A stretch of 64,000 nt of DNA from NCBI GenBank assembly GCA_019973575.1, contig BPUI01000001.1:496001-560000 (forward strand). Direction: 5' to 3'. The DNA is from Gemmatimonadetes bacterium T265 (lineage in GTDB: Bacteria > Gemmatimonadota > Gemmatimonadetes > Gemmatimonadales > Gemmatimonadaceae). Below are positions 1 to 64,000 of the stretch, one piece after another; the first letter of the stretch is position 1; every line of letters begins with the position of its first letter. The notes beneath the pieces were generated by a model that had not been told where the DNA came from, did no database searches, and saw only the letters and a program-made list of their open reading frames with translations. Position numbers and translations under genes: made by a program.

Positions 1-1939
1 TCCCCGTGTCCTCCTCCATCCACATCCGCCCGCCGCCCGCGCCGCAGCAGAGCCCGCGGCTCTTCGTCCGCTTCGGCTCGACGAGGTTCACGACCGGGAG
101 CGCGCGCTTGAGCGCGTTGCGCGGCGCGTCGTACACGTCGTTGTAGCGGCCCAGGTAGCAGCTGTCGTGGTAGACCATCGTCAGGCGCCGCCCCTCGTCC
201 GTGTCGAGCGGGACGAGCCCCTGCTGCAGCAGCCGCTCGATGTACGTCGTGTGGTGGATCACCTCGTAGTTCCCGCCTAACTGCGGAAACTCGTTGCCGA
301 TCTGGTGGAAGCAGTGCGGGCAGAAGGTGACGACCGTCTTCACCTCGTAGCGGTCCAGCGTCTCGATCGCCCCCTTGGCGAGCGTCTGGTACAGGTACTC
401 GTTCCCCATGCGGCGCGCGGGGTCGCCGTGGCAGGTCTCCTCCTGCCCCAAAATCGCGAAGTCCACGCCGGCCGCCTTCAACACCCGCGCGAATGCGACG
501 GTGATCTTCTTCGCCCGGTCGTCGAACGAGCCCATGCACCCGACCCAGAAGAGCAGCTCCGGCCGCTTTCCCTGCTCGAACGCCTCCGCCATCGTGGGGA
601 TCTCCATCCCCTCGGCCCACTCCTCGCGCACCGCGGGGCTGAACGCCCACGGGGAGCCGTTGCGCTCCATCGACGTGAACGCCGGCTGCAGCTGCTCCGG
701 AAAGCGCGACTCCGAGAGCACGAGGTAGCGCCGCATCTCGTTGATCACGTCGAGCTGGTCGATGCTCACCGGGCACTCCTGCACGCACGCGCGGCAGCTC
801 GTGCACGCCCAGAGCTCCTCCTCGGTGATGTAGTGGTCGAGGAGGGTGTTGCCGAGGATGTCGGCGGCGGTCCGCGCGCCGCCTTCGGCCGCGAGCCCGT
901 CGGCCCCCTCGCCGGCGTCGAGGCGGTGGTGCTTCAGTTCGTCGAAGTCGCGGACGACGAGCGGCGCCTTCTCCATCAGGCGCTGCCTCACGTTGACGAC
1001 GATCTTGCGCGGGCTGAGCAGCTTGCCCGTGAGGTTGGCCGGGCACGCCGCCGTGCAGCGCCCGCACTGCGTGCACGAGTAGCCGTCGAGCAGGTTCTTC
1101 CACGTCAGCTGCCCGACGTCGTTCGCCCCGAACGACTCGGCCGTCTCGTCCTCAAGGTCCATCGGGCGCATCGCGCCCTTCGCGCCCGGGCCCTCGGTGT
1201 TGCTGAGGTAGGTGTTGGGCAGCGACACCAGCACGTGCAGGTGCTTCGAGAACGGGAGGTAGTTGAGGAAGCCGAGCACGAGGAGCGCGTGCGTCCACCA
1301 GCTCACGTTGCGCACGGCGAGCGCGGTGTCGGGCGGGACGACGCGGCCGAGCCCGATGCCTAACAGATGGCCCACGACGCGGCCGTAGCCCGGCGTCCCG
1401 GCCGCCATCGCCGGCTCGATCACCGCCTCCATCGCGTTCGTGAGCAGCAGCGTGAACATCAGCACCGCGATCACCGAGAGGATGATCACGGCCTCGCGCG
1501 TCTCCACGCCGTCCCCCTGCAGCCGCCGCGGCTTGAGCACGAGCCGGCGGTAGATGAGCCAGCTCACCGCGCCCCAGACGAGCAGGGCGAACAGCTCCTG
1601 CGAGAGCGCGAACGCGCCGTAGAGCGGCCCCGGCAGGAACTTCGCGTACCCGAACCCGCCCCACACGCCCTGCACCATCATCTCGGCCGTGCCGGCGGTG
1701 ATGACGCAGAAGCCCCAGAAGACGAGCGCGTGCATGAGCCCCGCGACGGGGTCGCGCAGGATCTTGCTCTGCGCGATCCCGATCGAGAGCAGGTTCCACA
1801 GCCGCCGCGCGGGGTCGTTCGTGCGATCGTCCGGTTTACCGACGCCGGTGGCGAACGCGTAGAGGCGTTGCGCGCTATAGGCGAAGAAGCCTGACGCGAG
1901 CACGAGGATGATGAGGAAGACGACGTTCGCGGTGGTCAC
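1..1939 (-). CDS. Membrane-bound heterodisulfide-reductase-like Fe-S oxidoreductase, EMO-like (3' end outside window)
   Basis: The gene reads leftward from a GTG at 1939 (about 646 codons visible) and runs off the window edge. The N-terminus is hydrophobic and resembles NarI-type cytochrome b domains: a first membrane segment at about residues 6-24, then [19 protein letters not shown] and a His at residue 70. Two 4Fe-4S motifs follow, CxxCxxCxxxCP at Cys289-299 and again at Cys379-389. Near the edge is a CCG-type motif ([15 protein letters not shown], Cys631-632). This order (b-type membrane domain, two 4Fe-4S, CCG domains) is known from ETF:menaquinone oxidoreductases (EMO) and HdrD/GlpC-like proteins. 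I infer that it passes electrons from ETF to menaquinone; etfB-etfA lie about 8 kb away. Other HdrD-like roles are possible. Confidence 0.85.
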
Positions 1940-2178
1940 GGTCGGGAATCGACGAGCGGGGGCCGGCGGCGCCGGCGTGCGACGAACAGCGTTCGGCGGC
2001 CTCCGCGGAGGCGGCGGTCGCAAGCGGGACGATGCGCGTATGCTACCACCCGCGCGCGGAGCCCGGAACGGGCGGCGCACCGGCTGTCGATTCCGGCGTG
2101 CCCCGTCCGACTAGGGGACGTAACCACCCGCGCGCGGGCCGGTACGATCCCTTCCCCTTCTTCCCCGAGGAGCCCCCG

Positions 2179-2541
2179 ATGAAGTACATCTGCCTGATCT
2201 ACGACAATGACGCCGAGTGGGCCCGCATGCCCAAGGACGAGTTCGATGCGACCATGGGCGAGTACATGGCGCGGGGCAACGAGCTCCTGCAGAGCGGCCA
2301 CATGACCGGCGGTGCGCGACTCGAGCAGAGTCACACCGCGAGCACGGTGCGCGTGCGCGGTGGCGCGCTCTCGACGGTCGATGGCCCGTACGCGGAGACC
2401 AAGGAGCAGCTCTCGGGCTACCTCCTCGTCGAGGCCCGCGACCTCAACGAGGCCATCCAGCTGGCCGCGCGCATCCCCGCCGCGCGCATGGGCGCGGTCG
2501 AGGTGCGGCCGGTCGCCGCCATGGGGCGCCAGCCCACGTGA
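2179..2541 (+). CDS. DGPF/YCII-family protein linked to an ECF42-type sigma factor
   Basis: This 120-residue protein begins MKYICLIYDND and contains TVDGPYAETKEQ, the motif behind the DGPF name of this YCII-related family, followed by a conserved block ending AAMGRQPT. I chose ATG 2179 because a GAGGAG ribosome site lies at 2166-2171; the frame stays open further upstream without family similarity. The stop overlaps the GTG start of the sigma factor (GTGA), so the two are translationally coupled. DGPF proteins are typical partners of ECF42 sigma factors. Their biochemical role is unknown; a sensory or small-molecule-binding function is inferred. Confidence 0.85.
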   Translation: MKYICLIYDNDAEWARMPKDEFDATMGEYMARGNELLQSGHMTGGARLEQSHTASTVRVRGGALSTVDGPYAETKEQLSGYLLVEARDLNEAIQLAARIPAARMGAVEVRPVAAMGRQPT

Positions 2542-3785
2542 AGGACGGCGCGCGCGCGGCCGTCTACCGCGACGAGTCGCGCCGCGTGCTCGCCACGCTC
2601 ATCCGCCTCCTCGGCGACTTCGACCTCGCCGAGGAGGCGCTGCACGACGCGTTCGCCGCCGCACTCGAGCGGTGGCCGCGCGACGGGATGCCGGCGAACC
2701 CGCGGGCGTGGCTCGTGAGCGCCGGGCGCTTCCGCGCGCTCGACCGCCTGCGGCGCGAGCGCGCGTTCGACGCCCGGCGCGGCGAGCTCGCCCGGGCGCC
2801 GGAAGGAGCCTGCGCCGCGGCCGACGACGTCGCGGACGGCGGGATCGCCGACGACCGCCTGCGCCTCGTCTTCACCTGCTGTCACCCTTCGTTAAGCATC
2901 GACGCGCAGGTCGCGCTCACCCTGCGCACGGTGGGCGGCCTGACGACCGAGGAGATCGCGCGCGCGTTCCTCGTCCCCGCGCCGACGCTGGCACAGCGCG
3001 TGGTGCGCGCGAAGGCCAAGATCCGCGACGCGCGCATCCCGTACGAGGTCCCCGCGGCGCACGAGCTGCCGGCGCGGCCGGACGCCGTGCTCGCGGTGCT
3101 CTACCTCGTTTTCAACGAGGGCTACGCCGCGACCGCGGGGGGCGCGCTCACGCGCGCCGACCTCTCGGCCGAAGCGATCCGGCTGGCCCGGCTCGTGGCC
3201 GAGCTGCCCCCGGGCGGCGCGGAGGTGGAAGGGCTCCTGGCGCTCATGCTGCTGACCGACGCGCGGCGCGCGGCGCGCGCGACGCCGGACGGCGACGTGG
3301 CGCTCCTCGAAGACCAGGACCGCCGGTTGTGGGACCGGGCGCAGATCGCCGAAGGGCTCGCGCGCGTCGAGCGGGCGCTTCGGGCGCGGCCGGTCAGCGC
3401 GTACGCGCTCCAGGCCGCGATCGCCGCCCTGCACGGCGAGGCGCCGCGCGCCGACGCGACCGACTGGCGACAGATCGTCGCGCTCTACGACCTGCTGCTC
3501 GCCGCGCGGCCGTCGCCGGTCGTCGAGCTGAACCGGGCCGCCGCGGTCGCGATGGCCGACGGCCCCGAGTACGGCGTGGCGCGCGGGCTCGCGCTCGTCG
3601 ACGCGCTGCTCGCGCGCGGGGAGCTGGCCGCGTACCAGCCGGCGCACGCCGCGCGCGCGGAGCTGCTGCGGCGGCTCGGGCGCGCGGGCGAGGCGCGCGC
3701 GGCGTACGAGGAGGCGCTTCGCTTGACGGCGCACGGACCGCAGCGGAGGTTCCTCGTACGGCGCCTCACGGAGGTGCCCGTGTAG
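2538..3785 (+). CDS. ECF42-type RNA polymerase sigma factor with C-terminal helical extension
   Basis: This 415-residue sigma-70 family protein has region 2 at about residues 10-75 (LGDFDLAEEALHDAFAAA and RAWLVSAGRFRALDRLRR). Region 4 is at about 110-160 (QVALTLRTVGGLTTEEIARAF). The long C-terminal extension, about 170-415, is helical and TPR-like, including LVFNEGYAAT and VELNRAAAVA, as in the DUF6596 extension of ECF42 sigmas. These lack a classical anti-sigma factor and rely on the extension. The start is GTG 2538, overlapping the DGPF stop. It probably directs expression of the DGPF gene and nearby targets; no promoter motif was identified. Confidence 0.88.
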   Translation: MKDGARAAVYRDESRRVLATLIRLLGDFDLAEEALHDAFAAALERWPRDGMPANPRAWLVSAGRFRALDRLRRERAFDARRGELARAPEGACAAADDVADGGIADDRLRLVFTCCHPSLSIDAQVALTLRTVGGLTTEEIARAFLVPAPTLAQRVVRAKAKIRDARIPYEVPAAHELPARPDAVLAVLYLVFNEGYAATAGGALTRADLSAEAIRLARLVAELPPGGAEVEGLLALMLLTDARRAARATPDGDVALLEDQDRRLWDRAQIAEGLARVERALRARPVSAYALQAAIAALHGEAPRADATDWRQIVALYDLLLAARPSPVVELNRAAAVAMADGPEYGVARGLALVDALLARGELAAYQPAHAARAELLRRLGRAGEARAAYEEALRLTAHGPQRRFLVRRLTEVPV

Positions 3786-3809
3786 CCGGTCCCCACCCCC
3801 GCGCCCGCA

Positions 3810-5327
3810 ATGATCCGCTCCCTCGCCGCACGCCTCCGCGTCGTCGCCGCCGTCCTCGTGCTCCCGGCACTCGCCGCCGCCCAACCCCAGCCGGCCCTCG
3901 GCGACTTCGAAGGGCAGACCGACGTCGGCGCGGTCCACCACGCGGGCGCCGCGACCTACGACTCGGCGCGGCAGGCGTACGCCGTTTCGGGCTCGGGGGC
4001 GAACGTCTGGGCCGACCGCGACGCGTTCCACTTCGTGTGGAAGCGGATGACGGGCAACTTCATCCTCACGGCGCGTGCCGGGCTCGTCGGCCGGGGCGTC
4101 GAGGCGCACCGGAAGATGGGGTGGATGGTCCGCTCGACGCTCGCCGCGGACGCGCCGCACGCGTCGGCTGTGGTCCACGGCGACGGCCTCGCCTCGCTGC
4201 AGTTCCGGCCGCGCGCGGGGGCGCAGACCGAGGAGCACCGCTCGCCGGTGAGCGCGCCCGACGTTGTCCAGCTCGAGCGGCGCGGCGGGACGTACATCAT
4301 GTCGGTCGCGCGCGCGGGCGACACCTTCAGCACGGAGCAGGTGTCGGACGTCGCGCTCGGCGACACGGTGTACGTCGGGCTGTTCGTCTGCGCGCACAAC
4401 GACACCGTGGTCGAGCAGGCGGCGTTCCGCGACGTGCGGATCACCCTGCCCGCGCCCGAGGGATTCGTCCCATATCAGACCTATCTCGGCGCCGACCTGG
4501 AACTCCTCGACGTCGCGACCGGCGACCGCACGGTCGTGTACCGCTCGCCCAGCGCGCTGCAGGCGCCGAACTGGACGCCCGACGGACGCGCGCTGCTCTA
4601 CAACGACGGCGGCCGGATGTACCGGTTCGACCTCGCGACGCGCACGCCGGCGCGCATCGAGACCGGCGCGGTGACGAACAGCAACAACGACCACGTCCTC
4701 TCGTTCGACGGGCGCGTCCTCGGCATCAGCAGCGGGGTCGCGGCCGAGGGGGGGCGGTCGGCCGTGTACACGGTGCCCGTGGGGGGCGGGACGCCCGCGC
4801 GGGTCACGCCGCTCACGCCGTCGTACCTGCACGGCTGGTCGCCGGACGGGAAGTACCTGGTCTACACGGGCCAGCGCGGCGGGGAGTTCGACATCTACCG
4901 CATCCCGGCCGCGGGCGGCGAGGAGGTGCGCCTCACGAACACGCCCGGCCTCGACGACGGCCCCGAGTACTCGCCCGACGGGAAGTGGATCTATTTCAAC
5001 TCCGTGCGCAGCGGGCGGATGCAGATCTGGCGCATGCGCCCCGACGGCAGCGCGCCGGAGCAGCTGACCAACGACGCGTACAACAACTGGTTCCCCCACG
5101 TCTCGCCGGACGGGCGCTCGCTCGTCTTCATCTCCTTCCCGCCCGAGGTGCCGCCGGGGGACCACCCGTGGTACAAGCACGTGTACCTGCGCATGATGCC
5201 GGCCGGCGGCGGCGCGTCGCGGGTGATCGCGTACGTGTACGGCGGGCAGGGGACGATCAACGTGCCGTCGTGGTCGCCGGACTCCAAGCGGGTGGCGTTC
5301 GTGAGCAACACGGGGCCGGCCCGCTGA
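3810..5327 (+). CDS. Exported TolB/PD40 beta-propeller protein with N-terminal lectin-like domain
   Basis: This 505-residue protein has a Sec signal peptide (about residues 1-25, ending LPALAAAQP). The N-terminal part, about 30-215, resembles DUF1349/concanavalin-A-like domains (WKRMTGNFILTARA, KMGWMVRSTL). The rest is a propeller built of WD40-like PD40 repeats: APNWTPDGRALLY, GWSPDGKYLVY, PEYSPDGKWIYF, PHVSPDGRSLVF, PSWSPDSKRVAF. It lies 24 bp after the sigma gene on the same strand and may be cotranscribed. TolB-like proteins of this build are common in secreted hydrolase loci; the ligand cannot be told from sequence. Confidence 0.85.
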   Translation: MIRSLAARLRVVAAVLVLPALAAAQPQPALGDFEGQTDVGAVHHAGAATYDSARQAYAVSGSGANVWADRDAFHFVWKRMTGNFILTARAGLVGRGVEAHRKMGWMVRSTLAADAPHASAVVHGDGLASLQFRPRAGAQTEEHRSPVSAPDVVQLERRGGTYIMSVARAGDTFSTEQVSDVALGDTVYVGLFVCAHNDTVVEQAAFRDVRITLPAPEGFVPYQTYLGADLELLDVATGDRTVVYRSPSALQAPNWTPDGRALLYNDGGRMYRFDLATRTPARIETGAVTNSNNDHVLSFDGRVLGISSGVAAEGGRSAVYTVPVGGGTPARVTPLTPSYLHGWSPDGKYLVYTGQRGGEFDIYRIPAAGGEEVRLTNTPGLDDGPEYSPDGKWIYFNSVRSGRMQIWRMRPDGSAPEQLTNDAYNNWFPHVSPDGRSLVFISFPPEVPPGDHPWYKHVYLRMMPAGGGASRVIAYVYGGQGTINVPSWSPDSKRVAFVSNTGPAR

Positions 5328-5343
5328 CGCCGGCCGTGCCCGG

Positions 5344-5403
5344 GCCCGCCGCGCGATGGCCCGCCGCGCGATGGCCAGCAGCCCGCTGGCCCGCCGCACC
5401 ATG
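5344..5403 (+). repeat. Four tandem 15-bp units before the PQQ dehydrogenase start
   Basis: Units lie at 5344-5358, 5359-5373, 5374-5388 and 5389-5403. The first two are identical (GCCCGCCGCGCGATG), the third is degenerate and the fourth differs at two positions. The array fills the gap between the TolB-like stop (5327) and the GTG at 5414. It stays open in the dehydrogenase frame, so slippage could lengthen or shorten a leader if translation began further upstream. Confidence 0.8.
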
Positions 5404-5413
5404 GGCCGATCGC

Positions 5414-7600
5414 GTGACGGGGGGCGAGCGCCGGCGCACGTCGGCTGCCGCGCTATTCGCGGTGCTGGTGTGCACCTCCGGCCGCCTGCCGGGCGGGCCG
5501 CCATCCCCCGTCCCGGCCACGGACTGGCGCGTCACCGGCGGCGAGCCGGGCAACACGCATTACTCGCCGCTCGCCCAGATCACCCGCGAGAACGTTAGGC
5601 AGCTCTCCGTCGCCTGGGTCTACCACACCGGCGACGCGCCGCCGGGCGGCCACTTGGAGATCCAGGCCACGCCGGTCGTCGTCGCCGGCGTGCTCTACAC
5701 GACGACGCCCGCGCTCGCCGTCGTCGCGCTCCGCGCCGACAGCGGCACGCCGCTCTGGCGTTTCGACCCGTTCGCGGGGCGCGCGCGCGGGTCGCACGTG
5801 AACCGCGGCGTCGTGTACTGGGCGGAGAGCGGCGACCGTCGGATCTTCTTCACCGCGGGCCGGCGGCTCTACGCGTTGGACGCGGCGACCGGCCGTCCCA
5901 TCCCGACGTTCGGCGACTCGGGGTCGGTGGACCTCGCCGTCGGGCTCGGCCGCGACGTCGGCGACGCACAGCTCCTCGCGACGAGCCCCGGGGTGATCTA
6001 CCACGACCTGCTCATCCAGGGCACGCGCGTCGGCGAGGGCGAGGGGTCGGCGCCCGGCCACGTGCGCGCGTACGACGTGCGCACGGGGAAGATCCGCTGG
6101 ACGTTCCACACCATCCCGCAGCCCGGCGAGCCCGGTCACGAGACCTGGCCCGCGGGCGCCGAACGGACCGCGGGCGGCGCGAACTCGTGGGCGGGGATGG
6201 CCGTGGACGTGGCGCGCGGGCTCGTCTACGTCCCCACGGGCTCGGCCACGCCGGACTTCTACGGCGGCGCGCGCCTGGGGCAGGACCTCTACGCGAACAC
6301 GCTGCTCGCGCTCGACGCGGCGACGGGCGAGCGGCGCTGGCACTTCCAGACCGTGCACCACGACCTCTGGGACCGCGACCTCCCCGCCGCGCCGAATCTG
6401 GTGACGGTGACGCGCGACGGCCGCCCCGTCGATGCGGTCGCGCAGATCACGAAGACGGGGTTCGTCTTCCTCTTCGACCGCCTAACCGGGCGCCCGCTGT
6501 TCCCCGTCGAGGAGCGGCCCTTCCCCGCGTCCGACCTGCGCGGCGAGCGCGCGTGGCCGACGCAGCCGGTCCCGCTCCGGCCCGCGCCGTTCACGCGCCA
6601 GACGGTGACCGAGGCGGACCTCACGGACCGCACCCCCGACGCGCACGCGGCCGTGCTGCGGCGGTTCCGCACCTTCCGCCCGGGCGGCCTGTTCACGCCG
6701 CCGAGCCGCGCGGGGAGCGTCGTGATGCCGGGGTTCGACGGGGGCGGCGAGTGGGGCGGGGCCGCGGTCGACCGCGAGACGGGCGTGCTCTACGTCAACG
6801 GCAGCGACGTCCCGTGGATCGCGGCGATGCGGCCGACGTCGCGCGTCGTGGCGTCGGCCGCGCCCCGCACGGGCGCGGCCGTGTACGCCGCGACGTGCGC
6901 CGGGTGCCACAAGGCGGACCGCCGCGGCGACGGCGACCGCGTGCCGTCGCTCGTCGGAGTCGCGGCCCGCCTAACGACGGCCCAGGTGGCGCGGGTCGTC
7001 GCGCACGGCCGGGGGTTCATGCCCGCCTTCGCCGGCCTCCCCGAAGCGGAGCGGGCGGCGGTGGTCGCGTACGTGCGCGGCGACCCGCCGCCCGCGCCCC
7101 CGCCCCGGACGCCGCGCGACGACTCGCCGCACGCGGCGGAGCTGGCCGCGTCGCGCGCCCGGCCTAACACCGCGCCGTACGAGTTCGCCGGCTACGAACG
7201 GTGGAAGGACCCGGACGGTTACCCCGCCGTGAAGCCGCCGTGGGGGACGCTGAACGCGATCGACCTCAACACCGGCGCGTACCGCTGGCGGATCCCGCTC
7301 GGCGACCACCCGGAGCTGTCGGCCGCGCGCGGCGGGCCGACCGGCACCGAGCAGTACGGCGGGCCGGTCGTCACGGCCGGCGGTCTCGTGTTCATCGCGG
7401 CCACCTCGGACGAGAAGTTCCGCGCCTTCGACAAGGCGACCGGGCGGCTACTCTGGGAGGCGCCGCTGCCGGCGGCCGGGTACGCGACGGCGAGCACGTA
7501 CGCGGTCGTCGGGCGGCAGTACGTGGTGATCGCCGCGGGCGGGGGAAAGCTCGGGACAAAGTCGGGGGACGCGTACGTGGCGTTCGCGCTGCCGGAGTGA
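5414..7600 (+). CDS. PQQ-dependent alcohol/glucose-type dehydrogenase with inserted cytochrome c domain
   Basis: This 728-residue quinoprotein starts at GTG 5414, followed by a basic stretch and a hydrophobic signal (AAALFAVLVCTSG) that could be a lipobox around the Cys. The mature part begins TDWRVTGGEPGNTHYSPL, the usual opening of membrane or periplasmic PQQ glucose/alcohol dehydrogenases. Propeller blades include NSWAGMAVDVARGLVYVPTG and HHDLWDRDLPAAPNLV. A heme c motif CAGCH (Cys495, Cys498, His499) sits inside the propeller, and further blades follow (PPWGTLNAIDLNTGAYRW, GGLVFIAATSDEKFRAFD). Electrons probably pass from PQQ to the heme and then to the respiratory chain. The substrate is unknown and no PQQ synthesis genes are nearby. 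Confidence 0.88.
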   Translation: MTGGERRRTSAAALFAVLVCTSGRLPGGPPSPVPATDWRVTGGEPGNTHYSPLAQITRENVRQLSVAWVYHTGDAPPGGHLEIQATPVVVAGVLYTTTPALAVVALRADSGTPLWRFDPFAGRARGSHVNRGVVYWAESGDRRIFFTAGRRLYALDAATGRPIPTFGDSGSVDLAVGLGRDVGDAQLLATSPGVIYHDLLIQGTRVGEGEGSAPGHVRAYDVRTGKIRWTFHTIPQPGEPGHETWPAGAERTAGGANSWAGMAVDVARGLVYVPTGSATPDFYGGARLGQDLYANTLLALDAATGERRWHFQTVHHDLWDRDLPAAPNLVTVTRDGRPVDAVAQITKTGFVFLFDRLTGRPLFPVEERPFPASDLRGERAWPTQPVPLRPAPFTRQTVTEADLTDRTPDAHAAVLRRFRTFRPGGLFTPPSRAGSVVMPGFDGGGEWGGAAVDRETGVLYVNGSDVPWIAAMRPTSRVVASAAPRTGAAVYAATCAGCHKADRRGDGDRVPSLVGVAARLTTAQVARVVAHGRGFMPAFAGLPEAERAAVVAYVRGDPPPAPPPRTPRDDSPHAAELAASRARPNTAPYEFAGYERWKDPDGYPAVKPPWGTLNAIDLNTGAYRWRIPLGDHPELSAARGGPTGTEQYGGPVVTAGGLVFIAATSDEKFRAFDKATGRLLWEAPLPAAGYATASTYAVVGRQYVVIAAGGGKLGTKSGDAYVAFALPE

Positions 7601-7643
7601 GCGCGCGACGTACGAGCGCGCGGCGCGCCGCCTAGAGTGACTG

Positions 7644-7750
7644 GCGCTTGCGCGAGGCGGGGATGGATCCCCGCGTTCGCGGGGGTGACGACGCATGCGA
7701 TGCCGTCATTCCCGCGAACGCGGGAATCCACGGCTGCTACACGCAAGCGC
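7644..7750. repeat. Nested inverted-repeat intergenic element
   Basis: Outer 9-bp arms GCGCTTGCG (7644-7652) and CGCAAGCGC (7742-7750) are perfect complements. Inside, 25-bp arms at 7665-7689 and 7705-7729 pair with a few mismatches, and each arm is itself palindromic around CGCGTTCGCG or CGCGAACGCG. The TCATTCCCGCGAACGCGGGA core resembles a dispersed intergenic repeat found in many proteobacterial genomes. It lies between the convergent ends of the PQQ dehydrogenase (+) and the GH130-like gene (-) and could also stop transcription from both sides. Confidence 0.75.
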
Positions 7751-7758
7751 TACGTGCT

Positions 7759-8913
7759 CTAACGACCCGCGGCGGGGTCCCACACCGCGACCCCCACCCG
7801 CGAGTCCGCCGTCCCGTAGTACAGGTACCACCGCCCGCGGAACGGCACGAGCCCCTCGACGAACGTCGTCCCCTCCGCGTACTGCCCGCTCCGCTCGTAC
7901 GGCGCCGTCGGGCGGATGAACGGCGCGCCGGCGCGCTCGAGCAGCCGGACCGGGTCGCGCGCGTCGAAGAGCGCCTGCCCGGCGGTGTACGCCTTGTTAG
8001 GCACGGTCGAGTCGCCGTAGCGGCGGTCGTTGCCGGCGTTGTAGAGCACGACGATGCCGCGCTCGGTGAGCACCGGCGGCGCGCCCGCCTCGACGAGCCA
8101 CGAGTCGAAGTAGCCCGGCCGCGGCGAGAGCACCTTCAGCGGGCGCCCGTTCGCGTCCTCGATCGGCGTCCAGCGCACGAGGTCGTCGCTCGTCGCGATC
8201 AGGACGTCGGGCACGTTGAAGTACATCCAGTAGCGCCCGTTCACCCGCGCCGCGACGAGCCGCTCCCCACGCGCCGAGTCGCGCACGAGGCGCGTCAGGA
8301 TCGCGCCTGACTTCGACTCGAAGTCGCGGTACTTCCCGCCCGCTGCGTCGGCGAGCGCGGGACCGTGCTTCGTCCACCGCACGAGGTCGCGCGAGGTCGC
8401 GACCGCGAGCCGGGGGACGTCGCGGTTCCACTGCGTGTAGGTGAGCACGTACGTCCCGTCCTCGGCCTCGACGACGCGCGGGTCCTCGACCCCGCCCGGC
8501 CACTCGTAGTGCTGCTGCGCGTCGCGGTCGGGGTAGAGCACGGGCGCGGGTCGCCGCGTGAAGCGCAGCCCGTCGCCGCTCTCGGCGAGGCCGATGCGCG
8601 AGGTCTGGCCGCCGATCTTGGTCGCCGCGCTCGAGTCCTCCGCGCGGTAGAGCACGTACACGCGGCCGCCGCGCACGACGGCGGCCGGGTTGAACGTGGC
8701 GTACGCCTCCCAGCGTACGACGCTGTCGCCCATCGGCGAGCGGAACGCCCCCGCGCTGCTCGGCGCGAGGACGGGGTTCGCGGCGGGCTTCGCGAACGGC
8801 CCGAACATCCACGGCCGCTCGCCGGACGGGTGTTGTTGCGCGCGGCCGGCGCCGGCGGCGAGCGCCGACGCGAGGGCCGCGCGGAGGACGGTGTGCATCA
8901 TGGCCCGCAGCAT
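7759..8913 (-). CDS. Exported glycoside hydrolase family 130-like protein (five-bladed propeller)
   Basis: This 384-residue protein has a signal peptide ending near AAGAGRAQQ (ATG 8913; ATG 8901 is an alternative). The body has the features of GH130 and related GH43/32/68-like propellers: FNPAAVVRGGRVYVLYRAED, SRIGLAESGDGLRF, GGVEDPRVVEAEDGTYVLTYT, RDFESKSG, GIVVLYNAGND and RWYLYYGTADSRVGVA. GH130 members are beta-mannoside phosphorylases or hydrolases. An exported form suggests hydrolysis or binding of mannosides outside the cytoplasm, since phosphorolysis would need cytoplasmic phosphate. The substrate is inferred from the family only. Confidence 0.8.
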   Translation of the reverse strand: MLRAMMHTVLRAALASALAAGAGRAQQHPSGERPWMFGPFAKPAANPVLAPSSAGAFRSPMGDSVVRWEAYATFNPAAVVRGGRVYVLYRAEDSSAATKIGGQTSRIGLAESGDGLRFTRRPAPVLYPDRDAQQHYEWPGGVEDPRVVEAEDGTYVLTYTQWNRDVPRLAVATSRDLVRWTKHGPALADAAGGKYRDFESKSGAILTRLVRDSARGERLVAARVNGRYWMYFNVPDVLIATSDDLVRWTPIEDANGRPLKVLSPRPGYFDSWLVEAGAPPVLTERGIVVLYNAGNDRRYGDSTVPNKAYTAGQALFDARDPVRLLERAGAPFIRPTAPYERSGQYAEGTTFVEGLVPFRGRWYLYYGTADSRVGVAVWDPAAGR

Positions 8914-8974
8914 CGCGGGCGGGCCACGATTTCGCCAGCCATCCCCTCAGTCCATCTCGCTCAGTCCATCTCGC

Positions 8975-9340
8975 TCAGACCGGGCCCGCCGTCCGCCCCC
9001 GCCGCGCCGCGATGAACGACCGCACCGCGAGCACGAGGAACGCCCCGCACAGCACGCTCATCGCGACGGTCGAACGGATCATCGCCGGCGGGAAGCGGTT
9101 CGTGCCGCCCATCATCACCGGCCCGAGCCCGGCGACGAGCCCGACGAGCGACAGCGCCGCCGCCGCGTGCATCGCGTGCTTGCGCCATTCCTCACGCCCG
9201 GCCGCGATGCCGAGCGCGAGGAAGAGCACGCCGAGCACGGACGGGATGAGCGCCATCGGGCTCCGCGTCGCGGACTGCGTGTAGCCCCAGCCGCCGAGGA
9301 CGATCAGCAGGATGCCGAGGAACGATGTCGTGTTAGGCAT
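8975..9340 (-). CDS. Small multi-pass membrane protein, unknown function
   Basis: This 121-residue protein has four hydrophobic segments at about residues 7-22, 29-47, 59-78 and 88-108. It starts ATGCCTAAC, so its start falls in the GTTAGGC word. It ends in RSFIAARRGRTAG. It lies 9 bp after the etfA stop on the same strand, so cotranscription with etfBA is likely. No catalytic motif was seen. Confidence 0.7.
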   Translation of the reverse strand: MPNTTSFLGILLIVLGGWGYTQSATRSPMALIPSVLGVLFLALGIAAGREEWRKHAMHAAAALSLVGLVAGLGPVMMGGTNRFPPAMIRSTVAMSVLCGAFLVLAVRSFIAARRGRTAGPV

Positions 9341-9349
9341 CGTCGGCCG

Positions 9350-10339
9350 TCAGCCCTGCGCCTTCGCCTGCTTCACCGCGTCGGCCAGCGCCGGCACGAC
9401 CTCGAACACGTCGCCCACGATCCCGTAGTCGGCCACCTTGAAGATCGGGGCCTCCTTGTCCTTGTTGATCGCGACGATCGTCTTCGACGTGCGCATCCCG
9501 GCCAGGTGCTGGATCGCCCCCGAGATGCCGACCGCGACGTAGAGCTCCGGGCTCACCACGCGCCCCGTCTGCCCGATCTGCTCCGAGTGCGGCCGCCACC
9601 CCTCGTCGGTGACGGCGCGCGTCGCACCCACGGCCGCGTTGCCGAACGAGTCGGCGAGCTGCTCGACGAGCTTGAAGTTGTCGGCGCTCTTGAGCCCGCG
9701 GCCGCCGGCGACGATCACCGGCGCCTCGCCGAGGTCGATCTTGCCGGTGTTTCCCTCCTTCATCTCGACGACTTTGACGCGCGCCGCGGCGGGGTCGGTC
9801 GCCGGCTGCACTGGCTCCACGCGCCCCGCCTTTGCGTTCGGCGTGACGGGGATCGCGCCGAGCCGCACCGAGAGCAGCGCGGGCGACGCCGTGATTCGGA
9901 GCGAGCCGATGACCTTGCCCGTGTACATCGGGTGCCGGACGACGATCGCGTCCCCCTCGACCGCGAGCGCGATCGCGTCGGGCGCGAGCGGCGCGCGCAG
10001 CTTGGCCGCGACCCGCGGGCTCAGGTCCTTGCCCTGCGACGTGGCCGAGAACACCGCGGCGCGGTAGCCGCCGTTCCTGATACGCTCGGCGACCGTCGCC
10101 GACACCGCCTCGGGGTTGTAGAGGTCGAGCGCCGGGTGCTCGACGACGAGCACCACGTCGGCCCCGACCTCGGCCAGCCGCCCCGCCTGCCCGGCAACGC
10201 CCGGCGCCCCCGCGATCAGCGCGTGCACGTCCCCGCCCCCCGTCTGGTCGGCGAGCAGGCGCGCCGCGCTCACCGCTTCCAGCCCCGCCTTGCGCACCTC
10301 GCCGTGCCGGGACTCCACGAATGCGAACACGTTCGCCAT
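9350..10339 (-). CDS. etfA: Electron transfer flavoprotein subunit alpha
   Basis: This 329-residue protein begins [22 protein letters not shown]. The N-terminal domain is about residues 1-190. The C-terminal FAD-binding domain carries [55 protein letters not shown] and IVAINKD, all diagnostic for EtfA. It follows etfB by about 63 bp. Together they form the heterodimer that accepts electrons from acyl-CoA dehydrogenases, such as the GCDH-like enzyme at 14.65-15.94 kb, and passes them to a quinone reductase, probably the Fe-S protein at the left edge. Confidence 0.95.
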
Positions 10340-10402
10340 GTCTATAATCTCAGCTAGAGGAATTCTTCGCTTCGCTCGGGATGATCCGCGCCGCCGCGCG
10401 GC

Positions 10403-11155
10403 TCAGATCACCTTCGCTTCGCTCTGCAGGAGCTTCACGAGCTCCGGCACCGCGGCCGCGCCCTGCCCGACGATCCGCCCCGCCCCGCGCTCCGGCGGCA
10501 GCTCCATCCTTGCGACCGTCACCGCCGCGGACCCGAGCTGCGCGGGCTTCGTCTCGAGCGGCTTCTTTTTCGCCGCCATGATCCCCTTGAGCGACGGCAG
10601 GCGCTCCTTGTTGAGCCCCTCGTCGACCGTGATCACCGCCGGCAGCGGGAACTCGAGCACTTCGGCCGCCCCCTCGAGCGCGCGCATCGCCGTCCCCTTC
10701 CCGCCCGCGATGTCGAGCTTGAACACGCTCGTCACGCACGGCAGGTCGAGCAGCTCGGCGACCATCGGGCCGACCGTCTGCGCGTCCGAGTCGATCGACT
10801 TCTTGCCGAAGAAGATCACGTCGTAGTTCCCGCCCTTGAGCTCCGCGGCGAGCGCCTCGGCCACGGCAAAGCCGTCCGCCGGCTGCTTGTCGGCCTTGAG
10901 GAGCACGGCCCTGTCCGCCCCCATCGAGAGCGCCTTACGCAGCTGCTCCGCCGCCGCGTCGGGGCCGAGCGAGACGACGGTGACCTCGCCGGGCGCGTTC
11001 TTCTCGTTCAACTGCAGCGCGGCCTCGACCGCCCACAGGTCGAAGTCGTTCACGTCATACTTGAGCCCGGTCTCGTCGACGCTCGCGCCGTCCTTGCCGA
11101 TCGCGAACTTCACCTCCATGACCGGGACGCGCTTGATGCAGACGGCAATCTTCAC
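10403..11155 (-). CDS. etfB: Electron transfer flavoprotein subunit beta
   Basis: The 250-residue product starts (V)KIAVCIKRVPVMEVKF, the usual EtfB N-terminus. I chose GTG 11155 because AGAGAGG lies about 8 bases upstream; an in-frame ATG at 11206 would add 17 residues with no family similarity. Diagnostic stretches include NDFDLWAVEAALQLNEK, VVSLGPDAAAEQLRKALSMGADRAVLL, FFGKKSIDSDAQTVGPMVAELLDLP and the tail PERGAGRIVGQG. First gene of the etfBA unit; its start is divergent from the DUF3142 gene, about 90 bp away. Confidence 0.95.
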   Translation of the reverse strand: MKIAVCIKRVPVMEVKFAIGKDGASVDETGLKYDVNDFDLWAVEAALQLNEKNAPGEVTVVSLGPDAAAEQLRKALSMGADRAVLLKADKQPADGFAVAEALAAELKGGNYDVIFFGKKSIDSDAQTVGPMVAELLDLPCVTSVFKLDIAGGKGTAMRALEGAAEVLEFPLPAVITVDEGLNKERLPSLKGIMAAKKKPLETKPAQLGSAAVTVARMELPPERGAGRIVGQGAAAVPELVKLLQSEAKVI

Positions 11156-11241
11156 CGCGACCTCTCTTGAAAAGCTCAGACCTGAAGAGCTTGTGAAGGA
11201 TTTCACATGGTAGCCGGCGGAAGATCGCCCGGCGCCGAACA

Positions 11242-12159
11242 GTGTTCAAGAGAGTGAATCGGCGGTCGAAACGGTTCCGGCCGGTGCGCGGGTGGGTGAC
11301 CGTCGGGCTCACCACGGCCGTGGTCGGCGCGGGCGCGTGCCGCCGCGAAGCGCCGCTTCTCCCCTCCACACGCGCCGACGGGCAGTGGATCTGGAGCGCG
11401 GCCGACCTCGCGCGCTGGCAGACGGCGCACGCCACGCGCCCGACGCTCCGCCCCGGCCTCTGGGTCAGCACCGTGTGGTGGGAAGGCGGCGCGGACGGCG
11501 GCGTGCGCCAGCGGCTCGCCCTCTCGCCCCGGCCGCTCGCGGGTGCGCCACTCGCCGTCGTCGTCCGCGTCGACGACCGCATGCACGCCGCCTGGCTCGC
11601 GGCCTCCGACAGCGCGATCGCGCTGCAGCTCGACCACGCGCTGCGCGAGCTGCTCCGCCTCGTCGCCGCGACCGGCACCGACGTGCGGGAGGTGCAACTC
11701 GACTACGACTGCCCCGTGCGCCGCCTCGCGCGCTGGGCGGCGGTCGTGCGCCGGTTGCGCGCGGGCGCGCTGGCCGGGCGTGAGGTGTGGATCACGAGCC
11801 TCGTCGCCCACGTGGCACAGCGCGACTACGGCACGTACTTTCGCGGCGTCGTCAGCGGGCACATCGTGCAGGTGTTCGACCTGTTCGCTAGCGGCGGCGG
11901 CGGCGAGCCCTCGCCGGCCGCGGCCGCGCGCCTCGCCGCACACCTCGACCGCGCCGGCCTCCCCTTCCGGCTCGGCGTCGGCGCGTTCGAGCGCGTGCTC
12001 CGGTCGGGCGACGGCGGCACGCGGCTGACGCACCACCGCGCGTGGTTCGCCCTCGCGCCGGGCCTCGCGCGCTCGCCGTGGTACCGTGGACTCTGGGTCT
12101 TTCCGGGAGGACAGCCGTGGACGTCGCTCGTCGCCTCGCCCGACTCGGCGAAACGTTAG
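11242..12159 (+). CDS. DUF3142 lipoprotein
   Basis: This 305-residue protein has a basic start, then a hydrophobic signal (VGLTTAVVGAGAC, Cys33) that fits a lipobox. The body matches DUF3142: DGQWIWSAADLARW, VDDRMHAA, REVQLDYDCPVRRLARW, VWITSLVAH, HIVQVFDLF and PFRLGVGAFE. DUF3142 is thought to adopt a TIM-barrel, hydrolase-like fold; its substrate is unknown. The stop is TAG inside GTTAGGC. It overlaps the next gene by 43 bp, so the two probably act together. Confidence 0.8.
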   Translation: MFKRVNRRSKRFRPVRGWVTVGLTTAVVGAGACRREAPLLPSTRADGQWIWSAADLARWQTAHATRPTLRPGLWVSTVWWEGGADGGVRQRLALSPRPLAGAPLAVVVRVDDRMHAAWLAASDSAIALQLDHALRELLRLVAATGTDVREVQLDYDCPVRRLARWAAVVRRLRAGALAGREVWITSLVAHVAQRDYGTYFRGVVSGHIVQVFDLFASGGGGEPSPAAAARLAAHLDRAGLPFRLGVGAFERVLRSGDGGTRLTHHRAWFALAPGLARSPWYRGLWVFPGGQPWTSLVASPDSAKR

Positions 12160-14324
12160 GCGCCCCGCGCCGCCGCGCGGCGGCGCTGCTCGCGGTGCTC
12201 GGCGTCGCCGCCGGCGCGGCATGGTCGGCCGCCCCCGCCTGCGCCTGCGGCGGCGGGTGGGCGCCCGACATCTACCAGCCGTACCTCGACCTCGGCGCCC
12301 TCATCGACAACACCGTGGGGCAGGACGACGGCGCGGCGTACGCGGGCGATGACGTGTTCCGCTTCAACTTTCTCGCGCCCGCGCTCCTCGCCGACAGCGC
12401 CGACCCGGCGCGGCGCGACGAGTACGATGACCTCCTGCGCGTCTACACCGAGCGCAGCGGCTGGGCGGGGGGCGTCGACCTCGACGACTCGACGCCGCCG
12501 CGACTCACGACGGACGCCCTGACGGCCGCGCTGCGCGCCGGCGCGCTCGACCGGGCCGCCGCGACGGCGCGTGCCCTCGTCGAGCGCTCGCTCGACATGC
12601 CCGCAGGGCGCGCGCAGCTCGAACAGCCCGTCGTCCAGCGGGCCGTCGAGTACCTCGAGCTGCGCCCCGAGCTCGCCGCGTCCGACGGGCCGCTGCTCGC
12701 GCGCTTCTTCGCCGCGCCCCCCGGCCCGCGCGACACGCCGCACGTTTCGTTGCAGTACGACAGCATATCGGCGTCCCGGGCCGTGGTGCGCGCGTGGCGC
12801 CGCGCGCAGACGGCGCGCGTCCCCAACCCCGTCCCCACCGACTCACTCCCGGCGGCGCTCGGCGAGGCCGCGGCGCTCCGGCGCATGTCGCGCGCCGACC
12901 TCGCCGCGGCCGCCGAACGCCTCACGAACTCTCCCCGCCTCCCATCGCTCCGCTTCGTGGCCCTCCAGGAGCGCACGCGCGCGCTCGTCGGCAACGGCTG
13001 GGACGAACCCGACACGACCGTCGCCGGCCGCGCCGCACGCCGCGCGCTCCGCCGCGACTACGCCGCCTGGCTCGCCGCGTACCCGACGCACCCGCTCGCC
13101 GAGCTCGTGCGCCTCACCAGCGTGCGCGCCGACCGACTCGCCGGCGACTCGGCCGCCGCGTGGGCGACGCTGCTGGCCGAGTACCCGCGGCACCGCGGGC
13201 GCGTGCTAACGGAGATGTACTACCTGCTCGACACCGGCTTCGCCCCGAACGCCGCCGTGCTCGCCCGGATCACCGACCCCCTGCTCCGCTCCGCATTCGT
13301 CTTCCACACGTTCGACTGCGACGCGGACGCCTGCCGCACCGGCGCCTTCCCGCGCGCACGGTGGGACGCCGAGTGGCGCGCCGCGCAGGACGCCCGCCCG
13401 GCCGCGTGGGCGGTCAACGCGCAGGAGCGCTTGCTGCGGGTCGCGTTAGGCGATACCACGAGCGGCGCGCTCCCCGCCGCCTTCCCCGCCGCGCCCGAGG
13501 CGCCGACCCCGCTCTGGGGCGCCCTCCGGCTCGCGCTACTCATCCGCGCCGAGCGGTGGGCGGACGCAGACGCCCAGGCCGCCGTCCTGACGCCGAGCCC
13601 GGCGGTCGCCGCGATGCGGATGCGCCTCGCCCTGCGCCGCGGCCAGTGGTCGCGCGCCTTCTCCGAACCGCAGCTCGACCCCGACGCCCGGCGCTACTTC
13701 CTCCACATCATGGCGCCCGACTCCGTGCTCGCCGCGGTGTCGGCCGCGGCCGACACGGGCGCGAGCCACGAGGCCCTGCGCGCCCGCGCCGCGCGCCGCG
13801 CCGCGGCCGGCGACTGGGCCGGCGCCGCCCGCATCGCGGCCGCCGCCGACACCGCCCTCGCCCGCCGGCTCGGCGCCACCGGCCCGCTCGCCGCCGACCG
13901 GTCGGGCGCGGGGCGCGCCGCCTACGCCCGCCACCTCGTCGAGGAACAGGACTCGCTGTTGGGCGGCGCCGACGAGCGCGAGTGGTACCGCACGGTCGAG
14001 GCGCGCTGGCTCCGCCTGACCGGCGACACGAGCGTCTGGCGCGGCGCCGCTCCGGCCGCGATCCCCGGCGTGCCGTGGACGCCCGCGGAGGAACAGCGCG
14101 CCGCGCGCCGCTTCCTCCTGACCAACTCGGAGCTCTTCTTCGCGTTAGGCGCCTACGCCGACGCCCTCCGCGCCGCCCCGCCCCGCCGCCTCGCGCTCGC
14201 GCGCGAGGCCGACGTCCCGTACAACCGCCTGATCAACCGGAACTACGACTACACGGTCTTCTGGCGCCGCGAACTCGCCCGCGACCCGGACGTCGCAATC
14301 ATCCGCAACGCCGGCCGCAGATAA
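12117..14324 (+). CDS. Large exported helical-repeat protein, partner of DUF3142 protein
   Basis: I placed the start at GTG 12117, preceded by GGGAGGA, giving 735 residues. A signal peptide follows (LLAVLGVAAGAAWSAAPACACGGGW). The mature protein opens with CGGGWAPDIYQPYLDLGALI and continues as Ala-rich helical pairs reminiscent of TPR repeats (DLAAAAERLTNSPRLPSLRFVALQERTRAL; LRRDYAAWLAAYPTHPLAELVRLTSVRADRLAGDSAAAWATLLAEYPRHRG broken into shorter helices). I cannot name the family. The overlap with the DUF3142 gene and the matching export signals suggest a shared envelope function. Confidence 0.75.
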   Translation: MDVARRLARLGETLGAPRRRAAALLAVLGVAAGAAWSAAPACACGGGWAPDIYQPYLDLGALIDNTVGQDDGAAYAGDDVFRFNFLAPALLADSADPARRDEYDDLLRVYTERSGWAGGVDLDDSTPPRLTTDALTAALRAGALDRAAATARALVERSLDMPAGRAQLEQPVVQRAVEYLELRPELAASDGPLLARFFAAPPGPRDTPHVSLQYDSISASRAVVRAWRRAQTARVPNPVPTDSLPAALGEAAALRRMSRADLAAAAERLTNSPRLPSLRFVALQERTRALVGNGWDEPDTTVAGRAARRALRRDYAAWLAAYPTHPLAELVRLTSVRADRLAGDSAAAWATLLAEYPRHRGRVLTEMYYLLDTGFAPNAAVLARITDPLLRSAFVFHTFDCDADACRTGAFPRARWDAEWRAAQDARPAAWAVNAQERLLRVALGDTTSGALPAAFPAAPEAPTPLWGALRLALLIRAERWADADAQAAVLTPSPAVAAMRMRLALRRGQWSRAFSEPQLDPDARRYFLHIMAPDSVLAAVSAAADTGASHEALRARAARRAAAGDWAGAARIAAAADTALARRLGATGPLAADRSGAGRAAYARHLVEEQDSLLGGADEREWYRTVEARWLRLTGDTSVWRGAAPAAIPGVPWTPAEEQRAARRFLLTNSELFFALGAYADALRAAPPRRLALAREADVPYNRLINRNYDYTVFWRRELARDPDVAIIRNAGRR

Positions 14325-14650
14325 CACGGAACGCCCTCGCCCGCCCATCCGACCAAGCCTGGCGCGGACGGCGGCGCGGGGCCGGAGCGCGCGTCGACGT
14401 CGCGGCCCACCCATCACCCGCCCTCGCGACGCCCCCTGGGCCGTGCGTCGTCGAGCGCGCGGAGCGCCCCGCGCCGCCGCCGCCCGCGCGGCGCGACGGT
14501 CTCACCCGGCGGCCACCGGCGGGGGCACCCCGGCCCCGTCACGTCGGACGCCAGGTCCCTCGCTCCGCTCGGGACGACAGCGTGCCGGGATAACGATCCT
14601 TCGTCGCGTCGCTCCTCAGGATGACAGACGCCGGGCGAGCCCGGCGTCTG
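14325..14650. other. Intergenic region between convergent genes
   Basis: No gene is supported here. It holds one copy of the 103-bp palindromic repeat (14373-14475). Next come two phrases common in dispersed intergenic repeats (TCGCTCCGCTCGGGACGACAG near 14560 and a CTCCTCAGGATGACAG stretch near 14610), then the hairpin at 14623-14652. Confidence 0.7.
14373..14475 (+). repeat. 103-bp palindromic intergenic repeat, copy 1
   Basis: It aligns without gaps to 51647-51749, and I count 8 mismatches (about 92% identity). Its ends form an imperfect inverted repeat: the left arm 14373-14408 pairs with the right arm 14438-14475, leaving a loop of about 29 bases. Both copies lie in non-coding gaps in the same orientation on the + strand. 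Confidence 0.85.
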
Positions 14651-14652
14651 TC
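14623..14652 (-). terminator. Perfect 14-bp hairpin at the acyl-CoA dehydrogenase stop
   Basis: Arms GACAGACGCCGGGC (14623-14636) and GCCCGGCGTCTGTC (14639-14652) pair perfectly around a 2-base centre. The right arm overlaps the stop codon of the acyl-CoA dehydrogenase gene (14651-14653). No T-tract is evident. It probably ends transcription from the minus strand and may also serve the + strand gene ending at 14324. Confidence 0.7.
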
Positions 14653-15940
14653 ACTTGAACGCGTTCAGCCCCGTGATCGCCTGCCCGAGGATGAGCGAGT
14701 GCACGTCGTGCGTTCCCTCGTACGTGTACACGCTCTCCAGGTTGGCCATGTGCCGCATGCTCGCGTACTCGGCCAGAATGCCGTTCCCGCCTAACAGCCG
14801 CCGCGCTTCGCGCGCGACGTCGGTCGCGATCGACACGTTGTTGCGCTTCGCGAGCGAGACCATCGTCGGCGTGAACGTCCCCGCGTCCTTGCACCGGCCG
14901 AGGTGCAGCGAGAGCAGCTGCCCCTTGGTGATCTCGGTGAGCATGTCGGCGAGGCGCACCTGCTGGATCTGGAACCCGCCGATCGGCCGGTCGAACATGA
15001 CGCGCGTCTTGGCGTACGCCGTCGCCTCCTCGAAGCAGGCGATCGCGGCGCCCAACGCGCCCCACGAGATCCCGTAGCGCGCCTGCGTCAGGCACATGAG
15101 CGGGCTCTTGAGCCCGCCCGACTTCGGCAGGATCGCGTCCGCCGGCAGCCGCACGTCCTCGAACGTGAGCTCGCTCGTGTCCGACGCGCGGAGCGAGAGC
15201 TTCCCCTTCTGGTCGCGCGCGCGGAACCCCGGCAGGTCCGTCGGGACGACGAAGCCGCGGATCGTCTTGTCGTCGCCGACCGCGGTCTCGCCGTGGCGCA
15301 CGGTCTTGGCCCAGACGACCGCGACCTGCGCGGCCGAGCCGTTCGTGATCCACATCTTCGCGCCGTTCAGCACGAACGATCCGTCCGCCTGCTCGCGCGC
15401 GACCGTGATCATCCCGGCCGGGTTCGACCCGTAGTCCGGCTCCGTCAGCCCGAAGCAGCCGATGGTCTCGCCCGTCGCCATCTTCGGCAGCCACTCCCGC
15501 CGCTGCGCCTCCGAGCCGAACGCGTAGATCGGGTACATGACGAGCGCGCCCTGCACCGAGGCGAACGAGCGGATCCCCGAGTCGCCGCGCTCGAGCTCCT
15601 GCATGATGAGCCCGTACTGCACGTTGTTCAGCCCCGCGCAGCCGTACTCCTCGGGCAGGTTTGCGCCGAACACCCCGAGCTCGCCCATCTTCGGGATGAG
15701 GTGCCGCGGGAACGTCCCCTCGACGTAGTGCTTGCCGATGATCGGCAGCACCTCCTCGTCGACGAAGCGCCGCACGGAGTCGCGCACCGCGCGCTCCTCT
15801 TCGGTGAGCGCGGCGTCGATGTTGAACAGGTCGCCCGCCGTCGGGCGCTGTTCGGGCGAGGCGAGGTACTGCTCGACGTCGGACGTGTCGGACTCGGGCG
15901 TCGCGGCGGACGTCCGCTCGGGGGCGATCTCGGTGGCCAT
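14651..15940 (-). CDS. Acyl-CoA dehydrogenase, glutaryl-CoA dehydrogenase-like
   Basis: This 429-residue flavoenzyme starts at ATG 15940. The N-terminal domain opens LFNIDAALTEEERAVRDSVRRFVDEEVLP. The FAD-binding middle domain has GCFGLTEPDYGSNPAGM and KMWITNGSAAQVAVVWAK. The C-terminal domain has FDRPIGGFQIQQVRLADM and RRLLGGNGILAEYASMRHMANLESVYTYEGTHDVH. Glu408 in TYEGT matches the catalytic base of GCDH/short-chain families. As in GCDH it probably oxidises, and perhaps decarboxylates, glutaryl-CoA or another short acyl-CoA, reducing ETF. A related acyl-CoA substrate cannot be excluded. Confidence 0.9.
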   Translation of the reverse strand: MATEIAPERTSAATPESDTSDVEQYLASPEQRPTAGDLFNIDAALTEEERAVRDSVRRFVDEEVLPIIGKHYVEGTFPRHLIPKMGELGVFGANLPEEYGCAGLNNVQYGLIMQELERGDSGIRSFASVQGALVMYPIYAFGSEAQRREWLPKMATGETIGCFGLTEPDYGSNPAGMITVAREQADGSFVLNGAKMWITNGSAAQVAVVWAKTVRHGETAVGDDKTIRGFVVPTDLPGFRARDQKGKLSLRASDTSELTFEDVRLPADAILPKSGGLKSPLMCLTQARYGISWGALGAAIACFEEATAYAKTRVMFDRPIGGFQIQQVRLADMLTEITKGQLLSLHLGRCKDAGTFTPTMVSLAKRNNVSIATDVAREARRLLGGNGILAEYASMRHMANLESVYTYEGTHDVHSLILGQAITGLNAFK

Positions 15941-16003
15941 GTTCGCGATGAGGAGAGAGACGCGGGAAATCTAGCCCCCCGCGCCGCCCCTTCTCCCTCC
16001 CGA

Positions 16004-16828
16004 CTACTCCTCGCGGGCCGCGCGCAGGCCGATCGTCTGCGGCAGCGGACGCCCGTGCGGGAGCGGCGGCGCCAGCTCGCGCACGCCGGCGCGCGGCCGG
16101 CGCGGCACCATGTGCCGCCGCGCGCTCGCCGTGATGCCGACCTCGCGCGCCTTCGCCCGGAACGTCGCCCCGTGGTCGACCGGGTGCCCGGCCTCGTCCT
16201 GCCATTGGTGCACCATCTCGTGCAGCAGCGTGTGCAGCGCCTCCTCCCAGCCGTGCCGGCGGATGTGCGCGCTGCCGATGACGATCTCCGCCGGGTCGCC
16301 CGTGGGCGCGGCCGCCGTGTAATGGCCGAGCCGCGTGCGCATGCGGGCCGAGAGCCGGATCGGGACCGCCTTGAGCCGGCCGCCGAAGTAGACCCGGTTG
16401 TAGTGCGCGTGGAAGCGCCGCAGCTGGGCGATCGCCGGCTCGTCCTCGGGGCGCGCACGCTCGCGCCGCCGTGGGGCCGACCCCGCCGGCCGGACGATCT
16501 GGTGCGCGAGGATCGCCTCGCGCGCCGTCCGCCGCTCGGCCCGCGTGCGCCCGCATACGAAGCCCACGACCGCGCGCAGCACCTCGGCCGGCCCGTCGCG
16601 GTAGCCCTCGTGGACGCGGAGCTCGCCGCCGCTGAAGCTGACCATCACCGTGCGGTTGCGCGTGAAGCGCAGGCGGTCGATCCCGCGCAGCCCGAGCCCG
16701 CGCAGCCGCGCGAGGAGCGCGTCGGCCTCGGCCGGCGTGGGACGCCTCGGGGGCGGCGGAACGGGCGCCGGCGCCGGCCGCCGCTCGGCCGGGAGCGCGA
16801 GTTCGAACTGCAGCGTCCGCATCGTCAT
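16004..16828 (-). CDS. SprT-like zinc metalloprotease domain protein
   Basis: This 274-residue protein has a Pro-rich N-terminus, then a SprT-like core: FHAHYNRVYFGGRLKAVPIRLS, a strand GDPAEIVIGSAHIR, and the zinc motif HEMVH (His203, Glu204, His207), with His219 of HPVDHGATFR the likely third ligand. SprT/Spartan relatives cleave DNA-protein crosslinks in eukaryotes; the bacterial members are poorly understood. It lies 7 bp after the metallophosphoesterase stop on the same strand, suggesting cotranscription. ATG 16828 and ATG 16822 are both possible starts. Confidence 0.82.
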   Translation of the reverse strand: MTMRTLQFELALPAERRPAPAPVPPPPRRPTPAEADALLARLRGLGLRGIDRLRFTRNRTVMVSFSGGELRVHEGYRDGPAEVLRAVVGFVCGRTRAERRTAREAILAHQIVRPAGSAPRRRERARPEDEPAIAQLRRFHAHYNRVYFGGRLKAVPIRLSARMRTRLGHYTAAAPTGDPAEIVIGSAHIRRHGWEEALHTLLHEMVHQWQDEAGHPVDHGATFRAKAREVGITASARRHMVPRRPRAGVRELAPPLPHGRPLPQTIGLRAAREE

Positions 16829-16835
16829 CGCGCGG

Positions 16836-17669
16836 TCACCGCACGAACGACCGCTGCGGCCCGGGCACGAAGTCGCGCGCCGCCTGCGACCAGACGAGGG
16901 TCGTGATGTCGATCCCGTCCGCGCGCAGCGTCAGCACGTTCGCCGACGACGGGCGCCCGCCGCGCGAGCGGTTGCTCACCGTGCCCGCCGTCGACACGAT
17001 CGTCCCCTTCTTTGTGGTCTCCACCTCGTGCACCGCCTCCTGGTGGTCGTGCCCGCAGAGCACGAGGTCCGTGCCGATCTCGGCGAACGCGCCTAACACC
17101 CGGCGGGTGTGCTTGAGCCCGTGCCGCTGCGACAGCTCGCCCATGACCGGGTTGTGGTGCATGACGACCACGCGGTAGTCGCCCGCGGGCGCGGCGGCGA
17201 ACTCCGCCCCCGCGCGCTCGACCTGCGAGCGGCGCAGGTGGCCGATGATCGAGATGTCGCGCACGTTCCAGGTCAGCGTCTGCGGGAGCACGCCCTGCGC
17301 GGTGTTGAGCCCGACGAAGACCGCCCCGGGGGCGCCCGGCACGCGCAGCACCGGCTCGAGGTCCGCGGAGACGTAGTCGCGGTAGTTGGCGTACATCTCC
17401 GCGTCGTCGCCGATGCCTAACGGCGCCTTCCACCAGAGCACGTCGTGGTTGCCGGGGACGACGATCGTGTGGCTCACCCGCCCCGCGTCGCGCAGGAACA
17501 CCGCCGCGCGCTGGAACTCCCCCGAGCGCGCCCGCTGCGTGAGGTCGCCCGAGACGGCCACGACGTCGTAGCGCTCCCGCTCGACGAGCCGCTCCAGCGC
17601 CTCGACCTGCGCCGGGACGGCCGGGCGGCCGAAGTGCAGGTCGGAGACGTGGAAGACGCGGAGCGCCAC
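16836..17669 (-). CDS. Calcineurin-like metallophosphoesterase
   Basis: This 277-residue protein starts at GTG 17669. It carries the complete metallophosphoesterase signature: SDLHFG (Asp10, His12), SGDLTQ (Asp42), PGNHDV (Asn74, His75), a later VVMHHNP and LCGHDHQ. This is the architecture of class III cyclic nucleotide phosphodiesterase (CpdA/Icc)-like proteins and of lipid A UDP-diacylglucosamine hydrolases. No signal peptide is seen, so it is cytoplasmic. The substrate is unknown. It begins about 39 bp after the isocitrate dehydrogenase stop on the same strand. Confidence 0.85.
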   Translation of the reverse strand: MALRVFHVSDLHFGRPAVPAQVEALERLVERERYDVVAVSGDLTQRARSGEFQRAAVFLRDAGRVSHTIVVPGNHDVLWWKAPLGIGDDAEMYANYRDYVSADLEPVLRVPGAPGAVFVGLNTAQGVLPQTLTWNVRDISIIGHLRRSQVERAGAEFAAAPAGDYRVVVMHHNPVMGELSQRHGLKHTRRVLGAFAEIGTDLVLCGHDHQEAVHEVETTKKGTIVSTAGTVSNRSRGGRPSSANVLTLRADGIDITTLVWSQAARDFVPGPQRSFVR

Positions 17670-17708
17670 GGGACGGGGCCTGACGGGTCGGTGCCTAACA
17701 GAACGGGG

Positions 17709-18728
17709 TCAGCCGCGCACGCGCGCGACGAGCTCGTTCGTGAACTCGTCGGTGCCGGCCGTGCCGCCGAGGTCGCGCGTGAGCACGCGCCCCTCGCGCA
17801 CCTGCGCCTCGAAGGCGTCGCGGATGCGGTCGCCGCGCTCCTTCTGCCCCATGTGGTCGAGCATCATCGCCGCCGCGAGGACGAGCGCGCCCGGGTTGGC
17901 GACGTTCTTTCCGGCGATGTCGGGCGCGGTCCCGTGCACCGCCTCGAAGATCGCCGCCCCCTCGCCGATGTTCGCCCCGGGCGCGAGCCCCAGCCCGCCG
18001 ACGAGCCCCGAGATCTGGTCCGAGAGGATGTCGCCGAACATGTTCGTCGTCACGATCACGTCGAACTGCTCGGGGGCGATGACGAGCTTCATCGCCATCG
18101 CGTCGATGATCTGCGTGTCGAAGGCGATGCGCCCCTCGTACTCGCGCGCGATCTCCTTGCCGACGTCGAGGAAGAGCCCCTGCGAGAACTTGAGGATGTT
18201 CGCCTTGTGCACGAGCGTGACCTTCTGGCGCCCGTGCGCCACGGCGTACTCGAACGCGTAGCGGATGATCCGCTCCGACCCGTAGCGCGTGATGACGAGC
18301 GTCGACTCCGCCGCCGCCTTCGGGTCGTTGCCGATCTTGATGTAGTGCTCGACTCCGATGTAGAGCCCCTCGGTGTTCTCGCGCACGAGCACCGTGTCGA
18401 CCTTGTCGAAGCGGCCGCCGCGGAGCATCACGTGCGCCGGGCGCACGTTCGCGTACAGGTCGAACGTCTTGCGCAGCGCGACGTTCACCGAGCGGAACCC
18501 CTCGCCCACCGGCGTCTCGAGCGGCCCCTTGAGGGCGAGGCGCGTGCGCCGGATCGAGTCGAGGGTCGCGTCGGGGATCGGGTCGTGGTAGCGCGAGACG
18601 CCGGCCTGCCCGGCGACCTGGACGTCGTAGTCGAGGTCGGCGCCTGCGGCCTCGAGGACGCGGACCGTGGCGTCGGCGATGCTCGGGCCGATGCCGTCGC
18701 CGGGGATGAGCGTGACAGTCGTGGGCAT
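17709..18728 (-). CDS. NAD-dependent isocitrate dehydrogenase (isopropylmalate dehydrogenase family)
   Basis: This 339-residue enzyme starts at ATG 18728, with AGGAG about 12 bases upstream. Family motifs are TLIPGDGIGPSI, FRSVNVALRKTFDLYANVRP, VRENTEGLYIGVEHY, KVTLVHKANILKFSQGLF, VTTNMFGDILSDQISGLVGG, and ANIGEGAAIFEAVHGTAPDI with IAGKNVANP. The short monofunctional length and the VRENTEG..GVEH segment fit NAD-type isocitrate dehydrogenase of the TCA cycle better than LeuB. Homoisocitrate dehydrogenase is an alternative. It is transcribed divergently from cstA, sharing a 141-bp upstream region. Confidence 0.85.
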   Translation of the reverse strand: MPTTVTLIPGDGIGPSIADATVRVLEAAGADLDYDVQVAGQAGVSRYHDPIPDATLDSIRRTRLALKGPLETPVGEGFRSVNVALRKTFDLYANVRPAHVMLRGGRFDKVDTVLVRENTEGLYIGVEHYIKIGNDPKAAAESTLVITRYGSERIIRYAFEYAVAHGRQKVTLVHKANILKFSQGLFLDVGKEIAREYEGRIAFDTQIIDAMAMKLVIAPEQFDVIVTTNMFGDILSDQISGLVGGLGLAPGANIGEGAAIFEAVHGTAPDIAGKNVANPGALVLAAAMMLDHMGQKERGDRIRDAFEAQVREGRVLTRDLGGTAGTDEFTNELVARVRG

Positions 18729-18869
18729 GGGGCGCGGCTCCTGGGCGTGGCGGGGCACTCCCCCGCGGGCCCCCCGGGGCGGACCGGGTCGGGGGGAGGC
18801 GGAAGGTAACCCCCGGTCCGGACCCCCTTCCAGCACTTGACGCGGCCGTCCCGCTCGTAACGTTCGGCC

Positions 18870-20960
18870 ATGCGCCGCCCCACCGCACGCGCCCTCCCGG
18901 GCGCCCTCCTCTGGCTCGCCGTCGCCCTGCTCGGCGCAGCCGCGTTCGCCGTCGTCGCCCTCGCGCGTGGCGAGCCCGTCAACGCCGCGTGGCTCGTCAC
19001 GGCCGCCGTCTGCACCTACCTCGTCGCGTACCGGTTCTACGGCCGCGCGATCGCCCGCGGGCTCTTCGCCCTCGACCCCGACCGGCCGACGCCGGCGCAC
19101 CGGCTGGCCGACGGGCGCGACTACGTGCCGACCAACCGCTGGGTCGTCTTCGGCCACCACTTCGCGGCGATCGCCGGCCCCGGCCCCCTCGTCGGCCCGA
19201 CGCTCGCCGCGCAGTTCGGCTACCTGCCGGGCGCGCTCTGGCTGATCGTCGGCGTCGCGCTCGCGGGCGCGGTGCAGGACTTCGTCATCCTCTGCGCCTC
19301 GCTCCGCCGCGACGGCGCGTCGTTAGGCCAGATGGCCCGCGACGAGATCGGCCCGGTCGCCGGGCTCGCCGCGCAGCTCGCCGTGCTCGGCATCATGGTC
19401 GTGCTGATCTCGGTCATCGCGCTCGTGGTGGTGAACGCGCTCGCCGAGTCGCCGTGGGGGACGGTGACCGTGGCGCTGACGATCCCGATCGCGCTCCTGA
19501 TGGGCGGCTACCTGCGCTGGGCGAGGCCCGGGCGCGTGCTCGAGGCGACCGCGATGGGGCTCGTCCTCCTCGCCGCCGCGCTCTGGGCCGGCCGCGCCGT
19601 CGCCGGCAGCCCGGCGCTCGCCCCGCTCTTCACGCTCTCCAAGCCCGCGCTCGCCTTCATCCTCATGGGCTACGGCTTCGCGGCGAGCGTGCTCCCGGTG
19701 TGGCTGCTGCTCGCCCCGCGCGACTACCTGAGCGCGTTCGTGAAGATCGGGGTCGTCGTCGCGCTCGCGCTCGGGATCGTCGTCGCGCACCCGCCGCTCG
19801 CGATGCCCGCGGTGACGCGCTTCGTCGACGGCACGGGGCCGGTGTTCGCGGGCAGGGTGTTCCCGTTCGTCTTCATCACCATCGCCTGCGGCGCGATCTC
19901 GGGGTTCCACGCGCTGATCGCGAGCGGCACCACGCCCAAGCTCCTCGACCGGGAGACCGACGCCCCGCTCGTCGGCTACGGCGCGATGCTCACGGAGTCG
20001 CTGGTCGCCGTGATGGCGCTCGTCGGCGCGTGCGTGCTCACCCCGGGCGTCTACTTCGCGATCAACGCCCCCGCCGGCGTGCTCGGCGCCACGGCCGCGA
20101 GCGCGGCCGCGAAGATCGCGACCTGGGGCTTCGCGGTGAGCCCGGCGGAGCTCGACGCGCTCGCGCGGCAGGTGGGCGAGCACACGCTCCTCTCGCGCAC
20201 CGGCGGCGCGCCGTCGCTCGCGGTCGGCATGGCGCACCTGTTCAGCGGGGTGCTCGGCGGCCGGACGGCGATGGCGCTCTGGTACCACTTCGCGATCATG
20301 TTCGAGGCCCTGTTCATCCTCACGACGCTCGACGCGGGCACGCGCGTCGGGCGCTTCATGCTCCAGGACCTCGCGGGGCACGCGTGGGCGCCGATGCGCC
20401 GCGTGTCGTGGACGCCGGGCGCGGTGCTCGCGAGCCTGCTCTTCGTCGCCGCCTGGGGCCATTTTCTCTACCAGGGCGTGAGCGACCCGCTCGGCGGGAT
20501 CAACTCGCTCTGGCCGCTCTTCGGCATCGCCAACCAGCTGCTCGCCGCCGTCGCGCTGTGCGTCGGGACGACGGTGATCGTCCGCATGGGCAAGGCGCGC
20601 TGGATGCCGGTCATGCTCGCGCCGCTCGCCTGGCTGCTCGTCGTCACGTTCACGACGGGGCTCACGAAGCTCTTCTCCGCCGACCCGAAGCTCGGCTTCT
20701 TCGCGCACGCGCGAACGTTAGGCGCTGCCGTCGCGGGCGGGGGCGCGCTCCCCGCTGGCGTCGCGTCGGCGGCCGCGGCGCGGCGGATGATCGGCAACGA
20801 CTACCTGGACGCGGCGGTCGCCGGCTTCTTCCTCGCCGCGGTGCTCGTCGTGCTCGCGGCGTCCGCCCGCGTGTGGTGGCGCGCGCTCGCGGGCAGCGGG
20901 TCGGGGCGGGCGCGGGGGTTCGGCGCCACCCCGACGCCGGCGCCGATGGCGGGGGATTGA
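18870..20960 (+). CDS. cstA: Carbon starvation protein A, peptide/pyruvate transporter family
   Basis: This 696-residue polytopic membrane protein has about 16-18 hydrophobic segments. CstA signatures include VPTNRWVVFGHHFAAIAGPG, LVGPTLAAQFGYLPGALW, GGLG-like turns, IACGAISGFHALIASGTTPK, and WPLFGIANQLLAAVALCVGTT. CstA/BtsT proteins import pyruvate or peptides. They usually sit beside a short YbdD/YjiX gene; here such a gene is about 22 kb away at 42724. No signal for regulation was found in the short upstream region shared with the isocitrate dehydrogenase gene. Confidence 0.93.
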   Translation: MRRPTARALPGALLWLAVALLGAAAFAVVALARGEPVNAAWLVTAAVCTYLVAYRFYGRAIARGLFALDPDRPTPAHRLADGRDYVPTNRWVVFGHHFAAIAGPGPLVGPTLAAQFGYLPGALWLIVGVALAGAVQDFVILCASLRRDGASLGQMARDEIGPVAGLAAQLAVLGIMVVLISVIALVVVNALAESPWGTVTVALTIPIALLMGGYLRWARPGRVLEATAMGLVLLAAALWAGRAVAGSPALAPLFTLSKPALAFILMGYGFAASVLPVWLLLAPRDYLSAFVKIGVVVALALGIVVAHPPLAMPAVTRFVDGTGPVFAGRVFPFVFITIACGAISGFHALIASGTTPKLLDRETDAPLVGYGAMLTESLVAVMALVGACVLTPGVYFAINAPAGVLGATAASAAAKIATWGFAVSPAELDALARQVGEHTLLSRTGGAPSLAVGMAHLFSGVLGGRTAMALWYHFAIMFEALFILTTLDAGTRVGRFMLQDLAGHAWAPMRRVSWTPGAVLASLLFVAAWGHFLYQGVSDPLGGINSLWPLFGIANQLLAAVALCVGTTVIVRMGKARWMPVMLAPLAWLLVVTFTTGLTKLFSADPKLGFFAHARTLGAAVAGGGALPAGVASAAAARRMIGNDYLDAAVAGFFLAAVLVVLAASARVWWRALAGSGSGRARGFGATPTPAPMAGD

Positions 20961-21577
20961 CGAACGCCGAATGACGGCCGAGTGGGCCGACCGGTCGACT
21001 GCCGTTCACGACGTGTCCAGCGTTCCGGCGTCTCGACGTGTGGGCGATCCGGCAGCGTGCAATCGACGTTCGGCCACGGACCGTTCCGAACGCGGGCAGG
21101 TCAGCGGGACGAAGTGATCCCGACCGAAGCGCGCGGGACTATGGCGTCGTCGTACCGGGGTGCCGCGGCCCCGCGGTGATGGAAGCCGCGGTTCGTCGCT
21201 CATCGCTGACGAGGGGTCGGTTCATCACGCGGTAGACGCCCCGGCGACGTCGCTCCTGCCATGCGGAGAGGCGTCGAGCGCCGGTGTCCAAGTGAAATTC
21301 GGGCGATGGTGCGGGCGTCACCTCGACCGCGGCCGTCGGGCTACAACGCCCGAGCGCACCGACGCCGCACGCGCGTCATGCCGCCGCCCACCGGCGCGCT
21401 ACGTCCGACTGCTGCGTCGTGCACGGCGGCGTCCGGGAACTCGTCGGCGTCGGCGCGGGCGGGACGTTGTTTGTGGTACCGGATTTCGCGACGCGAACCG
21501 GCTACGACCGAAGCTGGCCGCGTGTGTCGACGCGACGACTCCCAGAAACGACGGTTGCGGGCCGACGCGTCCGGCGG
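20961..21577. other. Gene-free region of about 600 bp
   Basis: Short open frames on both strands show no recognisable protein or consistent third-position GC bias. The composition is rich in CGA/CGTCG and slightly less GC-rich than the flanking genes. I see no clear promoter, RNA gene or repeat in it. Confidence 0.55.
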
Positions 21578-22522
21578 TTACGGCCCCGACGGTCCCGCGC
21601 CGGCCGGCGCGGGAGACGCCGGCGCGGGGGACGCCGCCTCGGGGGCCTCGGGGCGGTGGTCGAAGCTGAGCACGCGGGCGAGCCGCCACCGCCCGTCGGG
21701 CTGCTGGCGCCAGAGGTGGACGAAGCGGGCGCCCCCGCCCGGCGCGCCGTCGCGCCGCACGAAGCGGTGCTCGCCCGCCTCGACCGCCCCGTAGTCGCGG
21801 ATCGGGTACACGCGCAGGCTCCCCGGCACGAGCACCCGCGCGATGCCCTGCGCGCGCGGGCAGTTCGCGGCGAGCCGCCGGAAATCGTCGCGCACCTGGT
21901 GGCCCGCGTGGAAGCCGGTCAGGTCGTGGTAGAACTCCACGTCGTCGGCGAGCAGGGCCTCGACCGCCGCGGTGTCGCACCGCACGTAGCTCGCGTCGAA
22001 GAGCAGGCTGTCCAGCCGGGCGACCGCGGCGTATAGCGCGCCACCGGTCGGGGTCTCGGCGGCTGCCGGGGTGACCGTCGGAGCAGCCGCCGGGCGCGCG
22101 TCGCGCGGGCCGCGCAGGCGTACGCCGGGCCCGCGGACGGTGACAGCCACGGCCCGCCCGCGCTCGACGGCGAACGTGAGCGTGAACTCGGGCGCCGCGT
22201 CCGGGTGGAACGCGTCCGGGCCCGAGGGCACGAGGCGCGTCGGCGCATTCGCCCGCAGCTGCCCCGACAGCCCGCCGCCCTGCTCGAACACGCGCAGCGG
22301 CGTGTCGGGGCCGCCCGCGCTGTCGGCGAGCGTGTACTGGCCCACGTAGCGCGCGTAGTGCCCCCGCGCGACGCTGTCGAGCGATGCGGGCGGGTTGGCG
22401 GCGGCGTGCGCGACCGGACCGACGGGCGCGGGTTGGGGGGCACGCGGCGGCGCGGGTTGGGCGGCGGACGTCGAGGCGGCCCCGAGGCCGAGCAAGAGCG
22501 CGGCGAACGGCGGAATGCGCAC
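21578..22522 (-). CDS. Exported protein with C-terminal SnoaL/DUF4440-like domain
   Basis: This 314-residue protein has a signal peptide (about 1-21, ASTSAAQP) and a Pro/Ala-rich linker. A middle domain, about 55-135, resembles C-terminal domains of exported serine-hydrolase-like proteins (LDSVARGHYARYVGQYTL, FTLTFAVERGRAVAVTV). The C-terminal domain, about 160-300, matches SnoaL/DUF4440 NTF2-like folds: LDSLLFDASYVRCDTAAVEALLADDVEFYHDLTGFHAG and RFVHLWRQQPDGRWRLARVLSFDHRP. NTF2-like domains bind small molecules or catalyse isomerase-type reactions; the ligand is unknown. The tail is Pro/Ala-rich. Confidence 0.75.
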   Translation of the reverse strand: MRIPPFAALLLGLGAASTSAAQPAPPRAPQPAPVGPVAHAAANPPASLDSVARGHYARYVGQYTLADSAGGPDTPLRVFEQGGGLSGQLRANAPTRLVPSGPDAFHPDAAPEFTLTFAVERGRAVAVTVRGPGVRLRGPRDARPAAAPTVTPAAAETPTGGALYAAVARLDSLLFDASYVRCDTAAVEALLADDVEFYHDLTGFHAGHQVRDDFRRLAANCPRAQGIARVLVPGSLRVYPIRDYGAVEAGEHRFVRRDGAPGGGARFVHLWRQQPDGRWRLARVLSFDHRPEAPEAASPAPASPAPAGAGPSGP

Positions 22523-23119
22523 GGAGACTGGGCGGAGCGAGGTGGCCCCGCGCGCCGGCGCGCGGGTGTGCGTGGAGCGGCGGCCGACGGCGCCGCCGCG
22601 GGGTGCTACGGGCCGGCGGCGGCCGCGGTTTCAGGCGCGGTGTCGGACGGCGAGCACGGGCCGCCTAACGTTCCGAGGCCGGGCCCGGTCGAATGCCGCG
22701 ACCCGTCGGGTCGCCCCGCCGTCGCGTTGCGCCGCTCACGAACAGAAACCCCCGTGTTCTGCGCCTGATGTACCGCCGGCCCGGCGTGTCAGCGTCTCAC
22801 GCCGGCGTGAGTTTCGGGGCAGCACGGCCGACGGCCCTCCGCGGCGTCGGAACTCGTCGCGGCTGCAAGATGGCCTAACGGCCGAGAGACGCGGCCGGCT
22901 CCCGCAGAACCGACGGTGCGTGTCGGCCCGAGACGCTGAGTGGAGGCACCGGCCGGGTCGGGCACCTGCGTCGGCGCGGGGCGTCATCTCGTGCCGGCTG
23001 ACGTTAGGCCCGCGACACTCGAACAGGCGGCGGGCGCCCCGGTTCGCGGGCGCGACCGCCAGGCGCGCGAGCCGCGTCCCGGCTTGGCGCACGACGTCGG
23101 AGACCGCCTCACCACCGCG
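22523..23119. other. Gene-free region of about 600 bp
   Basis: No coding sequence could be supported. It separates the SnoaL-like gene from the decayed SDR gene and looks like a degraded extension of the same remnant region. Two GCCTAAC words and one GTTAGGC occur (near 22668, 22874 and 23004). Confidence 0.5.
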
Positions 23120-23575
23120 TCACCACGGGATCGTCGTGTTTTCCCAGCGCGTGAAGGTGCCCGACGGACCGGCCGGGCCGAGCAGGGCCACGCGCACCAC
23201 TTCACGAGCACCGTCTTCGACCGACTCGAGGGCCGCGTTGCTGGCGAGGCTCAGCTTCGCGTACTCTTGGAGGGACGGGCCGAGTTGCTGCTTTCGGGTG
23301 TTCGAGATCGCGGCGTTGATGACGAGCAGATCGAGGCGGCCGAACTCCGAGCCGACGCGCTCCGCCGCGGCGGCAATCGACGCCCGGTCCGTCACGTCGA
23401 GTTGGAGCGCGATGGCGCCCGGCCCGATCGCTTGGGCCGCCGCCTCGCCCCTCGCGAGATCGCGCGACCCGAGCAGCACGGTGGCTCCGCGCGCCGCGAG
23501 TGCCTTCGCGACATGAAAGCGGACCCCCCGATTGGCCCCGGTGATCCGGGCGAGGCGTGGATCCGGCATGGTCAT
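23120..23575 (-). pseudogene. Internally deleted short-chain dehydrogenase/reductase remnant
   Basis: The frame encodes 151 residues against about 230-250 for classical SDRs. The N-terminal half is an SDR Rossmann start (TGANRGVRFHVAKALAARG, DVTDRASI, GRLDLLVINAA). The last Gly of TGxxxGxG is Arg and the NAG motif reads NAA. After about residue 110 the sequence jumps to a typical SDR C-terminus (GAREVVRVALLGPAGPSG, ENTTIPW). The segment with the catalytic Ser and YxxxK is missing. I infer an internal deletion and loss of function. A TetR-type remnant is divergent next to it, the usual SDR-regulator pairing. Confidence 0.75.
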
Positions 23576-23655
23576 CTCCTGTGCGCTTGGATCGAAGCTC
23601 AGCTCCGCCGCGTTAGCTTGGCCGATACGGAACAGTCAGGCGCAACCTCGATGCG

Positions 23656-24177
23656 TTGCCGCAGGCAACCAAGGCGGTGTTTGCCGCCTCCGGCGTGGAT
23701 GCGCCGGTGCGCGAAATCGCGGAACAGGCCGGCGTTGGCATCGGCACGGTGTACCGACATTTCCCGCAGCGCTCGGACTTGATCGCCGCCGTGTTCCGTC
23801 GTGAGATCGACGCCTGCGCGGACGCCGCGCGGACCGTCGCGGCCGAGCACGAGCCGTTCGAAGCGCTGGCGCATTGGGTGCAGCGATACACGGCGTTCGT
23901 TGCCACCAAGCGCGGGCTCGCCAAGGTGCTGCACTCGGGCGATCCGGCGTTCGACAGCTTACCGGCGTACTTCGACCAACGGCTGCGTCCCGCCCTCGCT
24001 CCCCTCCTCGAAGCGGCCGCCGCGGCCGGCCAGGTCCGCGACGGGGTCGATGCGAACGACCTCTTAGTCGCAGTGGCGAGCTTGTGCATGTCCGCCCACG
24101 GTGACGGATCGGACCTCGCAGAACGTATGGTCGCCCGTCACCCGCGCCACGAGTACGCCGCATCTCGGAGCGGATGA
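23656..24177 (+). pseudogene. TetR-family regulator, N-terminally truncated, probably decaying
   Basis: The product has a TetR helix-turn-helix (APVREIAEQAGVGIGTVYRHFPQRSDLIAAVF). A ligand domain follows (FEALAHWVQRYTAFVATKRGLAKVLHSG, LPAYFDQRLRPALAPLLEAAAAAG, LLVAVASLCMSAHGDGSDLAERMVA). The only plausible start is TTG 23656, in front of PQATKAVF; in frame upstream, RRNLDAL is visible with no ATG or GTG before the stop at 23614. The C-terminus departs from the family after ERMVA (RHPRHEYAASRSG), as if frame-shifted. It may still bind DNA, but both ends look eroded, like the adjacent SDR. Confidence 0.65.
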
Positions 24178-24327
24178 GCCCGGCTGTGTCCCGGGCAGCG
24201 CTCTCCTGAGCGGTGGCGGGCACCCGCCGCGAGACGTGAGACACCCCCGACCCGGGCGTTTGCGCGACGAAGTGCCCGGCGTCGCGTTCGGCCGCGGTCC
24301 GGGTGCTGTGATCCGCCGCGCGCGGCG

Positions 24328-27177
24328 TCAGCGCCTTGCGCGCCGCGCCTGCTCGCACGCCGCAACCCCCGCGCGCAGCTGGACGAGGCCCGCGTCGCCG
24401 GGCGGCGCGCCCGGGTGCCGCGCCGTATACGCGGCCAGCGCCCGCCGGGCGAGGGGTCCGGCACGCCGGCAGTCGCCGTCGGCCCGCAGCAGCGACGCCA
24501 GGGCGGCGAGGAGCTGCGCGTCCCGCCCGGGCGGCTCGGGCGCGGGGGCAGTCGCGCCCCGCGCCGGCGCGGCCGACGCCGGCTCGTACCGCGCCTTCCG
24601 GACGCTCGCCACGGCGTCGAGGGCGGCGGTCTCGCGCCCGCGCTGCGCCTCGACGACGGCGAGCGTCTCGAGTGCCCGGCGCACTAGCGGGTGGTCGGGG
24701 CCGAGGGCGGCCGTAAACGAGGCCACGGCGTGCCGCAGCGCGTCCGCGGCCCCAGCGGCGTCGCGCCGGAGCTGCAGGATGGTGCCGAGGGTCAGGTAGC
24801 TGCCGCCCGCGTCCCGGCTGAACTCCCCGTTCAGCCGCCGCCGGGTGTCGAGCACGCGGCGCTGGACCCGCTCGGCTTCCGCGTACTCCCGCTTCGCCAG
24901 CAGCACCCACGACAGCTCGGACTCCGTGTAGAGCACGTCCGGGTGGCCGGCCGGGAGGCGGCGGCGCTGGATCGCGAGCGCCCACCGCACCGCGCGCTCC
25001 GCCTCGCGCACCCGGCCGACCTCGTTCAACACCGTCCCGAGGCGCTGGTACGCCACGGCCACCGCGGGATGCTCGGGGCCCAGCCACCGCTCGCGGATCG
25101 CGATCGTCTCCCGAGCGAGGGCCTCGTCCGCGGCGTAGTCGCCGACGTCGTACCGGACCAGGCCGAACTGCTCGAGGGCGTCGGCGAGCGCGGGCCCGGG
25201 GGTGCGCCGCCGGCTCGCGATTACCTGGCGGAGCAGGCGCCCGGCCTCGGCGAACCGCGCCTGGATGCGGTACACGGTGGCGAGTTCGTATCGCGTTGCA
25301 TCCAGATCGGCGTCGTGGTCGCCCGGGAGCGCGGCGCGAATCGCCAGCGCCCGGCCGAGCAGCGTGTCCGCCCCGCGCAGGTCGCTCCGGAGGCGGCGGC
25401 TGACACCGAGGTCGTGCAGGACGCCCGCGAGTTCGGCGTCGGGGCCGGCCCGCGCGCCCACGAGCTGCCGCCGCGTCGCGAGGGCGCGCCGGAGCAGCGT
25501 GTCGGCCTGGTCGTAGCGGCCGAGGCTCAGCGCGACGGCTCCTAACGTGTGGAGCAGTTCGGCGCGCACCGCGGGCTGCCGCGCCAGCTCCCGCTCCAGC
25601 CGCTCGGCGCCGAGCCCCAGGCGCTCGTCCGATCCGACGCCCGCCGCCGCGGGCCCGGCCGCGCCGGTCCGGTACGGGTCGGCGTCGCGGATAAGCGCGG
25701 TCACGAAGCGCGTGACCTGCCGCGCCTTGGCCGCCTCGGCCGTGGCCCGCGCGAGCGCCTGCCGCGTGCGCGCCTGCTGGACGCTGGTCACGGTCGCGGT
25801 GCCCGCCAACAGTGCGAACAGGCCCGTCGCCGCGGCGACGCCCCAGCCGTTGCGGCGGACGAAGGCGCGCGCCCGGTACGCCGGGCTGTCCGGCCGCGCG
25901 CGGACGGGGAACCCCGTGCGGTGGCGCCGCAGGTCGTCGAGCAACTCGGCGGCCGAGGCGTAGCGCCGCTCGGGGTCGGGGTCGAGCGCCTTGAGGACGA
26001 TGGTATCGAGGTCGCCGGCGAGCTGACGACGCAGCCGGTCGGGCGTGGTGCCACGGGCGGCGGCGACCGCAGCGGCGGAGTGACCCGCGCGGGCGCGCGC
26101 GGCCGCCGCGGACGGGCGCGTCGGGTGCCAGTCGGCGTCGGGCCCCGCGGCGGCGCCGAGGGATCTTCCGTAACCGGCGCCGCCGCGGGGCACACGGGAG
26201 GGCAGTTCATGCGGCCGCCGCCCCGCGAGCAGCTCGTAGAGCACGACGCCTAACGCATAGACGTCGGTGGCCGTGGTCACCGGCTCGCCGCGCGCCTGTT
26301 CGGGGGCGGCGTACTCGGGCGTCAGCAGGCGCACACCGGCCTCGGTCAGCCCCACTCCCGTGCCGCCCGTCGCCGCGCCGGCGCCCTCCGCGTCGTCTGC
26401 GAGCAGCTTGGCGATGCCGAAGTCGAGGAGCTTGACGTCCCCGTCGGCCGTGACGAGCAGGTTCGAGGGCTTGAGGTCGCGGTGCACCACGAGGTTGCGG
26501 TGCGCGTAGGCCACCGCCTCGCACGCCTGCTCGACGAGCGCGAGCCGCGCCGCCACGCCGAGCCGGCGCGCGTCGCAGTACCGGTCGAGCGGCCAGCCGT
26601 CGACGTACTCCATCGCGAACCAGGGCGTGCCGGCGTCCACGCCCCCGTCGTCGACCACGCCGGCGTCGAGCAGCCGCGCGACGTGCGGGTGGTCGAGCCG
26701 GGCGAGCACGCGCCGCTCGACGAGGAAACGACCGACGCGCTCGGGCGCGGCCAGGCCGCCGCGCACCAGCTTGAGCGCGACCCGCCGGCCGACGTCCTCG
26801 CGCTCGGCCAGGTACACCGTGCCCATCCCGCCGCGCCCCAGCTCGCGCACCAGCCGGTACGGGCCCACGCGCCGGCCGGCCACCGCCGGGACGTCGGCCG
26901 CCACGTCCGGCGCGGGCGCGAACGCGGCGAGCGGCGGCCCCAGCCGAACCGAAGCGTCCGCGTCGGCGACGAGCAGGTCTTCGACCATCGCGCGCAGCGC
27001 GGCGTCACCCGCGCACGCGGCGTCGAGCACCGCCGCGCGCGCGGTCGGCGCGCGCTCGACCGCCGCGTCGAACGCCGCGCGCGCCCGCCGCCACCGCTCG
27101 GGCGTGAGCGCGCCCGGCGGCGCGTTCGGGGGTACGCCCGGCGGCGCGTCGGCGGCCGGCGGGGTGGCGTTAGGCAT
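24328..27177 (-). CDS. Serine/threonine protein kinase with TM helix and TPR sensor region
   Basis: This 949-residue protein starts at ATG 27177, whose first 8 bases overlap the stop of the sigma gene. The kinase domain is residues about 106-420: GRGGMGTVY (114-122), Lys136, HRDLKPSN (232-239), DFG (252-254), and APEQARGEP. A transmembrane segment lies at about 444-463 (GWGVAAATGLFALLAGTATV). Beyond it are TPR repeats with the A..LLRRAL, HPDVLYTESELSWVLL and GPDHPLVRRALETLAVVEAQRG pattern, probably extracytoplasmic. Kinases of this build are typically paired with TIGR02999-type ECF sigmas; the kinase may phosphorylate the sigma factor in response to an envelope signal. Confidence 0.92.
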   Translation of the reverse strand: MPNATPPAADAPPGVPPNAPPGALTPERWRRARAAFDAAVERAPTARAAVLDAACAGDAALRAMVEDLLVADADASVRLGPPLAAFAPAPDVAADVPAVAGRRVGPYRLVRELGRGGMGTVYLAEREDVGRRVALKLVRGGLAAPERVGRFLVERRVLARLDHPHVARLLDAGVVDDGGVDAGTPWFAMEYVDGWPLDRYCDARRLGVAARLALVEQACEAVAYAHRNLVVHRDLKPSNLLVTADGDVKLLDFGIAKLLADDAEGAGAATGGTGVGLTEAGVRLLTPEYAAPEQARGEPVTTATDVYALGVVLYELLAGRRPHELPSRVPRGGAGYGRSLGAAAGPDADWHPTRPSAAAARARAGHSAAAVAAARGTTPDRLRRQLAGDLDTIVLKALDPDPERRYASAAELLDDLRRHRTGFPVRARPDSPAYRARAFVRRNGWGVAAATGLFALLAGTATVTSVQQARTRQALARATAEAAKARQVTRFVTALIRDADPYRTGAAGPAAAGVGSDERLGLGAERLERELARQPAVRAELLHTLGAVALSLGRYDQADTLLRRALATRRQLVGARAGPDAELAGVLHDLGVSRRLRSDLRGADTLLGRALAIRAALPGDHDADLDATRYELATVYRIQARFAEAGRLLRQVIASRRRTPGPALADALEQFGLVRYDVGDYAADEALARETIAIRERWLGPEHPAVAVAYQRLGTVLNEVGRVREAERAVRWALAIQRRRLPAGHPDVLYTESELSWVLLAKREYAEAERVQRRVLDTRRRLNGEFSRDAGGSYLTLGTILQLRRDAAGAADALRHAVASFTAALGPDHPLVRRALETLAVVEAQRGRETAALDAVASVRKARYEPASAAPARGATAPAPEPPGRDAQLLAALASLLRADGDCRRAGPLARRALAAYTARHPGAPPGDAGLVQLRAGVAACEQARRARR

Positions 27178-27760
27178 CCCCCAGCTCCCTCGCCATCCAC
27201 GCCCGCGCGGACCGCCAGTCGCGGTGGACAGTCTGGACGGACACGCCGAGCAGGTCGGCCGTCTCCTCGGCGGTGAGCCCGGCGAAGTAGCGGCACTCGA
27301 CCACGCGCGCCTGCCGCGCGTCGAGCGCCGCCAGCCGGTCGAGCGCCTCGTCGAGCGCGAGCAGGCGCTCGGGGCGCGGTGGCGCGGCCACCGCGCCCTC
27401 GTCGAGGGTGACCGGAAACACGTCGTCGCCGCCGCGCTTGGCGGCCAGCCGGGCGCGCGCCGCGCTGACGAGCACCTGGCGCATGGCGCGCGCGGCGAGC
27501 GCAAAGAAGTGCGCGCGGCCGCGCCACTCGCGGTCGGCGGCCGGCACCAGCTTGAGGTAGGCCTCGTGCACCAGCGCGGTGCTCGAGAGCGTGGCGGCGG
27601 GGGCCCCGGGCGTGCCACGCCGCACGAGGTGCGCCAGCCGGTGCAGCTCGGCGTAGGTCAGGGCGAACACCCGGTCGAGCGCGCGGGCGTCGCCGTCGGC
27701 CGCCTGCCGCAGCAGGACGGTGAGGGTGCCGGGCGGCAGGTCCGGGGGAGCGTTCGGCAT
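27170..27760 (-). CDS. ECF sigma factor, TIGR02999 family
   Basis: This 196-residue sigma factor has region 2 at about residues 12-100 (LLRQAADGDARALDRVFALTYAELHRLAHLV, STALVHEAYLKL, RAHFFALAARAMRQVLV). Region 4 is at about 130-190 (LDEALDRLAALDARQARVVECRYFAGLTAEETADLLGVSVQTVHRDW). The motifs HEAYLKL, FFALAARAMRQ and RVVE.RYFAGLT are typical of TIGR02999. It is the first gene of a two-gene unit with the kinase-TPR gene (8-bp overlap). Target genes are not evident; the divergent lipoprotein genes at 28-30 kb are candidates. Confidence 0.92.
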   Translation of the reverse strand: MPNAPPDLPPGTLTVLLRQAADGDARALDRVFALTYAELHRLAHLVRRGTPGAPAATLSSTALVHEAYLKLVPAADREWRGRAHFFALAARAMRQVLVSAARARLAAKRGGDDVFPVTLDEGAVAAPPRPERLLALDEALDRLAALDARQARVVECRYFAGLTAEETADLLGVSVQTVHRDWRSARAWMARELGDA

Positions 27761-27998
27761 GGGGCTCGGTCGGCGGGGCCAGTCCCCGGTCGGCGCGGGA
27801 CCGGCCCAGGGCGGTGGAAGGATCTGGCGCGATTCTGCGTGTTAGTCGATACGGGCGAACATGGCGCCTGGGCGGCGTGCACTCAATGGCGCCGCCCCGG
27901 CCACGGTCCTCGCGCGTGCCCCTCGGCTGCCCCTATGCCGCCCGACTCGCCCCATGTCCTCGCGTCCTGTCGATCTCGCCTCCCGACCCATACCCGTC

Positions 27999-28700
27999 AT
28001 GCGGTGGCTCCGTCGCGCCCTGGCGGCCCGGCGCCCCCTGGCCGCCCTGTGCGGGGCCGTCCTCGCCGTCGTCGGCGCTTGTGCGCCCGACCTGCCCACC
28101 ACGCCGGCGACGCCTGGCGTGCTCCGCAAGGTCGTCGTGCCGACGCCCGGCTTCACGCAGTTGAGCGTGGACGCGAACTACGACTGCGCGCTCAAACGCG
28201 ACGGCTCCATCGCCTGCTGGGGATCCACCCCGACCAGGTCGACCCCGCCGTCGGCGATCGTGGGCCAGCCGTTCACGCTGGCGCTCCAAGGCGCGCACGT
28301 GCCGGGCGGCTACGCGTCCACGTTCACCTACGCCTTCGACTGCGGGACGGGCACGTACGCCACCACGTCGACCACGCCGAGCACGAGCTGCACCGCGCCG
28401 GCCGCCGGGCCGGTCACCGTGCGGGGCAAGGTGATCGACCAGGACCAGGACGCGACCGAGTACACGGCCACGGTCACGGTCCTCACCCCGGTGCAGGCCG
28501 CGCGCCAGCTCCGCGCTGCGGTCGCATCCTCGGGCATTCCGGCCGACGTGCGCCAGGGGCTCACCGACAGGCTCGACGCGGCGCTCGCGTCGTTGGGCGC
28601 CGGGCAGACGGGCACCGCGTGCAACCAGCTCGGCGCCTTCCGCAACCAGCTGCAGGCGCAGCGCGGGAAGGCGGTGCCCGCCGCCACCGCCGACGGCTAG
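27999..28700 (+). pseudogene. Eroded RCC1-repeat/PKD/FIMAH lipoprotein with premature TAG
   Basis: From ATG 27999 the product has 233 residues with a lipoprotein signal (LAALCGAVLAVVGAC). A single RCC1-like repeat (FTQLSVDANYDCALKRDGSIACWGS) runs directly into an Ig/PKD-like segment (VGQPFTLALQGAHVPGG, FTYAFDCGTG). A FIMAH-like C-terminus follows (LRAAVASSGIPADVRQGLTDRLDAALASL). RCC1 proteins normally carry several repeats, so repeats seem deleted. The stop TAG at 28698-28700 is followed in frame by LAQLAAIRHALGC and a TGA at 28740-28742. That segment is the expected end of a FIMAH domain, so the TAG looks like a recent nonsense mutation. Confidence 0.65.
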
Positions 28701-28765
28701 CTCGCCCAGCTCGCCGCGATCCGGCACGCCCTCGGCTGCTGACGCGCGCGGCACGCATTTCGTCA

Positions 28766-28793
28766 GGCACTTGTTGTTAGGCACTCGTTGTTA
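28766..28793 (+). repeat. Two tandem 14-bp direct repeats upstream of a lipoprotein gene
   Basis: GGCACTTGTTGTTA (28766-28779) and GGCACTCGTTGTTA (28780-28793) differ at one base. They lie 27 bp before the GTG start at 28820, in the least GC-rich part of the gap. The position fits an operator or promoter element, but no consensus was recognised. Confidence 0.65.
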
Positions 28794-28819
28794 GACACCC
28801 TCATTACGCAGGAGGCCCC

Positions 28820-29428
28820 GTGTCCCGCCGCCCGACCGCCCTCGCCCGCTCCGCCGTCCTCGCGTTCGGCGCCGTCCTCGCCGCGTGCGCCGAGCCGCCG
28901 GCCGCCCCCGCCCCCGCCCGCGCCCGCGCGGCGTCCACCGCCCCGAGCCGCGCCGCCGACGTAACGCGCGGGCCCGCCGGCTTCTTCGTCGTCGCCGACT
29001 TCGCCACCGGGCTCGTGGCCACCTTCGGGCTGGAGGCGACGCCCGCCGCGTTCTGCGCCGGCGGGGTTCCGTTCCCGTTCTCCCCCGGGCGCGAGCAGGA
29101 CGTGCGCACCCCCGCGGGCGCGCTGCACATCCAGGCCCAGGTGCGCGGCGCGCGCGTGGTGGTGTACGCGGGCATCCCGGCGGACTTCTGCGCCCTCGGC
29201 ACCGCCGCCGCGCCCGTGCTCGGCACGGGCACCGGCGACTTCAGTTCGCTCGAGAACAACGCCGGCCAGGGCGGGCCCGGCGCCGACCACTACCGCGCGG
29301 CGGGCCGCGGCGCGATCACGCTCGCGGGCGGCGGGACGGCACGCGTGCAGGCCAGCGCGACGTACCACCTGCTCCCGGACGGGACGGTGGTCGCCGACGA
29401 AGGGTCGGTCACGCTCTCTGCTCGTTAG
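28820..29428 (+). CDS. Lipoprotein, unknown function
   Basis: This 202-residue protein starts at GTG 28820 with AGGAGG about 7 bases upstream. The lipoprotein signal is LARSAVLAFGAVLAAC (Cys23). A low-complexity Ala/Pro stretch leads into a beta-rich domain (FFVVADFATGLVATFGLE, GALHIQAQVRGARVVVYAGIPADFCALGT, GRGAITLAGGGTARVQASATYHLLPDGTVVADEGSVTL). I do not recognise the family. The stop TAG lies within GTTAGGC. It is followed on the same strand by another lipoprotein gene. Confidence 0.75.
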   Translation: MSRRPTALARSAVLAFGAVLAACAEPPAAPAPARARAASTAPSRAADVTRGPAGFFVVADFATGLVATFGLEATPAAFCAGGVPFPFSPGREQDVRTPAGALHIQAQVRGARVVVYAGIPADFCALGTAAAPVLGTGTGDFSSLENNAGQGGPGADHYRAAGRGAITLAGGGTARVQASATYHLLPDGTVVADEGSVTLSAR

Positions 29429-29468
29429 GCACGCCCCCGTCCCCACTTCCGACTCCGTACACCCGCCG

Positions 29469-30335
29469 ATGACGTTCCACACTCGCCCCGCCCCGCGTCG
29501 CCTAACGTCGGCCGCCGTCGCCTCGACGCTGCGCACCATGCTCGTCGCGGGGCTCGCCGCCCTGGCCGCCTGCGCCGACCCCGGCACCGGGCCGCGGAAC
29601 GCAATCCCGCGCGCGGCCGGCGCGCCCGCGCCCGACAAGGCGCCGCCCGCCGTCGGCAACTGCACCGCGTCGCCCGTACAGGCGGTGCGCGTCACCACGA
29701 GCACGCTCGCCCTCACCGTCGGGCAGAGCGCCACGGTCACGGCCTGCACGCAGTATTTCAGCACCTACGCGGTCCGCTCCGACAACCCGGCGGTCGCCAC
29801 GGTCGCGCCGTCGGGCACGGTCACGCCGACGCAGCCCGCGCCCGACGCGCCCTACGCGGCGCCGCTGACCATCACCGCCGTGGGTGCCGGCACCGCGAAC
29901 ATCACCGTAACCGACAAGAAGGGGAACGTCGCCACGGTGGCGGTCACCGTGACCGCGCCGCCGCCGGCCGGGATCACGTTCACGCCGAGCGGCACGGTCA
30001 CGGTGACGTACGCCTCGAGCTCGGCGGTCGCGGCGGTCGGGGTCCGTGAGGCCGGGTACACCGGCGCCTTCACGTTCACGACGTGCTCCGCCACCGCGTC
30101 AACCACGTGTAGCGCGTCCGGATTGACCGCCTCATGCACCAAGACGACCGGCAGCGGATCCGCCGGGTCGGTCTCGATCGTCGCGCTGACGCTCGACAAC
30201 GGCTATCCGGGCGGACCGGTGATCCAGGTGTCGGCCTTCAACCCCGTCGGCACGTTCTCGCCGCCGAGCTGCACGGCCACCGTGGGCGACACGAACGGCA
30301 ACACCGCGACGCTGACCATCAACCCGGCCGCCTAA
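29469..30335 (+). CDS. Lipoprotein with BIG2-type Ig-like domain
   Basis: This 288-residue protein has a signal at about residues 22-35 (TMLVAGLAALAAC, Cys35). Met24, at 29538, is an alternative start. Residues about 70-160 form a bacterial Ig-like (BIG2) domain: TSTLALTVGQSATVTAC, YAVRSDNPAVATVAPSGTVTP, and ITAVGAGTANITVTDKKGN. A second beta domain follows, with paired Cys residues (TCSATASTTCSASGLTASC). Such proteins are usually surface-attached adhesins or scaffold parts. The stop is TAA inside GCCTAAC. Confidence 0.8.
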   Translation: MTFHTRPAPRRLTSAAVASTLRTMLVAGLAALAACADPGTGPRNAIPRAAGAPAPDKAPPAVGNCTASPVQAVRVTTSTLALTVGQSATVTACTQYFSTYAVRSDNPAVATVAPSGTVTPTQPAPDAPYAAPLTITAVGAGTANITVTDKKGNVATVAVTVTAPPPAGITFTPSGTVTVTYASSSAVAAVGVREAGYTGAFTFTTCSATASTTCSASGLTASCTKTTGSGSAGSVSIVALTLDNGYPGGPVIQVSAFNPVGTFSPPSCTATVGDTNGNTATLTINPAA

Positions 30336-30467
30336 CATACCGCTTCATCAGTTCCGGCGCACACCCCGATCCTCGTCGGCGTCGACCCCCCGCGGGCCGC
30401 ATTGCGCCGAAGTACCGGCAGCAGCCGCTGCGGTCCAACCCGGGAACGTGGCGCGCGTCGGGCGGCG

Positions 30468-31577
30468 TCAGCCTCGCGACGCCGCGCCGTGATCGCTCGG
30501 CACGGCGCCTCCCCGCAGCTCCGCGACGTGCCGCAGGGCCGCGCGCGCGGCGAGGTCCCAGCTCCAGTACCGCACCGCGTCGCGCCGCGCCTGCGCGCCG
30601 ACGCGGCGCGCCTCCTCGCGGTGCTCGACCACGTGCCGCAGCAGCCGGCGCAGGTGCCCCTCGTCGGGGATCGCCCACAGCCCGTATTCGTACCGCGGGT
30701 CGACGAACTCCCCCCGGTCGTCCGCGCGCTCCATCGCGTCCACCGGAATCAGGTACGCGTTCGACGCGTTCGCGAAGTCCCGGACCGCGCTGTAGTCAGT
30801 GACGATGCACGGCAGCCCGCACGCCATCGCTTCGAGGATCGGGAGGCCCCACCCCTCCCCCCGCGTGGCGAGGACGAACGCGTCGGCGCCCTGGAGCAGC
30901 GCGACGTACGCCGCGCGCGACACAGGATCGCTCGGCACCACCCGCGCGCGACCGCGCGCGCTCGCCGCGACGATCCGCCGGATCGCCTCGCGGAAATGCA
31001 CGCGGCGCGTCCAGTTGCTCCCGCAGTGCATCACCAGCTCGACGGGCTCCCGCGGGTCGAACTCGGCGGCGAACGCGCGCACGAGCGCCGCGGTCCCCTT
31101 CCGCTCCTGCCACTCCCCGACGCAGAGGAAGCGGAACACCGGGTCCGCGCGCGGCCGCGCGGGCGGGACGAACTCCGTCGTGTCCACGCCCGCCGGCACG
31201 ATCCGGATGCGCTCCGCGGGGATCGTGTTCCACGCGAGCACGTCGCGGCCCCAGTGCGACATCGTCCAGACCATGTCCGCGGCGTGCAGAAGCAGGCGGA
31301 CGGGACGCGCGATCCGGGTCGTCTCCGCAACCCCGAACGCCACGCGGAATCGTGTCCCCAACTCCGCCGTCCGCTCCACGGCGCCGAGCGTGATCCCCAC
31401 GGAGTCGCGCGAGCGACGCACGCGCCAGCGCCGGACCGCGGCGGCCACGCCGCGGCGCGTCGGCTCGTGCACGCCCAGCAACTCCGTGCGCTCGTAGCGG
31501 TCGAGCGCGCGCGCGAGCCCGGTCGCGTGGCGCTTCCACCCGCCGTCCCCGTCGAGGTGGGAGACGAACTGGATCAC
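30468..31577 (-). CDS. GT4-family glycosyltransferase (last gene of the GT operon)
   Basis: This 369-residue protein starts at GTG 31577, overlapping the stop of the FkbM methyltransferase (GTGA). Motifs of GT-B retaining enzymes: RIVPAGVDTTEFVP, FRFLCVGEWQERKGTAALVRAF, VVPSDPVSRAAYVALLQGADAFVLATRGEGWGLPILEAMACGLPCIVTDYSA. The EGWGLPILEAMA element holds the donor-binding E-x7-E. The N-terminus (VIQFVSHLDGDGGWKRHATGLARAL) is the acceptor side. It presumably transfers a sugar onto the product of the operon, but donor and acceptor are unknown. Confidence 0.9.
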   Translation of the reverse strand: MIQFVSHLDGDGGWKRHATGLARALDRYERTELLGVHEPTRRGVAAAVRRWRVRRSRDSVGITLGAVERTAELGTRFRVAFGVAETTRIARPVRLLLHAADMVWTMSHWGRDVLAWNTIPAERIRIVPAGVDTTEFVPPARPRADPVFRFLCVGEWQERKGTAALVRAFAAEFDPREPVELVMHCGSNWTRRVHFREAIRRIVAASARGRARVVPSDPVSRAAYVALLQGADAFVLATRGEGWGLPILEAMACGLPCIVTDYSAVRDFANASNAYLIPVDAMERADDRGEFVDPRYEYGLWAIPDEGHLRRLLRHVVEHREEARRVGAQARRDAVRYWSWDLAARAALRHVAELRGGAVPSDHGAASRG

Positions 31578-32557
31578 GACGGCGATCCCGCCGCCGGCGT
31601 CGCGCCCGCCGGTGCCACGCGCGCGGGAGGCCGGCGCGCGTCGAGCAGGTGGAGGCCCGGCGACGCGGCCTGCGTCCGCACCTCGAAGCCGTCCTCCCGC
31701 AGCCGCGTCGCGAGGTGCTCCACCCGGTACGCGCTGTACCCGGCGACGCGGCTCTCGGGCGCGAGGAGCGCCATCTCCGCCTCGTACACCTCGTGCACCT
31801 CCGCGACCAGGCGATGCACCCGCCCCAGCTCGCGCGACGTCAGCAGGATGGGAAACTCGCTGCCTTCGCAGTCCAGCTTCAGGAGCCGCACGCGGGCGAA
31901 CGTGCGAAGGATCGCGTCCAGCGCGACGCCACGCACGCCCTGCGCGGGAGCCGCGGGACCCGCGTCGCCGCGGTGGGCGAAGATCGGCGGGTTTCGACCG
32001 GTGACTACGGAGCACGCGCCCGTGTTGTCGCCGCTCGGGCCCGAGAGCACCAGGGGCGCGTCGGCCGCCGCGCCGTCGCTGCGCCACACGGCCAGTTGAC
32101 GGAGATGGGTGCCGGGGAGCGAGGCCAGGTTGCGCCGGAGCCCGTCGAAGTTGACCGGCGACGGCTCGTAGCTGTGGATGGCGCGACTTCCGAGCGTGTG
32201 GCACAGGTACGAGAACGTGCCGACGTGCGCACCCACGTCCACCACGACGTCGTCCGGCGCCAGCGGGTCGTCGCCCACGCCGTATTCGTCCCCGTACGCC
32301 ACGGCAGACACGATGTTCTCCTTCTCGAACGCGTTGTTCACCTCGAAGCGCCGGAAGACGCGCGCCCGGTGGAAGTACGCCGGCTCGCCCGGGAGGCGTG
32401 AGGCGGAGCCGAGCTCCAGCGCGTCGAGCCGCGCGCGAATGGTCCGCCCCTGCGCGGCGAGCCGGTACGCCACGCCGACAAAGCCGGCGAGTACGGCCGG
32501 CAACGAGAGCACGACGAGCCACGGGAACACGTGGGCAGAGGCCGCGCCGGTCGTCAT
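31574..32557 (-). CDS. FkbM-family methyltransferase with N-terminal membrane anchor
   Basis: This 327-residue protein has an N-terminal hydrophobic helix (about residues 10-30, FPWLVVLSLPAVLAGFVGVAY), then an FkbM domain: DDVVVDVGAHVGTFSYLCHTLG (SAM motif I), IHSYEPSPVNFDGLRRNL and RLLKLDCEGSEFPIL. FkbM enzymes O-methylate sugars or natural products. Embedded among glycosyltransferases, it probably caps or modifies a glycan, perhaps at the membrane face. It starts 7 bp after the preceding GT gene. Confidence 0.88.
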   Translation of the reverse strand: MTTGAASAHVFPWLVVLSLPAVLAGFVGVAYRLAAQGRTIRARLDALELGSASRLPGEPAYFHRARVFRRFEVNNAFEKENIVSAVAYGDEYGVGDDPLAPDDVVVDVGAHVGTFSYLCHTLGSRAIHSYEPSPVNFDGLRRNLASLPGTHLRQLAVWRSDGAAADAPLVLSGPSGDNTGACSVVTGRNPPIFAHRGDAGPAAPAQGVRGVALDAILRTFARVRLLKLDCEGSEFPILLTSRELGRVHRLVAEVHEVYEAEMALLAPESRVAGYSAYRVEHLATRLREDGFEVRTQAASPGLHLLDARRPPARVAPAGATPAAGSPS

Positions 32558-32564
32558 GCGTACG

Positions 32565-33872
32565 TCATCCGGCGGCGCGCGCCGGCGCGCCCTGGCGGCC
32601 AGTCGGCGCGCGCGGCCAGCGCGGCGACGGCACGGTATCGAGCGCAGCAGCCACGGCGTCGACGGAGTAGCGCCGCCGCACCAGCTCCAGGGCCGCGGCG
32701 GTCAGCCGTCGCCCGAGTGCCGCGTCCCGCATGAGCCACGCGCAGCGGGCCGCCAGTGCCGAGGATGTGTCCGCGACGAGCGCGTGTTCGCCGTCGCGCG
32801 CGTCGATGCCGGCGATCCCGGGCGAGGTGGCCACCACCGGGCGACCATGGGCGAATGCCTCGAGCACCTTGATGCGCGTCCCGCCGCCGGCCCGCAGCGG
32901 CACGATCGCGGCGCCCGCCTCGCGGTAGAGCGCGGCCACGTCCGGCACCCGCCCCGCGAAGGTGACCCGCGGCGGCCGCGCGAGGCGCGACAGCGAAGGC
33001 GGCGCACCGCCCCCGGCGACCACGACGCGGAAGTCGCGCGCGGCCAGCCGTTCGATCAGGGGGACGATCTCGTCGCACAGCCAGGCGACGGCGTCCGCGT
33101 TCGGCCAGTAGCCGAGCGTGCCCACGAAGAGGAACTGGAAGGGCTCGCGCGGCGGTGCGGGCGCGACGTCGCGCACTCCCGCCACGGTGTTGGGCAGCAC
33201 GCACAGCTGGGCATGCGCGCGGGGGGCGAGCCGCTCGCGGTCCGCGTCGCTGCAGACGTAGACGCGGTCGAAGGTCGCGAGCACCTCGTCCTCCTGCGCC
33301 CGCGCGCGCCGCGCGGCACGGTCCGCCGCCTCCGCCGCGGCGCCGCGGCCGCCGGCGCGGTGCAATTCCGCCATCTCGCCCAGCACGTCGGACTCGACGT
33401 CGTCCAGGTCCAGGTGCAGTTCCGGGCCGTGCGCGGCGAGCGCCGCGGCATACCGACACCCGAGTGCGACCATCGAGAGCCGAAACACGTGCACCGCGTC
33501 GAAACGCTCGGCGGCGTACGGCAGCGGGTCCGACCGGGGCTCGGGGGAGGCGCCTGCGCCCGCCCGCGCCGGGTGCAGGCGGGCGAGGAGTCGACCCAGT
33601 CGCCCGACCCACGCCGGGAGCACGCCCGCGTGCGGCGGGGGGAGGACCGCGACGCGTTCGCAGAGCGCGGCCAACTCGGGCGCGAGCTTCCCGTATAGAG
33701 GCGGCCCGTACAGCGGCGGGTAGAGCGGCGCGACGACGAGCGTCACCGCGTACCGGCGGGCGAGCACCTCGAGCACCGCGCCCGCGCGCATCGCGAGCCC
33801 GTTCCCACCGGTCGCCGGGAGCACCGGACTGACGTACAGCAGCCTGCGGCGCGGCGCGTCGTCGCGGGTCAC
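32565..33872 (-). CDS. GT4-like glycosyltransferase
   Basis: This 435-residue GT-B fold protein starts at GTG 33872, overlapping the stop of the GT2 gene (GTGA). N-terminal side: LLYVSPVLPATGGNGLAMRAGAVLEVLARR, an acceptor domain typical of polysaccharide GTs. C-terminal side: CVLPNTVAGVRDV, FQFLFVGTLGYWPNADAVAWLCDEIVPL, RVTFAGRVPDVAALYREAGAAIVPLRAGGGTRIKVLEAFAHGRPVVATSPGI. A central charged helical stretch (about 185-250, EEDEV/RAARRARAQEDE) is of the kind seen in related GTs. Donor and acceptor are unknown. Confidence 0.88.
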   Translation of the reverse strand: MTRDDAPRRRLLYVSPVLPATGGNGLAMRAGAVLEVLARRYAVTLVVAPLYPPLYGPPLYGKLAPELAALCERVAVLPPPHAGVLPAWVGRLGRLLARLHPARAGAGASPEPRSDPLPYAAERFDAVHVFRLSMVALGCRYAAALAAHGPELHLDLDDVESDVLGEMAELHRAGGRGAAAEAADRAARRARAQEDEVLATFDRVYVCSDADRERLAPRAHAQLCVLPNTVAGVRDVAPAPPREPFQFLFVGTLGYWPNADAVAWLCDEIVPLIERLAARDFRVVVAGGGAPPSLSRLARPPRVTFAGRVPDVAALYREAGAAIVPLRAGGGTRIKVLEAFAHGRPVVATSPGIAGIDARDGEHALVADTSSALAARCAWLMRDAALGRRLTAAALELVRRRYSVDAVAAALDTVPSPRWPRAPTGRQGAPARAAG

Positions 33873-34636
33873 GATCGCTCCGCCCCCGCGGTTTCCCCGT
33901 GCAGTCGGCGGTAGAAAGTCAGCGCCCAGCCGGGAAGGAACGCCTCCGGCGCGCGCGCGTGCAGCCCGAGGCGCGTCATGTGCGATTCGAGCGTCTCCCC
34001 GTCGGGGTTGTGCGTCCACGTGTGCCCGCGCTCGCGCGGGTGCGCCGAGTGTCGGACGGCGACGAACTGCTCGAGCGCGTCGACCGGGAGGAGCTCGACG
34101 CCGCGCCGCCGTTGGTCCATGAGGAACCAGATGTCCTCGTGCGAGCGGACCCGGCGGAACGGGGTCGCGTCCCAGTCGTCGCGCGCGAAGAGCAGCGTCG
34201 CGCCGGGGACGTTGCGGTCCCGCGAGACGCGCAGCTCCCAGCGCGCGATCTCGAAGAGGAGGAACGGCGTGACGAACGCGACCTTGGGGCGACAGACGAC
34301 CGTGCGCGCGTGCAGCAGCGCCGCGACCATGGTGGCGAGGAAGCGCGGACCGTACCAGTCGTCGTCGTCCACCTTCTGACAGAACGTGCCCCGCGCCTCG
34401 CGCACCGCCGCGTTCAGTTTCTCCCCGAGCGGTGTGTCCGGATCGACCCGCACGAGCCGGCCTCCGGCGGCCCGCACCTGGTCGCCGTGCGCCGGGAATT
34501 GCTCGCCGTCGTCTACCACGATCAGTTCCCGTTCGGCGTATCGCTGCTCCGCGTAGCAGCGCAGGGCGACGGCAAGCAGGCGAGGCCGGTCGCGCGTCGC
34601 GAGGATTACCGAGACGCGCGGTCGGTCCGTCGTCAT
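33869..34636 (-). CDS. GT2-family glycosyltransferase
   Basis: The 255-residue GT-A protein starts at ATG 34636, 11 bp after the stop of the Cys-rich peptide gene; an in-frame ATG further upstream would run into that gene. Motifs: VSVILATRDRPRLLAVALRCYAEQ, ERELIVVDDGEQF, LGEKLNAAVREARGTFCQKVDDDDWYG (metal-binding DDD), and a long C-terminal part with RSHEDIWFLMDQRRRG. The enzyme has no obvious membrane segment. Because it directly follows the peptide gene, it is the first candidate for modifying that peptide, though polysaccharide synthesis is equally possible. Confidence 0.88.
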   Translation of the reverse strand: MTTDRPRVSVILATRDRPRLLAVALRCYAEQRYAERELIVVDDGEQFPAHGDQVRAAGGRLVRVDPDTPLGEKLNAAVREARGTFCQKVDDDDWYGPRFLATMVAALLHARTVVCRPKVAFVTPFLLFEIARWELRVSRDRNVPGATLLFARDDWDATPFRRVRSHEDIWFLMDQRRRGVELLPVDALEQFVAVRHSAHPRERGHTWTHNPDGETLESHMTRLGLHARAPEAFLPGWALTFYRRLHGETAGAERS

Positions 34637-34647
34637 GCGTGCCTGAT

Positions 34648-34908
34648 TCAGCCGATCGAGTAGCAGTTGCCGTTGAAGCCCATCGTGCACCGCACGTTGC
34701 ACATCGCTCGGGCCATCCCGGTCAGGCCGCTGCAGCATTGCTGGATACACGCCGCGACGTCAGGATTGTGCTGCTGCGCACGCGCACTCCGCGGCAGCAG
34801 CGTGGCCGCGCCGAACCCGAACATGCCACTCAGGAGCGCGCGGAGCGCACTCCTGCGCGACGTTCCCGCCGCTAACGCCTTCGCGAGGTCGTCCATCTGG
34901 TCGCTCAT
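34648..34908 (-). CDS. Small Tat-exported Cys-rich peptide with twin CX3C motif
   Basis: The product has 86 residues. After an acidic, amphipathic N-terminus (MSDQMDDLAKALAAGT) comes a twin-arginine signal (SRRSALR, Arg18-Arg19), a hydrophobic core and a likely cleavage site after SARA (residue 44). The predicted mature part is about 42 residues with six Cys: 54, 58, 59, 70, 74 and 82, i.e. CX3CC-X10-CX3C-X7-C. Paired CX3C motifs usually mark a helical hairpin held by two nested disulfides. No known family was recognised. The gene lies within a GT/FkbM/thioredoxin operon, 91 bp after the thioredoxin gene and 11 bp before the GT2 gene. Confidence 0.8.
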   Translation of the reverse strand: MSDQMDDLAKALAAGTSRRSALRALLSGMFGFGAATLLPRSARAQQHNPDVAACIQQCCSGLTGMARAMCNVRCTMGFNGNCYSIG

Positions 34909-34999
34909 CGGTCTCCACTCCAGCCCCCTCCGCGCGTGAAGGTGTGGGCCGCGCCGGGGAGGGGAGGGTGGCGGCGGCGGCCCAAGTACCGAGGCTGGT

Positions 35000-36160
35000 T
35001 CAGGCCGGGACGGCGCCTGCCGGCGTCGCCGCTCCCCTGACCAGGTCGAGGATGGCCGTGAGACCGAGTGCGGGGGGCGAGGCGATCGTCCCGGCCTCGT
35101 CGATGAGGTAGGCGACCGGCGTCGCGAACATCGCATAGTTGCGCGACACCTCCCAGTGGCGCTGCAACAGGATGGGGAATGTGATCCCCTCCGTGTGCGC
35201 CAGGTTCGCGTCGCGCCCGCCGCGGCTGATTGCGACCACCCGGAACGGGACAGTCCCGGCGCGATGGACCCGCTCCAGCTCCGGCATGGCCCGCTGGCAG
35301 GGGCCGCAGTGCGGGTCGGTGAAGACGAGCAGCAGGCCGCGCCCGAGGAACTCGGACAGGGAGTGTTCCCCGCCCTGCACCGCCGGCAGCCGGAAGTCCG
35401 GCGCGGGCTCGCCCGGGTGCAGCCCGGTGCGGCGGATATGCGTTCCCGTGGGCACCGGCGGGAGGTGCAGGGGGCTGTAGTCCGTCCCGGTCCCTTCAGG
35501 CGCCGTCGCCACGCCGGCCGGGTCCGCCTCGGCATGTTGCAGGAGCGCCAGCACTGCTGCGACGCCGAGCGCCCGTTCGCCCACGGTTCGCCCCTCCGCG
35601 TCGATGCGATAGGCAGCGGGCGTCCCGTCGGCACGCAGCACCCGCGCGAGCTCGCGCTCCTCCTGCACGAGCACCGGGAACGTGAGCCCGTGCTCCGCGG
35701 CGAACGCCCGGTTGCGCTCCGGATCGCCGGTCCCGATCAGCAGCACCACGGCGCCGCCGGCGTCCGGGCGCAGGCGCCCCATGCGCGCGAACAGTTCGCG
35801 GCTGGCGTCACACGCCGGGTCGAAGAACACCAGCAGCACCTCCCGCCCGCGCCACTCCCAGAGGGTGAGACTCCCGCCATCGGGCGTCGCGAGCTCGAAG
35901 TCCGGGACCACGGCTCCGGACGGCCAGCCCGCGATCGGACCGTGCGGTGCAGAGGACGCCGCTGCGCCGTCGCCGGACGCGCCACGCTCACTCGCCGCGG
36001 CCTCCTCGAGCGCGTCGCGCACCGCGCGCGTTTCCTCCTCCAGCCGTTCGATGCGCCGGAGGATCCGCCCGTTCTGGAGCAGCGTCTGGTACGCGAGCCA
36101 ACCCGAAACCGCGGCGACGAGGAGCACCAGCGCCGCGCCGATTGTGAGGACGAGAGTCAT
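35000..36160 (-). CDS. Membrane-anchored double thioredoxin-like (TlpA/MauD-type) protein
   Basis: This 386-residue protein starts at ATG 36160, overlapping the GT32 stop (ATGA). Residues 3-24 form a membrane anchor; 30-56 are a likely coiled coil (RRIERLEEETRAVRDALEE). Domain 1 (about 83-210) is a peroxiredoxin/TlpA fold with a single Cys (FFDPACDAS, Cys117, Ser120). Domain 2 (about 248-380) has an intact CGPC (Cys285, Cys288) and the cis-Pro loop TPVAYLID (Pro348). Domain 2 can do thiol-disulfide exchange outside the membrane; domain 1 resembles MauD-like or one-Cys forms. The adjacent Cys-rich peptide is an obvious candidate substrate. Confidence 0.88.
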   Translation of the reverse strand: MTLVLTIGAALVLLVAAVSGWLAYQTLLQNGRILRRIERLEEETRAVRDALEEAAASERGASGDGAAASSAPHGPIAGWPSGAVVPDFELATPDGGSLTLWEWRGREVLLVFFDPACDASRELFARMGRLRPDAGGAVVLLIGTGDPERNRAFAAEHGLTFPVLVQEERELARVLRADGTPAAYRIDAEGRTVGERALGVAAVLALLQHAEADPAGVATAPEGTGTDYSPLHLPPVPTGTHIRRTGLHPGEPAPDFRLPAVQGGEHSLSEFLGRGLLLVFTDPHCGPCQRAMPELERVHRAGTVPFRVVAISRGGRDANLAHTEGITFPILLQRHWEVSRNYAMFATPVAYLIDEAGTIASPPALGLTAILDLVRGAATPAGAVPA

Positions 36161-37092
36161 CGTTCCGCGAGGAGAGGGAGCGCGCCGATTCGCGGCAGCC
36201 CGTCGCGTGCGGGGCGATGGCGCAGGTCGCGCACGCGCCAGCGGATGCGGTCGCGCAGCGCGAGCGGCGCCGGGAGGTAGCGTCGGGCCACGATGTTGTA
36301 CGTGGTATCCACCCGCGCCAGATAGCGCTCGGTGAGCCGCCCGGCGTGGAAGGACGAGAAGTCGCGGCGGTGCCGCGACCACCAGAGGTGGCTCCACAGG
36401 TGCATGCTCACCACGCCCTCCGTGTCGTCGTCGAGTTCCTGCAGCAGCGTGCGGATCCCCGCGCGCGTCCACTCGTGCTTGTAGAACGTGCGCGGCGGCT
36501 CCACGTGGATCAGCTCCGGATGCTCCTCGCTCAGGCGTTGCGGCAGCAGCGTGGAGTGATTGCTCCACGAGCCGTCGAACGCGCGCGGCATCGCCTCCAG
36601 CCACCGCCGCCCGAACTCCGCGTTCGGCTCGGCCATGATCACGGCGTTGCACAGCGAGCGCTGCGGCCGGTCGACGCCCGCCGGCGCCACGTCGCGCTCG
36701 CGGCCGAGCACGAAGCGCTGCTCGCGCAGGTGCGCCGGGAACGGGCGCACGAAGATCGTGTCGATATCGGCGTAAATCCCGCCGTGCGCGAGCAGCCGCT
36801 CCAGGCGCACGAAGTCGGCGTGGTGCGCGTACCGGAACGCCGCCACGGCGGGGTCACGATAGCGGAACCCTTCCACCACGCCGCCGAGCGGGACGCGCAC
36901 CGGGGTGACGCGCCGCTTCGCCAGTTCCCAATACCGCCCGTACGGCTCGTGGTGGTAGTAGACCAGGATCTCGTCGGGCCGGTTCACCCGCCAGCACGAC
37001 TCGAGGCAAAGGTAGAATGCCAGGTGGAACGGCTCCGTCTGCCGCCTGAGCCCGAAGACGAAGTGGAAGACGTTGGGGATCCGTGTCGTCAT
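36157..37092 (-). CDS. GT32-type glycosyltransferase (DXD motif), first gene of the operon
   Basis: This 311-residue protein starts at ATG 37092 (MTTRIPNVFHFVFG). GT32 signatures are PNVFHFVFG, the DXD block ADFVRLERLLAHGGIYADIDTIFVRPF (Asp109, Asp111), NAVIMAEPNAEFGRRWLEAM, and the C-terminal MHLWSHLWW. GT32 enzymes transfer mannose, galactose or other hexoses from nucleotide sugars. The stop overlaps the TlpA-like start. No clear promoter was identified in the gene-free kilobase upstream. Confidence 0.85.
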   Translation of the reverse strand: MTTRIPNVFHFVFGLRRQTEPFHLAFYLCLESCWRVNRPDEILVYYHHEPYGRYWELAKRRVTPVRVPLGGVVEGFRYRDPAVAAFRYAHHADFVRLERLLAHGGIYADIDTIFVRPFPAHLREQRFVLGRERDVAPAGVDRPQRSLCNAVIMAEPNAEFGRRWLEAMPRAFDGSWSNHSTLLPQRLSEEHPELIHVEPPRTFYKHEWTRAGIRTLLQELDDDTEGVVSMHLWSHLWWSRHRRDFSSFHAGRLTERYLARVDTTYNIVARRYLPAPLALRDRIRWRVRDLRHRPARDGLPRIGALPLLAER

Positions 37093-38164
37093 CCCGCCGC
37101 TCCGTCCGTCAGCGCAGCGCGACCGGGACGTGTCGGCGGGCGAGTCGCCGGACAGGACAGGATGGGTGATCTGCGACGCATCGGGCGCGGGCCGGGCCGA
37201 CAGTGCGCCCCGGGCGTGGGTCGGCGCAAGGGCACCACGGGCACGAGTCCCTGCCACCTTCTGTCCGTAGCACACCGGGGGCCCGCTGCTATCTAGCGCG
37301 AGCAGCAGCTGACTGGATACCCGAAGTTCGGGGCACCTCACACACAGGTCGTCGCACGGTACGCCGCCGGTGCGCGGTGGGCGCGAACGCGCACTGGTAG
37401 ACGGCCTCGCGAATCGCCCGCTGACGCTCGCCGAGTTGCTGGGCGGCGTGAGCGCCGAGGCGGGGTCGAAGGTGATGCGCGGCGGGCGTGACGGTGAGCG
37501 CCTGGACCGGCGGGGCGGCGCGGGCGGACGGGAGCAGGGGTCGGGTGAGGGGCATTGGGCGCAGAACCTCGGATCGAGGCGAGAACGGCGACGCGCTCGC
37601 CGACCGGGTGCGACCGCACGTTCCCATCGACGTACACGCGAAATCCCGGCAAACCGTCTCATGGGCGAGGCGTCGCGCGCCATATCGGGCACATGTTCCG
37701 AGGTGCGACTGCGGGCCGTGCTGTGCGGCACGCGGTTACCTCGCCACCGCCACGGGGACGCCGACGGGGACGACGCCGCGCCGGAGGTGGACGTGCTCGC
37801 GCTCGACGCGCAGAAGAGCCGCGTGGTCGAGCCGCGTGACCTCGCCGGGCTCACCGGGCTGCGAGCGCAGAGGGGTATCGCGACGGCTTTCGAGACGCCC
37901 CGCGACCACCGGCGTCGCGACCTCCCAGCACGAAATCGCGCCGGCACCGAGGTCGCGACGCTGCCGTGCGTCGATTGCGGACCGGCGAGCGTTCGGCAGA
38001 TACGGACCGTCGGGTACACCCGTCCCGCGACGACCTCTGGGGCGAACGGCCAACAGGCAGCCCGAGTGTGCCCGACCGGTGCGCACTTTGAGATCAACAA
38101 GCGGGACGCGTCGGCCGTGCGCGGAGGGCATCGTGCAGCATCCTCCCAACCCGACGGAGCCCCG
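37093..38164. other. Gene-free region of about 1.07 kb
   Basis: It contains the upstream region of both the GT operon (-) and the DUF1203 gene (+). I find no protein-like frame, RNA gene or repeat. It has fewer runs of G/C and more GCGAC/CGTACA words than flanking genes. A promoter for the GT operon must lie in its left part, but no -35/-10 pair is convincing. Confidence 0.55.
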
Positions 38165-38632
38165 ATGTCCTTCCAAATTCGCGCCCTTGCGGCCGCCCCG
38201 CTTGCGCCCCTGTTCTCGATGTCGGACGACGAGTTGCGCGCCCGCGGCGCCGTGCGCCAACTCGTCGACCGCATCCCCGGCTTCCCCTGCCGCGTGAGCC
38301 TCGCCGACGCCGAGCCGGGTGAGACCGTCATCCTCGTCCACCACGAACACCAGCCCGCCGACACGCCCTACCGCGCGGGCCACGCGATCTACGTCCGCGA
38401 AGGCGCCACCGAGGCGCGGCCGGCGGTGGACGAGGTCCCCGAGGTGCTCCGTCGGCGCCTGCTATCGGTGCGCGCCTTCGACACCGCGGGGATGATGGTC
38501 GACGCCGACGTGGTCGACGGCCGCGCACTCGAGCCGGTCGTCGACCGCATGTTCGCACGCGACGACGTCGCCTACCTGCACCTGCACAACGCGAAGCCGG
38601 GCTGCTACGCCGCGCGCGTCGACCGCGCCTGA
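38165..38632 (+). CDS. DUF1203 family protein
   Basis: This 155-residue protein begins MSFQIRALAAAPLAPLFSMSDDELRARGA. DUF1203 markers are GFPCRVSLADAEPGETVILVHHEHQPADTPYRAGHAIYVREGA, RAFDTAGMMVDADVVDG and AYLHLHNAKPGCYAARVDRA. The start ATG 38165 is the family start; the frame is open upstream without similarity. The function is unknown. It is cytoplasmic by the lack of a signal peptide. Confidence 0.85.
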   Translation: MSFQIRALAAAPLAPLFSMSDDELRARGAVRQLVDRIPGFPCRVSLADAEPGETVILVHHEHQPADTPYRAGHAIYVREGATEARPAVDEVPEVLRRRLLSVRAFDTAGMMVDADVVDGRALEPVVDRMFARDDVAYLHLHNAKPGCYAARVDRA

Positions 38633-38737
38633 CCCGGGGGCGCACGCTTGCCGCTGACGGGCTCGGTAGGAAGATTGACTGCTACGCGCCGCGCGACGCA
38701 CGCCGGCGGCGCCCCCGCCCCCGTCGCCCGCCGCCCC

Positions 38738-40735
38738 GTGTCCCGTCGAGTTCTCCGCCGCCTCGCCGCGCCCGCGCTCCTCGCCGCCCCGGCCCTGCTC
38801 GCCGCGCAGGCCCCCCACATCACCCCGGCCGGCGACCCGTCCGTCCGCGCCGACACGATCTACAAGCTCGCCGTCGACCCCGCGGCCCACCCCGAGGAGG
38901 ACGCCTACTTCCTCCTCGACGACGGCGTCGTGCGCGTCGAGGCCGACGGGCGCAACACGGCCACCTTCCGCCAGGTCATCCAGGTCCTCAAGCCGGACGC
39001 CGTCGCGCGCATGCGCGAGCAGGAATTCTCCTACGCGCCCAAGCACGAGCGCCTCACGATCAACTGGATCCGCGTCGTGCGCCCCGACGGCCGCGTCGTC
39101 AGCGCCGCGCCGACGCACGTGCAGGATTCCGACGTGCCGGCGGAGATGGGCGACCCGGTCTACTCGGACCGGCGCGTGCGCCGCGTCTCGCTCACCGGCG
39201 TCGAGCCGGGCACGATCGTCGACTACAGCTACACGCGCGAGGAGCTCAAGCCCTTCCACCCCGGCGACTTCCTGCAGCCGTGGGGCGTGAACACGGGGCT
39301 CGGCGTGCGCCGCTCGCGCTTCGTGGTCGACGCGCCCGCGTCGCTCGCGCTGCGCGTTCGCGAGGAGAACCTCACCTTCGCGCGCCGCACCGACCGCGTC
39401 ACCACGCCGGCCGGCCCGCGCGTCGTCTACACCTGGGCAACCGCCGACCTGCCGCGCCTCAAGGGCGAGCCCTACGCGGCCGACTCGACCGGCGTCTACC
39501 AGGCCGTCTACGTCTCGACGCCGGTTACCTGGCAGGACATCGGCGGCTGGTACGCCGGCAACGCGCGCGGGCGCTACGCGTTAGGCCCGACCGCGTCCGC
39601 GAAGCTCGCCGAGGTCCTCAAGCCCGCCCGCACCCGCGACGACTCGCTGCGCGCGGTGCACCGCTGGGTCGCGGAGGACGTCCGCTACGTCTCGATCGCG
39701 CTCGGCCTCGGCGGCTACCAGCCGCGCACCCCCGACGAGGTCGTCCGCACCGGCTACGGCGACTGCAAGGACAAGGCGACGCTCTTCGTCGCTGCGTTAG
39801 GCAAGATGGGCGTCACGGCCTACCCCGTCATCCTCAACTCCTCGGGCGGGGTCAAGCGCGACCTGCCGAGCATCGACCAGCTCGACCACGCGATCGCCGC
39901 CCTGCCCGACGCGGGCGGCGGCTACCAGTTCGTCGACCTCACGGCCAAGTTCGTCCCCTACGGCGAGCTCCCGCCGGGCGAGCAGGGCCAGTTCGGGATG
40001 GTCGTCAAGCCCGACGGAACGACCGAGGTCGTCACGCTGCCGCTCGCCGCGATCGACGCGAACCGCGACTCGGTGCGCGTCTCGGGCACGCTCGCCGCCG
40101 ACGGCACGTTCGACGGCCGCTACGAGGAGGTGCTCGGCGGCGCGCTCGGGAGTGCCTTCCGCTCGGCGTTCGAGCACCCACTCGACACCGCGCAGGCCGC
40201 GCGCGTCGCGACCGCGATCGCGGGGCGCTACTTCGAGGACGCCCAGGGCGACAGCCTGCAGTACACGCCCGGCCTCGACCTCCGCGCCGCCCCACGCCTC
40301 GCCGTCCGCATCCACAACGGCCGCGCCGCGACGGCGTCCGGGTCGACGCTCATCTTCAAGCTCCCGTTCGGCGGAATGGGCGGCATGACGCAGACCGCGC
40401 GCGACCTGGAACGCGAGCCCGTCCGCCACTTCCCGATCGACGCCGTGCGCGTGCTCGGCGCGACGACGGCGGTGTCCGAGCTCACCGTGCGCCTGCCGGC
40501 GGGGTTCCGGGCGCAGCTCCCGCCGTCGACCAAGGCCGAGGGCCCGTTCGGCGGCTACGAGACGGAGTACGCCGAGGACGGCGGGGTGCTGCGCGTGACG
40601 CGCCGCGTCCACGGCGCGCGCGGGATCTACCCGCCGTCGGCCCGCCCGACGCTCGCCACCTGGATGCGCGCGGTAGCCAAGGACGACGCGACGTTCGTCG
40701 TGCTCACGAAGTCGTCGCCGACGACCGGCCAGTGA
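38738..40735 (+). CDS. Exported DUF3857/transglutaminase-like protein
   Basis: From GTG 38738 the protein has 665 residues, with a signal peptide (LAAPALLAAPALLAAQAP). An upstream TTG at 38648 would add 30 residues. The N-terminal DUF3857 domain, about 40-220, has YFLLDDGVVRVEADGRNTATFRQVIQVLKPDAV. The transglutaminase-like domain follows, with WVAEDVRYVSIALGLGGYQP and GYGDCKDKATLFVAAL (Cys343) and LDHAIAALP as the Cys-His part of the triad. The C-terminal part is a DUF3858-like beta domain. The last 109 bp overlap the GGDEF gene tail-to-tail. Substrates of this widespread family are not known. Confidence 0.85.
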   Translation: MSRRVLRRLAAPALLAAPALLAAQAPHITPAGDPSVRADTIYKLAVDPAAHPEEDAYFLLDDGVVRVEADGRNTATFRQVIQVLKPDAVARMREQEFSYAPKHERLTINWIRVVRPDGRVVSAAPTHVQDSDVPAEMGDPVYSDRRVRRVSLTGVEPGTIVDYSYTREELKPFHPGDFLQPWGVNTGLGVRRSRFVVDAPASLALRVREENLTFARRTDRVTTPAGPRVVYTWATADLPRLKGEPYAADSTGVYQAVYVSTPVTWQDIGGWYAGNARGRYALGPTASAKLAEVLKPARTRDDSLRAVHRWVAEDVRYVSIALGLGGYQPRTPDEVVRTGYGDCKDKATLFVAALGKMGVTAYPVILNSSGGVKRDLPSIDQLDHAIAALPDAGGGYQFVDLTAKFVPYGELPPGEQGQFGMVVKPDGTTEVVTLPLAAIDANRDSVRVSGTLAADGTFDGRYEEVLGGALGSAFRSAFEHPLDTAQAARVATAIAGRYFEDAQGDSLQYTPGLDLRAAPRLAVRIHNGRAATASGSTLIFKLPFGGMGGMTQTARDLEREPVRHFPIDAVRVLGATTAVSELTVRLPAGFRAQLPPSTKAEGPFGGYETEYAEDGGVLRVTRRVHGARGIYPPSARPTLATWMRAVAKDDATFVVLTKSSPTTGQ

Positions 40736-42576
40736 TCGGCGGCGAGCCCCATCGCCTGCAGCGCCGGCTCAAAGAACGCGTAACATCCCTTGCCCGCGCC
40801 CTTGGCGCGGTACATCGCGAGATCCGCGTCGCGCAACAGGGCGTCCACGCCGGTGCAGCCGTCCGCCGCGCGCGCGATGCCGATGCTCGTCCCCACCACG
40901 GCCTCGGCCCCTTCCACCACGAACGGCGCGCGCAGCGCCTGCAGGACGCGCTCTGCGACGAGCGTCGCGTCGTCGGGCCCGCGCGTGTGCTCGAGCAGCA
41001 CGGCGAACTCGTCGCCCCCGAGCCGCGCGACCGTGTCGCTGCCGCGCGTCGCGCCGAGTAGCCGCCCGGCCACCTGGACGAGGAGCGCGTCGCCGGCGGC
41101 GTGGCCTAACGAGTCGTTCACGCGCTTGAAGCCGTCGAGGTCGAGCACGAGCACCGCGACGCGCTCGGCCGACGCGCCGCCGAGCGCGCGGGCGAGCTGC
41201 TCGCGCAGGCGCGCGCGGTTGGCGAGTCCGGTGAGCGGGTCGTGCCGCGCCTGGTGCGCGAACGCCTCGCGCGAGTCGCGGAGCGCGTCGACGAGGGTGA
41301 CGTTGCGGATCGCGGTCGCGGCGAGCGCGGCGAGCGCTTCGAGCACCTCGACGTCGGCGCGGCGGTACGCGCCCGCCCGGGCGGCCCGCAGCGCGACGTA
41401 GCCGAGCACGGAGGCACCGAGCGCGGCGTCGACGCCGAAGACGGGCGCGACCAGCGTCGACGTGCTGAGCGGGTTGTCGGGGTCCGCGGCGAGAATCGAC
41501 GCGCGCCCGGCGAGCACGCGCTCGGCCAGCGCGCGGGCGTCCGCCCCGTCGCCGGCCAGCGCGGCGTCGCTCTCGCCGAGCGCCTCGACGGGCCGCCGGC
41601 CGTCGGGGCCGCTTTCGGGGCCGCTTTCGGGGCCGAACACCGCCACCGCGAACGCGTCGAAGTCGAGCACCCGCGCGCACGCGTCGCGGAGCACCCCGTA
41701 GAGCGCCGCGAGCGAGTCGGCACCGATCACGGGCCCCGCCACGTCGGCAACGATCGTCATCCGCGTCGCCGTCGTCTGGGCCTCCTCGCGCGCCGCGACG
41801 AGTCGCGCCTCGCTCTCGCGTAGCGCGACGTGCGCGCGCTCGCGCTCGACGATCCCCGCGTGGAGCGCCTGCACCGTCGCCCCGAGGGCCTCGGCCGTCG
41901 AGTTGAAGCTCGCCGCGAGGCGGCCGAAGTCGTCCTCGACGTGGGCCGGCAGCCGCACGGCGAAGTCGCCGCGCTCGAGCGCGGCGAGCGCGGCGCGCGC
42001 GCGGCGGAGTCGCAGCGTCATCGTCTCCGGGCCCGCGATGGCCAGCGCGCCGAGCGCGGTCAGGCAGGTCGCCTCGACGAGGATGCGCCCCGGGTGCGCG
42101 TCGAAACCGTACGCACGCAGGCCGAACCAGCGCCCGAGCACATAGCTCGGCACGGCGAAGGCGAGCTGGCGGCGGGCAAGCTCCGGCGTGCCGAGCGCCT
42201 GCCCGCCGACGACCAGCACGACGCCCGCGATCACGGTCACGCCCGTCGGCCCGACCAGTCCGGAGAAGACGCAGAGCACGAGCATGTCGACCGCGAGTAC
42301 CGCCTGGATCACCCAGCCGGCGAACCATTCGCGTCGCAGGAGCGCGATCACGCCGAGGTGGCAGGCGAGCGCGACGAGCAGCGGACTTCCGAGCACCCAC
42401 CAGGGCGGCCGGAACCAGCCGAACACGACGTCGATCAGGACGATTCCGAGTCCGAGCCACAGGAACGCGCGCCGCGTGCGCACGGTGTGTCGCAGCTTCG
42501 TCCGCAGCATCCGGAGGTGCTCCGCGGCGCCGAGTGTCGGCACCGCCGCGCGGGTCGGATCGAGCAGGCTGGGCAT
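40627..42576 (-). CDS. Membrane diguanylate cyclase (MASE-like, HAMP-like, GAF, GGDEF)
   Basis: This 649-residue protein starts at ATG 42576. About six membrane segments span residues 35-200. A HAMP-like linker follows (ARAALAALERGDFAVRLPAHVEDDFGRLAASFNSTAEALG), then a GAF-type domain (MTIVADVAGPVIGADSLAALYGVL, about 290-440) and a GGDEF domain (ARHDPLTGLANRARL, LDLDGFKRVNDSLGHAAGD, ARLGGDEFAVLLEH), so it likely makes cyclic di-GMP. There is no EAL domain. A 12-bp in-frame repeat encodes PESGPESGPDG around codon 318. The last ~36 codons lie antisense to the DUF3857 gene. Confidence 0.9.
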   Translation of the reverse strand: MPSLLDPTRAAVPTLGAAEHLRMLRTKLRHTVRTRRAFLWLGLGIVLIDVVFGWFRPPWWVLGSPLLVALACHLGVIALLRREWFAGWVIQAVLAVDMLVLCVFSGLVGPTGVTVIAGVVLVVGGQALGTPELARRQLAFAVPSYVLGRWFGLRAYGFDAHPGRILVEATCLTALGALAIAGPETMTLRLRRARAALAALERGDFAVRLPAHVEDDFGRLAASFNSTAEALGATVQALHAGIVERERAHVALRESEARLVAAREEAQTTATRMTIVADVAGPVIGADSLAALYGVLRDACARVLDFDAFAVAVFGPESGPESGPDGRRPVEALGESDAALAGDGADARALAERVLAGRASILAADPDNPLSTSTLVAPVFGVDAALGASVLGYVALRAARAGAYRRADVEVLEALAALAATAIRNVTLVDALRDSREAFAHQARHDPLTGLANRARLREQLARALGGASAERVAVLVLDLDGFKRVNDSLGHAAGDALLVQVAGRLLGATRGSDTVARLGGDEFAVLLEHTRGPDDATLVAERVLQALRAPFVVEGAEAVVGTSIGIARAADGCTGVDALLRDADLAMYRAKGAGKGCYAFFEPALQAMGLAADHWPVVGDDFVSTTNVASSLATARIQVASVGRADGG

Positions 42577-42723
42577 CACTGGAGTCGGTGGCGCACGGGA
42601 AGGCGGGACGTAGGCAGACGCCCCGGGGGTAGGCGGGCAACGCCTGCGGACCGACGTGGGCGTGGCGACGCGCCCGCGCGCGTCGTACCTTCGCAAGGGG
42701 GAACCCGTCCCCCGCCCCGCCCC

Positions 42724-42915
42724 GTGTCGCGCCTCTTTTCGCTGATCTCCGCGGTCGTCCGCGCGGTGCCGACCGTGCTCGGGGCACCGGACTACGAGCG
42801 GTACGTGGCGTTCGTGCGCGCGACGGATCCCGCGCGACCGGTCCCGGACCGCGCGGCGTTCGAGCGCGAGCGACTCGCCGCTCGCTACGCGCGCCCCGGC
42901 GCGCGCTGCTGCTAA
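42724..42915 (+). CDS. YbdD/YjiX (DUF466) family small protein, usual partner of CstA
   Basis: This 63-residue protein starts at GTG 42724. It matches the YbdD/YjiX pattern: a short hydrophobic N-terminus, then GAPDYERYVAFVRATDPARPVPDRAAFERERLAARY and the terminal ARCC. In E. coli and elsewhere these proteins are encoded next to cstA/btsT-type transporters and are needed for their function. Here cstA is about 22 kb away and this gene lies divergently from the GGDEF gene and just upstream of the M20 peptidase gene. The role is inferred from the family. Confidence 0.85.
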   Translation: MSRLFSLISAVVRAVPTVLGAPDYERYVAFVRATDPARPVPDRAAFERERLAARYARPGARCC

Positions 42916-42936
42916 ACGCGTGCGATCGCGCCGGCC

Positions 42937-44145
42937 GTGGACGACGTCGGAGTGACCTTTGCCGCGCTCGCGCCGGTGCGGGCGCGGCTCGCCGCCGCCG
43001 ACGCGGCGGTCGTGGCGGACCAGATCGCCGTCACCGAGATCCCCGCACCGACGGGGGATGAAGGCGCGCGGGCGCGGTGGGTCGCCGCGCGGCTGCGGGC
43101 CGCGGGGATCCCCGCCGTCCGTATCGACGCGGCGGGGAACGTCGTCGCCCGCCGCCCGGGCGTGGACGCACACGGCGCGGCACCGGTCGCCGTCTGCGCG
43201 CACCTCGACACGGTCTTCCCGCGCGAGACGGCGACCGCCGTCCACACCGACGGCGGCCGCCTCGTCGCGCCGGGCATCGGCGACAACGGGCGCGGGCTCG
43301 CCGCCCTGCTCGCGCTCGCCACGGTGTTCGACGGCACCGGACTCCGCACGCGCCGCCCGATCGAGTTCGTCGCCACGGTCGGCGAGGAAGGGCTCGGCGA
43401 CCTCGGCGGCGCGAAACACTACTTCGCGCAGTTCCCGGCGGACGCGCGCCCGGCCGCGGCGGTGGTGCTCGACGGACCGGGCGACGAGCGGGTCGTGCAC
43501 CGCGCGGTCGGCGCGCGGCGGTTCCGTCTCACCTTCCGTGGCCCGGGCGGACACAGCTGGGCGGCGTTCGGCACGGCGAACGCGGTGCACGCCACGGCGC
43601 GCGCGGCGACCCGCCTCGCCGACGTGGCGCTCCCGCCCGGTTCGGCCGCCGGCCGCGTCACGCTCTCCGTCGGGCGGATCGGTGGGGGGCTGAGCGTGAA
43701 CGCGATCCCGGCCGAGGGGTGGCTGGAGGTGGACCTGCGGGCGACGACCGCGCGCGCGCTCGACGACTACGAGGGCGTGGTGCGGCGCGCGGCGCGCGCG
43801 GCGGCGGCCGACGAGAACGCGGTGCGCGCACCCGGCACGGCCGCGCTGACCACCTCGGTCGAGGTGATCGGCGACCGGCCGGCCGGGGCGCTCGCCGGCG
43901 ACCACGCGCTCGTGCAGGCCGCACTCGCGGCGACGCGACTGATCGGGCGCGCGCCGCAGGGCGGCGCGGCGTCGACCGACGCGAACGTCCCGCTCGGGCT
44001 CGGCGTGCCGGCCGTCGCGATCGGAGCCGGCGGGCGCGGCGGGATGGCGCACACGACCGGCGAGTGGTACGAGAACGTCGACGGGGCGCTGGGGATCGCG
44101 CGGGCGCTGACGATTGTGTGCGTGGCCGCGGGGATGGCCGGGTAA
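42937..44145 (+). CDS. M20-family zinc metallopeptidase
   Basis: This 402-residue protein starts at GTG 42937. Zinc ligands and catalytic residues of M20 enzymes are visible: CAHLDTVF (His89, Asp91), GIGDNGRG (Asp116), TVGEEGLGDLGG (Glu150 catalytic, Glu151), VLDGPGDER (Asp), and a C-terminal GGMAHTTGEWY His. The dimerisation domain starts RRFRLTFRGPGGHSWAAFGTANAV. It resembles peptidase T-like or carboxypeptidase/dipeptidase M20 members. No signal peptide, so cytoplasmic. It lies 21 bp after the YbdD gene and may be cotranscribed. It probably hydrolyses dipeptides or acylated amino acids. Confidence 0.88.
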   Translation: MDDVGVTFAALAPVRARLAAADAAVVADQIAVTEIPAPTGDEGARARWVAARLRAAGIPAVRIDAAGNVVARRPGVDAHGAAPVAVCAHLDTVFPRETATAVHTDGGRLVAPGIGDNGRGLAALLALATVFDGTGLRTRRPIEFVATVGEEGLGDLGGAKHYFAQFPADARPAAAVVLDGPGDERVVHRAVGARRFRLTFRGPGGHSWAAFGTANAVHATARAATRLADVALPPGSAAGRVTLSVGRIGGGLSVNAIPAEGWLEVDLRATTARALDDYEGVVRRAARAAAADENAVRAPGTAALTTSVEVIGDRPAGALAGDHALVQAALAATRLIGRAPQGGAASTDANVPLGLGVPAVAIGAGGRGGMAHTTGEWYENVDGALGIARALTIVCVAAGMAG

Positions 44146-44149
44146 GGAA

Positions 44150-44205
44150 CGGTCCTACCGTCGGCGGTGGGGCCGGTGACGGTGGGGTCGCTGACGGTAG
44201 GACCG
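44150..44205. terminator. Long 13-bp inverted repeat between convergent genes
   Basis: CGGTCCTACCGTC (44150-44162) and GACGGTAGGACCG (44193-44205) are perfect complements separated by 30 bases with internal GGTGACGGTGGGG-type repeats. It lies just after the M20 stop and before the convergent nucleotidyltransferase stop. It could end transcription on both strands; no T-tract is present. Confidence 0.7.
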
Positions 44206-44226
44206 CCCACGACCCGACCGGCCACA

Positions 44227-45213
44227 TCAGTCCACCGTCACCTCGGAGCTATCTCCCACCGACCCCGACCCCGCGACCCCCGTCAGCTTCACGTCGTCCC
44301 CCACGAGCGCGTCGTGCAGCCGGCAGTTCACGAGCCGCGTCCGCGCCCCGACCACCGCGTCGCGCACCTCCGACCCGTCGACCACCGCGCCGGCCGAGAT
44401 GCTGACGTTGGGCCCGACGGTCGAGTTGACGACCGTGACGCCGTCCTCGATGTACACGGGGTCGACCACCCGCGCGCCCTCGCCTAACGTCGCGGGGCGC
44501 CGCGCGCGGCCCTTCTCGAGCATCACGCGGTTCGTCGCGATGAGCGTGTCGGGCTGCCCCGCGTCGTACCAGCCCGCGACGTCGACCACCTTGAGCTTCG
44601 CGCCGCGGTCGATCATGTACTGGAACGCGTCGGTGAGGTAGTACTCGCCCTTGTTGGTCGGCTGCGTGAGGACGTGCGCGATCCCCTCGAAGAGCAGTTG
44701 CCAGTTGCGCACGTAGTACAGCCCGATGTTGGCGCGCCGCGAGATCGGCTCGCTCGGCTTCTCGACGATGCGCGTCATGTAGCCGTCCGCGTCGGTGACC
44801 ACGACGCCGAAGCGCTGGTAGTCCTCGACCTCCTTCGTCCAGATGATGCCGTCGGCGTCGGTCGTGTGGATGACCGAGAGGTCGGCGTCGAAGATCGTGT
44901 CGACGAAGATGATCAGCACCGGCTGGTCGACGTACGGGCGCGCGAGGTTCACCGCGCCCGCGGTCCCGTCCTGCACCGCCTGCTCGACGAACACCGCGGG
45001 GAGCCCAATGTCGTCGCGCGCGTGCGCCTCGACCTTTTCCTTCAGGTGCCCCGTGACGTAGACCACCTGCTCGACGCCGCCCACGCGCTTCACGTCGTCC
45101 ATGACGTAGTCCATCACCGGCTTGCCGGCGATGCGCAGCATGGGCTTCGGGGTGACGTAGGTGTGGGGGCGCAGGCGCGTGCCCTTGCCGGCGAGCGGGA
45201 TGATGACCTTCAT
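44227..45213 (-). CDS. Sugar-phosphate nucleotidyltransferase with C-terminal left-handed beta-helix
   Basis: This 328-residue protein starts at ATG 45213. The NTP-transferase signature is KVIIPLAGKGTRLRPHTYVTPKPMLRIAGKPV, followed by IIFVDTIFDADL, GVVVTDADGYMTRIVEKPSEP, GEYYLTDAFQYMI and GWYDAGQPDTLIATNRVML. The C-terminus, about 250-328, has hexapeptide repeats (VYIEDGVTVVNSTVGPNVSISAGAVVDG). This matches long-form glucose-1-phosphate thymidylyl/uridylyl-type enzymes. It may supply nucleotide sugar to the GT operon or to envelope polysaccharide. The sugar cannot be fixed from sequence. It follows the cupin gene by about 62 bp. Confidence 0.87.
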   Translation of the reverse strand: MKVIIPLAGKGTRLRPHTYVTPKPMLRIAGKPVMDYVMDDVKRVGGVEQVVYVTGHLKEKVEAHARDDIGLPAVFVEQAVQDGTAGAVNLARPYVDQPVLIIFVDTIFDADLSVIHTTDADGIIWTKEVEDYQRFGVVVTDADGYMTRIVEKPSEPISRRANIGLYYVRNWQLLFEGIAHVLTQPTNKGEYYLTDAFQYMIDRGAKLKVVDVAGWYDAGQPDTLIATNRVMLEKGRARRPATLGEGARVVDPVYIEDGVTVVNSTVGPNVSISAGAVVDGSEVRDAVVGARTRLVNCRLHDALVGDDVKLTGVAGSGSVGDSSEVTVD

Positions 45214-45275
45214 GAACGGCCGGAGAGAGATATGAGTCGGGGCGCCCCTCGTGGGCGCCCCGCGGCGCGCGAATC

Positions 45276-45665
45276 CTACGCGGCCGACGTGCCCTTCCGC
45301 CCGTAGCGGTCTTCGAGCCGCACGACGTCGTCGAGTTCGGGCGTGGAGGCTTCGAGCACGTCGCAGTCGGTCACCGCCTCGATGTAGTGCACGGTGCCCG
45401 GCGTGATGCGGAACGCGTCGCCGACGCCGAGGCGCATGTCCTGGAGCGGCGCGTCGCTCTCGGGGCCGCCCTCGACGCGGACCCAGTAGCGCATCTCGCC
45501 GGCGAGCAGGTAGACCGTTTCGTCCTTGCGGTGGTGGTACTGCACCGAGAGCGCGTGGCCGGCCTTCACATGCAGGATCTTGCCGACGTACCGGTCGGTG
45601 TGGGCCCAGATCGTCTCGTGTCCCCAGGGCTTGTCGACGCGGGTGACGGGGGTGCGACCACTCAT
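45276..45665 (-). CDS. Cupin, mannose-6-phosphate isomerase type II-like
   Basis: This 129-residue single-domain cupin starts MSGRTPVTRVDKPWGHETIWAHTDRYVGKILHV. The metal-binding cupin motif appears as YHHRKDETVYLLAGEMRYWV and GDAFRITPGTVHYIEAVTDCDVLEASTPELDDVVRLEDRYGR. This matches the phosphomannose isomerase half of ManC/AlgA-type proteins and standalone M6P isomerase cupins. Together with the nucleotidyltransferase it makes a small sugar-nucleotide module. Zinc and substrate binding are inferred from the family. Confidence 0.82.
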   Translation of the reverse strand: MSGRTPVTRVDKPWGHETIWAHTDRYVGKILHVKAGHALSVQYHHRKDETVYLLAGEMRYWVRVEGGPESDAPLQDMRLGVGDAFRITPGTVHYIEAVTDCDVLEASTPELDDVVRLEDRYGRKGTSAA

Positions 45666-45802
45666 ACGGGAGAAGTTGAGGAAGGCGGGCGCGGCGTGAC
45701 GCGCGCGTCACGACCGGAATCGTGCCGGCCGGCAGAGCATCGCCGGGGCGCAATATCGACGGTCGGCGACCACCGGAGCAACGCGCGCGGGCGGCACACA
45801 GG

Positions 45803-46492
45803 TCACGCGCGGGCGTGCATCTCGACCGCGACCCACTCACGCAGGCTGCTGACGCACCAGACGCGCGCGCCCGCGAGCTCCGTCGCGCGGAGGACGCGTT
45901 CCGCGACGAGGCCGCGCTCGAGCAACTCCGCGCGGAACACGCCGCCGAGCAGGCCGCATGCGCGCGGCGGCGTCCAGCGGCGGCCGCCGAGTTCGACGAC
46001 GAGCGAGCCGAGCGTGAACTCCGTGAGTTCGCCCTCCGCGTTCCAGAGCAGGACGTCGTCGACGTGCGTGCGTTCGGCGCGGCGCGCGTCGTAGACCGCG
46101 CGGTGCGTCGTCTTGTGGTGGAGGAAGACGTCGTTGCGGTCGACCGGCGTGCGGGCGAGCGCGGCGGTGCGCACCCGCGACGCGTCGGCGGGGAGGAGGG
46201 CGCTCGCGACCTCCGCGCTGCCGTCCGCGTGCGCGGTGAGTCGCACGCGCCAGCGCTGCGGCTCGCCGGCGAGGAGCGCGGCCTCGCGGCGCAGGGCGGC
46301 GACGGCCGCCGCCGTTGGATCGGCGAAGCCGAAGTGGGCGGCGCTCGCCGCGATCCGATCGAGGTGCCGGTCGAGCCGCGCGAAGCCGTCGGGGAAGCCG
46401 GCGCGTGGCGTGAAGCGAATTGTCTCGAACAGCGCGAAAGGTGGGAACGCGAGCTGCGGGCGCGGCGCGAACGCCGCGGACTCGTCTTCCAC
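45803..46492 (-). CDS. Aminotransferase class IV, PabC-like aminodeoxychorismate lyase
   Basis: The product has 229 residues with FALFETIRFTPRAGFPDGFARLDRHLDRIAASAAHFGF. It has the PLP lysine region DVFLHHKTTHRAVYDARR (Lys127), and ELTEFTLGSLVVELGGRRWTPP and CGLLGGVFRAELLERG. The pattern matches the PabC half of PabB-PabC fusions, which makes p-aminobenzoate for folate. No pabB or pabA is in the window. It starts 11 bp after the stop of the M1 peptidase gene on the same strand. Confidence 0.82.
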   Translation of the reverse strand: MEDESAAFAPRPQLAFPPFALFETIRFTPRAGFPDGFARLDRHLDRIAASAAHFGFADPTAAAVAALRREAALLAGEPQRWRVRLTAHADGSAEVASALLPADASRVRTAALARTPVDRNDVFLHHKTTHRAVYDARRAERTHVDDVLLWNAEGELTEFTLGSLVVELGGRRWTPPRACGLLGGVFRAELLERGLVAERVLRATELAGARVWCVSSLREWVAVEMHARA

Positions 46493-46503
46493 GCCGCCTC
46501 GGC

Positions 46504-48600
46504 TCAGGGCGCGCGCCCGGTGCTCGGGGCCGTGAGGTCGCGCGCCGACCGCGGCGTGACGTAGAAGCGCGCCGTCGTGGCCTCGGTCGCCCCATACGGA
46601 TCGAGGCGCACTTCGAGCGGCGCCGCCGTGTCGGGCGGCGTCGTGATGACGAGGGTCTCGCGGTCACGGCGCGGGTCGCCGCGCACGACCGTCCACCCCG
46701 CGGCCGTCCGCACCCCCACAGGCATCGGGTGGCGGTAGGCGCCGGTGCGCACGAGGGTCGCGCGCGTCTCCCACGCGCCCGCCGGCCCGGTGCGCGCCGA
46801 CCGCACGTCGCGGAGCGCGTAGTCGACCGATCCGACGTCGTGCACCCACTGCGTGAAGAACCAGCCGAGGTCGCGCTCCCACGGCCGATCCGCCGGCGCC
46901 ACACGTTCCGCGCTGGCGCGCATCGCCGCCTCGTCCACGTGCCGGAAGGCCCAGCGCGCGTAGTAGTCGCGCAGGAAGGCGGCGAACGCGGAGTCGCCGA
47001 GCACGTCGCGGAGCGCGCCGTACATGCGTTCGGCGCGCGTGTAGACGGCGAGGTTGTAGGTCGCGAAATCGGCGAACAGGTCGCCGCGCAGGCCGACCGG
47101 CTGCGTGCGTCCCATGCGCGTGAGCGAGTCGAGGAGCAGGCTCACGCGGTCGAGCGCGCGGCGGTTGCCGAGCAGTTGCGCGGGCGGCGGCGGCGGGGCG
47201 ACCGCGGGGCGCGCCGCGGCGCCGGAGGCGAGGTCGGCGCGCGTCTCGCCTAACGCCCACGACGTCTGGTAGGACGTCAGCCCCTCGTCCATCCACCCGC
47301 TCTGCCATTCGTTGTTGGCGAGCAGGCCGTACGAGTAGACGTGGCCGCCCTCGTGGAGAATGAGCGACTGCTGGGCGCCGCCGTTCATTTGCAGCATCGG
47401 AAACTCGGTGCCGCCGCCTTCCAGGCGGTGCAGCACGGTCATCTGCGGGTAGCCGTACGGGCCGTAGACGCGTTCGAGCCAGCCGAGTGTGGCGACCGTG
47501 CGCGCCACCGCGCGCCCGCCGCCGAAGGTGGTATCGTCGCCCGGGCGATAGAGCGCGTGGACGCGCACCGTGTCCCACACCGCGAAGCGGCCGCCGGGCG
47601 CGCCGGCCGGGCGCCCGCGCACGTACGCGCCGCCCTCGTACCGGTAGTCGGGCGAGGTGGACCAGCCGAAGTGGTGGACGCCGCGGGCGAGGAAGCGCAC
47701 CGATCGTTCGCCCGGGCGCAGCTTGAAGCGCGGGCCCGGCGTCACGACGCCGTACGCGTCCGCGCCGGTGCGCACCGGGCCGCTGCGCGACACGCGCGCC
47801 CAGCCCGGATCGCCCTCGACCGGCACACCGGTCGCGCCGACTACCTGGTCGTCGGCGAGGATGAGCGTGACGTCGAAGGTGCCGAACTCGCCGTACAGCT
47901 CGCCCGAGGGGACGAGCGCGTGCGGCTGCCACCCGCCGCGGTCGTAGACGGCGACCTTCGGAAACCACTGCGCGAAGTCGTAGCTCCGCCCCCGTCGTCC
48001 CTGGCGCCGGAGGATCGTGCTCGGCCGTGCCTCCCACGCGAAGGTGACGACCGCCGAGTCGTGTGGCGCGAGCGGGTGCGGGAGCAGGAAGTGGGCGACC
48101 GTGCTGTCCGGCGCGCCGGGGTACTCGACGCGCACCGCGACGCCGTCGACCTGCGGCGCCGCCGTGAAGCGCTCGAAGCCGTAGGCGGGCTTGCCGAGCG
48201 TCTGGAAGCGTACGCGTCCCTCGCGGGCGTCGTCCGCGGCCCAGCGCGAGCCGGGGCGGAACGCGTTCAGGTGCTGGTGCACGAACAGCTCGCGGAGCGT
48301 GTCGGGCGAGGCGTTCACGTACGTGAGGCGCGCCGTGGCGACGAGCACCTCGCGCGCTTCGTCGAGGCGGGCGATGATCTGGTAGTCGGCGCGCTGCTGC
48401 CAGTAGCCGGCCGTGTCGCCGCCCGCGGGGGAGGTGCGCGACGGCGCGGCGGGGCGGCCGGCGAAGCGTTGGGCGCTGTCGCGGGCGGGGGCGTAGGCGG
48501 GGAGCGGTGCGCCCTGGCCGGCCGCGTACGCGGGGGCGAGCACGCCGCAGGCGACGAGCGACGCGAGGATCGACGAGGAAGGCGGGCGCACGCGGGGCAA
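46504..48600 (-). CDS. Exported M1-family metallopeptidase
   Basis: This 698-residue protein has a signal peptide (about 1-28, LAPAYAAGQG). The N-terminal beta domain, about 65-270, has DYQIIARLDEAREVLVATARLTYVNASPDTLRELFVHQHLN. The gluzincin motif is HEGGH (His416, Glu417, His420), with Glu439 in GWMDEGLTSY as third zinc ligand (HExxH-x18-E). Upstream, FPMLQMNG corresponds to the GAMEN-like substrate loop. The C-terminal region includes FFTQWVHDVGSVDYALRDV. It belongs to the M1 aminopeptidase-like proteins common in Gemmatimonadota and Bacteroidota; the peptide substrate is unknown. Confidence 0.9.
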   Translation of the reverse strand: MPRVRPPSSSILASLVACGVLAPAYAAGQGAPLPAYAPARDSAQRFAGRPAAPSRTSPAGGDTAGYWQQRADYQIIARLDEAREVLVATARLTYVNASPDTLRELFVHQHLNAFRPGSRWAADDAREGRVRFQTLGKPAYGFERFTAAPQVDGVAVRVEYPGAPDSTVAHFLLPHPLAPHDSAVVTFAWEARPSTILRRQGRRGRSYDFAQWFPKVAVYDRGGWQPHALVPSGELYGEFGTFDVTLILADDQVVGATGVPVEGDPGWARVSRSGPVRTGADAYGVVTPGPRFKLRPGERSVRFLARGVHHFGWSTSPDYRYEGGAYVRGRPAGAPGGRFAVWDTVRVHALYRPGDDTTFGGGRAVARTVATLGWLERVYGPYGYPQMTVLHRLEGGGTEFPMLQMNGGAQQSLILHEGGHVYSYGLLANNEWQSGWMDEGLTSYQTSWALGETRADLASGAAARPAVAPPPPPAQLLGNRRALDRVSLLLDSLTRMGRTQPVGLRGDLFADFATYNLAVYTRAERMYGALRDVLGDSAFAAFLRDYYARWAFRHVDEAAMRASAERVAPADRPWERDLGWFFTQWVHDVGSVDYALRDVRSARTGPAGAWETRATLVRTGAYRHPMPVGVRTAAGWTVVRGDPRRDRETLVITTPPDTAAPLEVRLDPYGATEATTARFYVTPRSARDLTAPSTGRAP

Positions 48601-48642
48601 GCTACCCGACCGTGCGACCGCACGCCGCCGGAATGCGCCGCC

Positions 48643-49251
48643 TCACGTCTCGATCGCGGTCGTCGTGAGCCCGAGCAGGCCGCCCCACGCGTCGGTCCCG
48701 ACCAGGTAGCAGCGCACCGCGATGCGCCCGACGCGGTAGACGCGCGTTGTCCCCGTCACGGCGTGCACGGTCCGCTTAAGAGCCCGGTACCGTGGCACGA
48801 GCGCCCGCGCCCACTCGTCGGCCGGGTCGACCTGCTCGATGTGGCGCGCGAAGAAGCTGTCGAGCGACACGACCTCGACCGGCTCGTCGGGTGCGACGTC
48901 GAAGGCGGCGCGGAACGCGGCCTCGTCAAGCGTCGCGTGCGGCGGGACGCGGCGCGGGGCTATGACGAAATCGAACGCGTAGTCCGACTCGCTCATGTAC
49001 GTCAGGCCCGCCGCGGCGCGCTCGAGCCGAGCGCGGTCGCGCGCCCGGCGCCGCTCGCAGGCGGCCGGGCAGTCGCCAGCGGTGGGCCGATCGTCACCGG
49101 TCTGCATGACGAGAGTGGGCGACGGTACGCGCGCCGTAGTGGCGCGGGTCGGGACCGACGTGACGCGGTCGGACGCGCACGCCGCGGCGGCGACCCAGAG
49201 TGCGGCGACCGAGAGTGCGGCGACGAAGGCAGAGCGGGGCACGAAGCGCAT
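48643..49251 (-). CDS. Exported nuclease A inhibitor (NuiA)-like lipoprotein
   Basis: From ATG 49251 the protein has 202 residues, with a lipoprotein signal ending AAAAC (Cys25). The C-terminal region matches NuiA-family inhibitors: RLERAAAGLTYMSESDYAFDFVIA, EPVEVVSLDSFFARHIEQVD, VPRYRALKRTVHAVTGTTRVYRVGRIAVRCYLVGTDAWGGLLGLTTTAIET. Known NuiA (cyanobacteria) binds and inhibits a sugar-nonspecific DNA/RNA nuclease. Here the protein would be anchored outside the cytoplasm. No partner nuclease gene is in the window. A linker of about 40 residues separates the lipid anchor from the domain. Confidence 0.75.
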   Translation of the reverse strand: MRFVPRSAFVAALSVAALWVAAAACASDRVTSVPTRATTARVPSPTLVMQTGDDRPTAGDCPAACERRRARDRARLERAAAGLTYMSESDYAFDFVIAPRRVPPHATLDEAAFRAAFDVAPDEPVEVVSLDSFFARHIEQVDPADEWARALVPRYRALKRTVHAVTGTTRVYRVGRIAVRCYLVGTDAWGGLLGLTTTAIET

Positions 49252-49399
49252 GGGAGCACGGTGGGTGGCCGCGCCCGGCGCCCGCCGCGTGCGGGCGACA
49301 CGGTCGCGTGCCGGCCCGCACAACCTCGGTGATCCCGCCCTGCCTAACTACGCCGTTTCCTTGCCGACTGGGGCGGCGTGTTGCGGAGTGCGCTCCATC

Positions 49400-51559
49400 T
49401 CACCGCCCCGCCGACGCCGCCCGCGTCGGCCCCGCCCCGCCCGCGAGCCCGACCGCGTCGAGCATGAACGCGTACCGGTACGCCTGCTCGCGCAGCAAGT
49501 CGTACCGCCCCGAACTGCCGCCGTGCCCGCCGTGCATGTTGATGTGGAAGACGAGCGGGTTGGCGTCCGTCTTCGTCGCGCGGAGCTTCGCGACCCACTT
49601 CGTCGGCTCGTGAAAGCCGACCTGCGAGTCGTTGAGCGAACTCGTGACGAGCAGCCACGGGTACGCCTGCGGCCGCACGTTGTCGTACGGCGAGTACGTC
49701 TTCAGGTACGCGTACTCGGCCGGCACCCGCGGGTTGCCCCACTGCAGCCACTCCTGCGCGGTGAGCGGGAGCGACGCGTCGAGCATCGTGTTCACGACGT
49801 CGACGAACGGCACGTCGGCGACGATCGCGCGGAAGAGCTGCGGGCGCTCGTTGGCGACGACGCCCATCAGCAGCCCGCCCGCGGAGCCGCCGTTCGCGAC
49901 GAGCCGGTCGGGCGAGGTGTAGTGCAGCCTAACGAGCCCCTCCGCGACGTCCTCGAAGTCGTAGAAGGTGTTCCGCTTGTTGAGCATCTTGCCCTGGTCG
50001 TACCAGCGCCGCCCCATCTCCTGCCCGCCGCGGATGTGCGCGATGGCGTAGACGAAGCCGCGGTCGACGAGCGAGAACACGGTCGAGTGGAAGGTCGGCT
50101 CGGTCGTGTAGCCGTACGAGCCGTACGCGTAGAGCAGGAGCGGCGAGTGCGGGTCGGCCGGCGCGCCCTTGCGCGTGAGCAGCGACACCGGCACGGGCGT
50201 GCCGTCGCGCGCGGTGACCATCAGCCGCCGCACCTCGTAGCGCGACGCGTCGTAGGTCGGCACCTCGGTGCGCTTCTTCACGTCGAGGCGCCGCGCCGCC
50301 ACGTCGTAGTCGTAGACCGTGGGCGGGGTGACGAGCGACGAGTAGTCGAAGCGGTACGCCGTCGCGGCGAACTCCTCGTTCCGGTCCGGGTCGACGCCGT
50401 ACGCCGGCTCGGGGAGCGCGACCGTGTGCGTCTGCCCCGACGCCGCCTCGGTGACCCGCAGCCGCCGCATGCCGCCCGTCCGCTCGCCGACGACCACGAA
50501 GTCGCGGAACGGGTCGACGAACTCGACGAACGCCGAGTCGCGGTGCGGCAGCCAGGCGCGCCACGCGCCGGGCGACGCGTCCGCGTCGGGGGCCCGCACG
50601 ACCTTGAAGTTGACGGCCCCGCCCGCGTTGGTCCGGATCAGCCAGCCGCCGCCGTCGTGCGCGAGGCTGTACTCGACCCCGTCGCGCCGGCCGCCGGTCG
50701 CGCGCGGCGCCTCCGCCGGCCGGTCGGCCGGGATCACGCGCCAGTCGGAGGTCGTGAAGCTCTCCGCGCCGAGCACGACGTAGCGCCCGTCGCGCGTGCG
50801 CTCGAGCCCGACGTTGTAGAGAAGCGAGTCCTCGCGAAAGACGTTCGCGTCGCCCCCGGCCGCCCCCGCGTGCGGCGCGCCTAACGTGCGGCGCCAGACC
50901 GCGTTGTCGCGCCGCGCCGAGTCGCCGGTCACGTAGAAGTACGTGCGGTTGTCGTTCGCCCACGCCGTCGCCCCCGTCACGTTCGACACCGTGTCGACGA
51001 GGCGCCCCGTGCGCAGGTCCTTGGCGTAGAGCGTGTAGACGCGCAGCGCCGTCGTGTCCTCGAGGAAAAGCAGCGTCGACCCGTCCGGGCTCACGTTGAG
51101 GCCGCCGAGCCCGAGGAACTTCTTCCCCGCCGCGCGCGCGTTCTGGTCGAGCACGACTTCCTCGGGCGCGTCCATCGTCCCGCGGCGGCGGCAGAAGATC
51201 GGGTACGCCTTCCCGGCCTCGGTGCGCGTGTAATACCAGTAGCCGTCCTTCCGGTACGGCACCGAGAGGTCGGTCTCCTTCACGCGCGCGAGCATCTCGC
51301 GGTAGAGCGTGTCGCGCAGCGCCGCGGTGCGCGCCGTCGTGGAGTCGGCGTACGCATTCTCCGCGTCGAGGTACGCGATCACCGCGGGGTCACGCTTGTT
51401 CTTGAGCCACGCGTAGTCGTCGGTGCGCACGTCGCCGTTAAGCGTGTCCACCTGTGCGTGGCGGGCCGCGACGGGCGGCTTCGGCGCCTGACCGCGCGCG
51501 ACGGCCGCCGCGGCCAAACACGAGCCGACGAGAAGGAATGAGCGGCAACGAACGCGCAT
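49400..51559 (-). CDS. Exported S9 prolyl oligopeptidase (protease II-like)
   Basis: From ATG 51559 (MRVRCRSFLLVGS) the protein has 719 residues, with a signal peptide ending AVARGQAP. The propeller domain is about residues 30-440 (DDYAWLKNKRDPAVIAYLDAENAYAD, RTRTEAGKAYPIFCRRRG region). The alpha/beta hydrolase domain has PLLLYAYGSYGYTTEPTFHSTVFSL, IAHIRGGQEMGRRWYDQGKMLNKRNTFYDF, the nucleophile loop VANGGSAGGLLMG (Ser), and HINMHGGHGG with the catalytic His. It cleaves peptides after basic residues or proline in related enzymes. It ends just before the NuiA-like region. Confidence 0.92.
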   Translation of the reverse strand: MRVRCRSFLLVGSCLAAAAVARGQAPKPPVAARHAQVDTLNGDVRTDDYAWLKNKRDPAVIAYLDAENAYADSTTARTAALRDTLYREMLARVKETDLSVPYRKDGYWYYTRTEAGKAYPIFCRRRGTMDAPEEVVLDQNARAAGKKFLGLGGLNVSPDGSTLLFLEDTTALRVYTLYAKDLRTGRLVDTVSNVTGATAWANDNRTYFYVTGDSARRDNAVWRRTLGAPHAGAAGGDANVFREDSLLYNVGLERTRDGRYVVLGAESFTTSDWRVIPADRPAEAPRATGGRRDGVEYSLAHDGGGWLIRTNAGGAVNFKVVRAPDADASPGAWRAWLPHRDSAFVEFVDPFRDFVVVGERTGGMRRLRVTEAASGQTHTVALPEPAYGVDPDRNEEFAATAYRFDYSSLVTPPTVYDYDVAARRLDVKKRTEVPTYDASRYEVRRLMVTARDGTPVPVSLLTRKGAPADPHSPLLLYAYGSYGYTTEPTFHSTVFSLVDRGFVYAIAHIRGGQEMGRRWYDQGKMLNKRNTFYDFEDVAEGLVRLHYTSPDRLVANGGSAGGLLMGVVANERPQLFRAIVADVPFVDVVNTMLDASLPLTAQEWLQWGNPRVPAEYAYLKTYSPYDNVRPQAYPWLLVTSSLNDSQVGFHEPTKWVAKLRATKTDANPLVFHINMHGGHGGSSGRYDLLREQAYRYAFMLDAVGLAGGAGPTRAASAGR

Positions 51560-51646
51560 CGAAAGCTCCGAATCCGAGAAGGTATAACCCGCGAGCCAAA
51601 GCCTACGCCCGCCCCGCCCTACGCGCAAAGCCAGCCGTGGGGCGGG

Positions 51647-51749
51647 GGCGCGGGGCCGGAGCGCGCGTCGACATCGCGGCCCACCGATCACCCGCCCTCG
51701 TGACCGCCCACGGGCCGTGCGTCGTTGAGCGCGCGGAGCGCCCCGCGCC
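51647..51749 (+). repeat. 103-bp palindromic intergenic repeat, copy 2
   Basis: It aligns without gaps to 14373-14475 with 8 mismatches by eye. The same imperfect inverted repeat of about 36-38 bp arms is present. It lies between the start of the S9 peptidase gene and the end of the pgl gene, in a 211-bp gap on the minus strand. Confidence 0.85.
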
Positions 51750-51770
51750 CCCGCCCCACGCGCGACCCGC

Positions 51771-52559
51771 TCAGCCCGCCGCGGCCTCGTCCAGCACCCA
51801 GACCGTCCGCTCCCGCCCCCGCACGCGCCCCGACGGCGGGACGTCCGCCCCCCCGCCGAGCACCGCGCGCACCGCGTCCCGCTTCTCCGCCCCGACCGCG
51901 AGCACCGCCACCTCGCGCGCCGCGCCTAACGCCGGGAAGGTCAGCGTCACCCGCGGCACCTTCGGCGTGAGCGCCACCGGCGCCGCGACCGCAATCACCC
52001 AGCGCCGCTGCTCGTCGAGCCCCGGCGTCCCCGGAAAGAGCGACGCCGTGTGCCCGTCCGGCCCGACGCCGAGGAGGATGAGGTCGAACACCGGCGCGCC
52101 GACCGGATCGCGCGGCACCGGAGTGCCGTCGCGCGCCGCCGTCGCGTCCCGCCCCGCGACCGCCTCCCCCCGCAGGAGCGCCTCGTAGCGCGCCGCCGCG
52201 TCGTCCGGGGCACGCTCCCCCTCGATCCGGTAGACCTGCCCCTCGGGCACCGGCACCCGCGCGAGCAGCGCCTCGTGCGCCATGTGGTAGTTGCTGTCGG
52301 GCGAGTCCGGCGGCACGCACCGCTCGTCGCCGAACCAGACGTGCGTCGCCCCCCACACGTCCGCGCCGACCGACGCGTCACCCGCCAGCAATCCGTACGC
52401 GGCCTTCGGCGTGCTCCCGCCGGCGAGCGCGACGACGAACCGCCCGCGCGCCGCGACCGCCCGCCGCGCCGCGTCGACGAACAGCGCCGCCGCGCGCGCC
52501 GCCGCGGCGGCCCCGTCCGCCACGACCACGCGCTCGACGTCGTGTCCCGCCTGGCTCAC
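51771..52559 (-). CDS. pgl: 6-phosphogluconolactonase
   Basis: This 262-residue protein starts at GTG 52559, overlapping the zwf stop (GTGA). It has the SugarP_isomerase fold of Pgl: FVVALAGGSTPKAAYGLLA, THVWFGDERCVPPDSPDSNYHMAHEALL, FDLILLGVGPDGHTASLFPGTPGLDEQRRWVIAV and LTFPALGAAREVAVLAVGAEKRDAVRAVLGG. It hydrolyses 6-phosphogluconolactone made by Zwf. Third gene of the gnd-zwf-pgl operon. Confidence 0.93.
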   Translation of the reverse strand: MSQAGHDVERVVVADGAAAAARAAALFVDAARRAVAARGRFVVALAGGSTPKAAYGLLAGDASVGADVWGATHVWFGDERCVPPDSPDSNYHMAHEALLARVPVPEGQVYRIEGERAPDDAAARYEALLRGEAVAGRDATAARDGTPVPRDPVGAPVFDLILLGVGPDGHTASLFPGTPGLDEQRRWVIAVAAPVALTPKVPRVTLTFPALGAAREVAVLAVGAEKRDAVRAVLGGGADVPPSGRVRGRERTVWVLDEAAAG

Positions 52560-54262
52560 CGCATCACCATCGGCTGGTCGGTCGCGCCCGTCGCCGCCGC
52601 GGCGGGCTCGGGCATCGCCGCGGGCGTGTGCGACGTCAGGTGGTCCGCCTCGGCCGGCCCCCACGTGCCCGCGGCGTACGGGTACACCGCCCGCCGCCCG
52701 TCCAGCAGCGGCGCGTACAGCGCCCAGCTCGCCTCGACCTCCGCCGCGTGCACGAACAGCGTCTGATCACCGACGAGCACGTCGCGCATCAGCGTCTCGT
52801 ACGCCTCCGGCGACCCGGCGAACGCCTCGGCGTAGTTGAAGTGCAGCGGCAGCCGCTTGATGCGGAACGGGTCGCCCGGCGCCTTCACGTCGAAGAAGAG
52901 CGAGAAGCCCTCGTCCGGCTGCAGCGTGACGAGCAGCGTGTTGCGGTGCAGCTCCGCCCCCGGCGCGTCCTGCCGCGAGGCCTGCCCGCGGAACATCCAC
53001 ACCGGCGCGCGGCGGAACTTGATCTCGATCTCCGTCAGTCGCTTGGGCATCCGCTTGCCCGTGCGCAGGTAGAACGGCACGCCCTGCCAGCGCCAGTTCT
53101 CCACGTTCAGACGGAGCGCGGCGAACGTGTCGGTGCGCGAGTCGGGCGCGACGCCCGGCTCCTCGCGGTAGCCCTCGACCGGCTTGCCGTTGATCTCGCC
53201 CGCCTCGTACTGGCCGAGCACCGCGTCGCCCGGCACGAGCGGCCGCACCGAACGGATCACCTTCAGCTTCTCCGCCCGGATGCTGTCGGCGTCCATCGCC
53301 GCGGGCACCTCCATCGCGACCAGGGTGAGGAGCTGCGTCAGGTGGCTCTGCACCATGTCGCGCAGCGCCCCCGCCGACTCGTAGTACCCCGCGCGCGATT
53401 CCACCCCCAGCTCCTCGGCGACCGTGATCATCACGCTCTCGACGTGGTCGCGGTCCCAGACGCTCTCGAACATCGCGTTCGCGAAGCGGAAGACGAGCAG
53501 GTTCTGGACGGTCTCCTTGCCCAGGTAGTGGTCGATGCGGTAGACCTGGCTCTCGTCGAAGGTGCGGTGGACGATCTCGTTGAGCGCGCGCGCGGTCGCG
53601 AGGTCGCGCCCGAACGGCTTCTCGATGATGATCCGCGTCCACGTGCCGGCCGGGCCCTTGTTGAGCCCGATCTCGCCCAGGTGCTCGACCGTCGGGGGGA
53701 ACACCGCCGGCGGCAGCGAGAGGTAGAACGCGCGGTTCCCGGGCAGGCCTAACGACTTCTCGACCTCCTCGATCCGCGCCTTCAGCGGGTTGAGGTCCTT
53801 GTCCGCCGGCTGAAAGAACACCCACTTCTCGGCCCACGCCCGCACCTGGGCCGGGTCGGCCTCCTTGTGCGCGGCGACCACCGCCTCCTGCACGATGTCG
53901 CGGTACTTCGCGTCGTCGATGCTCGCGTCGCGGCTCGTGCCGAGGATCGCGCACCCGGCCGCGGTCGCGCCCTGGGAGAAGAGCTGCCAGAGCGCGGGGA
54001 GGATCTTGCGCTTCGCGAGGTCCCCCGTCGCGCCGAAGATCACGAACACACTCGGCTCTGGCGCGTCGGCCACCCGGCCCCCGGCCGCGTTGGTCGCGGT
54101 CATCGAGGCCGCGCTCGTCGTGTTGGCCGTCGAGGCGAGCGCCGTCGCCGACACCGGGTGCTGCGGGATCGGGTGCTGCGGCATCGGCCCGCCGGCGCCG
54201 TTGCCCGTGCCGTCGCCCGCGCCGTCGCTCTGGCCGGCGGGCGTGTCGGGAGCGTCGCTCAT
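52556..54262 (-). CDS. zwf: Glucose-6-phosphate 1-dehydrogenase
   Basis: This 568-residue protein starts at ATG 54262, overlapping the gnd stop (ATGA). A low-complexity Asp/Gly/Pro/His leader of about 60 residues (MPQHPIPQHPVS) precedes the catalytic core, VFVIFGATGDLAKRKILPALWQLFSQG. Active-site motif: VYRIDHYLGKETVQNLLVFRFANAMFE; the domain continues with EPVR..RTGKRMPKRLTEIEIKFRR. It oxidises glucose-6-phosphate in the pentose-phosphate pathway. The long leader is unusual and not needed for catalysis; its role is unknown. Operon order is gnd, zwf, pgl. Confidence 0.95.
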   Translation of the reverse strand: MSDAPDTPAGQSDGAGDGTGNGAGGPMPQHPIPQHPVSATALASTANTTSAASMTATNAAGGRVADAPEPSVFVIFGATGDLAKRKILPALWQLFSQGATAAGCAILGTSRDASIDDAKYRDIVQEAVVAAHKEADPAQVRAWAEKWVFFQPADKDLNPLKARIEEVEKSLGLPGNRAFYLSLPPAVFPPTVEHLGEIGLNKGPAGTWTRIIIEKPFGRDLATARALNEIVHRTFDESQVYRIDHYLGKETVQNLLVFRFANAMFESVWDRDHVESVMITVAEELGVESRAGYYESAGALRDMVQSHLTQLLTLVAMEVPAAMDADSIRAEKLKVIRSVRPLVPGDAVLGQYEAGEINGKPVEGYREEPGVAPDSRTDTFAALRLNVENWRWQGVPFYLRTGKRMPKRLTEIEIKFRRAPVWMFRGQASRQDAPGAELHRNTLLVTLQPDEGFSLFFDVKAPGDPFRIKRLPLHFNYAEAFAGSPEAYETLMRDVLVGDQTLFVHAAEVEASWALYAPLLDGRRAVYPYAAGTWGPAEADHLTSHTPAAMPEPAAAATGATDQPMVMR

Positions 54263-55272
54263 GCGGCGCTCCCCGCCGGCGCGCCGGCGGCCGGCGCACC
54301 GGCGGCCGGGGTCGGAGACACGGGCGCGGCCGACGCCTCGCCCTCGTGCTTGATCGCGTGCCCGCCGAACTGGTTGCGCATCGACGAGATCAGCCGCTCG
54401 GTATAGCCCTCCTCGTCTCGCGAGCGGAGCCGCGCGATGAGCGAGCCGGTGATGATCGGCGCCGGCACGTCGAGCGCGAGCGCCTCGGCCACCGTCCATC
54501 GCCCCTCGCCCGAGTCCGCCACGTACGGCGCGATCCCCTGCTGGTCCGGGTTCTCCTTGAGCGCGATCGCCGTGAGGTCGAGGAGCCACGAGCGCACGAC
54601 GCTCCCCCAGCGCCACAACTCGGCGATCTTCGCCATGTCGAGGTCGGCCTGCACGTCGCCGAACTCCTTCTTGTGCTTCATGATCGAGAAGCCCTCGGCG
54701 TACGCCTGCATGAGACCGTACTCGATGCCGTTGTGGATCATCTTGACGAAGTGGCCCGACCCGGGGGGGCCCATGTGCCCCCAGCCCTTGTCGGGCGCGG
54801 GCGCGAGGGTCTCGAAGATCGGGCGGGCGGTCTCGACCGCGTCGGCCTCGCCGCCGATCATCAGCGCGTAGCCCTCCTTGAGCCCCCAGACGCCGCCACT
54901 CGTGCCGGAGTCGAGGAAGCGCACGCCCTTTTCGGCGCACGCCTTCGCGCGGCGGATCGAGTCCTGGTAGTTGCTGTTGCCGCCGTCGATGATGATGTCG
55001 CCGGCGACCATGTGGGCCATCAGGTCGTTGACCGTCCCGTCCGTCGGCGGGCCGGCGGGGACCATCACCCACACCACCCGGGGCCCCGCGCCGGGCTGGC
55101 CCAGCTTTGCGAGGAGCGCGTCGAGCGAGTCGCCTCCCTCCGCGCCCCCCTGAGCGCTCTTGGCGACGGCCGCGGGATCGCGGTCGTAGACCACCACTTG
55201 ATGCCCGCCCTGAATGAGGCGCGTGGTCATGTTCGCGCCCATCCGGCCGAGGCCCACCATTCCGAGTCGCAT
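54259..55272 (-). CDS. gnd: 6-phosphogluconate dehydrogenase, decarboxylating (short GndA-type)
   Basis: This 337-residue enzyme starts at ATG 55272. The Rossmann start is MRLGMVGLGRMGANMTTRLIQGGHQVVVYDRD. Active-site motifs: IIIDGGNSNYQDSIRRAKACAEKGVRFLDSGTSGGVWGL, then HMGPPGSGHFVKMIHNGIEYGLMQAYAEGF (Lys and Glu). The tail is Ala/Pro-rich. The short length is typical of GndA-type (YqeC-like) enzymes that often use NAD. It completes the oxidative branch with zwf and pgl: NADPH and ribulose-5-phosphate production. Confidence 0.92.
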   Translation of the reverse strand: MRLGMVGLGRMGANMTTRLIQGGHQVVVYDRDPAAVAKSAQGGAEGGDSLDALLAKLGQPGAGPRVVWVMVPAGPPTDGTVNDLMAHMVAGDIIIDGGNSNYQDSIRRAKACAEKGVRFLDSGTSGGVWGLKEGYALMIGGEADAVETARPIFETLAPAPDKGWGHMGPPGSGHFVKMIHNGIEYGLMQAYAEGFSIMKHKKEFGDVQADLDMAKIAELWRWGSVVRSWLLDLTAIALKENPDQQGIAPYVADSGEGRWTVAEALALDVPAPIITGSLIARLRSRDEEGYTERLISSMRNQFGGHAIKHEGEASAAPVSPTPAAGAPAAGAPAGSAA

Positions 55273-55447
55273 GCGTGTCGTCCGTGTCGTCTGTCGGTCG
55301 TCTGTCGCCGTGCTGCGCGCGGGCACCGGAGGTCGGGCACCGCGGGGTGAAAGGCCCCCCGGGCCGGCGGGACCCCGGGGTCTGGACCTCCGCCGCGCAG
55401 GATGCGCGCCGCGGCGCGCCCCGGCGCCGGATGGGCCCGCCGGCGGG

Positions 55448-55496
55448 CCCCGGCGGGGGCGGGGCGGCGCCGCCCCGCGCCCCGCCCCCGCCGGGG
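55448..55496. terminator. Perfect 19-bp all-GC hairpin
   Basis: The arms 55448-55466 and 55478-55496 are exact complements composed only of G and C, around an 11-base loop. It lies 176 bp upstream of gnd and 496 bp before the PEP-CTERM gene. With no T-tract, it may be an attenuator, an insulator between the divergent operons or a remnant; terminator is the default guess. Confidence 0.55.
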
Positions 55497-55840
55497 GCCG
55501 CGGCCGCCCCGGGGGCGGGGCGCGACGCCTAACGCGACCGCGTCGCACGCCTAACGATCGCCCCCGGCCGCCTAACGAGTCCGCGCCGGGGCGGGGCGCC
55601 GGCGGCGGCGCCCGTGGAATGCCCGGACACGGCCGCGCCCGGCGTCCGGCCGAGCCCGTTCTGCAGCATACTAAATGCTACAGATTACCTCGCACGCGCT
55701 ATTTCGGACGCATGCGGTGGCCGGCATGCTGCTTGGGCACTAGTAATGCAGTTGTGACGCCGCCGTCAGACAGCCCGGCGCGGACGCGGCCCCGCACGCC
55801 CGAGTCCCTCGCGACTCGGCGCTGACGGGCGCCCGCCGCG

Positions 55841-55870
55841 CGGTACCGCGCGGTACCGCGCCGTACCACG
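55841..55870 (+). repeat. Tandem 10-bp GGTACC-centred repeats
   Basis: CGGTACCGCG occurs at 55841-55850 and 55851-55860, then as CCGTACCACG at 55861-55870. Each exact unit is palindromic around GGTACC. They precede the first PEP-CTERM gene by about 122 bp and could be an operator. Confidence 0.6.
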
Positions 55871-55991
55871 GGCGTCACACGACAACTGCGGGACCCGGGC
55901 CGTGCACCCCGCACGCGCCCACGCACCGCCGACCTCGCCCGTCGGCGGCGGCGGTCCCGCGTCCACCCCCTCTCCCCGTAGGAGATCGTCG

Positions 55992-56717
55992 ATGTCCGGG
56001 TTCCGGTACCTCGCATTCCGCCCGTCGCTCGCCCGCGCGGCCCTCCTCGCCGCCGGCGTCGCCGCGTCCGGCGCCGCCGCGGCCCCCGCCCGCGCCCAAT
56101 CCCCCGTCACCGTCAACTTCAACACCCTCGTCGACACGGCCGGCGCGGGCATCCGGTACGTCGACAACTGTTACACGGAATCCGGCTTCACCTTCACCGC
56201 GGTCGGCGTCGCCTGTGGGACCCAGGCGTCGTTCGCGACCGGCGGGCCGACGAGCCCCCCGCTCTGGACCGGCAGCCCGTCGCTCTTCCTGAACGACCCG
56301 GTCGCCACCCAGGTCGACTTCACGCGCGCGGACGGCGGGACGTTCTCGATCAACTCCATCGCGCTCGCGCCGTACTTCGGCAGCGGCGCGACGGTCAGCT
56401 TCGTCGGCGTCCTCCAGGGCGGCATCTCCGTGGACCAGGCGTTCACGGTCGCGGCCGGGAGCCAGTTCGCGAACAACCCGACGCAGGTGTTCACCTTCGA
56501 CGGCGCGTTCACCAACCTGACCTCGGTCCGCATGACCGCGGTCGACATGTACAACGAGCCGATCGTGATGTTCGACGACGTCATGTTCACCACCGCCGCG
56601 ACCACCGTCCCCGAGCCGACGACGGTCGTCCTGCTCGCGGGCGGGCTGTTCGGCGTCGGCATGCTCGCGCGCACCCGCGGCGCCCGCCGGCGCGCCGCGT
56701 CGACGCTCAACGCCTGA
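55992..56717 (+). CDS. PEP-CTERM sorted exported protein, copy A
   Basis: From ATG 55992 (TAGGAGA upstream) the protein has 241 residues. A signal peptide ends near APARAQSP. The body is a beta-rich domain with paired Cys (VDNCYTESGFTFTAVGVACGT). The C-terminus carries a PEP-CTERM signal: VPEPTTVVLLAGGLFGVGMLARTRGARRR, i.e. Pro-Glu-Pro, a hydrophobic helix and a basic tail. Such proteins are processed by an exosortase (EpsH/XrtA-type) and placed on the surface; no exosortase is in the window. First gene of a three-gene block that is duplicated downstream. Confidence 0.87.
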   Translation: MSGFRYLAFRPSLARAALLAAGVAASGAAAAPARAQSPVTVNFNTLVDTAGAGIRYVDNCYTESGFTFTAVGVACGTQASFATGGPTSPPLWTGSPSLFLNDPVATQVDFTRADGGTFSINSIALAPYFGSGATVSFVGVLQGGISVDQAFTVAAGSQFANNPTQVFTFDGAFTNLTSVRMTAVDMYNEPIVMFDDVMFTTAATTVPEPTTVVLLAGGLFGVGMLARTRGARRRAASTLNA

Positions 56718-56735
56718 CCCCGACCGAGTCGACCC

Positions 56736-57455
56736 ATGGAACAGACCCGTCAGCAGCTCCCGCCCGAGCGCGCGTCCTCGACGTCCGACCGGCGCGACTT
56801 CCTCCGCGCCGCCGGCCTCGGCAGCGCCGCCCTCGTGCTCGCGGCCTGCGGCGCCGAGCGCGCCACCGCGCCCGGCGTCTTCAACACCGCCGCCGCCGCG
56901 GCGAGCGGCGCCGCGAGTTCGGCCCCGGCCGTCACCCTCGACTTCTCGTCCGACATCGGCGTCCTGAATTACGCATACGCGCTCGAACAGCTCGAGGCCG
57001 CGTTCTACGCGCGCGTGCTCTCGGCGCCGTACGCCGGCATCACGACGCAGGAAATGCGCGTCCTGTCCGACCTCCGCGACCACGAGGCCATCCACCGCGC
57101 CTTCCTCAAGAAGGCCCTCGGGACGGCCGCGATCGTGGACCTCACGGCCAACTTCACGAGCATCGACTTCACGACCCGCATGGGCGTGCTCGGCGCCGCG
57201 CAGGCGTTCGAGGACCTCGGCGTGCACGCGTACAACGGCGCGGGCCACTACATCAAGAGCGCCAGCTACCTCACGATCGCCGGCAAGATCGTCTCGGTCG
57301 AGGCGCGCCACGCGTCCGCCATCCGCGACCTCCTCTCGCCCAAGAGTGGGTCGTTCGCCCCGGACGTGTTCGACGCGGGCTTCCCGCCGTCGCAGGTCCT
57401 GGCCTCCGCCGGCAAGTACGTGGTCAACACGATTAACGTCGTCAACGCCTCCTGA
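56736..57455 (+). CDS. Tat-exported ferritin-like (Ferritin_2) lipoprotein, copy A1
   Basis: This 239-residue protein has a Tat motif (DRRDFLRAAG, Arg19-Arg20) and a lipobox-like Cys38. The four-helix ferritin-like domain, about 70-205, keeps the diiron ligands: Glu84, Glu117-x-x-His120, Glu159, Glu189-x-x-His192. It belongs with Ferritin_2 (PF13668), a family that includes desiccation-related proteins of the PCC13-62 type. It starts 18 bp after the PEP-CTERM gene and presumably acts outside the cytoplasm. A role in iron or peroxide handling, or drying stress, is inferred. Confidence 0.87.
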   Translation: MEQTRQQLPPERASSTSDRRDFLRAAGLGSAALVLAACGAERATAPGVFNTAAAAASGAASSAPAVTLDFSSDIGVLNYAYALEQLEAAFYARVLSAPYAGITTQEMRVLSDLRDHEAIHRAFLKKALGTAAIVDLTANFTSIDFTTRMGVLGAAQAFEDLGVHAYNGAGHYIKSASYLTIAGKIVSVEARHASAIRDLLSPKSGSFAPDVFDAGFPPSQVLASAGKYVVNTINVVNAS

Positions 57456-57469
57456 GGGTGACTTCTCCC

Positions 57470-58327
57470 ATGTCCGAACACTTTCTCGACCAGGGTCGCC
57501 CCATCTCGCTGCTCGCGACGCTCGACGCGGCGGAGCCCGAGATCGCCGCGCGCCTCGCCACGCGTCACGCCGCCATCGCGCAGGGCGCCAGCACCTCGAA
57601 CGCCGTCGCCGCCGGGCTCGCGCTCGCCGCCGCGCCGATCGCCCTCGCCGCCCTCGCACGCGACGCCTACGGCCAGAGCGCCCGCCTGCCGGCCGCCGTG
57701 GTGACGATCCTCAACTTCGCCCTCACGCTCGAGCACCTCGAGAGCGACTTCTACACGATGGGCGTCAACGCGACGGGACTCATCCCGGCCGCGGACCGCG
57801 CGATCTTCACGACGATCCAGCAGCACGAGGCGCAGCACGTCACGACGCTGCAGGGGCTGCTCGGCTCGTCCGCCCGGCCCAAGCCGACGTTCGATTTCTC
57901 GGCCAAGGGCACGTTCACCGACACGTTCACCAACTACAACACCTTTAAGGCCCTCGCGCAGGCGTTCGAGGACACCGGCGTGCGCGCGTACAAGGGCCAG
58001 GCCCCGGCGCTGATCCCCTACGGGACGGTCCTCACCGCCGCGCTCTCGATCCACTCGGTCGAAGCGCGCCACGCCTCCGAGGTCCGCCGCCTGCGCGGCA
58101 GCTTCTCGGAGCAGGCGCCCAACAAGGGGTGGATCACCGGCAACCAGACCGACCTCCCGGCCGCGGCGAACGCGACCTACGCCGGCGAGGAGAACCTCAT
58201 CCAGGGCGGCGTGGACGTCAGCACGCTCGTCCCGGGCCTCGGCGCGGGTCCGGCGAGCGAGGCCTTTGACGAGCCGCTGACGATGGCGCAGGTGATCGCC
58301 ATCGCGGGGAACTTCATCGCGGGCTGA
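57470..58327 (+). CDS. Exported ferritin-like (Ferritin_2) protein, copy A2
   Basis: From ATG 57470 (GAGGG upstream, 14 bp after the previous stop) the protein has 285 residues. The N-terminus (about 1-68) contains an Ala-rich hydrophobic stretch ending ALARDAYGQ, a signal-like segment without a clear Arg pair. Diiron ligands are Glu88, Glu120-x-x-His123, Glu167, Glu198-x-x-His201. A C-terminal extension, about 215-285, has NKGWITGNQTDLPAAANATYAGEENLIQGGVDV and EAFDEPLTMAQVIAIAGNFIAG. Probably a partner of copy A1, as they are paired in both blocks. Confidence 0.87.
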   Translation: MSEHFLDQGRPISLLATLDAAEPEIAARLATRHAAIAQGASTSNAVAAGLALAAAPIALAALARDAYGQSARLPAAVVTILNFALTLEHLESDFYTMGVNATGLIPAADRAIFTTIQQHEAQHVTTLQGLLGSSARPKPTFDFSAKGTFTDTFTNYNTFKALAQAFEDTGVRAYKGQAPALIPYGTVLTAALSIHSVEARHASEVRRLRGSFSEQAPNKGWITGNQTDLPAAANATYAGEENLIQGGVDVSTLVPGLGAGPASEAFDEPLTMAQVIAIAGNFIAG

Positions 58328-58353
58328 CCGGTCCACGTTCCGCACCGGACGGC

Positions 58354-58391
58354 CGACGGGGCCGGCGCTCGATCGAGCGCCGGCCCCGTCG
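58354..58391 (+). terminator. Perfect 38-bp palindromic terminator, block A
   Basis: The 38 bases at 58354-58391 equal their own reverse complement and are followed by CCTTTTCG. It lies 26 bp after the ferritin A2 stop. A near-identical stretch, including the flanking ACCGGTCC and CCGGACGGC, is found after block B at about 61009-61069, so the terminator was duplicated with the genes. Confidence 0.85.
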
Positions 58392-58609
58392 CCTTTTCGC
58401 GGCACCTGTCCAGCGAATCCGCGCGTGGCGCACGCGGCGGGCACTGCGCGCCGTGTGGCGGCGTTGAGGCGCTGCGTCCGAGGTGCAGCAGACGTCGGCA
58501 CTCCCCAGCACGCACCGGCCGCGCGCTCCACCGCGCCGGGACCCCGGCCGTGCACCCCGCGCGGTCCGGCGCCTGATCCCGTCGCACCACCCCAGGCAGG
58601 AGAACGTCG

Positions 58610-59323
58610 ATGTTCGGGTCCAAACTCCTCGCGTTCCGCCCCCCACTCGCCGCCTTCGCCCTGCTCGGCGCCCTCGCCGGCGCGTCGGCCGTCACAGCGG
58701 CCCCGGCCCGCGCACAGGCGGTGACGGTCAACTTCAACTCCCTCACCCCCGACGGCCTCTCGGACTTCGGGTACGTCAACAACTGTTATCAGGAGTCCGG
58801 CTTCCAGGTGACCGCCGTCGGCCTCGCCTGCGGGACGCCGGACGCGTTCGCGACGGCCTTCGCCAGTGCCGGACCCGCGTACACGGGGACCCCCGCCCTC
58901 TTCCTGAACGACCCGACCGCGACGCTCGTCGACTTCAGCCGCGTCGGGGGCGGCACCTTTTCGATGCAGTCCGTCTCGTTCGCGCCGTTCGGCGGCCCCG
59001 ACCCGCTCGGCAGCCCGACGACGGTCACGCTCGTCGGCTCGCTCACGAACGGGTCGACGGTCTCGCAGATGTTCAGCGTGTCGACCCTGATCGACGGCCT
59101 GCAGACCTTCTCCCTCGGCTCCGGGTTCACCGGCCTGACCTCGGTCCGCATGACCGCGCTCGACGAGTTCAACGAGCCGATCGTGCAGTTCGACGACCTC
59201 GTCTTCACGCCGGGCGGCGCGTCGACCGTCCCGGAGCCGACGACCGTCGCCCTGCTCGCCGGCGGCCTGCTCGGCGTGGGCGCGGTCGCCGGGCGCCGGC
59301 GCGCAGCGCGTCCGCAGGCCTGA
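58610..59323 (+). CDS. PEP-CTERM sorted exported protein, copy B
   Basis: This 237-residue paralogue of the protein at 55992 starts at ATG 58610. Both share a start (LAFRP), a signal ending APARAQ, the VTVNFN and NCY-ESGF...TAVG.ACGT block, SLFLNDP/ALFLNDP and a GLTSVRMTA stretch. The PEP-CTERM signal is VPEPTTVALLAGGLLGVGAVAGRRR. It is first gene of block B. Divergence from copy A is substantial in the middle, so duplication is not recent. Confidence 0.87.
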   Translation: MFGSKLLAFRPPLAAFALLGALAGASAVTAAPARAQAVTVNFNSLTPDGLSDFGYVNNCYQESGFQVTAVGLACGTPDAFATAFASAGPAYTGTPALFLNDPTATLVDFSRVGGGTFSMQSVSFAPFGGPDPLGSPTTVTLVGSLTNGSTVSQMFSVSTLIDGLQTFSLGSGFTGLTSVRMTALDEFNEPIVQFDDLVFTPGGASTVPEPTTVALLAGGLLGVGAVAGRRRAARPQA

Positions 59324-59429
59324 GCGGCCGCGCCCGCAGCCGCGGCCCGCGGGCGCACGTCACACGCACGACCTCCGCACACCACACGCGCACCACATCC
59401 GTCATCACGTGCCTAACGAGGGTGGGATC

Positions 59430-60164
59430 ATGAACGAAACCATCGACCCGACCGGTCGAACGGAGCACACGAGCGCCGGCGGGCACGACCGCCGGAACTT
59501 CTTCCGCCTCGCCGGCCTCGGCGGGGCCGCCGTCGCGCTCGCCGCGTGCGGCGTCGACCCCACGCGGGCGACCGCGGTCGCCGGCAGCGCCGCCGCGTCC
59601 ACGGCCGCGGCGACCGGCGGCGGGTCGGTCACCTACGACTTCGGCCTGACGAACGACGGCGGCATCCTCAACTTCGCCTACGCCATGGAGCAGCTCGGCG
59701 AGGCGTTCTACGCGAACGCGACCTCGAACGCGCAGTTCGCCACCATCTTCTCCGCGGGCGAGCAGCGCATCCTGCGCGACTTCCTCGGCCACGAGACCGC
59801 GCACCGCGACCTGTTCAAGGCCGCCCTCGGCGCCGCCGGCATCGTCGTGACGCCGAACTTCAGCAGCGTCAACTTCGCCGACCGCACGAGCGTGCTCACG
59901 ACGGCGCGCACGTTCGAGAACACCTGCGTCGCCGCCCTCAACGGCGCGGGCCCGCTCCTCCACGTCGCGGCCAACCTCGCCCTCGCCGGCAAGCTCGTCT
60001 CGGTCGAGGCGCGCCAGGCCTCGGCCCTCAACGACCTGCTCTCGCCCAAGAGCGGCGCCTTCGCGCCGAGCGACTTCGACATGGGGGACACGCCGCAGCA
60101 GGTCGTGGCCATCGTCCAGCCGTTCGTCGTCGAGAAGATCAACGTCATCAACGTCACCACCTGA
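59430..60164 (+). CDS. Tat-exported ferritin-like lipoprotein, copy B1, with altered iron ligand
   Basis: From ATG 59430 (GAGGGTGGGA upstream) the protein has 244 residues. It is a paralogue of the protein at 56736. Tat signal: DRRNFFRLAG (Arg21-Arg22), lipobox-like Cys40. Diiron ligands: Glu87, Glu122-x-x-His125, Glu163, Glu193, but the last histidine is Gln196 (SVEARQAS; codon CAG at 60015-60017) where the three other ferritin copies have His. A GTG at 59409 within GCCTAAC could add seven residues. Metal binding may be weakened or altered. Confidence 0.85.
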   Translation: MNETIDPTGRTEHTSAGGHDRRNFFRLAGLGGAAVALAACGVDPTRATAVAGSAAASTAAATGGGSVTYDFGLTNDGGILNFAYAMEQLGEAFYANATSNAQFATIFSAGEQRILRDFLGHETAHRDLFKAALGAAGIVVTPNFSSVNFADRTSVLTTARTFENTCVAALNGAGPLLHVAANLALAGKLVSVEARQASALNDLLSPKSGAFAPSDFDMGDTPQQVVAIVQPFVVEKINVINVTT

Positions 60165-60175
60165 GCGAGGACGCC

Positions 60176-61009
60176 ATGACCGACCACATCGAAACCCTGG
60201 GCCGCCCGAAGTCGCTGCTCGAGCACCTCGAGTCGGCCGACCCCGAGATAGCCGAGCGCCTCGTCAGCCGTCGCGCCGCCGTCGCGGCCGGCGTCGGGCT
60301 GGCCTCCGCGCCCGTCATGCTCGCCGCGCTCGCGCGCGACGCGTTCGGCCAGGCCGCGCGCCTGCCGGCCGTCGTCATCTCGGTCCTCAACTTCGCGCTC
60401 ACGCTCGAGTACCTCGAGCGCGACTTCTACGTAACCGCCGTGGGCACGAGCGGCCTCATCCCGGCGAGCGACCAGCCCATCTTCAACCGGATCCGCGACC
60501 ACGAAGTCTCCCACGTGTCGGCGATCCTCGGGCTGCTCGGCACCTCCGCCCGGCCGAAGCCGACCTTCGACTTCACGGCCCACGGCGCGTTCCCGACCGT
60601 GTTCTCCGACTACGCGACGTTTCTCGCCGTGTCGCAGGCGTTCGAAGACACCGGCGTGCGCGCGTACAAGGGTCAGGCGCCGGCGCTCTTCCCGTACAAG
60701 TCGGCGCTCTCGTACGCGCTCCAGATCCACTCGGTCGAGGCGCGCCACGCGTCCGAAGTCCGCCGCCTCCGCGGCCAGCGCAAGGGCGACCCCGAGCAGG
60801 CGCCCAACAAGGGCTGGATCACCGAAGCCCAGACCGACATCCCCGGCACCCAGGCCACCTACGCCGGCGAGGACAACACGGTGGAGGGCGGCGTCGACCT
60901 CACCACGATCTCGACGGCCAGCCGCGACAACATCACCGAGGCGTTCGACGAGCCGCTGACGATGGCGCAGGTGCTGGCCATCGCCGGGAACTTCATCGCC
61001 GTGCCCTGA
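60176..61009 (+). CDS. Exported ferritin-like protein, copy B2
   Basis: From ATG 60176 the protein has 277 residues. It is a close paralogue of copy A2, including SARPKPTFDF, FEDTGVRAYKGQAPAL and the C-terminal NKGWIT...EAFDEPLTMAQV.AIAGNFIA. A Tat-like signal is visible (SRRAAVAAGVGLASAPVMLAALARDAFGQ, Arg32-Arg33). Diiron ligands are Glu78, Glu110-x-x-His113, Glu157 and Glu188-x-x-His191. It lies 11 bp after the copy B1 stop, the same spacing style as in block A. Confidence 0.87.
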   Translation: MTDHIETLGRPKSLLEHLESADPEIAERLVSRRAAVAAGVGLASAPVMLAALARDAFGQAARLPAVVISVLNFALTLEYLERDFYVTAVGTSGLIPASDQPIFNRIRDHEVSHVSAILGLLGTSARPKPTFDFTAHGAFPTVFSDYATFLAVSQAFEDTGVRAYKGQAPALFPYKSALSYALQIHSVEARHASEVRRLRGQRKGDPEQAPNKGWITEAQTDIPGTQATYAGEDNTVEGGVDLTTISTASRDNITEAFDEPLTMAQVLAIAGNFIAVP

Positions 61010-61039
61010 CCGGTCCGCGTCGGGGACCGGACGGCCGAC

Positions 61040-61069
61040 GGGGCCGGCGCTCGGTCGAGCGCCGGCCCC
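61040..61069. terminator. Terminator hairpin, block B, shared with the atp operon end
   Basis: Arms GGGGCCGGCGCTCG (61040-61053) and CGAGCGCCGGCCCC (61056-61069) pair perfectly around GT. It is the counterpart of the block A hairpin; the tail here is GC-rich, with no T-tract. It lies between the convergent ends of ferritin copy B2 (+) and atpH (-). Confidence 0.8.
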
Positions 61070-61094
61070 GCGCGCGCCATGCCTAACGCGCGGC

Positions 61095-61751
61095 CTACCG
61101 CGCCGCGACCTGCCGCATGAGCGAGCGCCGGAGCGTCGCGAGCCGCTTGCGCACCGAGCCGTCCATCACGGTGTCCCCCACCCGCACGACCACCCCGCCG
61201 AGGATCGCCGGGTCGACGCGCACGTGCGGCATCACCTGCTTGCCTAACACGCGCGACAGCGACGCGGCGAGCGCCGCGCGGTCCGCCTCGCTCGGCGCCG
61301 CGGCGAGCGTGACCTGCGCGTGCACCCGCCCCTCCGCCTCGTCGACCAGCGCCTGGTACTCGGCGACCACCTCGCCCAGCAGCCGCTGCCGCCCCTTCGT
61401 GACGAGCGTCTGGAAGAAGCGCACGAACAGCCGCGGGTAGCGGTCCTGGAAGGCGCGCGCGAGCATCGCCGTCTTGTGCTCCGCCGTGACGCGCGGCGAC
61501 TCGAGGTAGAGGCGCAGCCGCGGGTCGGCGTTCAGCGCGTCGACGATCTCCTGCGCCATCCGCCCCCACCCCGCGACGTCCCCCGCCCGCCGCGCGAGCG
61601 CGAGCAGCGTCTCGGCGTAGTTGCGCGACACCGTCTCGGCGCGCGCGGACGAGCCGAGGCGCGCCGGCGCCTGCGCGGCGCGCTCGTCGGCGCCCGCCGG
61701 GAGTGCCTGCGCGGACGACCCGCCGAACGGCGGCGCGGCCGGGCCGGTCAT
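61095..61751 (-). CDS. atpH: ATP synthase F1 subunit delta
   Basis: This 218-residue protein starts at ATG 61751, overlapping the atpF stop (ATGA). An Ala/Pro-rich leader of about 38 residues precedes the OSCP/delta domain: SRNYAETLLALARRAGDVAGW, FFQTLVTKGRQRLLGEVVAEYQALVDEAEGRVHAQVTLAAAP, and GGVVVRVGDTVMDGSVRKRLATLRRSL. It forms the peripheral stalk with subunit b. It is the last atp gene here: the next genes, on the other strand, are ferritin-like. Confidence 0.92.
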   Translation of the reverse strand: MTGPAAPPFGGSSAQALPAGADERAAQAPARLGSSARAETVSRNYAETLLALARRAGDVAGWGRMAQEIVDALNADPRLRLYLESPRVTAEHKTAMLARAFQDRYPRLFVRFFQTLVTKGRQRLLGEVVAEYQALVDEAEGRVHAQVTLAAAPSEADRAALAASLSRVLGKQVMPHVRVDPAILGGVVVRVGDTVMDGSVRKRLATLRRSLMRQVAAR

Positions 61752-62401
61752 CGCGCGCCGCCCTGCGCGCCCGCGGCGCCGTCCGCCGCCGCGAGCGAGG
61801 CCGGCGCGGGGATGGTGCCGAGGAAGTCTTCGACGAGCCGGCGGTTGCCCGCGTCGTCGAGGTTGCGGCCGATCACCTTCGTCGCCCCGGCGAGCGCGAG
61901 GTCGACTGCCTCGCGGCGGAGGTCCGCGATGGCGCGCAGACGGTCGGCGTCGATCTCGCGCCGCGCGCGGGCGAGCAGCTCTTCCTGCTGGACGCGCGTC
62001 TGCTCGAGCGCGTCGGCGCGCGTACGCTCCGCCGCCTGGTGCGCCTGCGCGAGCATCTGCTGCGCCTCCTGCCGCGACGCGTCGAGCGCGGCCTGGTGCT
62101 GCGCGAGCAGCTGCGCCGCGGCGTCGCGGTCGCGCTTCGCGCCGGCGATCGCCTCCTCGAGCGCGCGCTCGCGGGCCTCGACGGCGCCGAGGATCGTCGG
62201 GAACGCGAACCGGCCGAGGACGAAGAGCAGGAGGACGAAGACGATGAGCGTCCACACCATCAGCCCCGCGTGCGGCTCGAGCAGGTTCACCGAGCCACCC
62301 CCGCCGGCTCCTTCCTGCGCGAGCAACGGGCGGGTGTCAGCGGCGGCGAGCGCCAGGGCGGTCAGGGACCCGACGAGCGGGCGGCGGAAGAGCGTGCGCA
62401 T
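61748..62401 (-). CDS. atpF: ATP synthase F0 subunit b
   Basis: From ATG 62401 the protein has 217 residues. An N-terminal signal-like segment (SLTALALAAADTRPLLAQEG) precedes the usual membrane helix, about residues 47-66 (VWTLIVFVLLLFVLGRFAFP). The remainder is a long charged coiled coil (EARERALEEAIAGAKRDRDAAAQLLAQHQAALDASRQEA), then the delta-binding end. The extra N-terminal hydrophobic segment is unusual for b subunits and resembles those of some Bacteroidota and Gemmatimonadota. Confidence 0.9.
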   Translation of the reverse strand: MRTLFRRPLVGSLTALALAAADTRPLLAQEGAGGGGSVNLLEPHAGLMVWTLIVFVLLLFVLGRFAFPTILGAVEARERALEEAIAGAKRDRDAAAQLLAQHQAALDASRQEAQQMLAQAHQAAERTRADALEQTRVQQEELLARARREIDADRLRAIADLRREAVDLALAGATKVIGRNLDDAGNRRLVEDFLGTIPAPASLAAADGAAGAQGGAR

Positions 62402-62497
62402 CAGAGGGAGCACTCGGTGGTGGGGGCGCGCCGGCGGCCGGACGCCCGGCACGTGCGGGACGGAGCCCGAGGGGGCGCCCCGTCCCGCGCGACGAAC

Positions 62498-62773
62498 TCA
62501 GACCTTGCCCTGGAGCTGGAACGCGATGACCGCGCCGAAGAGCGCGACGCCCTCGATCAGGGCCGCGAGAATGATCGCGGCGGTCTGGATCTGACCGGCC
62601 GCCTCGGGCTGCCGGGCGATGCCCTCGACGGCGCGGCCGCCGATGTTGCCGACGCCGATGCCGGCGCCGAGTGCCGCGAGACCGGCGCCGATGCCGGCGC
62701 CGACGGCGATGAGACCGCGGTTGGAGTTGCCGGCCGTCTCGGCCGCCGCCTGGAGCAGGGGGAGAATCGTCAT
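62498..62773 (-). CDS. atpE: ATP synthase F0 subunit c
   Basis: This 91-residue hairpin protein has helix 1 (GLIAVGAGIGAGLAALGAGIGVGNIGG), the polar loop RAVEGIARQPEA and helix 2 (AAIILAALIEGVALFGAVIAFQL). The ion-binding Glu sits in ALIEGVALFG. Thr or Ser after that Glu, typical of sodium-type c subunits, is absent, so a proton-type ring is likelier. The spacing to atpF is about 96 bp and to atpB about 166 bp. Confidence 0.93.
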   Translation of the reverse strand: MTILPLLQAAAETAGNSNRGLIAVGAGIGAGLAALGAGIGVGNIGGRAVEGIARQPEAAGQIQTAAIILAALIEGVALFGAVIAFQLQGKV

Positions 62774-62939
62774 TGCTGGTAAGGGAAAACGGTGCGCTAC
62801 GTGTGACTCCGCGCCGCGCGCCTCGCGCCGTGCGCCGCCCGCCGGCGGGCCGTTAGGCCCAGCGGACTTCCCCGATCATCCGACCGGGTACCGGCCGCGC
62901 GCGGTGGAGCTCGCCGCACGCGGTACAACGTCCTACGCC

Positions 62940-63995
62940 CTAGTGGTGCGCCGTCCGGATCTGGCCAATGAACACGGCCGAGAGGAGCGCGAAAATGAAC
63001 GCCTGCAAGAAGGCGACGAACAGCTCGAGCACCATGATCGCCGTGGCCATGATCGCCGGGCCGACGCCGATCGCCAGGCTCTTGAAGACGAACACGAGCC
63101 CGATGAGCGCGAGCACGACGATGTGCCCCGCCGTCATGTTCGCGAACAGACGGATGGTGAGCGCGAACGGCTTGGTCAGCTTACCGAGGAATTCGATCGG
63201 GCTCATCAGCAGGAACATCGGGACCCGCATGTAGATCGGCAGGTCCTTGTTCCAGTAGAAGATCGTACTCAGATAACCAACGCCCTGGGCGCGGATGCCC
63301 GCGAGCTCGACCACGATGAACGTGATGATCGCGAGCGTCGCCGTGACCGAGATGTTTCCCGTCGCCGTCGAGCCGTAGGGGATCAGCCCGAGCAGGTTGG
63401 CAAAGAGGATGAAGAAGAACAGCGTGAGGATGAACGGCGCGAAGCGTTCGCCGTGCGGGCCGAGGTTGGGGACGGCCACCTCGTTGCGGAGGTAGAGCAC
63501 GATCGCCTCGACCGCGCTGGCGAACCCGCCCCCGCGGCGCTCGCCGCGCACCTGCCGGCTGCGCGCCTGGCCCGCGGGGATGAGCAGCGCGCAGCAGAGG
63601 ACGGCCGCGATGAGCATCATCACGACGTGCTTGGTCGGCGAGAGGTCGACCGCGACCCCGCCGATGTGGATCGGCGCCCAACGCGGCAGCTCGGCTTCGC
63701 ACACGAGGCCCGTCTTGAAGCACGGGTAGTCGATGCTGCGCGAATCCGTGATGTGCGGCGTGATGATGTCGACCGTCTGGGCTTCGCTGGCCGCGTGCCC
63801 TTGCGCCGCCACGTGTCCGACCGTGGTGGGCGTCTGCCCGCGCACTTCGGCGGAGGTCACGGCGGCACTCGTGCCCGCGGGCCCGGTCACGTGCGTGGTC
63901 TCGGGCACGGTCGGCGGCACGGCCGCTTGGGCCAGCGCGGGACGTCCCGCACCGGCGAGCGCCAGCGCAAGCGCGAAGGAGCCGAGCAGTCTCAT
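62940..63995 (-). CDS. atpB: ATP synthase F0 subunit a with long N-terminal extension
   Basis: This 351-residue protein starts at ATG 63995. A signal peptide (about 1-23, AGAGRPALAQA) is followed by a soluble stretch of about 100 residues with a Cys pair (DYPCFKTGLVC). The usual membrane domain begins near residue 122. The conserved region is FLGKLTKPFALTIRLFANMTAGHIVVLALIGLVF, with the essential Arg in TIRLFANM, and ELFVAFLQAFIFALLSAVFIG at the C-terminus. The extension, probably periplasmic, is longer than in E. coli. Confidence 0.92.
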   Translation of the reverse strand: MRLLGSFALALALAGAGRPALAQAAVPPTVPETTHVTGPAGTSAAVTSAEVRGQTPTTVGHVAAQGHAASEAQTVDIITPHITDSRSIDYPCFKTGLVCEAELPRWAPIHIGGVAVDLSPTKHVVMMLIAAVLCCALLIPAGQARSRQVRGERRGGGFASAVEAIVLYLRNEVAVPNLGPHGERFAPFILTLFFFILFANLLGLIPYGSTATGNISVTATLAIITFIVVELAGIRAQGVGYLSTIFYWNKDLPIYMRVPMFLLMSPIEFLGKLTKPFALTIRLFANMTAGHIVVLALIGLVFVFKSLAIGVGPAIMATAIMVLELFVAFLQAFIFALLSAVFIGQIRTAHH

Positions 63996-64000
63996 ACGTT

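What the first reader, a model, noticed from the sequence alone, without database searches (positions are those of the whole stretch)
30468..37092. Seven-gene operon: exported Cys-rich peptide with four glycosyltransferases, an FkbM methyltransferase and a double thioredoxin
Seen: seven minus-strand genes with overlaps (ATGA once, GTGA twice) or short gaps (7, 11 and 91 bp), in the order GT32, TlpA-like, Cys-rich peptide, GT2, GT4-like, FkbM methyltransferase, GT4. Known: glycocin-type peptides combine a disulfide-held helical hairpin, a glycosyltransferase and thiol-disulfide enzymes, though they use different leaders and ABC exporters. Inference: this may be a Tat-exported, disulfide-bonded, glycosylated or methylated peptide system. 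A surface polysaccharide locus that happens to hold a small protein is the main alternative.
Basis: partly seen in the sequence, partly recalled or inferred. Interest (0 to 1): 0.72.

Follow-up and report, generated by a model that had tools for sequence, protein, structure and literature searches.

The report
Conserved Tat peptide–thioredoxin–glycosyltransferase gene cluster
A bacterium carries an operon in which a small secreted protein sits between a two-domain thioredoxin and a sugar-adding enzyme, and the same trio recurs in distant Chloroflexota, which suggests an undescribed way of making sugar-decorated, disulfide-held secreted mini-proteins.

Summary
The seven-gene operon is exactly as described, and it is more than a chance grouping. 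The closest relatives of its GT2 (47-54% identity) turned up in five Chloroflexota genomes, and all five lie in a cluster with a double-thioredoxin (TlpA) gene. In four of the five, as in the window, one or two Tat-exported peptide genes lie between TlpA and GT2. One locus (L116) is just TlpA–peptide–GT2. A GT4 (40-43%) recurs in three loci and an FkbM in two; GT32 does not recur. All six GT2-linked TlpAs have CxxS in domain 1, while the seven readable unlinked ones have CxxC (one branch of the tree, so perhaps one event). TlpA plus Tat Cys-rich protein also occurs widely without glycosyltransferases and resembles MauD–MauA.

Best reading: the cytosolic GT2 starts a glycan on the Tat peptide, other GTs extend it, FkbM caps it, TlpA manages its thiols, and Tat exports it. 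The conserved triad is shown; glycosylation of the peptide is inferred. Against it: one Chloroflexota cluster lacks a nearby peptide, and another has a peptide without cysteine. It is not a glycocin (Tat leader, no C39/PCAT exporter).

The parts
34648..34908 (-). Tat-exported Cys-rich peptide, 86 aa; leader MSDQMDDLAKALAAGTSRRSALRALLSG..SARA, mature about 42 aa with C-x3-C ... C-x3-C ... CYS
   Evidence: leader n-region alike in all linked peptides; low-confidence two-helix hairpin in AF2
35000..36160 (-). double thioredoxin/TlpA with MauD-like N-terminal anchor; domain 1 CDAS (CxxS), domain 2 CGPC
   Evidence: 38-42% identity to double TlpAs of other phyla
33869..34636 (-). GT2 glycosyltransferase, GT-A fold, no TM helix; member of the TlpA-linked subfamily
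   Evidence: 47-54% to five Chloroflexota loci, all in a cluster with a double TlpA
32565..33872 (-). GT4a (Glyco_trans_1_4, nearest NCBIfam TIGR03087 below cut-off)
   Evidence: 40-43% to L092, L108, L115
31574..32557 (-). FkbM-family methyltransferase with a TlpA/MauD-like N-terminal membrane anchor
   Evidence: FkbM also in L090 and L108 clusters
30468..31577 (-). GT4b glycosyltransferase
   Evidence: 27-28% to GT4 of L092 and L108
36157..37092 (-). GT32-like (Gly_transf_sug, DXD) glycosyltransferase; first gene of operon, variable part
   Evidence: relatives only in peptide-free clusters (L036 38%, L084 42%)

Best explanation
This is a biosynthetic operon for a glycosylated, disulfide-held mini-protein exported by Tat. 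In the cytosol the dedicated GT2 adds the first sugar to the peptide precursor. GT4a, GT4b and GT32 extend the glycan, and FkbM O-methylates a sugar as a cap. The membrane-anchored double TlpA (a CxxS holding domain plus a CxxC domain) controls the peptide's cysteines, and Tat exports the folded glycopeptide. Shown: the operon, the homologies, and conservation of the TlpA-Tat peptide-GT2 triad across two phyla. Inferred: that the peptide is the acceptor, the order of sugars, the role of FkbM, the side of the membrane on which TlpA acts, and Tat export of a folded form.
For: All five Chloroflexota relatives of GT2 lie in a cluster with a double TlpA; in four of them (L090, L092, L115, L116) the Tat peptide gene(s) lie between TlpA and GT2, as in the window. 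L116 is a bare three-gene set, so the link is not a by-product of a big sugar locus. L115 has two tandem Tat Cys-rich genes in that slot. GT4a recurs at 40-43% in three loci. FkbM recurs in L090 and L108. GT2 was not found in the other genomes searched: 248 other Gemmatimonadota, the rest of 400 Chloroflexota, and 12 other genomes with TlpA loci from the scan. GT2-linked TlpAs have CxxS in domain 1, unlinked ones CxxC. The peptide in L092 has no Cys but repeated FNGT motifs, which suits a glycan acceptor. No lipid-linked export or polymerase gene is in the operon.
Against: L108 has GT2, FkbM, TlpA and GT4s but no peptide nearby. The Cys-free L092 peptide still has TlpA beside it. FkbM and GT32 are not constant. 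No acceptor motif is shared by all linked peptides: N-x-S/T is missing in the window and present in unlinked L088/L089. The GT2 fold says nothing about the acceptor. The CxxS split may be a single event, as the tree puts linked and unlinked on two sides of one branch at 73% support.
Confidence: 0.5

Rival explanations
1. Surface glycan locus. The GTs and FkbM build a cell-surface oligosaccharide on another acceptor, and the TlpA-Tat peptide pair is a separate envelope redox module kept next to it because both act on the envelope.
For: TlpA plus Tat Cys-rich protein occurs widely without GTs. L108 has the GTs without a peptide. GT32 relatives sit in EPS-like GT groups. In the same genome another Tat Cys-rich protein lies in an EPS locus.
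Against: The bare triad in L116 has no other GT. Where the peptide is present it is always between TlpA and GT2. The operon has no initiating transferase, flippase, polymerase or ABC exporter.
Confidence: 0.25
2. The GT2 modifies TlpA or another Tat Cys-rich envelope protein in trans, and the linked peptide is a partner or regulator, not the acceptor.
For: L108 keeps GT2 and TlpA without the peptide, and its genome has two related Tat proteins elsewhere. The L092 peptide lacks cysteine.
Against: The peptide gene is directly upstream of GT2 in five of six loci.
Confidence: 0.13
3. MauD/MauA-like maturation of a redox or metal-binding mini-protein, with the sugars unrelated to the peptide.
For: The leader resembles that of a true MauA in G133 (MARYDDVVERLTRHLAQTVSRRSVLRSLGG). 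The TlpA anchor is MauD-like. TIGR02661 hits domain 2 at 46 bits, far below cut-off.
Against: No MauB, MauE or MauG-like gene in the operon; does not account for the conserved GT2.
Confidence: 0.12

Closest known systems
Glycocins (sublancin, glycocin F, thermoglycocin)
   Same: small Cys-rich precursor, glycosyltransferase and paired thioredoxin-like enzymes in one cluster (PMC12457901)
   Different: Tat leader instead of a C39-cleaved leader, no PCAT exporter, several GTs plus FkbM in place of one GT, thioredoxins fused in one protein with a CxxS domain
Methylamine dehydrogenase small subunit MauA with MauD/MauE
   Same: long n-region Tat leader, Cys-rich substrate directly downstream of a membrane-anchored thioredoxin
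   Different: no MauB/MauE/MauG, no methylamine dehydrogenase, glycosyltransferases added; substrate about 42 aa
Candidate RiPP families with MauE/MauD homologues and Cys-rich precursors (decRiPPter, PMC7794033)
   Same: MauD/MauE-type gene next to a Cys-rich precursor outside the mau cluster
   Different: the passages read mention neither a Tat leader nor a glycosyltransferase for those Streptomyces clusters
Exopolysaccharide / surface glycan GT clusters
   Same: GT2, GT4, GT32, Anp1 and FkbM families
   Different: no priming, flippase, polymerase or ABC export genes in the operon; GT2 tied to TlpA and a Tat peptide

Membership tests
Glycocin | leader removed by a C39 peptidase of a PCAT exporter encoded nearby (PMC12457901) | tested here: not met
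   Tat leader with ARA-QQ site; no ABC/C39 gene among the seven
Glycocin | SunS/ThgS-type peptide S/O-glycosyltransferase | tested here: inconclusive
   GT2 family and GT-A fold met; best solved relatives are mostly polysaccharide GTs; no direct comparison with SunS made
Glycocin | thioredoxin-like thiol-disulfide enzymes in the cluster | tested here: met
   double TlpA 35000-36160
Glycocin | helical hairpin held by nested disulfides | tested here: inconclusive
   AF2 places helices 49-59 and 65-75 carrying the CX3C pairs, but pLDDT is only 56 overall and about 65-70 there
Glycocin | sugar on Ser/Thr/Cys of the core peptide | not testable with these tools
   needs mass spectrometry
mau (methylamine dehydrogenase) system | MauA-type Tat leader on the substrate | tested here: met
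   n-region similarity to G133 MauA, shuffle p 0.0017; stronger to the other peptides
mau (methylamine dehydrogenase) system | MauD above NCBIfam cut-off, with MauE and MauB | tested here: not met
   TIGR02661 46.2 bits versus 188.6; no MauE or MauB in the operon
Surface polysaccharide locus | priming transferase, flippase/polymerase or ABC exporter | tested here: not met
   none among the seven genes; L116 is a bare triad. Flanking window genes were read, not scanned
Broad Tat Cys-rich protein family next to TlpA/MauE | homologous leader and Cys core | tested here: met
   HMM match 2.2e-28 but from a model containing the window peptide; independent tests: leader n-region p<0.001, core p 0.0003 with Cys fixed on hand-trimmed cores; an uncut mature-domain HMM test was not significant. 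The leader is firm, the core moderate

The most novel reading that the evidence does not exclude
A new class of ribosomal glycopeptide: a mini-protein glycosylated in the cytosol by a dedicated GT2, with a CxxS/CxxC double TlpA acting before or during Tat export, so that a finished glycan crosses by Tat without any lipid carrier or flippase.
Probability: 0.35. Interest if true: 0.82.

Novelty: new variant of a known kind. Interest (0 to 1): 0.62.

Why it matters
If true, it would add a Tat-dependent, lipid-carrier-free route for bacterial peptide glycosylation, spread over Gemmatimonadota and Chloroflexota, groups where protein glycosylation is little studied. It would also give a function to some of the many uncharacterised Tat Cys-rich proteins that sit next to TlpA/MauE genes. 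The bare triad in L116 makes the idea testable with three genes.

Tried and rejected
(1) A genome-contig scan with the peptide alone found nothing, and the phylum search gave one convincing partner (L009/L037, MauE-TlpA fusion with a Tat Cys-rich protein); L010 was a chance hit in a pilus region. (2) GT32 as co-occurrence marker: one relative in 99 genomes and one plasmid, both without the peptide. (3) Mature-domain HMM against shuffles was not significant with the full mature regions; only hand-trimmed cores were. (4) A shared N-x-S/T sequon as acceptor mark: not discriminating. (5) PDB fold search of GT2 did not point to a peptide acceptor; GalNAc-T2 appears among many polysaccharide GTs. 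(6) Weak GT2 hits G671 and G655 are in unrelated contexts. (7) Literature searches found no description of the triad; the library lacks most subscription papers.

Full report
OBSERVATION. Pfam and NCBIfam support GT32-like Gly_transf_sug, a protein with two AhpC-TSA/TlpA stretches, GT2, two GT4s and FkbM; the 86-aa peptide has no family. The peptide has a twin-arginine leader with an ARA-QQ site and six cysteines after it. The operon has the GC of its surroundings (0.7375 versus 0.7405).

THE PEPTIDE ALONE IS RARE, THE TlpA IS THE WAY IN. The peptide gave no hit in 85,000 species by short patterns and one convincing match in 395 phylum genomes: G016, where a MauE-TlpA fusion directly precedes a Tat Cys-rich protein. 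The double TlpA gave a 41% match on a Caballeronia plasmid, again directly followed by a Tat protein rich in Cys. An alignment of these two TlpAs found 14 loci in Acidobacteria, Chloroflexi, Burkholderiales, Eremiobacterota, Actinobacteria and others. Most of those with the double TlpA have a Tat-leader protein beside it, usually Cys-rich and usually without GTs (a few contigs are cut short, or hold MauE-TlpA fusions without a visible Tat partner). So TlpA plus Tat substrate is a wide module, akin to MauD plus MauA: a true mau cluster in G133 has a MauA leader of the same build. Similar MauE/MauD-linked Cys-rich precursors were proposed as candidate RiPPs in Streptomyces (PMC7794033).

THE GT2-LINKED SUBSET. 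In L092 (Dehalococcoidia MAG) the order is TlpA, Tat peptide, GT2 (52% to the window GT2), Anp1-like GT, GT4 (40% to GT4a), with a convergent GT4. In L090 (Chloroflexi MAG) it is FkbM, TlpA, Tat Cys-rich peptide, GT2 (48%). A GT2 profile searched over 400 Chloroflexota and three orders added L108, L115 and L116. L115: TlpA, two Tat Cys-rich genes, GT2, GT4a, convergent GT4. L116: TlpA, Tat Cys-rich, GT2 and nothing else. L108: Anp1, GT4a, convergent GT4, a TlpA without membrane anchor, cytidylyltransferase-FkbM, GT2, and no peptide gene nearby. Thus 6 of 6 GT2s lie in a cluster with a double TlpA and 5 of 6 have the peptide in between. The 12 other genomes reached by the TlpA scan lack this GT2, as do the other 248 Gemmatimonadota tested. 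One tblastn table summarises the identities.

ACTIVE SITES. Domain 1 of the TlpA reads CxxS in all six GT2-linked proteins (CDAS, CHFS, CAFS, CGPS, CLYS, CLFS) and CxxC in the seven unlinked ones in which domain 1 could be read; domain 2 keeps CxxC in all. A maximum-likelihood tree puts the unlinked proteins together at 73% support, so this may be one event rather than repeated change. A CxxS site can hold but not resolve a mixed disulfide, which would suit a holding or isomerase-like role (established knowledge of thioredoxin variants; inference here).

PEPTIDE HOMOLOGY. The leader n-region is alike across all linked and most unlinked proteins (shuffle p below 0.001, MauA 0.0017). The Cys core C-x3-C...C...C(Y) aligns at four invariant Cys; its similarity is significant on hand-trimmed cores with Cys positions fixed (summed p 0.0003), but a test on untrimmed mature parts was not. 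AlphaFold2 gives a low-confidence two-helix hairpin. The family occurs in many genomes of G664's order without GT2 (GT2 in 3 of 61).

MECHANISM. GT2 has no membrane helix and a GT-A fold with closest matches among polysaccharide GTs, so it should act in the cytosol. No priming enzyme, flippase, polymerase or ABC exporter is in the operon. The simplest model is a glycan assembled on the precursor in the cytosol, capped by FkbM, and exported by Tat. The TlpA and FkbM share the same kind of N-terminal anchor with no K/R before and several after the helix. FkbM needs SAM, so its domain should be cytosolic; by the same rule TlpA would be too, which runs against the usual extracytoplasmic role of TlpA/MauD. 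This is unresolved.

LIMITS. No experiment shows a sugar on any of these peptides. L108 without a peptide and L092 with a Cys-free peptide show that neither peptide linkage nor cysteine is obligatory. GT32 and FkbM are not part of the conserved core. Five of the six loci are Chloroflexota, several are MAG contigs cut short, and the gene calls outside the window were made with a simple codon-position caller. Taxon names for G664, G886 and G887 are not given; they share an order with the locus titled Thermomicrobiales (G409).

VERDICT. Real, conserved and, in the literature searched, undescribed as a unit. It may work like a glycocin-type pathway but fails the glycocin membership test on leader and exporter. 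New variant of a known kind.

Noticed in passing
L074:8310-12018 (G000:C1 about 1730300-1734000): Second thiol module in the same genome: PqqD-like domain fused to a Tat leader and Cys-rich tail, with a MauE-TlpA fusion, an HPr-kinase-like and a nucleotidyltransferase-like gene, beside EPS genes; similar set in G080 (L075:7801-10444).
   Followed up: partly
window 31574-32557 and 35000-36160: FkbM and TlpA carry the same MauD-like N-terminal anchor with positive charges only after the helix, which predicts both catalytic domains in the cytoplasm.
   Followed up: partly
L092:11128-11448: GT2-linked Tat peptide without any cysteine, made of FNGTxPP-like repeats, still next to a double TlpA.
   Followed up: partly
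L108:8264-9526: FkbM methyltransferase fused to an N-terminal cytidylyltransferase-like domain in a GT cluster.
   Followed up: no
window 55992-61009: Two tandem copies of a three-gene unit: a secreted protein, a protein with a Tat-like RR leader, and a protein starting MSEHF or MTDHI followed by GRP(I/K)SLL.
   Followed up: no
window 26990-27080: ARAGORN tRNA-Arg call lies inside a long kinase-like ORF on the same strand and is probably false.
   Followed up: no
L084:9295-12819: Diaphorobacter plasmid operon GT2, hypothetical, GT4, GT32 whose GT32 is 42% identical to the window GT32, with no peptide or TlpA.
   Followed up: partly
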